36,623 nucleotides of DNA, from NCBI GenBank assembly GCA_016182105.1, contig JACOXZ010000015.1, positions 1-36,623 of the forward strand, in the 5' to 3' direction. Shown here in pieces: positions 1-36,623 of this stretch. Each line of letters starts with the position of its first letter. The stretch's first letter is position 1. The notes below the pieces were generated by a model. The model saw only the letters and a list, made by a program, of their open reading frames with translations. It was not told the DNA's origin and did no database searches. The position numbers were made by a program, and so were the translations under genes. Origin of the DNA: Candidatus Liptonbacteria bacterium. GTDB lineage: Bacteria; Patescibacteriota; Minisyncoccia; UBA6257; 2-01-FULL-56-20.

Positions 1-436
1 TCACCCAGATGCAATAGTCCTTGTCGGCTTTGCGGTCCGAGGTGATGTCGTCAAGGTTATCCCAGTACTTCCAGGCAAGCATCAGGGACTTGATCCGGCC
101 AAAGATTTTCTCCGAGGTCATCCCCTCTGCGACCACAATGAGGCGGTCGAAACCATCTCGTTTCTCCGGAATCCGGAGACTTGAGAAGTCCTTAGCCAAA
201 TCGAAGTGCTTCTTGTAGAAATGCTCCCAGTCCACGATAAGTTCCTGCACGGAAGCATCGGTTTTCGCCGGCGGCATCAGCGCCTTGCGGAGCGCGTGCT
301 TCAGACTCCCCTTTTTGCCGATCCATCCCTGCATGACGTTGGTCGTCATATCGGGTGGTAGACTCTCGATAACCGCGGCGGCAAACTCTTTCATTTGACC
401 GGCGGTCGCTTCTTGGACAGTCTCATGCTTTTTCAT
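1..436 (-). CDS. Accessory paralog family protein, copy 1 (C-terminus beyond window)
   Basis: The frame is open from an ATG at 436 to the window edge (about 145 codons), so the ORF track missed it. From 'HFYKKHFDLAKDFSSLRIPE' through 'FDRLIVVAEGMTSEKIF' to 'TSDRKADKDYCIWV' it matches the copy at 15003-15683 almost residue for residue, and its last part matches the copy at 21383-21880. The first 60 or so residues differ from both. A GAGGAAC Shine-Dalgarno lies just upstream of the ATG, and the leader and promoter are nearly identical to those of the 21880 copy. No signal peptide or membrane segment is visible. Function is unknown; from memory, similar ORFs occur in many copies in parcubacterial genomes. 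The expected missing end is a variable tail closing in A-V-S, as in the other copies. Confidence 0.85.
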   Translation of the reverse strand, partial: MKKHETVQEATAGQMKEFAAAVIESLPPDMTTNVMQGWIGKKGSLKHALRKALMPPAKTDASVQELIVDWEHFYKKHFDLAKDFSSLRIPEKRDGFDRLIVVAEGMTSEKIFGRIKSLMLAWKYWDNLDDITSDRKADKDYCIWV

Positions 437-518
437 GAGCAGTTCCTCTTGTTTTCAAAAGGTTTCCTTCCGCGGCCGGCGTTATTGCCGACCCGCGAGG
501 ATACCTTAACTGCCTATA
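437..518 (-). promoter_or_regulatory. Structured 5' leader shared with the 21880 copy
   Basis: About 80 nt between the promoter and the ATG at 436 are nearly identical to 21881-21962, with only a handful of substitutions. In the transcript, TCCTCGCGG can pair with CCGCGGAAGGA (two-base bulge), giving a stem ahead of the GAGGAAC ribosome-binding site. The conservation exceeds that of the N-terminal coding sequence that follows. This suggests a duplicated expression module or a selected RNA structure. Confidence 0.6.
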
Positions 519-548
519 GTTATAGCATACTTTATGCCAAAAAGTCAA
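519..548 (-). promoter_or_regulatory. Sigma70-type promoter of copy 1
   Basis: On the minus strand TTGACT (-35) and TATAAC (-10) are separated by 18 nt, with TGC in front of the -10 (extended -10). The promoters of the genes starting at 21880 and 21202 have the same architecture and closely similar sequence. The -35 overlaps the stop codon of the remnant frame at 545. Confidence 0.75.
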
Positions 549-657
549 ATGCGGAAAATAGCCCTTATATTCCTTAAAATCTGCCCCGCCATCTCCTCCT
601 CCGAAACCCCTTTAATAATCTCCGCTAATTTTCCATCTGTTTTCTCTGCACCCCCTC
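545..657 (-). pseudogene. Short coding remnant resembling a TatD-type C-terminus
   Basis: The minus strand carries an open frame reading 'GKLAEIIKGVSEEEMAGQIL' then 'RNIRAIFRI', ending at TGA (545-547). It has no start codon of its own and runs back into the palindrome at 658-699. The spacing of residues resembles the end of the intact tatD product upstream ('KKLAEISGVSEDKLKERIL' then 'INTRQVF'), although the nucleotide sequences are clearly diverged. The simplest reading is the tail of a tatD-like or other amidohydrolase gene cut off by insertion of the palindrome-flanked cassette at 658-1334. That origin is inference; chance openness of a short frame cannot be excluded. Confidence 0.4.
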
Positions 658-699
658 CTACTAAAATAATTCTGACGGCCGTCAGAATTATTTTAGTAG
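658..699. repeat. 42-bp perfect palindrome, left border of the PaaX/Cas2-like cassette
   Basis: The two halves, each 21 bp with CTGACGG at the centre-side end, are exact reverse complements. A second copy with the same core CTGACGGCCGTCAG lies at 1291-1334, on the other side of the 195-codon gene. The stop codon of that gene lies inside this palindrome. It could be a transcription terminator stem, an operator, or an element end. Confidence 0.9.
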
Positions 700-1275
700 A
701 TCTTTCAGCATCCCGGACTTCATGATACTAAAAATATCCACGTGAGATAAGAGTTGCTTAGCTCGCAACTCGTCCAAAAATTCTTTTGGGATCTTCCCCT
801 TGCCTAACCAAACGCTTTGCTGCCTTTTTTTAAACCCCATATCGGTAAGAACAGAGCGAAGCCATGCCCGTTTGTGCCGTTCCTTCTCCGGAATATCAAA
901 TATGACAACGTTCCATACCGCACTATGACCTCCGTTTTCGTCTGCCTCTTGGAGCAATGGAGCATACTGCCGCCGACGAAGCAGTTTAAGTTTCGATAAG
1001 CCATGCCTTGTAATGAGCCAGATCGACGACTTCCCCGATTTTTCTTTCTTAATAAAGCCCTCACGCTTCAGGTGGTTTAGCATGGAATAGAAACGTTGTG
1101 ACTCACGATAATCCTCCGCCCAGTCAGTCTTGAAACGTACTGATTTTCCACTTCGAGCTTTACGGTAGGAAGTAGCATAGTCCGATGTCAAAACATCAAG
1201 AAGCGTTGCGCTAGTTTCGGCCTGCGCTTGAAGTATCTCCAGAATTTTCTCAATTATTTTTTGACCATGTGCCAT
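688..1275 (-). CDS. PaaX-like / Cas2-fold transcriptional regulator
   Basis: A 195-residue protein. Residues about 1-110 look like a winged-helix DNA-binding part ('RFYSMLNHLKREGFIKKEK' is the recognition and wing region). Residues about 118-185 have the ferredoxin-like Cas2 fold pattern: 'WNVVIFDIPEKERHKRAWLR' followed by a helix, 'GFKKRQQSVWLG', and a final strand 'HVDIFSIM'. This is the architecture of PaaX-family repressors, whose C-terminal domain is Cas2-like. No CRISPR array or cas1 is visible, so a role in CRISPR adaptation is unlikely. It is a single gene between two near-identical palindromes, one about 15 bp upstream of the ATG and one containing its stop codon. It could autoregulate through the upstream palindrome. 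Specific ligand and targets unknown. Confidence 0.75.
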   Translation of the reverse strand: MAHGQKIIEKILEILQAQAETSATLLDVLTSDYATSYRKARSGKSVRFKTDWAEDYRESQRFYSMLNHLKREGFIKKEKSGKSSIWLITRHGLSKLKLLRRRQYAPLLQEADENGGHSAVWNVVIFDIPEKERHKRAWLRSVLTDMGFKKRQQSVWLGKGKIPKEFLDELRAKQLLSHVDIFSIMKSGMLKDLLK

Positions 1276-1290
1276 GTTTCTTCGTCTAGT

Positions 1291-1334
1291 TACACTAAAA
1301 TTATTCTGACGGCCGTCAGGATAATTTTAGTGTA
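1291..1334. repeat. Near-perfect palindrome, right border of the cassette
   Basis: Two 22-bp arms match at all but one position and share the CTGACGGCCGTCAG core and TAAAAT/ATTTTA flanks of the palindrome at 658-699. It lies just upstream of the PaaX/Cas2-like start codon and about 10 bp after the tatD stop, so it could serve as an operator for that gene, a terminator for tatD, or the end of a mobile unit. Confidence 0.9.
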
Positions 1335-1343
1335 GAACCACTG

Positions 1344-2186
1344 CTATGGCAAGCTGAAAACCTGGCGCGTATTGATGAGAATACGCTCTTTTAGTTTATC
1401 TTCAGAAACTCCGCTTATTTCTGCAAGTTTTTTGACCACTTCTACGACATACGCCGGCTCGTTGCGTTTGCCGCGGTAAGGGACGGGGGCAACGTACGGC
1501 GCATCGGTCTCCGATAAAATCCGATCCATCGGTATCATTTTGATTATTTCGTCGTAATCTCGGGTAAAAGTAATCACCCCGCCGAAAGTGAAATAAAATC
1601 CCATTTTGATAAGCTCTTTGGCGTCGTCTTTGGTGCCGGTGAAGAAGTGGGTGATGCTAGTTTGTAGCGAGTAGTGGGTAGTTTGTAGAATTTCAATAAG
1701 ATCGCTAAAGGCGTTGCGGCAGTGGATCATAAGCGGTTTTTTTACTTCTTTGGCCAACTCGATTTGTTTCAAAAAAGCTTCTTTCTGCTTATTTTTTGCC
1801 TCTTCATCATTAACTCGAAAATAATCGAGTCCACATTCCCCTATCGCGACGACCTTGGGATCAAGCGCGAGCTTTTTATACGCCTCATAATCAAACTCTT
1901 CCCCGCGGCTTGAAAAACCTTTCGCGGCTTCCCCACCTCCTAACTCGTCTGTATCGTGGAACGACTTGCTCGTATGAATAGGGTGCAAACCAATAGTCGC
2001 AGAGAGGCCTGGGTATTTATGCGCGAGCTCGATTGCGGCTCTTGATGTATCAATCTGGGTCCCAACATTCACCATCGCCACACCGGCCGCCCGAGCGCGC
2101 TCGATTACCGCTTCGCGATCGTGGTCGAAGGCGGCGAACTGGACATGAGTATGGACGTCGAAGAATCTTGGCGTCGACTCTTGCAT
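1344..2186 (-). CDS. tatD: TatD family metal-dependent DNase/hydrolase
   Basis: A 280-residue TIM-barrel amidohydrolase of the TatD family, expected to use two metal ions for 3'-5' DNase or related hydrolase activity in the cytoplasm. Visible family motifs in order: 'DVHTHVQF' (metal-binding HxH), 'TIGLHP', 'AIGECGLDY', 'LMIHCRNAF', 'ITHFFTGT' and 'LSETDAPYVAP'. Length is slightly above the usual 255-265 because of an extra acidic/glycine-rich loop after 'LHPIHTS' and a short insertion 'LQTTHYSLQTS' encoded by a low-complexity repeat. The ATG overlaps the metG stop (TAATG), so the two are translationally coupled; pairing of metG with tatD is common in bacteria. It is the last gene of a minus-strand run before the palindrome cassette. 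Confidence 0.93.
   Translation of the reverse strand: MQESTPRFFDVHTHVQFAAFDHDREAVIERARAAGVAMVNVGTQIDTSRAAIELAHKYPGLSATIGLHPIHTSKSFHDTDELGGGEAAKGFSSRGEEFDYEAYKKLALDPKVVAIGECGLDYFRVNDEEAKNKQKEAFLKQIELAKEVKKPLMIHCRNAFSDLIEILQTTHYSLQTSITHFFTGTKDDAKELIKMGFYFTFGGVITFTRDYDEIIKMIPMDRILSETDAPYVAPVPYRGKRNEPAYVVEVVKKLAEISGVSEDKLKERILINTRQVFSLP
1657..1690. repeat. Low-complexity in-frame repeat inside tatD
   Basis: The coding strand reads CTACAAACTA, CCCACTACTCG, CTACAAACTA: a duplicated decamer around a spacer. It encodes 'LQTTHYSLQTS', between the conserved 'IHCRNAFSDLIEI' and 'ITHFFTG' segments where other TatD proteins have only a short link. It resembles the CTACAAGTTACAAG tracts next to the accessory gene terminators at about 14990 and 21365. 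Confidence 0.6.
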
Positions 2187-3649
2187 TATAAGAGGCGGGG
2201 AAACAAAACCTCGCCTTTTTTTATTTCCAGAGTTTCTTCGGAAAGCCAGACTATATTTTGAGTGATTTTTTCGGCGGTTTTGGGCAGAAATGGTGAAAGA
2301 GCAGCAGATATATTGTCTAGAATAACGATCAAATTCAAGATCGCTTTCTTTTTTAGACCTTGATCCTTAATAGCCCAAACTTCATTTTTATTCACGTAAA
2401 AATCGCCAAAAGCGACTAAAGCCATTATCGCCTGCATAGCCTCGTTCAGCTTAAAACTATTTATTTTCTCTTCCACGGTTTTTTTTGTGAAATCAATTTT
2501 TTCCCTGACTTCAGCTTCAATATCTTTGAAGTCTGCGTTAAATTCCCCAAGCTGGAGCCCCAAGGTCAAAACCCTTGAGGCAAAATTTCCGAGGCCGTTT
2601 GCGAGATCGCTCTCGTAAACATCCTTGAATCGCTCCAAGCTAAAATCGCCGTCAGCACTCGAAGGAATCTCTTTTAATAGATAGTAGCGGAGCGGCTCAG
2701 CGCCGTATTTTTTTGAGAGCTCCACTGGATCAACAATGTTGCCCACGGTCTTGGACATTTTCCTGCCCTGAACCGTGATAAAGCCATGCGCAAAAATGCT
2801 TTTGGGAAGCGGGAGGCCGGCGGAAAGAAGCATCCCCGGCCAAATCCCCGCATGAAAGCGGAGAATGTCTTTGCCGATCAAGTGGACTTCGGCCGGCCAC
2901 CACTTCAAAAATTCTTGATCCGGGTAGTCGAGAGCTGAAAGATAATTGGTCAAAGCGTCAGCCCAAACATAAATAGTGTGAGTGTCATCCTCGGGAACTG
3001 GAATCCCCCATTCCAAATCCTTTCGCGGACGCGAGAAGCTCACATCCTCGAGACCTTCCCCTTGAATTAAAGAGAGAATTTCATTGCGCCGGCCTTCCGG
3101 GAGGATCAGAAGCTCGCCGCTCTTAATTAGGCTGCCGATTTTTGAAGAATACTTGGAGAGCCGGAAAAAATAATTTTCCTCTTCGATCACCTCCGGCTTA
3201 ACTTGGTGATCACGGCAGAGCCCGTCTTCCAAATCTTTCTCCGTTATAAATGCTTCGTGGCCGACGCAGTAAAGACCTCTGTATTTCTTTTTATAAATAT
3301 CGCCGGAGGAGACGAGTTTCTGCCAAATCGCTCTTACCGCCGGATAGTGCCGTTTCTCATCGGTCGTTCGAATAAAATCATCATAGGAGAGATTAAAAAT
3401 ATCTTTGAGCTGTTTGAATTTCTCGGCCATCATATCCACGAACTCGCGAGGGTTCATCCCCGCCGCCTCGGCCGCTCTTTTCACTTTTACTCCATGCTCG
3501 TCAGTGCCAGAGAGAAATAAAACCTCTTCACCCTTCAAACGATGGAATCTCGCAATTACGTCAGCCTGGATTTTTTCCAAAACATGCCCCAAGTGCGGCT
3601 CGGCATTCACGTAATCGAGCGCGGTAGTGATATAAAACTTTTTTCCCAT
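2186..3649 (-). CDS. metG: Methionyl-tRNA synthetase
   Basis: A 487-residue class I synthetase charging tRNA-Met, without a C-terminal EMAP-like dimerisation domain. The HIGH signature is 'HLGH' at residues 19-22 and the KMSKS loop is 'KMSKT' near residue 295. 'SGTDEHGVKVKRAA' and 'VWADALTNYLSAL' are typical MetRS segments. In the connective domain the usual zinc-knuckle cysteines are altered: 'YCVGHEAF' and 'LCRDH' have CxxH spacing rather than two CxxC pairs. It lies 11 nt downstream of the M16 peptidase stop and overlaps tatD by one base, so it is cotranscribed with both. Confidence 0.97.
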   Translation of the reverse strand: MGKKFYITTALDYVNAEPHLGHVLEKIQADVIARFHRLKGEEVLFLSGTDEHGVKVKRAAEAAGMNPREFVDMMAEKFKQLKDIFNLSYDDFIRTTDEKRHYPAVRAIWQKLVSSGDIYKKKYRGLYCVGHEAFITEKDLEDGLCRDHQVKPEVIEEENYFFRLSKYSSKIGSLIKSGELLILPEGRRNEILSLIQGEGLEDVSFSRPRKDLEWGIPVPEDDTHTIYVWADALTNYLSALDYPDQEFLKWWPAEVHLIGKDILRFHAGIWPGMLLSAGLPLPKSIFAHGFITVQGRKMSKTVGNIVDPVELSKKYGAEPLRYYLLKEIPSSADGDFSLERFKDVYESDLANGLGNFASRVLTLGLQLGEFNADFKDIEAEVREKIDFTKKTVEEKINSFKLNEAMQAIMALVAFGDFYVNKNEVWAIKDQGLKKKAILNLIVILDNISAALSPFLPKTAEKITQNIVWLSEETLEIKKGEVLFPRLL

Positions 3650-3660
3650 AAACCCTTGTC

Positions 3661-4932
3661 TTAAAACTTCAAGATTTTTTTGAAAGAGGCTTCGTTTTTG
3701 TAGGGACCGATTACAGCGAGATTCAACTTTTCATCCCTGAAAATCGCTCGGGCCGTCTCTTTCAAGTCTTCGGTTTTCACAGCCTGGACTTTCTTAATCA
3801 ATCGATCGGGAGTCACAATTTCTTTGGTCAAAATCTCCTGACTGCCATAAAAGCTGGCGAGTTCATCCGAGGTTTCAAGGCCTAGAATAATACTGCCGAT
3901 TAGGTGGTCTTTTGATTTCTGAAGCTCGGAGGCAGGCACTAATTCTTCTTTAACTCGGGAGAGCTCTTCTAGAATCGCCTTCACTACTTTTTCGATTTTG
4001 GCGTGATCAACTCCTGCCGAAACTCCAAAATAGCCGTGATCAAGAAGCAGATCGCATCCGGCTCGAATATAATAAGCCGCTCCTAATTCTTCACGGACGC
4101 GGTGAAAGAGCCGCGAGCTCATTCCGCCGCCTAAAACATCAGCTAAAACCTGGATGATATAGCGCCGCTTATCGAAAATATCAAAAGCCCTTGTCCCTAA
4201 AACCAGATGGGTCTGGTCTGACTCTTTAAACTTCAAAATAGACTGTGGGCGTGATTGGCTCTCGCTAGTCGTAGGCTTCACGGAAGTCGAACGGCGAGGC
4301 AGATGACTAAAAAGATTTCGTACTTCTCCTTCTATCTTTTTTTCATTAAAACTACCGGCAACGACAATGATGGTGGCTCCGGCTACATAACGATGATTGC
4401 GGTATTTGATAAAGTCTCCCTGGCTTAAATTCCTGATTACTTCCTTGCTGCCGGCGATATCCCAGCCAGCTGGCTGGTTGCCGTAAAGAAGAGAAGAAAA
4501 AAGATCATGGATTTTTCTTGAAGGCGTGTCTTCATAAAGATTGATCTCTTCGATTATCACGCCCCGCTCTTTTTCAATTTCGTCCTTTTCAAAAATCGGA
4601 TTTAAATAGAGATCCGAAACCAGCTCGAGAACCTGCGTGAGCTTGTGGCTTTGGGCTTTGGCCCAATAACCGGTATATTCGTAACTCGTAAAAGCGTTGT
4701 ACTCGGCTCCAAGACTATCAAGTTCGGAGGCAATCATGCCGGGCTTTGGACGTTTCGCCGTACCCTTAAAAACCAAATGTTCTAAAAAATGGGAAAGGCC
4801 GTTTATGTTTTTGGTTTCGTACTCCGACCCAGCCTCGACCAAAATCAGGACAGTCGTCGCCAAACTCTTCGGCTGGGGCACGAGGAGCACCCGTAAACCG
4901 TTAGATAAAGTTAGTTTTCGATAATCACTCAT
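3661..4932 (-). CDS. M16 family zinc peptidase (processing peptidase-like)
   Basis: A 423-residue insulinase/mitochondrial-processing-peptidase type protease. The inverted zinc motif HxxEH is present as 'HFLEHLVFKG' near residue 47-56, with the distal glutamate in 'ERGVIIEEINLYED'. The inactive-like second domain follows ('GGGMSSRLFHRVREELGAAY' is the usual substrate-contact segment). No signal peptide is seen, so it is probably cytoplasmic. The ATG is directly adjacent to the stop of the lytic transglycosylase gene, giving a tight operon. Bacterial members are usually single-chain homodimers of this length; the substrate is unknown. Confidence 0.92.
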   Translation of the reverse strand: MSDYRKLTLSNGLRVLLVPQPKSLATTVLILVEAGSEYETKNINGLSHFLEHLVFKGTAKRPKPGMIASELDSLGAEYNAFTSYEYTGYWAKAQSHKLTQVLELVSDLYLNPIFEKDEIEKERGVIIEEINLYEDTPSRKIHDLFSSLLYGNQPAGWDIAGSKEVIRNLSQGDFIKYRNHRYVAGATIIVVAGSFNEKKIEGEVRNLFSHLPRRSTSVKPTTSESQSRPQSILKFKESDQTHLVLGTRAFDIFDKRRYIIQVLADVLGGGMSSRLFHRVREELGAAYYIRAGCDLLLDHGYFGVSAGVDHAKIEKVVKAILEELSRVKEELVPASELQKSKDHLIGSIILGLETSDELASFYGSQEILTKEIVTPDRLIKKVQAVKTEDLKETARAIFRDEKLNLAVIGPYKNEASFKKILKF

Positions 4933-6348
4933 TTAACTCAAGATTGCTCGGATATCCTCCTCGAATCGCGCGGCCTGCTCGACAACTTTTCGACCGTAGA
5001 CACTCGTGCAAGTATAGCGGTTCCACCTTGTCCCGCAATAGTACTTCGCCGCCGCGTTCCTCTCGTTTTGGGCTGCGCCCGCGTCTCGCAAGTAAAGCGC
5101 GGCAGCCACAAAAGCATCAGCGTTATTCCAAGGGTTAGCGGGAGTTCGGCCAGTGATCTTCGTGATAGCTCCTTCATAAAGACGCCAAGTGGAAGGAATA
5201 AATTGAGCCGGCCCCATGGCGCCTCCGTAGACGCCGTCGGCGTTGGGACAAGAGATGTTCACCGAATCAGGGTTGATATTCAAGGCCTGAGTAATTTCCA
5301 AGAAAATCTTCTGATTTGAAGGGCTCATAGCGGTTTTATAGCTGCAGCGGCCGACATTTCTGCCTAAAGCTGATTCGCGGTCTAAAACAGCAAGAATCAA
5401 GGCAGGCCGGACGCCTGTGGCGCCCCCGGCCAATTTGGCGTACTCATAAGCTTCAGCGAAACTCAATTCACCGCCGCCCAAAAGTTCGAAGATACGGCTC
5501 CGAATTTGAGCCGCGGTCTCTTTGGTTTGCTTCAGTATTGCTTGATACTTCGATTCTTGACCTTTAGTAATTGCGAGAAGGTCATTCTTTTCTTTTCTTA
5601 CGGCATCGGTTTCACTTTTTTGAGCAGCCTGGTAAGCCCGAATGGTTACGGCGTCGGTCCGCGCAAGGGCAAGTTGGGTTTTTTCCTCGGTCAATTGATC
5701 TCGAAAGTCTGTAATCTTGACAATGGTCTCACGGACATTGCCCTGAAGAAGAATAATGTTGTTCAAGTCGCTAAAGAAATCAGAAAGTCTGGGATTCTTC
5801 AAGAAGACTTCGATCAAACTAACCTGTTCATTCTCGTAAAGATTTCTTAGGAGACTCGCCAAAACTTGCTTGTTGCTATCTATATTATTCTCGGTAACTT
5901 CAATTTTTCCTTGGGTCTCGCCGATTTTTCTGTCAAGATCGGCAAGCGTTAAGTTAATGGCTTTGATCTGAAGATTCAACTTCGAAATTTTATTATTTAA
6001 CTTGGCAACTTCATTTTTCAAACTCTTTCCTTGTTTTTGATAACTTAAGATCTGACTCTCATACTGGCTAATCTGATTTTCCAAATCGCGGAGCTGATTT
6101 TCTAGATTTTTTCTTTCCTCATCGCTTGTGGGATTCGCGGCCAAGGTCGGCCTCGTAGGCGCCGTAACCGAACCGAAGATGAGGCTGAGTATAGCAAAAG
6201 TTATGAAAAAGACCTTAATTAGCTTCGCAAACGGCAGCTCGTACCTCTTTCTGTAGCCCAGGTTTAAAAGCGGCGTCGGCTCTCGATAGACGCTCTGTCC
6301 ACGAATCTTAATATCTTCTAAAACTTTCGGTTTTAAAAGATTCTGCAT
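4933..6348 (-). CDS. Coiled-coil protein with lytic transglycosylase domain
   Basis: A 471-residue envelope protein. A basic N-terminus is followed by a membrane segment or uncleaved signal ('VFFITFAILSLIFGSV', about residues 46-61). Residues about 75-290 are a long coiled coil of the CwlO/EnvC/FtsX-partner type. The C-terminal part (about 310-471) matches a soluble lytic transglycosylase (MltB/SLT-2 like): 'AVLDRESALGRNVG' carries the likely catalytic Glu, and 'YGGAMGPAQFIPSTW' is the diagnostic motif. Coupling a coiled coil to a murein-cleaving domain suggests a regulated peptidoglycan hydrolase acting outside the membrane, perhaps in division. It follows rplY by 10 nt. Confidence 0.88.
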   Translation of the reverse strand: MQNLLKPKVLEDIKIRGQSVYREPTPLLNLGYRKRYELPFAKLIKVFFITFAILSLIFGSVTAPTRPTLAANPTSDEERKNLENQLRDLENQISQYESQILSYQKQGKSLKNEVAKLNNKISKLNLQIKAINLTLADLDRKIGETQGKIEVTENNIDSNKQVLASLLRNLYENEQVSLIEVFLKNPRLSDFFSDLNNIILLQGNVRETIVKITDFRDQLTEEKTQLALARTDAVTIRAYQAAQKSETDAVRKEKNDLLAITKGQESKYQAILKQTKETAAQIRSRIFELLGGGELSFAEAYEYAKLAGGATGVRPALILAVLDRESALGRNVGRCSYKTAMSPSNQKIFLEITQALNINPDSVNISCPNADGVYGGAMGPAQFIPSTWRLYEGAITKITGRTPANPWNNADAFVAAALYLRDAGAAQNERNAAAKYYCGTRWNRYTCTSVYGRKVVEQAARFEEDIRAILS

Positions 6349-6358
6349 AAATTAGGAT

Positions 6359-7009
6359 TTATTCGGTCTTCTTGGTTTTTTCGGCAGATCTTTCGGCTTT
6401 TTTCTCTTCGACTTCAACCTTTATGGCCGTAACATCTGGGACTGCTTCTATTTTCTCCTCTTCCACAAGATGCTCGGTCACAGTCACTATCACCGTCTGC
6501 GGATCAGCTAAAATTCTAACCTTGGGAGAGACTTTGAGATCTTTCACATAAAAACTCTTATTTAAATCATCCAAGCCCTCAAGACTCAATGTAAAACGGT
6601 GAGGCAGATCGCCGGGCAGAGCCTCAACTTCAATCTCGGAGACGGCCTTGTTTAACACGCCTCCTTTAGATTTCTGAGCCGGGGCTTCGCCCGTAAATTC
6701 AATCTGAATCTTGGCTTTGATTTTTTCATCAAACCTAACTTCGTAGAAATCAACATGATCTATTTCCCCGCTTATATAATTAGTTTTAATCTCGTGGATT
6801 AAGACCGGCTTTTTTTCATCGTGAATCAGGAGATTCACTATCGTATTTTCGCCTGCCTCTTTAAAAACCTTTAGGAATTCGCGGGCGGAAACAGCGAGGT
6901 GAAGATTTTTTACGCCATGACCGTAAAGCTCGGCTGGAATGAGGCCTTCACGCCGCAGGCTTTTTGAAATCTTCCCCAATTTTTCTCTTGTCTCTACTAC
7001 TAAATCCAT
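6359..7009 (-). CDS. rplY: Ribosomal protein bL25 (long CTC/TL5 form)
   Basis: A 216-residue two-domain bL25 of the general-stress CTC type, which binds 5S rRNA in the large subunit. The N-terminal domain 'RREGLIPAELYGHGVKNLHL' and the beta-rich C-terminal domain ('VEALPGDLPHRFTLSLEGLD') are both recognisable, followed by a charged tail rich in Glu and Lys. It lies 44 nt after lepA. The sequence upstream (TACTAT or ACTATT within about 10 nt of the ATG, a TTGCGA-like -35) could be a promoter for a near-leaderless transcript, but read-through from lepA is equally possible. Confidence 0.95.
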   Translation of the reverse strand: MDLVVETREKLGKISKSLRREGLIPAELYGHGVKNLHLAVSAREFLKVFKEAGENTIVNLLIHDEKKPVLIHEIKTNYISGEIDHVDFYEVRFDEKIKAKIQIEFTGEAPAQKSKGGVLNKAVSEIEVEALPGDLPHRFTLSLEGLDDLNKSFYVKDLKVSPKVRILADPQTVIVTVTEHLVEEEKIEAVPDVTAIKVEVEEKKAERSAEKTKKTE

Positions 7010-7053
7010 ATGTTATCTAATAGTAACAGAAATTCCGCTCTTCGCAAGAAAAA

Positions 7054-8889
7054 TTATTTTTTGAGGAGTTCCCGAAAGACGGCTGGTGATAAACTGACTT
7101 TAGCGAGTTTTTTTAATTTCTCTTTCCCCTTTTTTTGTTTTTTCCAAAGTTTCATTTTCCGGGTCCGATCGCCGCCGTAGAGATAGCCGGTTACGTCTTT
7201 CCGCAAGGCCGGAATAGTCTCCCTAGCAATAATCCTACCCTTTGCTCTTGCTTGAAGGGCCTGGCTGAATTGAAGCGGCGGCAGAAACTTTTTTAATCGC
7301 TCCACAGTCAAGCGGGCTTCGTGCTCTATGTCTTTGCTCTTCGTAATCCTTGTTAAGGCCGGCTGAAGCTCGCCCGCAATTAAAATCTCGAGCTTCTCGA
7401 CTTCAGTCTCCTCCTCACCGTCTAATTCATAGCTGAAGGAAGCAAAACCGGCTGAAACAGATTTAAGACGATCGTCGAAATCTCGGATTAGCTCGGATAA
7501 GGGCATCCGGCCGTGAAGAAGAAGATTTAAGCCTAAATTTCTAATCTCGATAATCGCGAGGTCAAAAAGGCTTTTTAAATTTAAAATTTGGTTCAGATAA
7601 GATTCCGGCGTTAAAATTTCAACTCTAATCATCGGTTCAAAAACTTTATCGGGCTTCTCGGGAAAATCTTGGGGCTGTTTCACGACTCTCTCCTTACCCG
7701 CCTCAATCACTCTATAAGCAATAGTTGGGAAGCTTGTCAAAAACTCCAAATTAAACTCTCGCCGGAGACGGTCGCTTGTAATTTCGAAGTGAAGTTGGCC
7801 CAAAAAACCGACTTTTAATCCCCTACCTAGGGCATCATTAGATTCCGGCTCAAAACTTAAAGCCGCGTCATTTAAACGTAAGCGCGTGATGGCCTCTTTT
7901 AAATCTTCAAAACGGCTTCGACCGTCAGGATAAAAAGAGATAAAAACCACCGGTGCGGCTTCCCTGTAACCGGGAAGTGTTTTAACCTCACCCTTAGCAA
8001 TTGTATCGCCGATTTTAACCAAATCTGGTTCTTTAAGACCTGTTGCGAGATAGCCGATCTCGCCTTCGCGAAGAAGGCCTTTGGGCGTGAGGCGAGGCGC
8101 AAAATAGCCGGACTCTTTAATTTTGAATTTTTCCTCACGCGCGAGAAGACAAACCTCCTCACCGGTTTTAAATTCGCCCTCAAAGACCCTCACAAACGCC
8201 AAAATGCCTTTGTGGTCATCGTAGAGAGAATCAAAAATGAGGGCTTTGGCCGCCCCTTGGGTTTTTACCTCCCGTGGCGGAGGAACTTTTTTTATAACAG
8301 CGTCTAGGAGCTCTTTCACGCCTTGCCCTGTTTTTGCGGAAATTTTCAAAATCTCCTCCTTGGGCGTCTTAAGGATCTCGGCTAGAGACTCCAGAACTTT
8401 CTCCAGATTTTCGGGTTGAAGATCAATTTTATTCACGGCTCCCAAAATTTTGAGTCCAGCTTTTTCCGCTGACCGCAAATTAGAGAGTGTCTGGGCTTGA
8501 ATACCTTTTGCGGCATCCACAAGCAAAATCGCGCCTTCGCAAGCGGCTAAAGCCCGGGAGACCTCATAAGAAAAATCGCTGTGCCCGGGCGTATCAATCA
8601 GATTCAGGATGTATCCTGAATCTGCAATTTCTAAACGTTTAGGAATTGATGCTTGGGATTTGTTTAGAAATTCGTGCTTAGAGATTAGTGCTTGCGGATG
8701 GTATACCATCCGGACAGGCGCCATTTTTATCGTAATACCCCTTTCTCTCTCAAGCTCCAGTTGATCTAAATACTGCGGCCTCATCTCCCTCTCTGGCACA
8801 GCGCCTGTAATTTCCAAGAAACGATCAGCTAAAGTTGACTTGCCGTGGTCTATATGCGCGATTATGACGAAGTTACGAATGTTGCTCAT
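7054..8889 (-). CDS. lepA: Elongation factor 4 (LepA) GTPase
   Basis: A 611-residue translational GTPase that acts on stalled or initiating ribosomes. G motifs are intact: 'AHIDHGKST' (G1), 'RERGITIK' (G2), 'DTPGHSDFSYE' (G3), 'NKID' (G4) and 'SAKTG' (G5). The LepA-specific C-terminal domain is present ('GRIIARETIPALRKDVTGYLYGGD', shortened here: 'IPALRKDVTGYLYGGD'), ending in a basic tail. Compared with other LepA proteins there is an extra stretch of about 30 residues between the G2 region and 'LNLIDTPGH', encoded by palindromic and low-complexity DNA (8599-8712). The start lies 22 nt after the DUF4012 gene. Confidence 0.97.
   Translation of the reverse strand: MSNIRNFVIIAHIDHGKSTLADRFLEITGAVPEREMRPQYLDQLELERERGITIKMAPVRMVYHPQALISKHEFLNKSQASIPKRLEIADSGYILNLIDTPGHSDFSYEVSRALAACEGAILLVDAAKGIQAQTLSNLRSAEKAGLKILGAVNKIDLQPENLEKVLESLAEILKTPKEEILKISAKTGQGVKELLDAVIKKVPPPREVKTQGAAKALIFDSLYDDHKGILAFVRVFEGEFKTGEEVCLLAREEKFKIKESGYFAPRLTPKGLLREGEIGYLATGLKEPDLVKIGDTIAKGEVKTLPGYREAAPVVFISFYPDGRSRFEDLKEAITRLRLNDAALSFEPESNDALGRGLKVGFLGQLHFEITSDRLRREFNLEFLTSFPTIAYRVIEAGKERVVKQPQDFPEKPDKVFEPMIRVEILTPESYLNQILNLKSLFDLAIIEIRNLGLNLLLHGRMPLSELIRDFDDRLKSVSAGFASFSYELDGEEETEVEKLEILIAGELQPALTRITKSKDIEHEARLTVERLKKFLPPLQFSQALQARAKGRIIARETIPALRKDVTGYLYGGDRTRKMKLWKKQKKGKEKLKKLAKVSLSPAVFRELLKK
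8599..8712. repeat. Palindromic insertion inside lepA
   Basis: The segment is bounded by two perfect palindromes: 12-bp arms with a 2-nt loop at 8599-8624 (CAGATTCAGGAT and its complement) and the 18-bp CGGATGGTATACCATCCG at 8695-8712. Between them is AT-rich sequence of simple composition. It is translated in frame as an extra loop between the G2 and G3 motifs of LepA ('ISKHEFLNKSQASIPKRLEI'). This resembles the palindromic elements known to sit inside Rickettsia genes. Confidence 0.75.
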
Positions 8890-8911
8890 TTAAATTTTCT
8901 TCAAGGTTAAG

Positions 8912-10846
8912 TCAATAATCAGTCGGCCGTCGGCCTGGAGGATCAGCTGTGTCGTACTCAAAAACCGGCAAATTATTCTCCTGCCACTTGAAGCCGACTG
9001 GCGCGCTCAACTCAAACTTATAGCTACTCGAACTTCCTGGCTGTTTCTCAAAGATAAATTGGTAAGCATCTCCGTCTTTGAAGGACGAGGGCAACGTCCT
9101 GGTATAATCAACTACTATCTTCGAGGATTTTTTAATCTCAACTCTAGACCACATTCCAAAAACATTTTTTTCCGACTCTTCAAAGGCTGTGAGTGACGGA
9201 TGATTCAGAAATTCTTTGGCGGTTGATTCAATTTTTACTACCAATGGATCGGGGAGATAGCCATTTTTTTCGTAATTCAGGGGCGGCTGAATTTTCTTCT
9301 CTAAGGCCCCGGAGGTGTTTTGAAGTCTAACCTCTTTGGGCGTAAAGATACGGAGATAATTTTGATTAGGCACCTTATACCACGAGTCCTTGGCAAGGTT
9401 CCCCAGATGTTCACGGACTAGGCTCAAGTGATTGCTCACAGTTCCTTCCTCGTCAAGCTGGCTTTGAAAAAGAAGGTTTTGCTTAATAAAAATGTCTGTT
9501 TTCCCGCCGCCAAGATTCGCATTCACAAGCGCCAGATAATCTCCTATAAAATTCCGGGGTAATTTATAGAGCCGGCCGGCTAAATTATAACTTTCAAAGA
9601 ACTTTTGAAATTCGGGGTTTTTGAAGTAAAACATCAAATCTTTTTCCCTAAGCCACTCCTCGACTAAACTAAAAATCTTTTGCTTCTGTTCCAGTGTGAG
9701 ATTCACGAGACCACTCACCACCTTCGGCGTGAGTTCCTGTAAAATTCCTTTGGGATAACTAAGATTAGCGTCCCGCCCAAGCTCTATCTGTTTTTGAATT
9801 TCGGTTAGGAAATTATTTGCATCAATGAGCTTACCGTTCTTCAGGGTAATTGGCCCGATAATCGAGAGAATATCGCTCACGACGCGTGCGGATATCCCAA
9901 CCGCGCCGTCAAAAACAACTGAATTTCTGGTATAAAATTTGGAAGCCTCCATAAATTCCAGAACCTTTAAGGCGGAGTTGTGAAAATCGAAAAACCAATT
10001 GGCGTCGGCTGCCTTCCACCGGCTCGCAATCGCTTGAATTGGCTTCGGTGGAACAATCTTAAGCTCCAACTCTCGGTCAACATCGTTAATGTCGTAAACT
10101 TGAACATCTTTCACGATTCCCTCCTTAAGCGTAAGCTCGGCAAAACTGCCGATGAAACCGCCGGAGGGTCTCACCTCGGATGGATTTTGGAGAAAGAGAG
10201 CCAGATAGCGATTCACGGGAGAATCGAGCCAGCTTATTAAAAAATTCAAAAAACTCTGAAGCTCTAGCGCCTGGGAATGTAGAGGTAAATAAAAGCCAAG
10301 ATCAATCGGCGCGAGATTCTTAAGTTCGACTATTGAAGATGTAAGCCGGGCGCTCTCGTTTAAAAGATCATCAAGCACGCCCTGAATCTTCTTCAATTCA
10401 GCAAGGAGTTCTCCTCCTTTTCCGGCAAAAATAAACTTAAAAAAATTGTCCCGGAGAAGGGTGATCTCCTGAACTAGGGCCAAAGCTTGAGTCGTAAGTG
10501 TCTGAAAGCTTAAGTAAGCCTTGCCGCTCGTTTTAAGAAGAGGAAGAAACTTGAAAGAAAAATCATCTAATGGGTTATTTAAGTTTTCTTTAAGATCGGA
10601 GAATTTTTTTTCCGCTTCGGGGGTGTTTAAAAGACGGAGATCAGAAATCCCTGATTCAAACTCTTGAAGATTGGAGGATAAATAATTTGCAAGTTTCTCT
10701 CTAGAATAATAAAAACCGACCACAAATACCCCACCCAAGAAAAGAAATACGAGAAGAGTCGCCCAGCCCAGACCCCGCCATATTTGCCTCTGAAGAGAAG
10801 GACGAACGCGGGGTTCTCCTGCCCCTTCTCTAAAATAAAGCTTCAT
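8912..10846 (-). CDS. DUF4012 domain membrane protein
   Basis: A 644-residue protein with one N-terminal membrane segment ('LGWATLLVFLFLGGVFVVGF', about residues 31-50), a helical region, and then the DUF4012 domain. The latter is recognised by 'LQNPSEVRPSGGFIGSFAEL', 'ADANWFFDFHNSALKVLEF' and 'IIGPITLKNG'. The domain is frequent in CPR bacteria and Gram-positives; its biochemical role is not established, but the topology places most of the protein outside the cell. It sits between ftsQ and lepA in the same direction. The last residues ('DPPGRRPTDY') come from GC-rich palindromic DNA (GGCCGACGGCC), unlike the rest of the gene. Confidence 0.85.
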   Translation of the reverse strand: MKLYFREGAGEPRVRPSLQRQIWRGLGWATLLVFLFLGGVFVVGFYYSREKLANYLSSNLQEFESGISDLRLLNTPEAEKKFSDLKENLNNPLDDFSFKFLPLLKTSGKAYLSFQTLTTQALALVQEITLLRDNFFKFIFAGKGGELLAELKKIQGVLDDLLNESARLTSSIVELKNLAPIDLGFYLPLHSQALELQSFLNFLISWLDSPVNRYLALFLQNPSEVRPSGGFIGSFAELTLKEGIVKDVQVYDINDVDRELELKIVPPKPIQAIASRWKAADANWFFDFHNSALKVLEFMEASKFYTRNSVVFDGAVGISARVVSDILSIIGPITLKNGKLIDANNFLTEIQKQIELGRDANLSYPKGILQELTPKVVSGLVNLTLEQKQKIFSLVEEWLREKDLMFYFKNPEFQKFFESYNLAGRLYKLPRNFIGDYLALVNANLGGGKTDIFIKQNLLFQSQLDEEGTVSNHLSLVREHLGNLAKDSWYKVPNQNYLRIFTPKEVRLQNTSGALEKKIQPPLNYEKNGYLPDPLVVKIESTAKEFLNHPSLTAFEESEKNVFGMWSRVEIKKSSKIVVDYTRTLPSSFKDGDAYQFIFEKQPGSSSSYKFELSAPVGFKWQENNLPVFEYDTADPPGRRPTDY

Positions 10847-10874
10847 CTTTAAACATTATTTTCATTATTGCTTT

Positions 10875-10900
10875 GTTAGTTAAATTTCTAACGGGATCCA
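10875..10900. repeat. Solo half of the CCCGTTAGA repeat
   Basis: The plus strand reads TAAATTTCTAACGGGATCC, the same end sequence as the inner inverted repeats at 11828-11845 and 33783-33800, but no opposite arm follows. GTTAG and CTAAC within it can pair over an AAATTTAA centre. It occupies most of the gap between ftsQ and the DUF4012 gene. Confidence 0.75.
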
Positions 10901-10904
10901 TGGA

Positions 10905-11714
10905 TTAGCGGTAATAAGCCCTGTTTTCAACCCGTAAATCCAAGTAGTCCAGTTTCTTGAATCCGGTTTTTTCTAAAAGGGATTGGATGACGGCTAGAGT
11001 ATTTTCCGCAGGAAAACGCAAACTGAAATAAATTTTCGGTCCATCGTAAGTATCGACTTCGACTTCTTGAAGCCCTAGGTTCTTGAGACTAATTTCTTTA
11101 ATGCTTAAGCTCGATTGGTTAATCACTTCAAAAATTGAGATGAGGTTTGGAATAAAACCTTCAGGCAGAATCTTCGAGCCCAAACGCAGATTTTCCTGGT
11201 AATAATCGTTTAGGGATTTTATCAGATTGCCCTCAACTTCAAAAAATCTTTTGAAAATCACGCCCTCGCGGTCAAACCAAAAGCATTCTGAGGGTAAATT
11301 TTTCTTGAGGCACAAAACACCGAAAGGTTCCCGTTCGGTCACGGTTAAAATAATGCTTCTCTCCCCATAATTTTTTTTGACTTGAAGACTTCCGAGAGTT
11401 GGCAAGGACGCCAAACTCTCATGCCCAACTTCCTTGGGCCAGGCTAAGAAATTTTCGAATCCCAAAAAGTTTCTTAAAAATGATCCTTGAAGAATGAAGT
11501 TTTTGACGAGCCCGATAACCTCTTCTTTTTTAATATCTTTATTACCTAAAACCGTTATCTTCTCCACATTAAAAAAAGACGACCGGAATATGAGCCATCC
11601 GCCGCCTAAAATCAGCGCAAAAAAAAATACGGAAACTGAAATCAGTTTAAAGTAAATCCGCTGTCGCCGCCGACGCCTCTGGCCTTCGTAGAAATAAGTA
11701 CCGGTCTCGATCAT
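10905..11714 (-). CDS. ftsQ: FtsQ/DivIB-type cell division protein with POTRA domain
   Basis: A 269-residue bitopic membrane protein. A basic cytoplasmic start ('QRRRRRQRIYF') precedes a membrane segment ('LISVSVFFFALILGGGWLIF', about residues 23-42), then a POTRA-like domain starting 'FFNVEKITVLGNKDIKKEEV' and an FtsQ beta domain ('KKNYGERSIILTVTEREPFG'). FtsQ scaffolds the divisome and recruits FtsB/FtsL. The start codon ATG at 11714 is formed at the terminus of the CTAACGGGAT repeat, with no ordinary Shine-Dalgarno. It lies downstream of alr and serS, a mixed envelope/translation cluster. Confidence 0.88.
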   Translation of the reverse strand: MIETGTYFYEGQRRRRRQRIYFKLISVSVFFFALILGGGWLIFRSSFFNVEKITVLGNKDIKKEEVIGLVKNFILQGSFLRNFLGFENFLAWPKEVGHESLASLPTLGSLQVKKNYGERSIILTVTEREPFGVLCLKKNLPSECFWFDREGVIFKRFFEVEGNLIKSLNDYYQENLRLGSKILPEGFIPNLISIFEVINQSSLSIKEISLKNLGLQEVEVDTYDGPKIYFSLRFPAENTLAVIQSLLEKTGFKKLDYLDLRVENRAYYR

Positions 11715-11933
11715 CCCGTTAGAGATAGGATCCCGTTAGAAATTTAACAGTCATCGACTTTTCGAAATAAATTACTTTTCTTCTTTTAGTCATTGTTTTC
11801 ATATATTAAATATATTAATGGATTGCAAAATTTCTAACGGGATCCGTTAATATCACGCAAGACCTTTGGCTGGTGTAAGCTCATAATTACAAAACTGGAT
11901 GCAGTTCATAAGATGGGGCATCTCTAACGGGAT
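11713..11933. repeat. CCCGTTAGA element A (221 bp) between alr and ftsQ
   Basis: Outer termini ATCCCGTTAGAGAT (11713-11726) and ATCTCTAACGGGAT (11920-11933) are perfect 14-bp inverted repeats. A nested perfect 18-bp pair GGATCCCGTTAGAAATTT / complement sits at 11728-11745 and 11828-11845. A near-identical copy is at 33675-33862; differences are mainly two short deletions. The element begins next to the alr stop and ends in the ATG of ftsQ. No transposase is inside, so it is MITE-like. Confidence 0.9.
11719..11802 (-). CDS. Possible 27-codon leader ORF within element A
   Basis: ATG at 11802 opens a frame 'MKTMTKRRKVIYFEKSMTVK' plus seven residues that stops with TAA just four bases before the ftsQ ATG. 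The same small frame is preserved in the copy at 33681-33764, again four bases before a start codon. It has no clear ribosome-binding site. Preservation may only reflect recent duplication; translation is unproven. Confidence 0.25.
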   Translation of the reverse strand: MKTMTKRRKVIYFEKSMTVKFLTGSYL

Positions 11934-11935
11934 CA

Positions 11936-13078
11936 TCAGGCTAAAACCCTTTGGATCAATGGGTTCAAGCGCGTCAAAAATTCGTAGTGGACGGTGCCCA
12001 GTTTCTCCGCGACTTCAAAAGCTTTGAGCTCGGCTTCACGGTCTCGCCCGACTAAAGTCACGACATCGCCCGGCCGGCAGACGATATTCTGGACATTCAA
12101 AGTCGTAAGATCCATTGATACCCGACCAAGGACTTTTGCCCTTTTGCCGCAGACAATCGCCTCGCCGATATTCGAGAGACCGCGAGGAAAACCGTGCCAG
12201 TAGCCAACCGGCAAAACCGCAATTTTTGTCGATTGCTTGAGGCGTTCCGTGAGGTCATAGCCAACAAAACTCTCTGCGGCCGCCTGCTTCACTTCGCTTA
12301 AAACCGCCCTCCAGCTTAAAACCGGCCACAGGCGAATCTTTGGCAAATGGATTTCAAGTTCTTTTGACGGCCATAGACCGTAAAGACCGATGCCTATCCG
12401 AACCGCATCTAAGTGGTATTTTTTATCTACTAGAGTCGCGCCGGTTGCAGAGGAGTGTTTAATTAAGTTTTTATAGCCAGCCTTTTCAAAAAGACGGTTG
12501 GCTTTTTCGAATTTTTTGAACTGTACCTCGGTGTAGGTCGGATAATTAATGTCTTTGGCTGAAGCAAAGTGGGTATAAATTCCCTTAAAACTAGGTTTTA
12601 GGTGAGAGGTTTTAGGTTTTAGAAACCTAATAACCGCTGGCAGGTCTTCTAGATAAAACCCCTGACGATTCATGCCTGTGTCAATCTTTAGATGAAAAGT
12701 CGGCGGGTTTTTGGATTTTAAGAGGGATTTTAAGGCCTCGAAGCTCGAAACGGTGAGTGCAATGTCATTCGTCGTCCCTTCGGCGAGGCGCGCCGGAAAG
12801 GTCGGCCCCAAAACAAGAATCGGTTTTTTTATTTTTTCTTTTCGGAGGCGAAGGCCTTCAATAACACTATCAACGCAGAAACCGTCCACGCCCTCTTCCG
12901 CGGCTTTGGCGAAAATCGAGAGGCCGTGGCCGTAGGCATTGGATTTAACGACTGACCAAAGCTTTGCCTTGGGTCCGATGATTTTTCGAAAAGTGTCGCA
13001 GTTCCTTCTAATCGCGTTTTGGTCAATCTCTATCCACGTTTTAAAACCTTGTTCAGCTAATGCTCTCTTGGCCAACAT
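11936..13078 (-). CDS. alr: Alanine racemase
   Basis: A 380-residue fold-type III PLP enzyme converting L- to D-alanine for peptidoglycan. The PLP lysine lies in 'SVVKSNAYGHGL' near residue 45. The second-domain catalytic tyrosine is probably that of 'SFVGYDLTERL', followed by 'AVLPVGYWHGFPRGL' and 'GRVSMDLTTLNV', all family hallmarks. The start overlaps the serS 3' end by 26 bp. A short extra piece 'KPKTSHLKPS' before 'FKGIYTHFASA' comes from a low-complexity repeat that also occurs in thrS. Its stop is immediately next to the MITE-like element upstream of ftsQ. Confidence 0.95.
   Translation of the reverse strand: MLAKRALAEQGFKTWIEIDQNAIRRNCDTFRKIIGPKAKLWSVVKSNAYGHGLSIFAKAAEEGVDGFCVDSVIEGLRLRKEKIKKPILVLGPTFPARLAEGTTNDIALTVSSFEALKSLLKSKNPPTFHLKIDTGMNRQGFYLEDLPAVIRFLKPKTSHLKPSFKGIYTHFASAKDINYPTYTEVQFKKFEKANRLFEKAGYKNLIKHSSATGATLVDKKYHLDAVRIGIGLYGLWPSKELEIHLPKIRLWPVLSWRAVLSEVKQAAAESFVGYDLTERLKQSTKIAVLPVGYWHGFPRGLSNIGEAIVCGKRAKVLGRVSMDLTTLNVQNIVCRPGDVVTLVGRDREAELKAFEVAEKLGTVHYEFLTRLNPLIQRVLA
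12592..12626. repeat. Low-complexity in-frame repeat inside alr
   Basis: On the coding strand it reads as repeats of CCTAAAACCT with CTCACCT between them, encoding 'KPKTSHLKPS'. Nearly the same sequence (CCTAAAACCTCTAACCTATC) is found in frame inside thrS at 16754-16785, on the opposite strand of the genome. Confidence 0.7.
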
Positions 13079-14306
13079 ACTTTTGTAGAACTTTGGGGAT
13101 TTTTATTTTGCCGTCCAGAGTCTGATAATTTTCGAAAATCGCGATCAAGGTGCGGCCAATGGCAAAAGCCGTGGCATTCAGCATATGAAGAAATTCGGTT
13201 TTGCCTGCCTGACCGGCAGGCAGGCCGTCGCGGCGGCGGTACTTCACGTTTATGCCGCGGGCCTGGAAATCCGTAGTATTTGAAGCTGAATGCGTCTCGC
13301 GGTATTTTCCTTCGCCGGGAAGCCAAGTTTCGATATCGTATTGCCGTGCGTCCGCAAAACCCATTTCACCCGACGCGACCTCGACCACGCGATAAGGCAG
13401 TTCAAGTTCTTGCATCATCTTCTCCTGGAGCGAGAGGAGAAACTTGTGTTCTTTTTCCGACTCTTCGGGTCGGACAAACGCCATCATCTCGACTTTGTCG
13501 AACTGGTGGACGCGGATGATGCCTTTCGTGTCTTTCCCATACGATCCCGCTTCTCGCCGGAAGCACGTTGAAAACGCGGCATATCGCTTCGGGAGTTCCC
13601 CTTGATCAAGCACCTCGTCCATGTGGTACGGGCCGACGGAGTGCTCGGATGAACCGACAAGGTAAAGATTGTCTTCGGGAATGTGGAATGCGTCTTTATC
13701 CTCAACAAACTTTACCTTCCCCATTCCGTGCATCACCTCAGGCCTCACGAGGACCGGCGGGACTATGGGGATAAACTTCTCCTTGACAAGGGTCTTAATC
13801 GCAAGATCAACGAGCGCGAATTCAAGGAGCACGGCCTCATTTTTTAAATATCCGAACCGGCTCCCGGAAACTTTAGCGGCGCGCTCGGTGTCGATAAGGT
13901 CGAGATTATGCGCAAGGGTTAAATAATCTTTTGCAGGAAAAGAAAATTTTGGCTTGTTTCCTATCTCACGAAGCATCTTATTGTCCGCTTCGCTCTTTCC
14001 GACCGGGACGGATGGCAAGGGTACATTCGGAATTTGGAGCAAAACTGCTTCTCGTTCTTTCTCCGCTTCCGCAAGACGTGATTCCTTCGCTTTTATTTTC
14101 TCCTTTATCTTACTAGCTTCCTTTACTTTTTTTTCCGCACCGAGCTTTTTCTGTTCGTTCCGCAGACCGTCAATTTCGGTCGTAAGCGCCCGCCATTCCT
14201 CATCAAGCTTCAAAAACCGGTCCACGAGCTTCGGGTCGGCCCCTTTTGCGGCAATGCCTTTCTTCACTGTTTCGGGCTCTTTGCGGATGAGGTTAACGTC
14301 TAACAT
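13053..14306 (-). CDS. serS: Seryl-tRNA synthetase
   Basis: A 417-residue class II synthetase. The N-terminal helical arm (residues about 28-105, 'EWRALTTEIDGLRNEQKKLG') that contacts the long variable arm of tRNA-Ser is present. The catalytic core has motif 2 'FRREAGSYGKDTKGIIRVHQ' and motif 3 'GRTLIAIFENYQ'. An insertion 'GLPAGQAGK' between 'YRRRD' and 'TEFLHMLNA' is encoded by a GC-rich palindrome. The gene begins 15 nt after the toxin gene and its end overlaps alr. Confidence 0.96.
   Translation of the reverse strand: MLDVNLIRKEPETVKKGIAAKGADPKLVDRFLKLDEEWRALTTEIDGLRNEQKKLGAEKKVKEASKIKEKIKAKESRLAEAEKEREAVLLQIPNVPLPSVPVGKSEADNKMLREIGNKPKFSFPAKDYLTLAHNLDLIDTERAAKVSGSRFGYLKNEAVLLEFALVDLAIKTLVKEKFIPIVPPVLVRPEVMHGMGKVKFVEDKDAFHIPEDNLYLVGSSEHSVGPYHMDEVLDQGELPKRYAAFSTCFRREAGSYGKDTKGIIRVHQFDKVEMMAFVRPEESEKEHKFLLSLQEKMMQELELPYRVVEVASGEMGFADARQYDIETWLPGEGKYRETHSASNTTDFQARGINVKYRRRDGLPAGQAGKTEFLHMLNATAFAIGRTLIAIFENYQTLDGKIKIPKVLQKYVGQESIS
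13203..13225. repeat. GC-rich palindrome inserted in serS
   Basis: Perfect 9-bp arms GCCTGCCTG and CAGGCAGGC surround a 5-nt centre. In frame it adds 'GLPAGQAGK' to SerRS near 'TEFLHMLN', a place where other SerRS proteins have a short variable loop. Confidence 0.7.
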
Positions 14307-14321
14307 TTATATAATCCTACA

Positions 14322-14576
14322 CTATTCGTAAATATCTTTCCGATGGCCGATCACGAAGAAAACAGTGTTGTCCCGATCAAAATAAAAAAGCACGCGGTAG
14401 CGGCGTGTCACGCGAAACGAATAAGCGCCAGGGAGGTCCTTGAGACGCTTTACGTGAAGCCGTGAATCGAGCCAGCTCTCTCTGAAAATCTTTTCCTGTT
14501 TGTGGAAAATGCGCTGGACTTCCCGCGGAAGCTTTCGGAAAGCGTCGGCAAAATCCTTCGTCCTCCGAATGACCAT
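14322..14576 (-). CDS. RelE/ParE-superfamily toxin
   Basis: An 84-residue protein with the compact RelE/YoeB/YafQ fold pattern: 'FADAFRKLPREVQRIFHKQE' helices, 'DLPGAYSFRVTRRYRVLFYF' strands with basic residues, and the C-terminal 'VFFVIGHRKDIYE' with a His preceding the terminal Tyr, as in mRNA-interferase members. It begins 6 nt after the stop of the 62-codon gene, the usual antitoxin-toxin order. It probably cleaves mRNA at the ribosome, but a ParE-like gyrase target cannot be excluded. It sits directly upstream of serS. Confidence 0.8.
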   Translation of the reverse strand: MVIRRTKDFADAFRKLPREVQRIFHKQEKIFRESWLDSRLHVKRLKDLPGAYSFRVTRRYRVLFYFDRDNTVFFVIGHRKDIYE

Positions 14577-14582
14577 GCGAAG

Positions 14583-14771
14583 CTAACGGCTCCGAAAAGA
14601 TCGGGTTGCCTTATGATATGCCTTTTTTATCTCCTTCGCGTTTTCGTACTCTCCCAAGCTTTCCTCTGGAATAAGGAGTAAAAGTTTCCGCAGCTGGCCT
14701 TTAATGACCTTGAGTTCGCTTACAAGGTTTTCGAGTACAGCAGTCTGCTTTTTCTCAGTTATAGTAGCCAT
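14583..14771 (-). CDS. Putative antitoxin of the RelE-type toxin
   Basis: A 62-residue mostly helical protein ('TAVLENLVSELKVIKGQLRK' then a basic tail 'KATRSFRSR') with no strong family match. Its size, position and 6-nt gap to the toxin make it the likely antitoxin. The helical first part could dimerise, and the C-terminal part would wrap the toxin. The promoter appears to be TTGATA, 16 nt, TAAGAT, with the -10 only six bases before the ATG, so the transcript is probably leaderless. Confidence 0.65.
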   Translation of the reverse strand: MATITEKKQTAVLENLVSELKVIKGQLRKLLLLIPEESLGEYENAKEIKKAYHKATRSFRSR

Positions 14772-14884
14772 ATGCTTATCTTAACGAAACTGTGAAAAAT
14801 ATCAAACTCAAAAATTTCCCTTAACCACTCACTTAATCCTACCAAAAAATAGGTGGTTTTGCTTGTCCCGCCATTCGGCGGTGG

Positions 14885-14916
14885 GGAAACCCCGACGCCT
14901 CAACAGTCGGGGTTCC
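14885..14916. repeat. Palindromic GC-rich intergenic repeat
   Basis: AACCCCGAC and GTCGGGGTT are perfect 9-bp arms around a 9-nt loop, with extra flanking complementarity (GGA/TCC). Upstream lies a second small hairpin CCGCCATTCGGCGG. It lies between the terminator of the 15003 gene and the antitoxin promoter and has no T-run, so it is more likely a dispersed repeat than a terminator. Confidence 0.55.
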
Positions 14917-14942
14917 GACCTCACCTTTTGCAAGCGTCGGAA

Positions 14943-14975
14943 TAAAAAAAACCCCAAACATTTCTGTTTGGGGTT
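14943..14975 (-). terminator. Intrinsic terminator after accessory copy 2
   Basis: AACCCCAAACA / TGTTTGGGGTT form an 11-bp stem with a short loop, followed on the minus strand by a run of eight T residues. Confidence 0.9.
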
Positions 14976-15002
14976 AAAGAATAAAGCTACAAGTTACAAG
15001 AA

Positions 15003-15683
15003 TTACGAAACTACTGCACGAGAACGCATGTCGACGCTCTGACCGCCAGGGCCGGACCAGAACACGCCCACCTGGACGCCGCTCCAGTACACGCCCGGGA
15101 CGCTACCGCCAGAGTGACGCGAACCCGTGCAAAGGGTCGAGTTATCAACGTCCAAGTGCTTCCCGGTTTCATCGAAGAACTTAATCTCGTAGATGAACCG
15201 TTCTTCGAGCGTGATACTGGGGATGTTTTCCCGCTTCAGGTCGTTTGCGGATTTGTTCTTCAGCTCCTCGTCAGCCTCGACGCGGTTTCTCACCCAGACA
15301 CAATAGTCCTTGTCGGCCTTGCGATCCGAGGTGATGTCGTCGAGATTATCTGAGTACTTCCAGGCCGGCATCAGGGATTTGATCCGACTGAAGATTTTCT
15401 CCGGGGTCATACCTTCCGCGACCACGATCAGGCGGTCGAAGCCTTCTTCATGTTCGGGGATTCTTAGGGTGGAGAAATCCCTGTCCAGATTGAAGTGTTT
15501 TTCGTAGAAGAACTGCCAACCGGCAAGAAGTTTTTCACACTCACTCCCTGATATGCCACCGCGGAGAAATCCTTGAAGGCGGTTCTTGGTTATTTTCCTG
15601 CTCTCAATCTGAGCGAAGAATTCTTTGATCTGCGCAGGCGTCGGAGAATCCGAGGCCCAGGCAGTCGCATGCAACTTTAACAT
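15003..15683 (-). CDS. Accessory paralog family protein, copy 2 (complete)
   Basis: A 226-residue protein of unknown function, the complete reference copy here. It has a copy-specific N-terminus (about 1-60), a constant block from 'FYEKHFNLDRDFSTLRIPE' through 'FDRLIVVAEGMTPEKIF' to 'ETGKHLDV', and a C-terminal 45 residues that differ strongly from the 21383 copy ('SVPGVYWSGVQVGVFWSG' versus 'SVPSVYWHDGEVSVFWYF') yet end alike ('R-x-A-V-S'). The tail pattern VYW...VFW...R is reminiscent of C-type-lectin/sulfatase-modifying-enzyme folds used by diversity-generating retroelement targets; this is inference. It has its own promoter, a strong AGGAGG site before the ATG, and its own terminator. No signal peptide. 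Confidence 0.85.
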   Translation of the reverse strand: MLKLHATAWASDSPTPAQIKEFFAQIESRKITKNRLQGFLRGGISGSECEKLLAGWQFFYEKHFNLDRDFSTLRIPEHEEGFDRLIVVAEGMTPEKIFSRIKSLMPAWKYSDNLDDITSDRKADKDYCVWVRNRVEADEELKNKSANDLKRENIPSITLEERFIYEIKFFDETGKHLDVDNSTLCTGSRHSGGSVPGVYWSGVQVGVFWSGPGGQSVDMRSRAVVS

Positions 15684-15762
15684 CGCACACCTCCTGTCAT
15701 TATGGTTTCCGTCCGATTCCGTCGGAACAGCGGTATTACGCTATCAACTTTATCTAAAAGTA

Positions 15763-15791
15763 ATTAAATCTCTAAATATATAATTTGTCAA
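15763..15791 (-). promoter_or_regulatory. Sigma70-type promoter of accessory copy 2
   Basis: TTGACA (-35) and TTTAAT (-10) on the minus strand, spacer 17 nt, giving a leader of about 75 nt with a small TCCGACGGAATCGGA hairpin before the AGGAGG site. Confidence 0.7.
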
Positions 15792-15800
15792 TATCATCGG

Positions 15801-15830
15801 AATAAAAAAGCCCCAATTTACATTGGGGCT
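15801..15830 (-). terminator. Intrinsic terminator after the receiver-like gene
   Basis: AGCCCCAAT and ATTGGGGCT form a perfect 9-bp stem with a 4-nt loop; a T-run follows on the minus strand. It is only about 10 bp from the next promoter's -35. Confidence 0.9.
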
Positions 15831-15836
15831 GGGACA

Positions 15837-16247
15837 CTATGAAAGAGCTCTACAATCGCAGGATCCATCAAGACAAGCTCTTATCTTGTTTGAGTTCTTC
15901 CCTGCAAAATGTGTCACCCCTGCTTCTTGCCAGAGTGAAAATTTGCCTTCATCGCCGGAATTGGAAATAACAAGGATATCAGGATAATTCTTCTGGCAGT
16001 AAGCGGCAATGTTCGGGCCAATGAAATCTCCACGGATAGTACCGTCAAGGATAATTACATGAGGCCGGTCGGTATTGATTATTTCGATTGCTCCCGCTTC
16101 TGAAAGAATGTCTTTAAACTCGCACCACTCGATAAGTGGAACATCCTCGCACACCATAGGGAGGCAATCTTCGTAACCAAGCTCCATACACTTATCGTCG
16201 ATTACCAAAACGCGGCGCTTTTTTTGAGCTTCAACCAATACTTTCAT
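15837..16247 (-). CDS. Orphan receiver-domain (response regulator-like) protein
   Basis: Start chosen at the ATG at 16247 (136 residues, 'MKVLVEAQKKRRVLVIDDKC') because it has a GGAAGGAGG site and because the longer ORF start at 16352 coincides with the -35 box. The fold is CheY-like: acidic pair in 'VLVIDD', phospho-acceptor Asp in 'VIILDGTI', Ser in 'ILVISNSGD', and conserved Lys in 'HFAGKNSNKI'. It ends in a Cys-containing tail 'CLDGSCDCRALS' and has no output domain. No histidine kinase is nearby. It is an independent unit with its own promoter and terminator, divergent from thrS. It could act by protein-protein contact; partner unknown. Confidence 0.75.
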   Translation of the reverse strand: MKVLVEAQKKRRVLVIDDKCMELGYEDCLPMVCEDVPLIEWCEFKDILSEAGAIEIINTDRPHVIILDGTIRGDFIGPNIAAYCQKNYPDILVISNSGDEGKFSLWQEAGVTHFAGKNSNKIRACLDGSCDCRALS

Positions 16248-16257
16248 ATATCCTCCT

Positions 16258-16273
16258 TCCGCCAGCTGGCGGA
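16258..16273. repeat. Palindrome abutting the ribosome-binding site of the receiver gene
   Basis: TCCGCCAGCTGGCGGA is a perfect 16-bp palindrome directly upstream of AAGGAGG in the transcript. As RNA it could fold next to the ribosome-binding site and influence initiation; it may also be another dispersed palindrome. Confidence 0.55.
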
Positions 16274-16323
16274 TTTGATTTTCAAATATCAGCTTTATAT
16301 CAAGAGTAATTGTAGCATAAGTA

Positions 16324-16352
16324 ATTATAGCATATCTTAGGTGCGGGGTCAA
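16324..16352 (-). promoter_or_regulatory. Promoter of the receiver-like gene
   Basis: TTGACC (-35), 17-nt spacer and an extended -10 TGCTATAAT on the minus strand, nearly the same -10 region as the promoters of the accessory genes starting at 21880 and 436. It implies a leader of about 70 nt. Confidence 0.75.
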
Positions 16353-16401
16353 TACAAACAGAGAGATGACGAGAATCCTTCAAAATCGCTCGCAAAACCC
16401 C

Positions 16402-16415
16402 TATAATCAAAACCA
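16402..16415 (+). promoter_or_regulatory. -10 element of a probable leaderless thrS promoter
   Basis: A consensus TATAAT at 16402-16407 lies only 8 nt before the thrS ATG, so transcription should begin at or within one or two bases of the start codon. There is no Shine-Dalgarno between them. No clear -35 is visible (TTCAAA-like at best). Confidence 0.6.
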
Positions 16416-18176
16416 ATGCTTAACCTCGAAAATATTCGCCATTCCCTAGCCCACCTCTTGGCCGCGGCGGTCTTGAAGAAATATCCGAAGACCAAGCTCG
16501 GCATCGGCCCGACAATTGAGGAGGGGTTTTATTATGACTTTCTACTCCCTGCCGGAAAGAAGTTCTCGCCGGACGATCTTAAGGAATTCGAGAAAACGAT
16601 GCGGGAGCTTATCAAACAAAATCTCCTTTTCTCCGGCAAAAAGGTAACGGCCGCGGAAGCGAAAAAGCTCTTTGCAGATCAGCAATTCAAACTTGACCTG
16701 ATCAAAGAATTTTCCAAAGAAGCAAAGCAACTTAGTGTTTATTATACGTGCCCACCTAAAACCTCTAACCTATCACCTAAAACCTGCTTTATGGACCTCT
16801 GCCGCGGCGGGCACGTAAAGAGCACAAAGGAAATTCACGCGGACGCCTTCCGGCTCACGAAGATCGCCGGCGCCTACTGGAGAGGCGACGAGAAGAATCC
16901 CCAGCTCCAGCGTATTTACGGAGTGGCTTTTAAGACTAAAAAAGAACTTGAGGACTATTTGAAACTCCAAGAAGAAATAGAAAAACGCGACCACCGGAAA
17001 ATCGGCGAGCGGCTGGAACTTTTTTCCTTTGAGGAAGTTTCTCAAGGCGCACCTTTCTGGCATGGTAAAGGAATGATAGTCTTCCGCGAGCTCGAAAAAT
17101 TCATCCGCGAAGAGCAGGACAAGGCTGGCTACGAAGAGACCTCGACACCCATAATGGTCAAAAAAGAAATTTTTGAGAAATCCGGCCACTGGCAGTTCTA
17201 CCGCGAAAATATATTCCACTTCAAAGAGGGCGATGACACGCTTGTTTTGAAACCCATGAATTGTCCGGAATCGACCTATATCTACAATTCCAGAACCAGA
17301 AGCTACAAAGACCTGCCTCTGCGGCTCTCTGAGATCGGCCGGCTCCACAGGAATGAGCGCTCCGGAACCTTGGGCGGGCTTTTCCGCGTGAGGCAAATTA
17401 CCATGGACGACGCCCACATCTACTGTCGGAGAGATCAGATCCAAAGCGAAATCTCGAGCCTTCTCAAACTCGCCCACAAGGTCTATAAAATTTTCGGTTT
17501 TGAAGAAAGATTTTACCTAGCCACTAAACCAGCTCACGCCTTGGGCGATGTGAAGCTCTGGCAAGAAGCTGAAAAAGCCTTGGTGATGGCCCTTAAAGAA
17601 AATAAAGTGAAATTCGAAATCGCTCCTAAGGATGGCGCTTTCTACGGCCCTAAGATTGATATCCACATCAAAGACGCCTTAGGCCGGGACTGGCAGCTCG
17701 CCACGATCCAGCTTGACCTCGTGATGCTCCCCGAGCGATTCAACCTCGCCTACATTGACGAGAAAGGCAAAAAACAGCGGCCAGTCGTGATCCACCGAGC
17801 CATCTTGGGGTCTTTTGAACGGTTCATCGGCATTCTTCTCGAGCACTTTGCCGGCGCTCTGCCTCTCTGGCTCGCGCCTGTGCAGGTAGCGGTGCTCCCC
17901 GTTGGCGAAAAATTCGAGAGCTACGGCCGAAAAGTTTATGACGAGCTCAAAACCGCCGGCATACGCGCCGAGCTCTCGACCGCAAACGAAACCCTCGGCA
18001 AGCGCATCCGTGAAGCGGAGATGCAAAAAATCCCCTACATCTTAGTCGTCGGCGAAAAAGAAGAGGAAGCGAAGAACGTAAACGTACGGCACTATAAGCG
18101 AGGGCAAGAGAGAGAGATTACGATTGGAAAATTCTTAGCCAAAATTAGAGAAGAAATTGAGAAAAAAGCTAGTTAA
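16416..18176 (+). CDS. thrS: Threonyl-tRNA synthetase lacking the TGS domain
   Basis: A 586-residue class II synthetase. It starts directly in the editing region ('IRHSLAHLLAAAVLKKYP'; 'CRGGHV' contains the editing-site Cys and His), lacking the about 60-residue TGS domain of E. coli ThrRS. Zinc and active-site motifs are kept: 'KPMNCPES', 'FRVRQITMDDAHIYC' and 'HRAILGSFERFIGILLEH'. The anticodon-binding domain is complete to 'NVNVRHYKRGQEREITIGKF'. Notable is 'MNCPES' where most ThrRS have MNCPGH. An 11-residue piece 'PPKTSNLSPKT' just before 'CFMDLCRGGHV' is encoded by a low-complexity repeat. It overlaps miaA by 20 bp. Confidence 0.97.
   Translation: MLNLENIRHSLAHLLAAAVLKKYPKTKLGIGPTIEEGFYYDFLLPAGKKFSPDDLKEFEKTMRELIKQNLLFSGKKVTAAEAKKLFADQQFKLDLIKEFSKEAKQLSVYYTCPPKTSNLSPKTCFMDLCRGGHVKSTKEIHADAFRLTKIAGAYWRGDEKNPQLQRIYGVAFKTKKELEDYLKLQEEIEKRDHRKIGERLELFSFEEVSQGAPFWHGKGMIVFRELEKFIREEQDKAGYEETSTPIMVKKEIFEKSGHWQFYRENIFHFKEGDDTLVLKPMNCPESTYIYNSRTRSYKDLPLRLSEIGRLHRNERSGTLGGLFRVRQITMDDAHIYCRRDQIQSEISSLLKLAHKVYKIFGFEERFYLATKPAHALGDVKLWQEAEKALVMALKENKVKFEIAPKDGAFYGPKIDIHIKDALGRDWQLATIQLDLVMLPERFNLAYIDEKGKKQRPVVIHRAILGSFERFIGILLEHFAGALPLWLAPVQVAVLPVGEKFESYGRKVYDELKTAGIRAELSTANETLGKRIREAEMQKIPYILVVGEKEEEAKNVNVRHYKRGQEREITIGKFLAKIREEIEKKAS
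16754..16785. repeat. Low-complexity in-frame repeat inside thrS
   Basis: Sequence ACCTAAAACCTCTAACCTAT followed by CACCTAAAACCT, encoding part of 'PPKTSNLSPKT' in the editing domain. It matches the insert in alr (12592-12626) in composition and order. Confidence 0.7.
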
Positions 18177-19089
18177 ACCAAAACTTCTTGTCATCGTGGG
18201 GCCGACCGGGAGCGGCAAATCCTCCTTAGCCGCGAAGCTCGCTAAAAAGTTCAGTGGCGAGATTGTTTCAGCCGATTCGCGGAAGATTTATCGCGGGATG
18301 GATATTGGCACTGCGAAGCCGCGGCTAGTGGCTAAGGGCAAATTGCTAATGGCTGAGGGTATCCCCTATCATTTAATTGACATCAGAAATCCTAATCGAG
18401 AATATACGGTTCAACATTTCAAGGCCGATGCCTTGAAAGCGATCCGCGAGATTATAAAAAGAGGGAAGCTCCCGATACTGGCCGGCGGCACTGGGCTTTA
18501 TATCAAAACCATTGTTGATAATTTAAAAATCCCTAAAGTTAAGCCGGATTTTGTTCTTCGACGAGAACTAGAAAACGAATTTAAGGAAAGAGGAATTCAG
18601 CCCTTGATTCAAGAGCTCGTAAAAATTGACCCAGGGGCCGCTTATATTGTTGATCCCAAAAACCCGAGGCGAGTGATCCGGGCACTTGAGATCGCTCTGG
18701 GAGAGAAAAAACTTTTCTCCGGTTCAAGGAAATCAGGGAAACCGCTTTTTCAAACTCTGCAAATCGGCCTGGACTGCGAAAGGCAAAAACTAAAAGTCAA
18801 AATAGAACGCCGGAGCAGGAAGATGGTTCAAGGCGGCTTGATCCAAGAAGTGGAACGCTTAGTGAAGAAATATGGCCAAAATGCGCGGGCATATGATGCG
18901 ATCGGCTACCGAGAAATGATTGATTATTTAAACGGCAAAATCTCGAAAGGTAAATTTTTTGAACTCTTTATTAAAAACACTTGGCAGTATGCCCGTAGGC
19001 AGATGACTTGGTTCAAAAAAGACCCTAGGATTTACTGGGTCAAAAGCGAAAAGGAGGCGATGAAACTCGCCGCTGATTTTTTGTTATAA
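18157..19089 (+). CDS. miaA: tRNA dimethylallyltransferase
   Basis: A 310-residue enzyme that adds dimethylallyl to A37 of tRNAs reading UNN codons. Motifs in order: P-loop 'GPTGSGKSSLA', 'SADSRKIYRGMDIGTAKP', 'YHLIDI', 'LAGGTGLYIK', 'AYDAIGYREMIDYL' and 'NTWQYARRQMTWFKKD'. The track's start is a TTG at 18157, preceded by AGAGAAG and overlapping the end of thrS; the first conserved residues begin about 11 codons in, so a slightly later start cannot be ruled out, but no ATG lies before the P-loop. It converges with gatB, the two ends overlapping by 6 bp. Confidence 0.95.
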   Translation: MRKKLVKPKLLVIVGPTGSGKSSLAAKLAKKFSGEIVSADSRKIYRGMDIGTAKPRLVAKGKLLMAEGIPYHLIDIRNPNREYTVQHFKADALKAIREIIKRGKLPILAGGTGLYIKTIVDNLKIPKVKPDFVLRRELENEFKERGIQPLIQELVKIDPGAAYIVDPKNPRRVIRALEIALGEKKLFSGSRKSGKPLFQTLQIGLDCERQKLKVKIERRSRKMVQGGLIQEVERLVKKYGQNARAYDAIGYREMIDYLNGKISKGKFFELFIKNTWQYARRQMTWFKKDPRIYWVKSEKEAMKLAADFLL

Positions 19090-20490
19090 ATTCTTCTCAA
19101 AAATCTTGGCTAAAACCTCTGGATTGCCGCGGCCTTTAAGTTTAGCCATGGCTTGACCTACCAGAAACTGCAAGCTCGCGGTTTTGCCTTTTTTGTAGTC
19201 GGCGACAGCCGAGGGATTTTCTTTGATTACTTCTTGAACTACCTTTATGAGTTCCGCTTCGTCAGAAATTGTATGAAGCCCTTCACTCGTTAAAATCTCC
19301 TCCGGGTCAAGGCCGGTTTCAAACATTTTAGCGAGGATGTCCTTGGCTTGCCTGCTTCCGATTTTTCCCGACTCAATCAAAAAAACGAGATGAGCCAAGT
19401 GTTCCGGCTCGATCTTCAAGTCCGCGAAAACGAGTTTCTCTGCATTGATAAGTCCCATAAGATCACTCGTCAAATAATTCAAGATCGCTTTGGGGTCGGC
19501 TTTGGCGCTCAAAGCCTTAAGTTCGGAGACTGCTTCTTCGAAATACTCTGCGAGCGCCATATCCTCCACCAAAACGCCGACCTGCTTTTCATTTAGGCTG
19601 TATTCCGAGGCGAGACGGGTCCGCTTTTCTTTAGGCAATTCCGGGATGGAGATCTTCAAATTCTCGAATCCAAAAACGCTGGTCTCAAACGGCGGCAGGT
19701 CCGGCTCGGGAAAATAGCGATAGTCGTGGGCTTCCTCTTTTGTGCGCTGGCTCACGGTTCTTTTCTTATTTTCATCCCACCCCCTTGTTTCTTGCTCTAT
19801 TTCCCCGCCTTTTTCTAGAGCCTCTTTCTGTCTTTTTATTTCATACTCAATCGCCTCTCTCGCGAACCTGAAAGAATTGATGTTTTTAAGTTCGGTTTTC
19901 GTGCCCATGTTGATGCTGACATTTGCCTCTATGCGCATCTGGCCCTTTTCCATGTCGGCATCCGAAACGCCCAAATACCGCAAAATGAGCTGTAGTTCTT
20001 TCGCGAAGGCAATCGTCTCATCCGCGCTCTTAACGTCCGGCTCCGTAACAAGCTCCATAAGCGGCACTCCCGCCCGGTTGAAATCAACCAAGCTGGAATA
20101 TGTTTTTTCGTCGTGTATAAGCGTTCCCGTGTCTTCTTCAAGATGGATCCTCCTTATCCGCACGCCATTCAATTCCCCGCTCAGAACCAACGGTTGGTCA
20201 TACTGCGAAATCTGGTATCCCTTCGGGAGGTCGGGGTAAAAATAATTTTTGCGGTCGAATTTGCTGACTGGATTGATTTTCCCGCCGAGGGCTAGACCTA
20301 CCTTGATTACGTGCTCGACGGCCTGTTTATTTATCGTCGGGAGCGTTCCCGGGTGAGAGAGGCACACGGGGCAAACATTCACATTCGGATGTTTTTCGTC
20401 CGGGTCATTCAAGGAATCGCAGAACATCTTGGTGTGTGTTTTAAGCTCGGCGTGAATTTCAAGACCAATTGTGGGGCGATAGTTAGACAT
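19084..20490 (-). CDS. gatB: Asp-tRNA(Asn)/Glu-tRNA(Gln) amidotransferase subunit B
   Basis: A 468-residue GatB, the kinase/tRNA-binding subunit of the GatCAB amidotransferase that converts mischarged Glu-tRNA(Gln) or Asp-tRNA(Asn). Family motifs: 'TIGLEIHAELKTHTKMFC', 'PVCLSHPGTLPTIN', 'FDRKNYFYPDLPKGYQISQY', 'RIHLEEDTGTL', 'VDFNRAGVPLMELVTEPD' and 'DYRYFPEPDLPP'. The C-terminal YqeY-like tail ends 'LAKIFEKNL'. gatA and gatC are not in the window. A GatCAB system suggests that GlnRS and/or AsnRS is absent. Confidence 0.97.
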   Translation of the reverse strand: MSNYRPTIGLEIHAELKTHTKMFCDSLNDPDEKHPNVNVCPVCLSHPGTLPTINKQAVEHVIKVGLALGGKINPVSKFDRKNYFYPDLPKGYQISQYDQPLVLSGELNGVRIRRIHLEEDTGTLIHDEKTYSSLVDFNRAGVPLMELVTEPDVKSADETIAFAKELQLILRYLGVSDADMEKGQMRIEANVSINMGTKTELKNINSFRFAREAIEYEIKRQKEALEKGGEIEQETRGWDENKKRTVSQRTKEEAHDYRYFPEPDLPPFETSVFGFENLKISIPELPKEKRTRLASEYSLNEKQVGVLVEDMALAEYFEEAVSELKALSAKADPKAILNYLTSDLMGLINAEKLVFADLKIEPEHLAHLVFLIESGKIGSRQAKDILAKMFETGLDPEEILTSEGLHTISDEAELIKVVQEVIKENPSAVADYKKGKTASLQFLVGQAMAKLKGRGNPEVLAKIFEKNL

Positions 20491-20536
20491 AAACGTGCCT
20501 TATGATAAAACCATTATAACGCTTTTTCACTGTGAT

Positions 20537-20569
20537 AAAAATAAAAAGGGGCGAGATTTCTCTCGCCCC
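20537..20569 (-). terminator. Intrinsic terminator after the 203-codon accessory gene
   Basis: GGGGCGAGA and TCTCGCCCC form a perfect 9-bp stem with loop TTTC, then T-rich sequence on the minus strand. It lies between this gene and the gatB start. Confidence 0.9.
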
Positions 20570-20590
20570 AAGAACTCAAGGTTCTAAGTG

Positions 20591-21202
20591 TTACTTACGG
20601 ACGGCGGCGAATCGGTAGAGCGAACGCCACCTGTCGTCAAACCAGTACAAGCGCAGGTCACGCCGGCTGGGAAGCCCGTCGAGGCACGGGACGCGGCGCT
20701 CGCCGAAGTCCTGCCACACGGAACCAAGAGCGACTACCGGAAACTCGCGCTGCACATCGGGGTAGTTCACCCCGAAGGCAAGGAGTTCCGGAAGTTCGAG
20801 AGCTCGGAGTCCCTGCTTATCAAGTTCATGAAGGACTTCCTCAGACTTGATGTGATGATTGAAGTGAACGAGGATGACCTCTACGTCCGCCTCTCCCTTG
20901 CGAGTCGAAGAGAAATTATTGGCCGTGATACTGCCGCTACTCCAGTCGTATTTTCCGGCATTGACCGCCTCTTCAACTAAAAAATCATAGTTAACCGTAA
21001 GCTTGTATCTCTGGAACTTAGACTGGCTTGCCTCGACGATGAGTTCAGCAAATTCCGGCACTAAGGGACTGTCATCCTTTAGAGCCTCGTATATTGCCTT
21101 GTCGCTTCCGCCGCGCTTCCGAACCTCTTTATCGAGATTCACCCAGAAGCTCGAAATAAATCCAGCAGCGCCCACTACTGCAGACACACTTTTCTTTGAC
21201 AT
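20591..21202 (-). CDS. Accessory hypothetical protein with 'YRFAAVRK'-type C-terminus
   Basis: A 203-residue protein of unknown function. Visible segments are 'KFQRYKLTVNYDFLVEEAV', 'VEVILVHFNHHIKSEEVLHE', 'GLRALELPELLAFGVNYPDV', 'FPVVALGSVWQDFGERRVPC' and the end 'LRLYWFDDRWRSLYRFAAVRK'. From memory, this is a family repeated in parcubacterial genomes, with a constant 'VALGSVW' block and a variable Trp/Tyr-rich stretch closing in RFLAVRK-like residues. The tail parallels that of the 15003/21383 family (VP, aromatic strands, R-x-x-A-V), suggesting a shared fold. It carries the same promoter type as its neighbours, a GGAGG site and its own terminator. No signal peptide. Function not assigned. 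Confidence 0.8.
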   Translation of the reverse strand: MSKKSVSAVVGAAGFISSFWVNLDKEVRKRGGSDKAIYEALKDDSPLVPEFAELIVEASQSKFQRYKLTVNYDFLVEEAVNAGKYDWSSGSITANNFSSTRKGEADVEVILVHFNHHIKSEEVLHELDKQGLRALELPELLAFGVNYPDVQREFPVVALGSVWQDFGERRVPCLDGLPSRRDLRLYWFDDRWRSLYRFAAVRK

Positions 21203-21281
21203 CTAGAACCTCCGTATTTACGGCTCGCCCCTCAGTCGCCTCAAGCGACCCCCAGGCTCGCCAATTCAAAAAACTAGATAA

Positions 21282-21311
21282 ATTACAGCATACATATTTG
21301 CTATTTGTCAA
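21282..21311 (-). promoter_or_regulatory. Promoter of the 203-codon accessory gene
   Basis: TTGACA, 18-nt spacer and TGCTGTAAT on the minus strand. The whole block TTGACAAATAGCAAAT is identical to the promoter of the gene starting at 21880, followed by one substitution in the spacer. The leader contains a GTCGC-TTGAG-GCGAC hairpin before GGAGG. Confidence 0.8.
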
Positions 21312-21319
21312 CTCTAGCA

Positions 21320-21352
21320 TAAAAAAATGACCCCGGACGTTTCCGTCTGGGG
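21320..21352 (-). terminator. Intrinsic terminator after accessory copy 3
   Basis: CCCCGGACG pairs with CGTCTGGGG (one G-U pair), tetraloop-sized loop, then a run of seven T residues on the minus strand, ending within 10 bp of the next promoter. Confidence 0.9.
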
Positions 21353-21382
21353 CCAAAGAATACAAGTTACAAGATACGAGGG

Positions 21383-21880
21383 TTAGGAAACTGCTGCACG
21401 AACACGGATACCGCCGTCCCGATTGTCGGGAAAGTACCAGAAGACGCTCACCTCGCCGTCGTGCCAGTACACGCTCGGCACGCTGCCATACGGAGTCCGA
21501 GAACCCGCGCAAAGAGTGATTTTTTGAACGTCAAGATGCTTGCCGGTCTCGTCGAAGAACTTTAGCTCGTAGAGCAGTCGTTCTTCGAGCGTGATGCCAG
21601 GGATGTTTTCCCGCTTCAGGTCGTTCGCGGACTTGTTCTTCAACTCTTCGTCAGCCTCGACGCGGTCTCTCACCCAGATGCAATAGTCCTTGTCGGCTTT
21701 GCGGTCCGAGGTAACTTCCCAATCAGCCGTTAGCTCATTTACGCCCGCAAACGGATTTTGCTTTTTCAAAAACAATTCCAGCTGTCCTGGCTGAATCGCT
21801 CCATGTTGGAGCTTCTGCGCCAGGTCTCCTAACATACCAAGCACGTTGCCCGGTACGTCGCCGATCATTCCTTTTTTCAT
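21383..21880 (-). CDS. Accessory paralog family protein, copy 3 (internally shortened)
   Basis: A 165-residue paralog of the genes at 15003 and 1-436. The N-terminal 55 residues are copy-specific. Then 'ELTADWE' joins directly to 'VTSDRKADKDYCIWVRDR', so the about 60-residue 'HFYKKHF...NLDDI' block of the other copies is missing. From 'TSDRKADKDY' to 'ETGKHLDV' it is nearly identical to copy 2; the final 45 residues diverge sharply ('YGSVPSVYWHDGEVSVFWYF', end 'RVRAAVS'). The ATG follows an AGGAGG site at good spacing. Leader and promoter are nearly identical to those of copy 1. Function unknown; the modular joins suggest recombination between copies. Confidence 0.85.
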   Translation of the reverse strand: MKKGMIGDVPGNVLGMLGDLAQKLQHGAIQPGQLELFLKKQNPFAGVNELTADWEVTSDRKADKDYCIWVRDRVEADEELKNKSANDLKRENIPGITLEERLLYELKFFDETGKHLDVQKITLCAGSRTPYGSVPSVYWHDGEVSVFWYFPDNRDGGIRVRAAVS

Positions 21881-21962
21881 GATCAGTTCCTCCTGTTTTC
21901 AAAAGGTTTCCTTCCGCGGCCAGCGTTATTGCCGACCCGCGAGGATACCTTAACTATCTATA
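21881..21962 (-). promoter_or_regulatory. Structured leader of copy 3, duplicate of 437-518
   Basis: The leader up to the -10 box matches that of copy 1 with only a few substitutions and can form the same CCGCGG-based stem ahead of AGGAGG. See the finding on the shared expression module. Confidence 0.6.
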
Positions 21963-21992
21963 ATTATAGCATACAAATTTGCTATTTGTCAA
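21963..21992 (-). promoter_or_regulatory. Promoter of accessory copy 3
   Basis: TTGACA, 18-nt spacer, extended -10 TGCTATAAT on the minus strand; a near-consensus sigma70-type promoter. Confidence 0.85.
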
Positions 21993-22019
21993 TAGCCAAT
22001 TAAACACACTGGTTTGGGG

Positions 22020-22154
22020 CTAACTTTTTGGTTCAAGAGGGTTCATACGAACCCTCGAAGGAGTGGGACCCTCTCGCTCCCATGTTTCCCCCTTCAATAG
22101 ACTTAATTCTGCTTCTACCTTGAGTCTATCTTCTGCATTATCTGCTATAAACTA
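22020..22154 (-). pseudogene. In-frame continuation after the amber stop of the 81-codon ORF
   Basis: After the TAG (22152-22154) the same frame stays open for 43 more codons ('FIADNAEDRLKVEAELSLLK' then 'GETWEREGPTPSRV...') to a second TAG at 22020-22022. The first half has charged/hydrophobic spacing typical of a helix and continues the upstream protein's composition. It may be the lost C-terminus of that gene after a nonsense change; the last part overlaps a GAGGGTTC hairpin (22037-22056) and is less convincing. Confidence 0.3.
22037..22056. terminator. Hairpin downstream of rplK and the 81-codon ORF
   Basis: GAGGGTTC and GAACCCTC are perfect 8-bp arms with a 4-nt loop. It lies between the ribosomal-protein run and the next promoter and could end transcription, but there is no clean T-run. 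Confidence 0.4.
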
Positions 22155-22397
22155 GAGAAAACCTTTCTCTTCATCTGAAATATCAAGCTGATTTATTACT
22201 TCTTCGGATAAAGCCCCTATGGTTGCCAGTCGTGACAAACGAGGAAATTCAACGCCTCTCAATTCCTCTGATTTTTCCACGCGGCTGGCCATATAACCTT
22301 CCAGCTCTGCCTCCCTGATTTGCTCAACCCTCGCCATAATCTCTGCTTTACTTAGTTCAGAGCTTGGTTTTTCAAAACTTGGTTTTTCAAAGCTCAT
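22152..22397 (-). CDS. Small hypothetical protein downstream of rplK
   Basis: An 81-residue ORF beginning 6 nt after the rplK stop, with AAGGT as a weak ribosome-binding site. It opens with a tandem repeat 'FEKPSFEKPSSE' and continues with helical charged sequence ('KAEIMARVEQIREAELEGYM', 'GALSEEVINQLDISDEEKGF'). I do not recognise a family. Its tight position and uniform codon use favour a real gene; the in-frame continuation past its TAG suggests it may be truncated. Confidence 0.55.
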   Translation of the reverse strand: MSFEKPSFEKPSSELSKAEIMARVEQIREAELEGYMASRVEKSEELRGVEFPRLSRLATIGALSEEVINQLDISDEEKGFL

Positions 22398-22403
22398 ACC
22401 TTT

Positions 22404-22823
22404 TTATTCTACAGTAATCCCCATCGATCTCGCCGTGCCCTCAATAATCTTCTCTGCGGCCTCTAAATCATTGGCATTCAAATCCGCCATCTTCCGCTCG
22501 GCAATTTTTCGAATGTCGGCTTTGGTTACTTTGCCAACCTTTTGTTTTAGAGGATTCCCTGAACCCTTTTCAATGCCAGCGGCTTTCTTTAAAAGCGCTG
22601 AGGCTGGAGATGTTTTTAATTTAAAAGTAAAACTCCGATCTTCGAAAATTGTGATTTCCGCAGGCACTATGTCGCCTACCATTTCTTTCGTCCGTTCGTT
22701 AAACTGCTTGCAGAACTCTTGGATATTTACGCCATGCGGACCCAAAGCGGTGCCAACCGGCGGCGCGGGATTCGCCTTGCCTGCCTCGAGTTGAAGTTTT
22801 AAAATTGTTTTGATTTTCTTCAT
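22404..22823 (-). CDS. rplK: Ribosomal protein uL11
   Basis: A 139-residue uL11, which with 23S helices 43-44 forms the GTPase-associated stalk base. The proline-rich N-terminal segment '[20 protein letters not shown]' and the RNA-binding C-terminal domain ('[20 protein letters not shown]', '[17 protein letters not shown]') are complete. Unusually it is next to ssb and rpsF rather than rplA (L1), which is not in the window. The ATG immediately follows the ssb stop. Confidence 0.97.
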
Positions 22824-23285
22824 TTAGAAAGGTAAATCTTCGGGCTGAATCTCCTCTTTTCCTTCTTCAATATTTATCACCGGCACCTCCTCTGTGGGAA
22901 GCGGCTGACTGTCTGGAGCGGAAGAGCTGGAGGATTGACGGGGTGTTCCGCCTCCGCCGGGACGCGGCCCCAACTGAAGCCGCTCGCAGATAACCTCTGT
23001 GGTTTTCCTCTGCTGACCCTGCCTATCAGCCCAAGAGCGCGTCTGGAGCCGACCTTCAACCAAAACCATGCTGCCCTTAGTCAAGAATTGGCTCGCAATC
23101 TCCGCCTGTTTGCCCCATGCAACTACGTTATGATATTCAGCGCTTTCTTTGCGGCTTCCGGATTTATCAGTCCAAACGCGGTTCGTGGCGACCGCGAAAC
23201 TTGCCACTGACTGGCCGCTTGGAGTAGTCCGTAATTGCGGATCGGCTGTGAGTCTTCCTAATATGAAAATTTTATTGAGGTTCAT
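22824..23285 (-). CDS. ssb: Single-stranded DNA-binding protein
   Basis: A 153-residue SSB with an N-terminal OB fold ('MNLNKIFILGRLTADPQLRT', 'VASFAVATNRVW', 'YHNVVAWGKQAEIASQFLTK', 'VEGRLQTRSW') and a disordered Gly/Pro/Ser linker ending in the acidic tip 'EIQPEDLPF', used to recruit replication and repair partners. It follows rpsF, the usual order, but rpsR is absent and a MITE-like repeat separates the two genes. The start ATG is formed by the terminus of that repeat (CTAACGGGATG), with no evident Shine-Dalgarno. Confidence 0.96.
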   Translation of the reverse strand: MNLNKIFILGRLTADPQLRTTPSGQSVASFAVATNRVWTDKSGSRKESAEYHNVVAWGKQAEIASQFLTKGSMVLVEGRLQTRSWADRQGQQRKTTEVICERLQLGPRPGGGGTPRQSSSSSAPDSQPLPTEEVPVINIEEGKEEIQPEDLPF

Positions 23286-23400
23286 CCCGTTAGAAGCAGA
23301 TCGCGATCTGCGCAGGTCCGCAGGTTTATTTTATTGTAACGACTATGCATTTGGTTGACATTTAGTTTATTTGCAACGCGATCGCGGCTTCTAACGGGAT
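23284..23400. repeat. CCCGTTAGA element C (117 bp) between rpsF and ssb
   Basis: Termini ATCCCGTTAGAAGC and GCTTCTAACGGGAT are perfect 14-bp inverted repeats. The interior is unrelated to elements A and B; it holds a palindrome CAGATCGCGATCTG next to one end and CGCGATCGCG near the other. The end forms the start codon of ssb. Confidence 0.85.
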
Positions 23401-23405
23401 TCATT

Positions 23406-23804
23406 TTACTTCAAGATTTCTTCAATTTTCCGTTCGAGAGCTTCATTACTTAAAGGCACGCTGACCTGCGCGGGCGGCGTTACAACAGCCCCCTGTCTTG
23501 CCCTTGGCTCGGGCTTCGGCCGCACAAAGGGTGGGGTCACAATTAAAAATCTAAGGATTGTTGAAGTTGTAAGAAGATTTTTCTCAAGCGATTTCACTCT
23601 TTCTTTAGAAATCCTAAAGTGAAGGTAGCCGAAATAAGCTTCACTTTGCTTTTTTATTTTGTAAGCCAGGGGGATTTTTTTAAGCGTTCCTTCAAAAATG
23701 ATTTCAGCATCCTCATGCTTCAAAAGCTTTAAGACATCTTCCACATCCTTTTCCTGCCCCAAAAGAAAAGATAATTCATAGTCTTTGAGCTCAACCTCAT
23801 CCAT
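23406..23804 (-). CDS. rpsF: Ribosomal protein bS6
   Basis: A 132-residue bS6 of the small-subunit platform. Recognised from 'YELSFLLGQEKDVEDVLKLL', 'KKIPLAYKIKKQSEAYFGYL' and 'NLLTTSTILRFLIVT', in the ferredoxin-like fold order. The C-terminus is extended by a Pro/Arg-rich and then acidic tail. It precedes ssb; no rpsR is found nearby. The partner S18 gene must lie elsewhere. Confidence 0.92.
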   Translation of the reverse strand: MDEVELKDYELSFLLGQEKDVEDVLKLLKHEDAEIIFEGTLKKIPLAYKIKKQSEAYFGYLHFRISKERVKSLEKNLLTTSTILRFLIVTPPFVRPKPEPRARQGAVVTPPAQVSVPLSNEALERKIEEILK

Positions 23805-23840
23805 ATTTCAAGACTAGTTTAATAGCCCTCCTTTAGTCAA

Positions 23841-23977
23841 CCCCCACACTAATAGTGGTTTGCGAAGCTAACCGCATTCCATGGTTAAATTTAAACAACC
23901 TGATTTTTCCTAAAAATCCTGTTGCTTAGGTCTACTCCGGCTTCGTCTAGAATGCCTAACCACTATTAGTGTGGGGG
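23841..23977. repeat. MITE-like element between rpoC and rpsF (137 bp)
   Basis: Perfect 20-bp terminal inverted repeats (CCCCCACACTAATAGTGGTT and complement) bound the element. TCAA occurs immediately outside both ends (23837-23840 and 23978-23981), consistent with a 4-bp target duplication. The right-hand copy supplies the rpoC stop codon. No ORF inside; the termini differ from the CCCGTTAGA family. Confidence 0.85.
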
Positions 23978-26900
23978 TCAAACCTCGAGAAGCGCCCCCT
24001 CTGTAGGAACCATTGGAGCATCTTTCACTATTTGAGACGTATCCACGCTTTCGGGAATCTCTCCAGCCGGGATAAGTCGGCCGATGATAACGTTTTCCTT
24101 AAGGCCGCGCAGAGGATCAACCCGGCCTTCGATTGCAGCCTTAACAAGTACTCGAGAAGTATCTTGGAAAGAAGCTGCTGAAAGGAAGCTTTCTGTCGAA
24201 AGCGCAACCCTTGTAACCCCCAAAAGAATCTGCTCCCCGCGGGCTCCTTCGCCGCCCTGCTTTTTAATTTCCCGATTAATCTCTAGGAACTTTGATTTCT
24301 CTATAATTTCGCCCATCACCAAATCTGGCGCGTCGCCTGTAGCTTTAACCTTAACCCGGGAGAACATCTGGCGAACGATTACTTCAATGTGCTTGTCGTT
24401 AATCATCGCACCTTCCGAGATATAGATACCCTGAACCTCGTTTATGATGTAACGTTCAACCTCCCTGCTGCCTTTAAACTCAAGAAGCTCTCTAAGATCA
24501 ATGTTGCCTTCGGAGAGCTGATCGCCGCGCTCGACCTTATCCCCGACTTTAATAGAAAGGAGGACTGACCTCGGGACGCTGTACTCAATGTCCTTCTTGG
24601 ACTTCACGTAGGCCTTTTTCTTACCGTCTTCGGCTTTGACGATAATGGTCTTGAGCGTTCCTTTTTCTTCAATTTTCTCGACCACTCCATTAACTTGACT
24701 TAAAATCGCCTTGCCTTTAGGAGGCCGGACTTCAAAAATTTCCTCGACCCTAGGCAGACCATGAGTGATGTCGGCTCCGGCAATGCCACCGATATGGAAA
24801 GTCCTCATCGTAAGCTGGGTGCCGGGCTCGCCGATGGATTGGGCCGCGATTACGCCTACAGCCGCTCCGAGCTTTACCGGCTGGTTACTGCCGAGATCAA
24901 AGCCGTAGCAACGACTGCAGATGCCATAAATCGATTTGCAGGTGATGGGTGAACGGATTTTAACCGAGGGAATTTTCGAACCTTGGATGAGTTCGGCTTT
25001 CTTTTTATCAATCACCTCGCCTGCTCGGACAAGGATTTTATTGCCGAGCTTTACATCGAGAGCTGCTGTCCGCGAGAATAACCGATGAGAGAAAGGATGG
25101 CCGATTTTTTCGCCGTCAGAAGCCATTATCACAATGCCTTCTTTAGTACGGCAATCTACATCTCTCACCATCAGGTCTTGAGAGACATCAACCAACCGCC
25201 GAGTGAGATACCCGGCCTGTGCGGTCTTCAAGGCCGTGTCGGTTGTGCCCTTCCTCGCGCCGTGAGTGGAAATAAAGTACTCAAGAACGCTTAATCCTTC
25301 TTTAAGGGATGATTTAATAGGAAGCTCGATGGTCTCGCCTCTTGCGTTTTGCACCAAACCTTTCATGCCCATCATCTGAATCGGCTGGGCCCATGAACCT
25401 CTCGAGCCGGAATCAATAATTTGATAGATAGAATTGTTTTTAGGCAAGGTGGCGGAGACGAGTTTCGCGACTTCGCTTTTGGCTTTGACCCAAATGTCGA
25501 TCACGCCTGCTTGCCGTTCAATCCCGGTCAAAAGCCCCTGAATAAATTGATCTCTCACAAGCTCGACTTCAGATTCAGCTTCTTTCAAAACCCGCTGTTT
25601 TTCTTTAGGAATAATAAGGTCGGAGATCGCCCAGGTGATACCGGACTTGGTCGCGGCCTCAAAACCAAGGATTTTTAGGTTGTCCAAAACTTCTCTCATC
25701 TTATTGAAATCGCTGGTTTCACTCACGGCCTCGAGTATGCGTGAAAGCTTCTTGCGGTCAACCGCATCATTTACGAATTCATGAGTGTGAGAGAGGGCTT
25801 GGTTAAAAAGGAGCCGGCCAACGGTCGTGTTTTTACCTTGGGCAATCTCTCCAACCCGAATCGGCGTCTGAAGACCAATCACGCGGAGTTCGTAGGCTAA
25901 AACGGCCTCTTCTAGACCCAGGAAAATCTTTTTGGGCTCACCCACCACAGAGTCAATCAGGGTCAGATAATAAATTCCCAAAACAATGTCTTTAGTTGGA
26001 GTCGTGATAAGTTCGCCGGTTGCCGGTTTCAAAAGATTTCGTCCAGAGGCCATAATAACTTGCGCTTCTTTTTGGGCATATTCGGAAAGCGGCAGGTGCA
26101 CCGCCATCTGATCGCCGTCAAAGTCAGCGTTAAAAGCCGTGCAGACCAAGGGCGGAATTTGAATGGCAAGCCCCTCAATTAAAAGAGGCCTGAAGGCTTG
26201 AATGCTCAAACGGTGAAGGGTTGGGGCCCGATTCAAAAGCACCCGGCGATCCTTAATTACCTCCTCCAAGATTGCCCAGACTTCGTCCCCGCCTTGTTCC
26301 ATTATGCGGTTCGCGCTCCTTATGTTGTGAGCAAGTCCCTTTTTAATAACCTGGCTCAAAACAAACGGCCGGAAAAGCTCAAGGGCCATCCGTTTTGGGA
26401 GGCCGCACTCGTCAAGTTTGAGTTTGGGACCAACCACAATAACCGACCTACCTGAGTAATCCACCCTCTTTCCTAAAAGATTCTGACGGAAACGGCCCTG
26501 CTTGCCTTTTAGCATATCAGCCAAGGACCGGAGAGGCCGGCGTTGAGAGGAAAGCTGTTGGGTGCCGAAACGAGCGGAGTTATCAATCAAGGCGTCCACA
26601 GCTTCTTGGAGCATTCTCTTTTCGTTTCTCACAATCACTTCCGGTGCTCGGATTTCGATTAGTTTCTTTAAACGATTGTTCCTGTTGATCACGCGGCGAT
26701 ACAAGTCATTCAAGTCTGAAGTGGCATAGCGGCCGCCATCCAGCGCAACCATCGGCCGAAGATCGGGCGGAAGAATAGGAAGCACGGTCATAATGAGCCA
26801 CTCCGGCCGGCTACCGTTTTTTATCATTGCCTTGAACATTTTTAGCCGCTGGAGTTGCTTCACTTCCGAGATCGGGTTTTTCGCCTCCTCGAGGATCTTC

Positions 26901-28171
26901 TCGATTTTTTGAACTTCTTTTCTCAAATCCATCTTCTCCAAGATCTCACGAACGGCCTCGGCTCCCATGCCTGCTTTGAAAATATCGCCGAAACGCCTGG
27001 CTAAATTGAAATATTCGGATTCGCTTAAAATGTGTCCGGGTCGAAGATTCCCGAGGAAAACTCTGGTATCTGCGGCTGAAGCGGTTATCTCGCCTTTAAT
27101 CTTTTTGTCTTTGCTAACAATTTTGAGCTTACCTTTAAGTTCGCGGCTCAACTCCTCTAAAGAGCGCTTCCGCCCTTCTTCACTAACTTCGGTTACGATA
27201 TAAGCCGAATAATAAAGCACTCGCTCGAGCTTGATCGAAGAGGTATCAAGGATGAGACTTAAACGCGAAGGGACACTTTTGAAAAACCAGATGTGGCTAA
27301 CCGGCGTTGCAAGCGAAATATGGCCCAAGCGATCGCGTCTCACGATTGACCGGGTTACCTCGACTCCGCATTTATCGCAAACAACTCCTTTATAACGGAT
27401 TCGGCGGTACTTGCCGCAATAACATTCATAATCTTTAGTGGGACCAAAAATTCTTTCGGAGAAAAGACCGTCTTTCTCGGGCCTCTGGGTCCGGTAGTTT
27501 ATGGTCTCTGGTTTAGTAACCTCTCCGTGAGACCATTTCAAGATTTCTTCGGGTGAGGCAAAACCGATTTTAAGGGCCTTAAAATCGCCTCTACGCTCTG
27601 ACTCGGTGTCGCCCACCGGCTCAATGTTCAAGGCCATAGCCTTGAGCTCATTCACTAGTACGTTAAAAGAAGCCGGGATGTTAGGTTCCTTAATTTTCTC
27701 TCCCCTAATAATTGACTCATAGGCAGCTGAACGGCCTAAAACATCGTCAGATTTTATGGTTAGCATCTCTTGGAGCGTGTGGCGGCTGCCGTGGCCTTCT
27801 AGCGCCCAGACTTCCATCTCGCCGAAACGCTGACCTCCGAACTGGGCTTTGCCGCCCAGGGGCTGTTGGGTAATCAAAGAATAAGGACCAATTGAACGCA
27901 TATGAACCTTGTCCTCAACCAGATGGTTCAATTTCATAATGTACTGTACCCCAACCATAACCGGCCTGTGAAAAGGCTCGCCGGTGCGACCGTCGTAAAG
28001 CTTCGCCTTACCGTCTTCGGGGAGTCCCGCTTTTTTAAGTTCAGCGAGAATCTCTTCTTCCGCGATCGGCTCCAAGGCCGGGGTAATCGCCCGATATTGC
28101 AATCTCTCAGCTGCCCAGCCCAAGTGATTCTCCAAAATCTGGCCGAGGTTCATTCGGGAGGCCACTCCCAC
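23978..28171 (-). CDS. rpoC: RpoB C-terminus fused in frame to complete RpoC
   Basis: A 1397-codon frame. Residues about 1-188 are the end of the RNA polymerase beta subunit ('[20 protein letters not shown]', '[19 protein letters not shown]', '[16 protein letters not shown]'). Without a stop, after a short linker, beta-prime begins ('[21 protein letters not shown]'). Its zinc finger is complete ('[20 protein letters not shown]', Cys at about 250, 252, 265, 268), as is the catalytic triad loop '[16 protein letters not shown]'. The rest runs to the jaw/clamp end. RpoB-RpoC fusions are known in Helicobacter and Wolbachia. The track's GTG start at 28171 has no Shine-Dalgarno and probably marks a frame break inside rpoB rather than a true start. 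Confidence 0.9.
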
Positions 28172-30717
28172 TCGAGATAAGGCATGTCCTCGACTGGCCT
28201 CACTTGAGAGATGACTCCCTTGTTGCCATGCCGGCCAGCCAGCTTATCGCCGGCCTGGACCTTTCTCAATTCCGCAACTTGGACCTGTATTCTTTTAATG
28301 ATGCCGGGCTCTAAATTATCCCCTTTCTCACGATCAAAAATCTTCACGCCCACCACCCGACCCTGTTTACCGTGCGGCAAAGTGAGTGAGGTGTCTTTAA
28401 CGTCTCTCACTTTTTCGCCAAAAATCGCCCGGAGAAGTCTTTCCTCCGAGCTTAATTCAGCTTCGCCCTTGGGAGAAATTTTGCCGACTAAAATACTGCC
28501 AGGTCCTACCTCGGCGCCAATCCGCACAATACCCTCTTCGTCAAGGTTTTTGAGTTTCTCTTCGGAAACATTCGGTATGTCGGGAGTCGTCACCTCTGGC
28601 CCGAGCTTGGTGTCGCGAACATCTGAATAAAAATCTTCGATATGGATGGAGGTAAAAAGATTGTCGCGGACAACCCGTTCCGAAACGATAATGGCGTCTT
28701 CAAAATTAGCTCCTTCCCAGGAGATAAAAGAGACAAGCAAATTCCGGCCCAAAGCAAGCATTCCTCCGTCGGTTGAGGGACCGTCCGCAAGAAGCTCGCC
28801 TTTCTTAACTTTGTCGCCCTTACCCACGAGCGGCCGCTGAGAAATAGCTGTTGACTGGTTGGAACGTTTGAACTTCTCGAGGTTATAGATCTTCGGGCCA
28901 TTTGCGTATTTAATTTTAATATGTTTCGAGTCTGCCTCAATAACAACGCCCTCGCCCTCCGCTCTTATAAGATAGCCGGAGTCCAATGCCGCCCGCTCTT
29001 CTACGCCGGTTCCCACATAGGGCGCCTTGGGCATAATCGGAGGGACCGCCTGTCTCTGCATGTTTGAACCCATAAGAGCTCGGTTTGCGTCATCATGCTG
29101 CAGAAAAGGAATCAAAGAGGTGGCAACGCTCACAAATTGATGAGGCGCAATGTCGATAAAATCAACTTCGCCGGCCTCACAAGTTTCCGGCGAGCCTTTA
29201 ATCCTAGCCTCGATCTGATTCCCCTGGAGACGGCCGTCTTTGTCTCTTGGGGTGCCGGCGTGGGCGATTTTATATTTCTCTTCTTCTAAGGCGTCTAGCC
29301 AGACGATTTCGTCTGTAATCTTTCCGCTTTTTACTCTGGCATAAGGGGTCTCTAAAAAACCAAAATCGTTCACTCTCGCGAAGCTCGCGAGATAGTTGAT
29401 TAAACCAATGTTCGAACCTTCTGGCGTCTGAATTGGACAGATTCGGCCGTAGTGGGAACTGTGAACGTCCCGCACTTCGAAGCTCGCTCTCTCCCTTGTA
29501 AGTCCGCCAGGCCCCAAAGCCGAGAGACGACGTTTATGCTCAAGCTCGGCCAGGGGGTTAACCTGATCCATAAACTGCGAGAGCTGGGATGAAGCAAAAA
29601 ATTCCCTGACCACGGCTGTGACCGGCCGGAAATTTACAAGTTGGGCCGCGACTAGTGTCTCCTTGTCTAAAGTGGACATCCGGTCCTGAATGATACGGCG
29701 GAGTCTCGTTAGCCCTATCCGGAAACGGCCCTCGAGAAGTTCGCCAACGGTTTTAAGCCGACGATTGCCCAAGTGATCGATGTCATCAGGTTCGGCATCC
29801 GCGGTGTTATTCAAACGGATAATTTCTTTAATAATTCCCAAAAAATCCTCGAGGTCGAGAAGGCGCTTATCTTTCTTGGGGTTAAGCCCGAGTCGTTGGT
29901 TCATCTTGAAGCGGCCGACAAGTGATAAATCGTACCGATCCAACCGATGAAACATGCTGTCAATCAAGCTTTTGGCTGTCTGCGCCGTGGCTGGCTCGCT
30001 TGGCCGGAGCCGCCTATAAATCTCGAGGTAGGCATCGTCCGCATTTTTGGCAATATCTTTTTTCAAGGTGGCCTTAAGATACTTCAAAAGCCCTGTGTCT
30101 GTATCCTTAAAAGCCGAGGCTAAAAATTCTTCGGAAGCGCCAAAAATTCTTAGAAGATCCGTAACCGGTACTTTGCGGTGGCGATCAATTTTAACGCCGA
30201 TCGTCCCGTCAATATCGGTTTCAAACTCAAGCCAGCTCCCGCGGCTGGGAATAATTTTGGCGCCGAAAAGCTGCCGCCCCCTCCAAGGGACCGCCGTAAA
30301 GTAAACTCCGGCTGACCGGATAAGTTGAGAGACAACTACCCTCTCGACGCCGTTAATAATAAATGTGCCTCGGCTCGTCATCACCGGGAAGTCGCCGAAA
30401 TAAACTTCTTGGGTCTGCTCCTTGCCGGTCTTCTTGTTTTTGAGTAGCCCCCTAACTCGAAGAGACGCCTCGAAGGTCGCGTCTTTGTAGCGAGCCGTGG
30501 CCTCGTCATACTTCGGCTCATCAAAGTGGGGCTCTTTAAAATAAAGATCGAGTTCTTTGCCGGTATGATCGTGAATTGGAGAAGCTTCTTCAAAAACTTC
30601 TTTAAGCCCTTTTTCTAAAAATGAGCGGTATGATTTAAGCTGGACTTCGTTCAGGTTTAACGGCTCAAGGAGAGGCCTGGATTTTGAAAAATCTTTTACC
30701 GGTAAAGTTTTCTTCAT
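28150..30717 (-). CDS. rpoB: RNA polymerase beta subunit, N-terminal 855 codons (frame broken)
   Basis: The frame contains the protrusion, lobe and fork of beta, including the rifampicin pocket ('[20 protein letters not shown]', '[20 protein letters not shown]'), '[19 protein letters not shown]', and '[15 protein letters not shown]'. It ends abnormally at '[14 protein letters not shown]'. Other RpoB proteins continue DGTPVDIVLNPLGVPSRMN; here the matching 'GVASRMN' resumes in another frame within 20 bases. The lost stretch is about 12 residues and the frame shift is consistent with a 35-bp deletion. A natural split, an assembly or sequencing error, or recoding are the options. Essential gene, so an error or minority variant is most likely. 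In the rifampicin region the usual second Asn of DQNNP is Val-Asn here. Confidence 0.9.
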
Positions 30718-30848
30718 CCCTCACTCTTCGGCGACCATGCACCAGTTTTCAAGGTGCAAGTGCAGCAATAAAATGACCTTTTAAGGCATAATTCTGTGCT
30801 TATATGCACGCGTTCACGAAAGAAGAAAGTCGCTGAAGAGTGGGGGAT
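30716..30848. promoter_or_regulatory. rpoB leader with long inverted termini
   Basis: The ends ATCCCTCACTCTTCGGCGAC (at the rpoB start codon) and GTCGCTGAAGAGTGGGGGAT are inverted repeats with few mismatches, 133 bp apart. Between them are a TGCACC/GGTGCA hairpin and a GCATA/TATGC hairpin. The near end runs into the rpoB ATG as GAGGGATG. It may be a MITE-like element, an RNA regulatory structure, or both; no confident promoter was identified. Confidence 0.55.
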
Positions 30849-30875
30849 CATAAAAAAAATAAAAATAAGATAGGT

Positions 30876-30897
30876 GGAGGCAAAAAGAAAAGCCTCC
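30876..30897 (-). terminator. Intrinsic terminator after mltG
   Basis: GGAGGC and GCCTCC pair over a 10-nt loop and are followed on the minus strand by a long T-rich tract. It separates the envelope operon from rpoB-rpoC. Confidence 0.75.
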
Positions 30898-30913
30898 TTA
30901 TAAAATACGGCTC

Positions 30914-31897
30914 TTATTTTCCTAGAAACTTCACCCTCTTGAGCTCGTGCTCTTCAAGGGTTTTGCTAAAAATGGTTTTTTTGGTTTTTGGATCGCTCAA
31001 ATAAAACCAAAAGTCTGAATCTTTAGGAGCGAGCGCGGAGCGAAGCGCCGAAACACCGGGGTTAGCTATTGGCCCCGGTGGCAATCCTTTATAACGATAA
31101 GTATTGTAAGGCGAGTCTACGGCAAAGTCAAGAGGGGTCAGGGGGTAGCAATTTCGGCCATTTTTAGCTCCTTCCCTCAAGATTTCCTTGACATAGCAGA
31201 CGGTGGCATCCACTTGAAGGGGCATACCTGCGGCAAGCCTTCTCTTCAAAATCCCGGCCACAAGGCGCTGTTCTTCGTGATCCGGCACCTCGGCTTCAAG
31301 CAAAGAGGCTAAAATTAGATTAGTCTCAAAATTTTTAGGATCTTTAGTAAGTAGTGGTTCGGCTTTCGATTTAAAATTGTCTAAAAGTTTAGCCACCACA
31401 TCCTCGACCCCGGAGCTTAAAAAAAATTTATAGGTGTCAGGAAAAAGCCGGCCCTCAAGTTTCTTGTCTTTCGCAAAAACTAAAAGCTCTCCTTCCAATA
31501 TCACTGCTTTCTCGCTTAAAATCCGATCAATATCATAAACGCTCGCGCCTTCGGGAATCACGATATCAACCACCCGCTTCGCGCCGTGAACTAAATAATC
31601 GAGAATGGTGATGCTCCCGAGGTTCGGGCTAAGTTCATAGACGCCGGGTTTTAGATCCTCCGCTCTTCCGCTAAGAAACGCCAAAAGCTCAAAAGCCAGC
31701 TTTGATCGAATAAAACCTTCCCCTTGAAGACGAAGTGTGATTTCACGAAAGCCTTCGCCGGGCATAACCCGAAAAGTTTTGGATTCTATCGAACGCCGAA
31801 CCGGACCTAAGCCATAAGCAAAGACCGTGAGTGACAAGAAAACCAAAACCAAGATACCCGCGAAAATTAAATTGTTACGATCTTTTGGCAATGGCAT
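30914..31897 (-). CDS. mltG: Endolytic murein transglycosylase MltG
   Basis: A 327-residue inner-membrane lytic transglycosylase that cuts nascent glycan strands and releases them from the membrane. One N-terminal membrane segment ('LIFAGILVLVFLSLTVFAYG'), a LysM-like part ('FREITLRLQGEGFIRSKLAF'), and the YceG domain with the catalytic Glu in 'ILASLLEAEVPDHEEQRLVA', then 'LQVDATVCYV', 'SPYNTYRYKGLPPGPIANPG' and 'DFWFYLSD'. The start overlaps the rodA end by 23 bp, so it is coupled to the SEDS transglycosylase, a functional pairing. Confidence 0.95.
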   Translation of the reverse strand: MPLPKDRNNLIFAGILVLVFLSLTVFAYGLGPVRRSIESKTFRVMPGEGFREITLRLQGEGFIRSKLAFELLAFLSGRAEDLKPGVYELSPNLGSITILDYLVHGAKRVVDIVIPEGASVYDIDRILSEKAVILEGELLVFAKDKKLEGRLFPDTYKFFLSSGVEDVVAKLLDNFKSKAEPLLTKDPKNFETNLILASLLEAEVPDHEEQRLVAGILKRRLAAGMPLQVDATVCYVKEILREGAKNGRNCYPLTPLDFAVDSPYNTYRYKGLPPGPIANPGVSALRSALAPKDSDFWFYLSDPKTKKTIFSKTLEEHELKRVKFLGK

Positions 31898-32921
31898 TCA
31901 CAATAGCTAAGAGAAGAAAGCTTGTCAAAAGACTGGAGCCGCCGTAGCTAAGGAATGGGAAAGTGACGCCGATAACCGGCGTAAAGCCGATGGCCGAACC
32001 GAGATTTAAAAAGAATTGAAGGCCGAAAACAATGGCTACACCTAAGCAAATGAACTTCTCAAAATTCCGGTGAGCTATAATCCCTATCTTAAGAATACGA
32101 TAAATTAAGGCAAGGAATGCCGTAATAACGAGGATCCCGGCGAGCCAGCCCCATTCTTCGGTCAAGGCCGAAAAAATAAAGTCTGTAGCCGGTTCGGTTA
32201 AAAACCCGAGCTGGGTCTCTGTGCCTTGGCCGTAACCCTTGCCAAAAAAACCAGCTGAACCAATGGCGATTTTTGACTGAAGAAGACTGTAATTAATGCT
32301 TAAAACATTTTTTTCCGGGTAAAAAACGCCGATAATCCTCTCTTTTTGATAGTCCTTTAGAACAGACTGCCACATAAAAAGTCCTAGAACAAGGAAAATC
32401 GCCGAGGCAGCTAAAATCCGTTTAAGAGGGAGGCCGCTTACCAAAAGAAAACCGAACCAGATGCCGAAAAGAACCAGAACTGAACCTAAATCCGGCTGAA
32501 GAACGACGAGGGTTGAGGGCATGGCAAAATACAAAAAAGAGGTTAAAATATTTTTCCATCGGGCAATCGAGAGATGACGCCGGCTGAAATACTGGGCATA
32601 AAGAAAAATCAAGCTTACCTTAACAAGCTCCACCGGCTGAAAATTAAACGGCCCCAAAACCAACCAGCTTCTCGTCCCTCGAATAACCGGGCTACTCAAA
32701 TAAACAAAGACTAAAAGGCCAAGGACAAAGATATAAAAACCGGAAATGAGCCACCGGTAATTCAAGATCGTCCGCCAATCAATAAAGAGAAAAATTCCGA
32801 CCAAAAGCGAACCAAGCGCCGCCCAAATTAGCTGCAGAGAAAAAAGATGAGGGGATATTGAGGAAAGGGTAATCAGTCCAGCGATAATCAAAAATCCAGT
32901 TGGTGCTAAGAGAGAAATCAT
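31875..32921 (-). CDS. rodA: SEDS family glycosyltransferase (RodA/FtsW type)
   Basis: A 348-residue polytopic membrane protein that polymerises lipid II into glycan strands together with a class B penicillin-binding protein. About ten hydrophobic segments are visible. Diagnostic segments are 'RSWLVLGPFNFQPVELVKVS', 'VVLQPDLGSVLVLFGIWFGF', 'GLLLSAG'-like loop replaced by 'GLPLKRIL', 'FSALTEEWGWLAGILVI' and the terminal 'VIGVTFPFLSYGGSSLL'. The 'AIGFTPVIGVTFPF' end suits RodA slightly better than FtsW, but the call between them is not certain. It overlaps the upstream gene by 4 bp (ATGA). Confidence 0.9.
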   Translation of the reverse strand: MISLLAPTGFLIIAGLITLSSISPHLFSLQLIWAALGSLLVGIFLFIDWRTILNYRWLISGFYIFVLGLLVFVYLSSPVIRGTRSWLVLGPFNFQPVELVKVSLIFLYAQYFSRRHLSIARWKNILTSFLYFAMPSTLVVLQPDLGSVLVLFGIWFGFLLVSGLPLKRILAASAIFLVLGLFMWQSVLKDYQKERIIGVFYPEKNVLSINYSLLQSKIAIGSAGFFGKGYGQGTETQLGFLTEPATDFIFSALTEEWGWLAGILVITAFLALIYRILKIGIIAHRNFEKFICLGVAIVFGLQFFLNLGSAIGFTPVIGVTFPFLSYGGSSLLTSFLLLAIVNAIAKRS

Positions 32922-33676
32922 CTTCTGGAAAAAAAGAAGATACGCGTGGCTCTGGGATTGATATTTAAGACAGGAGGATGGTTGATTGAGAAAGCGCGGC
33001 TCTCATTGGGAAGAAGATTTTCCACCTCTGATTGGGAAGCGCCGGCGATTTGGCCAAATTTGCCGTAAAAAAGTCCGATGATTTTAAGAGAAGGCAAAAC
33101 AACAGTGTCTAAATTAACCACCCGGCCTTGAACTTCTATGCCGTCACTACTTAAAACCGTCTCATGATATTGAATATTGACTTTTGGCCGTGGAAAATCT
33201 TCAGCCTTGACCCACTTTTCATCTTGAATCTTAATCGAGGCCCGATATACTTCTTTGTTTGGAAGGTTTAGATTCGCTAGTAAAATATAGCGATCAACTT
33301 CGCCGGCATAGATGAAAGACTCGCCTGAAAAATTTTGGATCAAGCTTCCCTCTTCGTTATAAAGACTAAAAGTGTATATAAAACTTCTTGCGGCGTAATC
33401 AAGGTTTGGGTTTCTCGCTCGCGAAAGCAGGCTCAAATGCGACTCATCAGGACGGAGGATTCTTCCTTCCTCGAGAATTTCGATCGGCTTTACTTCGCTA
33501 CGGCAAACTTGAAGACAGGGTCCGCCGCAATCAACCCCCCTTTCACCCTGGTTTTTAACTTTATCAAAACAACTAGCTTCGGTTTTGAAAAAAATGAGAT
33601 ATACAAAAAAGGATATAAATAAAAATACTGCCAAATAAGAAGAAATGTAGATGACTTGCCTCGCGCGCCGGCTCAT
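32918..33676 (-). CDS. Membrane protein with Cys-rich 'VDCGGPC' motif
   Basis: A 252-residue protein: basic N-terminus, one membrane segment ('IYISSYLAVFLFISFFVYLI', about residues 9-28), then a Cys motif 'CFDKVKNQGERGVDCGGPC' with a further 'LQVC', of a kind seen near the membrane in CPR surface proteins. The remaining outside part has two beta-rich FxLYD-like segments ('SFIYTFSLYNEEGSLIQNFS', 'VQGRVVNLDTVVLPSLKIIG'). Function unknown; an assembly or scaffold role beside RodA/MltG is only suggested by position. The ATG is supplied by the terminal repeat of element B and lacks a Shine-Dalgarno. Confidence 0.75.
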   Translation of the reverse strand: MSRRARQVIYISSYLAVFLFISFFVYLIFFKTEASCFDKVKNQGERGVDCGGPCLQVCRSEVKPIEILEEGRILRPDESHLSLLSRARNPNLDYAARSFIYTFSLYNEEGSLIQNFSGESFIYAGEVDRYILLANLNLPNKEVYRASIKIQDEKWVKAEDFPRPKVNIQYHETVLSSDGIEVQGRVVNLDTVVLPSLKIIGLFYGKFGQIAGASQSEVENLLPNESRAFSINHPPVLNINPRATRIFFFSRR

Positions 33677-33862
33677 CCCGTTAGAGATAGGATCCCGTTA
33701 GAAATTTAACAGTCATCGACTTTTCGAAATAAATTACTTTTCTTCTTTTAGTCATTGTTTTCATATATTAAAATGGATTGCAAAATTTCTAACGGGATCC
33801 GTTGATATCACGCAAGACCTTTGGCTGGATGCAGTTCATAAGATGGGGCATCTCTAACGGGA
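33675..33862. repeat. CCCGTTAGA element B (188 bp), near-copy of element A
   Basis: Same outer (ATCCCGTTAGAGAT) and inner (GGATCCCGTTAGAAATTT) inverted repeats as 11713-11933, the same interior except for two short deletions, one of which lies between CTGG direct repeats. It begins at the start codon of the 33676 gene. The shared middle is nearly unchanged, indicating recent copying or selection. Confidence 0.9.
33681..33764 (-). CDS. Possible 27-codon leader ORF within element B
   Basis: Identical to the small frame at 11719-11802 ('MKTMTKRRKVIYFEKSMTVK...'), again ending four bases before a start codon. No ribosome-binding site. Unproven. Confidence 0.25.
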   Translation of the reverse strand: MKTMTKRRKVIYFEKSMTVKFLTGSYL

Positions 33863-33901
33863 CTCATGATAACTCATTATAACGAAATTGTTTCTGCCCA
33901 G

Positions 33902-33934
33902 CTAAAACCCCTCTTTGTAGAAGAGGGGTTTTAG
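33902..33934 (-). terminator. Intrinsic terminator after the coiled-coil gene
   Basis: A perfect 14-bp stem (CTAAAACCCCTCTT and complement) with a 5-nt loop. The T-run on the minus strand is inside the stem, so it could work in both directions. Confidence 0.8.
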
Positions 33935-33959
33935 TTCAAAAACATTCTCCGAGAGGTGC

Positions 33960-34754
33960 CTACGGAGTCGTCGAGGTAGCGCTTGACTCACCAAAAGCTT
34001 TCTTTAAATCAGCCCTGGCCGTTTCAATCGCTGCTTTAAAGTCTTTATGAGCCTTTTCAAAGGCGGCTTTTTTATCGGCCCTAAGCTTTTCCATTGCTTT
34101 CTTGAAATCTTCGTTAGCCTTCCGCACTGCCGCAAATTTTTCTTGCGCTGATTTCAAGCTAGAAATAAATGCGGTCCGCACGGTCTTCGGAGCCACGCCC
34201 GCCAGACAATCGCTTTTAGCTTTCTCGGCTGCCGCTCTGAAAGCGGCGGCGCGATCAGTAAAAGCTTTCTCTATCACAGTTTTCCTTGCTTCAAGAGCCG
34301 ACTTTACGCCGCTATGAAAGGCGTCGAGGCTGGCCTGAACAGCGGTTCGTCTAGCGTCAATTGCGCTCAAGACCGCTGTTTTGAAAGCGGCCACAACCTC
34401 CTTGAGGACTCGTTCCTCTTGATCGCTTTGGGCTTCAGTTTTTGCCCTTTCTTCAAGCTTCGCAAAGTGCTCGTCTAAATTTGCGTCTCTTTGAGTTCTA
34501 CGCTCTTCAAGGTCAGCTATATGCTTTTGCCAGCGCTCTTCGAGACGCGGGAGACGATCCCTACCTTCTTTAATAAGCTCTCCTCGTTGTTCTGAAACCC
34601 TTTGATCAATCTTTTGAAGCTTTTCTGTTATCCCGACGCAGAAGCCGCCCTCGCGCGAGGGCGTAGTCGTAGTTTGAGCCAAAACTATTGATCCCAATGC
34701 AGAAACCGAAACAAATTGCGCGCCAAAATAAATTAAAGCAATTCTTTTAAGCAT
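33960..34754 (-). CDS. Secreted or anchored Ala/Lys-rich coiled-coil protein
   Basis: A 264-residue protein with an N-terminal signal or anchor ('IALIYFGAQFVSVSALGSIV') ending near 'LAQT', followed by about 220 residues of uninterrupted Ala/Lys/Glu/Arg-rich helix in repeating 'FKxAxEKxRADKKAA'-like units and a Ser/Thr tail. Two Cys residues ('GFCVGIT', 'SDCLAG'). No catalytic motif. It starts one base after the stop of the 100-codon gene, so they form a two-gene unit. Likely an envelope structural protein; function unknown. Confidence 0.7.
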   Translation of the reverse strand: MLKRIALIYFGAQFVSVSALGSIVLAQTTTTPSREGGFCVGITEKLQKIDQRVSEQRGELIKEGRDRLPRLEERWQKHIADLEERRTQRDANLDEHFAKLEERAKTEAQSDQEERVLKEVVAAFKTAVLSAIDARRTAVQASLDAFHSGVKSALEARKTVIEKAFTDRAAAFRAAAEKAKSDCLAGVAPKTVRTAFISSLKSAQEKFAAVRKANEDFKKAMEKLRADKKAAFEKAHKDFKAAIETARADLKKAFGESSATSTTP

Positions 34755-34755
34755 T

Positions 34756-35058
34756 TTAGAATTGGCTCACGTTAAAAGATTGATCAAAACCATCAATGGT
34801 CGCATCGCTTTGAGAAGTAAGAGTTGGATCTGAATCAACCGGTGTCATATCTTCGTCTGACGAAACCTCCCTTAAAATTGCAGCGGTTGCCTCATCAATA
34901 TCTCCGGTAGGCGCCGCGACTGTAGGCGCAGGCGGCGTTTGAACAGCTGGGGGAGTCACCTCAGTAGGCTCAACTCCACGATTAAACACCCCGCTAAAAT
35001 AAAGAAGCCCGAAAGCGACAATCACGAAAACTAGAATCCACAAAATCGATTTTTTCAT
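34756..35058 (-). CDS. Small membrane-anchored Pro/Thr-rich protein
   Basis: A 100-residue protein: 'KKSILWILVFVIVAFGLLYF' is one membrane segment; the rest is a Pro/Ala/Thr linker ('TPPAVQTPPAPTVAAPTGD') and an acidic tail ending 'GFDQSFNVSQF'. Not recognised. It lies just after the 5S gene and has no obvious Shine-Dalgarno. Confidence 0.65.
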   Translation of the reverse strand: MKKSILWILVFVIVAFGLLYFSGVFNRGVEPTEVTPPAVQTPPAPTVAAPTGDIDEATAAILREVSSDEDMTPVDSDPTLTSQSDATIDGFDQSFNVSQF

Positions 35059-35110
35059 GGTGTAAGATCAAACATTCGACCTTTTAGCCAATTATACAGG
35101 ATTTGGAAAA

Positions 35111-35131
35111 AACAAAAAAGCCGAAGCTTTC
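35111..35131 (-). terminator. rRNA operon terminator formed by the extended 5S stem
   Basis: The 3' strand of the lengthened 5S closing helix (ATGAAAGCTTCGG) is directly followed on the minus strand by CTTTTTTGTTTTTT, so the helix plus T-run would act as an intrinsic terminator. Confidence 0.65.
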
Positions 35132-35255
35132 ATATGCCGGCAAAGCCTACTTTCCCCACAGCCGAGGCCGTGAGTATCATCAGCGCGATAGGCTTTTACT
35201 TCTCTGTTCGGAAAGGGAAGAGGTAGAACACTCATCGCTAAATCACCGGCAAATG
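35131..35255 (-). rRNA. rrf: 5S ribosomal RNA
   Basis: The minus strand shows a 5S pattern: closing helix CATTTGCCGG / CCGGCATATG, the loop A-helix III part 'CCTCTTCCCTTTCCGAACAG', then 'GAAGTAAAAGCCTATCGCGC' and the helix IV-V part with 'GGGAAAGTAGGC'. Ends are estimated from the helix. The flanks extend the closing stem by another 10 or more pairs. Confidence 0.88.
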
Positions 35256-35296
35256 AAAACTTCGGTTTTATAAAGTACAAGTATGGAGACTTTTTG

Positions 35297-35411
35297 TTTT
35301 CGAGAAGCTATCGGAGGCGCTGAAAGCTTGGTGTCGCCTGCGGCGACTTTCAGCGCCGAGATGCAGGCGCGCGGATGCCGCTGGAGCAGACGCGACGCCG
35401 GTTCTCGAAAA
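35297..35411. other. 23S-5S spacer with large nested stem
   Basis: TTTTCGAGAA and TTCTCGAAAA pair at the outside; inside, GGCGCTGAAAG pairs with CTTTCAGCGCC and TCGCC with GGCGA. This is probably the 23S processing stem or a spacer repeat. No tRNA is present in the spacer. Confidence 0.6.
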
Positions 35412-35550
35412 TAAAAAGTCGTAATAAGTCAGTATTGGGATGGTTGGCGACGGTTCATTAGTACTCCTTGGCTAAAGCCCTTGCGAGCCTTACACCTAGA
35501 GCCTATCAAGGTCGTAGTCTTCAACCGAACCTGCACCTTGTCTTGGGGTG

Positions 35551-35583
<33 letters not shown>

Positions 35584-35689
35584 CGTCCGAACATAGCTAC
35601 CCGGCGCTTCAGCAGGTGCCAAAGCCGGTAGACCAGAGGTCCGTTCAGCCCAGTCCTCTCGTACTAGGGCCAACTCCCCTCAAGTGCTT

Positions 35690-35822
35690 ACGCTCGCATT
35701 CGCTCGCTTATGCGATGCCAATCTACGAATGCATGCGAATGCCGCAAATAATTTTCGCAGAATTCGCATGGAATTCGCATTTTTCGCATCGCGGTGAGCG
35801 AAACGAAGTTGAGCGATTACGC
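35690..35822. other. Expansion segment in 23S near the sarcin-ricin loop
   Basis: About 130 nt beyond the bacterial consensus, AT-rich in the middle with repeated TGCGAATTC units, and with imperfectly complementary arms (GCTTACGCTCGCATTCGCTC against a GAGCG-rich 3' side). It likely folds as one long hairpin. It could be a retained expansion helix or an excised intervening sequence. Confidence 0.7.
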
Positions 35823-35853
35823 CTGCAGCAGATAGAGACCGACCTGTCTCACG

Positions 35854-36525
35854 CTTACTGTAATCTCCTATTACTAAGAGTGTCGGACTATACCACCATC
35901 CAGCTGTAGTTTTCTAAACTACGGCCGGAGATCGACGTGTAGTCTCTACGGGGTTAATGTATGTCGTTTTCGCTTCTTCGAATAATTCAATTCACGAAAA
36001 TGATCAATTAGTTTTGCCATCGCAGAAAAATCATCTTTGTTTTTAACTTCCGCTTTTGAGTCAAGAATTTTAATCATCAAAGATGCTTGTTCTCGTTTAA
36101 GGATTAGATATGGTTTTACCATCTGAAGAAAAGTGCGAATTGCGTCTTCTCTTCCGATGGTGTATTCGAGAATCCCATCCTTACGTTCACGTATATATCC
36201 AAGATCAATAAGCGAGCAAATTTTGTTAAATTTCTCTCGCTCTTTTTGAGACTGAAATAACACTATATACGGAGCGATCTGAAAACCGTAACGATACGAA
36301 TCGTTAGGTTTCATCCTCACGTAAATACTGCCATCTCCGTCTAAAAATCCTGCAATATATGCTTTCTGCGTTGACGAAAGACTTTTCATACACAACTTCC
36401 CTCGGTATTATCCTAACATATGACAGGTTGACATACAATAGGACTTCACCGATATGAGTCGATTTATTCGAGCAACCTTACGGTCGCAAGCCGCCGTGTT
36501 TGATGTCTCCTCGGTTCAGTTGTTG
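35854..36525 (-). other. Group I intron in 23S rRNA (E. coli position about 2593)
   Basis: The exons read '...CAGACCGT' and 'CGTGAGACAG...', which join to the continuous conserved sequence; a U precedes the 5' site and the intron's last base is G, as in group I introns. P7-like strands are 'GAGACTACACG' and 'GGTATAGTCCGACAC'; a GNRA-capped hairpin CGACC-GTAA-GGTTG and 'TATCGGTGAAGTCC' are typical core parts. The site equals that of the Chlamydomonas chloroplast intron encoding I-CreI (from memory). Exon GGTTCAG can also pair with intron CTGAACC across the splice site. Confidence 0.88.
35946..36389 (-). CDS. LAGLIDADG homing endonuclease encoded in the 23S intron
   Basis: A single-motif LAGLIDADG protein of 147 residues; the motif is 'YIAGFLDGDGSIYVR' near residues 11-25, with the catalytic acidic residue in 'DGDGS'. 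The single motif implies a homodimer, like I-CreI. The expected role is to cut intronless 23S genes at the insertion site and drive intron spread; some members also act as maturases. The ATG at 36389 is preferred over the TTG two codons earlier because GAGGG is 9 nt upstream of it. The ORF lies entirely within the intron, between the P4-P6-type and P7-type parts. Confidence 0.92.
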   Translation of the reverse strand: MKSLSSTQKAYIAGFLDGDGSIYVRMKPNDSYRYGFQIAPYIVLFQSQKEREKFNKICSLIDLGYIRERKDGILEYTIGREDAIRTFLQMVKPYLILKREQASLMIKILDSKAEVKNKDDFSAMAKLIDHFRELNYSKKRKRHTLTP

Positions 36526-36623
36526 ACGGTCTGAACCCAGCTCACGTGCCCTTTTAATTGGCGAACAGCCAAACGCTTGGGAGCTTCTTCACCCCCGCGC
36601 TAGGGCGAGCCGACATCGAGGTG

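Follow-up and report, generated by a model that had tools for sequence, protein, structure and literature searches.

The 36,623 nt of Candidatus Liptonbacteria contig JACOXZ010000015.1 that were analysed (hereafter the window) carry three paralogous genes, copies a, b and c, which we read, with a probability of roughly 0.8 and judging from their sequences, as orphaned targets of a diversity-generating retroelement (DGR) that have since drifted as ordinary genes. Together with a gene of a second family beside copy b, they would encode the variable proteins of a DGR of the Patescibacteria (CPR) type, in which a low-fidelity reverse transcriptase (RT) with Avd would copy a template repeat and misread adenines, and the resulting cDNA would replace the 3' end of the target gene, giving divergent tails of 40 residues on a constant scaffold. 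The retroelement would since have been lost from this genome, leaving tails that drift at silent sites as far as the cores do, and the present products are most likely orphaned, frozen and still conserved putative binding proteins.

A search of the genome assembly (588 kb in 28 contigs, 94% complete) recovered copies a, b and c as the only members of the family, all on the minus strand of this contig (Table 1). This agrees with the first-pass annotation, made from the letters of the window, which had proposed three related genes with a constant core and a diverged tail and had asked for all copies in the genome to be collected. Copies a and b can be aligned gap-free over their last 111 codons, and they differ at 12 of 71 core residues versus 20 of 40 tail residues. 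The variable block spans these 40 residues rather than the 45 first described, and the invariant frame noted within it is real (SVP-x-VYW...VFW...R-x-R). Both a and b had been taken as complete, which holds for copy a only; in copy b about 60 residues are missing (FFYEKHF...NLDDI) that copies a and c and the family alignments have. The tail of copy c is absent from the assembly. Recombination or misassembly at b and c is possible because window nt 1-43, at the cut end of copy c, are identical to the matching part of b. The deletion junction of copy b coincides with the point where copy c meets the contig end, and from this sequence comparison the gap in b could be either a true deletion or a misassembly. 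Copies b and c also have a near-identical 5' leader in common (TTAAGGTATCCTCGCGGGTCGGCAATAACGC..., at 21881-21960 and 437-520 on the minus strand), and their N-termini differ.

Table 1. Target genes, variable regions (VR) and associated 3' elements in the window
Feature	Position	Strand	Basis
Copy a, full-length DGR-type variable protein, 226 aa	15003-15683	-	Genome search, family alignment
VR of copy a, 40 codons (GSR...VVS)	15006-15125	-	Codon-for-codon alignment to relatives' template repeats
CTT tract of four CTT triplets spaced 7 nt apart, just past stop codon of copy a	14977-15000	-	
GC-rich hairpin then T run, terminator-like, at the usual place of a DGR target hairpin	14950-14975	-	
Copy b, DGR-type target, 165 aa, about 60 conserved-domain residues absent	21383-21880	-	Search and alignment
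VR of copy b	21386-21505	-	Adenine-site mismatches against L045 template
CTT tract after copy b (CTCGTATCTTGTAACTTGTA)	21361-21380	-	
GC-rich hairpin with GAAA loop after copy b	21331-21352	-	
Copy c, 5' portion of third paralogue; contig stops ahead of VR	2-436	-	
Gene of second, unrelated DGR-target family, beside copy b	20591-21202	-	Relatives in L077, L087, L060
Tail of second-family gene	about 20594-20725	-	Aligns with templates in L077, L087, L060

Of 244 genomes from the order, 30 contain the tail domain, and GTDB genomes have it at 48 loci (genomes, contigs and loci are given below as G, C and L numbers). Nearly all of these loci are labelled Patescibacteria, and the exceptions in label, L101 (Syntrophobacterales) and L132 (Deltaproteobacteria), may be binning errors. 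When the same order was searched for RTs, these were seen to adjoin several family genes, and an RT lay inside the fetched flanks at 23 of the 48 GTDB loci. G074:C1 contains a full element, with the target gene followed by a 120-bp near-copy of the target end and then by the RT. The layout is conserved across loci as target, template repeat, antisense avd and RT, where Avd was identified via bAvd (PF22296) and NF033474; at L041, L045 and L096-L142 the antisense avd mostly overlaps the start of the RT gene. Pooled over 25 template/variable pairs from 23 distinct loci, mismatches occur at 492 of 813 template adenines versus 81 of 2112 other bases, the latter figure being biased low because the scan had a ceiling of 14 non-adenine mismatches, and the former being unselected. 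This pattern is DGR mutagenesis. The suggestion that the window's copies are DGR targets is thereby borne out in relatives of the same protein family, both by the adjoining template repeat, Avd and RT and by the restriction of template/variable differences to adenines, and the copies themselves have homologues in which the 3' end is matched by an RT-linked template repeat. One relative, L054 (G104:C24, 4743-5700), has an intact target, a truncated template and an RT remnant with two stops, and is an element caught while dying. In L038 (G036, 7450-7763) the first target copy lacks part of the core and changes frame ahead of the VR, and is a pseudogene or a misassembly. No relatives came up in two IMG/VR scans or in a protein-only scan of GTDB contigs, so a phage origin is unsupported.

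The window's own tails were then aligned codon by codon with the template of L045, using codon positions 1 and 2; the templates used for this footprint come from genera other than that of the window genome. Mismatches of the copy a tail fall on 24 of 32 template adenines and 6 of 48 other positions (p=1.5e-8), those of the copy b tail on 17 of 32 and 7 of 48 (p=3e-4). The same comparison of the cores against three relatives gave no adenine bias (p=0.46-0.98). Likewise, copies a and b differ from each other in 19 of 31 tail columns that hold an adenine in seven length-matched templates, versus 7 of 47 other columns (p=2.8e-5). The proposed concentration of variation at template adenines is therefore seen when the window's tails, and not its cores, are compared with relatives' templates. 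Construction of the tails by a DGR is directly visible in the relatives; for the window's copies we infer it from this adenine footprint, and regard it as very likely.

Two readings that dispense with a retroelement have to be weighed against this footprint. The genes could be ordinary paralogues, never served by any retroelement, in which the C-terminal binding surface evolves fast; this would agree with a genome in which neither RT nor template was found and with silent sites that drift normally; yet the changes sit on the template adenines of relatives while the cores have no such bias, the homologues are RT-linked targets and a second target family adjoins, so that we consider this highly improbable. 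Recombination with silent cassettes, i.e. gene conversion from partial copies, is even harder to credit: orphan tail fragments do lie near the gene in some relatives such as G036, but there they are adenine-rich templates and not variant cassettes, and partial copies were not found in the present genome.

The adjoining gene belongs to the second target family. At L077, L087 and L060 its relatives lie close to an RT and a template, and their template/variable differences amount to 47 of 106 at adenines versus 4 of 299 elsewhere. The window's own gene has the adenine footprint in its tail against each of the three templates (p about 2e-6 to 8e-8). With this gene the window therefore has at least four DGR-type targets, from two families.

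Whether these targets are still being rewritten can be judged at silent sites, since targets rewritten from one template should agree at VR third positions. Three co-rewritten pairs in relatives do so, with differences at 2 of 42 (G036), 2 of 40 (G237) and 0 of 42 (G238) third positions, the cores of the G238 pair differing at 16 of 70. Copies a and b lack the silent-site identity of targets in a complete active DGR: they differ at 13 of 41 third positions in the tail and 22 of 70 in the core (dS 0.57 and 0.68, respectively). Silent divergence in the tails thus equals that in the cores, and therefore no single template has recently served to rewrite both a and b. A core dN/dS of 0.14 indicates that the scaffold is, as far as codon substitutions tell, still under purifying selection. 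Silent differences would also arise if an active DGR served only one copy, or if there were two templates. We nevertheless think it probable that no active DGR acts on both a and b.

The first-pass annotation had seen no RT or template repeat in the window, and this now extends to the whole genome. No RT was detected in the 94% complete assembly with a Pfam profile and a family RT query at E-values up to 10, although the same family query gave 2e-128 in G074 and 9e-24 on the decayed RT in G104. No template repeat was found in the genome, and when the window was searched for short remnants of a template, only the other copy matched. The Avd search of the genome gave only two sub-threshold matches, on C21 and C4, which on inspection look like ordinary S23/IVP-type four-helix proteins and were rejected. 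With no RT, template or Avd recovered by these searches, the genes fit as targets and are not classed as a working DGR. A genome without an RT had initially been held to count against the DGR idea; it speaks against current activity here and leaves the origin of the tails unaffected. Moreover, a missing RT does not prove inactivity, since G238 has no assembled RT and yet freshly co-rewritten tails. A distance of about 85 kb separates the two G238 targets (L039 and L040, on G238:C2); their VR silent sites are identical and their cores diverged, which is evidence for rewriting at distant sites.

The main competitor of the orphaned state is a DGR that is still active, with its template, Avd and RT in an unassembled stretch past copy c. 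Copy c runs off the contig start toward the side where relatives have template repeat, antisense avd and RT, so the cassette may sit in this gap; contig breaks within the target also occur in L115, L138 and L139, and the G238 tails were co-rewritten in an assembly without an RT. Against this stands the silent divergence between a and b, equal in tails and cores. On balance we find continued activity unlikely, and lean only slightly toward an RT truly absent from the organism over one merely unassembled. RVT_1 matches are missing from 11 of the 30 target-bearing genomes of the order, the present one included. RT-led surveys therefore miss such repertoires; silent sites alone are enough to recognise the products of a DGR, to date them and to tell live from orphaned ones, even without the retroelement.

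Many targets carry a CTT triplet every 7 nt directly past the stop codon, followed by a GC-rich hairpin. At least three CTTs at this spacing follow 23 of 55 targets versus 27 of 26,824 background segments of 50 nt, from which the target loci had not been removed, and among 1,057 gene ends those positive for CTT are targets with one exception. In the 588-kb genome CTTGTANCTTGTA occurs exactly twice, directly after a and after b; a third CTTGTA-type motif, on C19, falls within a glycosyltransferase-like reading frame and was taken as chance. From these sequence counts the tract looks like an undescribed cis element. Its function is put forward as a hypothesis because the pattern was noticed before it was counted, and because 7-nt repeats of similar composition also occur elsewhere in these genomes. 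Tentatively, and at somewhat less than even odds, the tract might mark DGR targets in Patescibacteria and let one element rewrite distant ones, genomes that lose the retroelement keeping a frozen repertoire of its products under purifying selection. If functional, it would offer a sequence handle for locating distant DGR targets. The hairpin follows 32 of 55 targets versus 71 of 568 other gene ends; the inverted repeat is present after both a and b, where it can also be read as an ordinary terminator. A GRNA hairpin loop was rejected as a general DGR mark, as only 2 of the 55 targets have it.

Among described systems, DGR clade 2 of Patescibacteria/CPR is one of the nearest; it is reportedly also treated by Paul et al. 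2017. Roux et al. 2021 (PMC8144416) described a DGR clade restricted to Patescibacteria, whose targets have no recognisable domains, and stated that their survey misses targets far from an RT. By description, the copies studied here fit this kind (putatively clade 2) as targets: they too come from cellular Patescibacteria genomes, have no recognisable transmembrane or other domains and vary C-terminally under adenine direction; unlike clade 2, no RT or template was found in the window genome and the tails show normal silent drift. The DGR of Bordetella phage BPP-1 (Mtd, Avd, bRT; Guo et al. 2011, PMC3240598), in which a hairpin past the VR is required, resembles the relatives' elements in the C-terminal VR, the template downstream and a GC-rich inverted repeat within about 35 bp past the VR. 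It differs in that an antisense avd separates the template from the RT in the relatives (24 of 24 loci having both avd and RT), that their hairpin loops are mostly not of the GRNA type, and that a CTT tract at 7-nt spacing precedes their hairpin.

Window proteins gave nothing useful in Pfam, NCBIfam and PHROGs scans, the copies matching no Pfam or NCBIfam family at E-values up to 1, and a sequence-profile search of the PDB gave nothing. AlphaFold (AF2), run on 43 window and GTDB sequences, modelled copy a with a pLDDT of 91. In the proposed comparison with lectin folds, Foldseek of this model gave no significant match in the PDB list or the viral library, and known DGR variable proteins of C-type-lectin fold recur in the PDB list, with Treponema TvpA and four Mtd variants at ranks 2-6 and, below these, TaqVP (rank 24) and several C-type lectins, all of TvpA, Mtd and TaqVP at E-values of at least 1 and TM-scores below 0.2. 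A diverged C-type-lectin fold is thus weakly suggested by the predicted model.

Apart from the targets, the window (35946-36395, minus strand) and L045 (8581-9030, minus strand) each encode a small protein that by eye resembles LAGLIDADG homing endonucleases (AGFLDGDGS; RGLVDGEGC).
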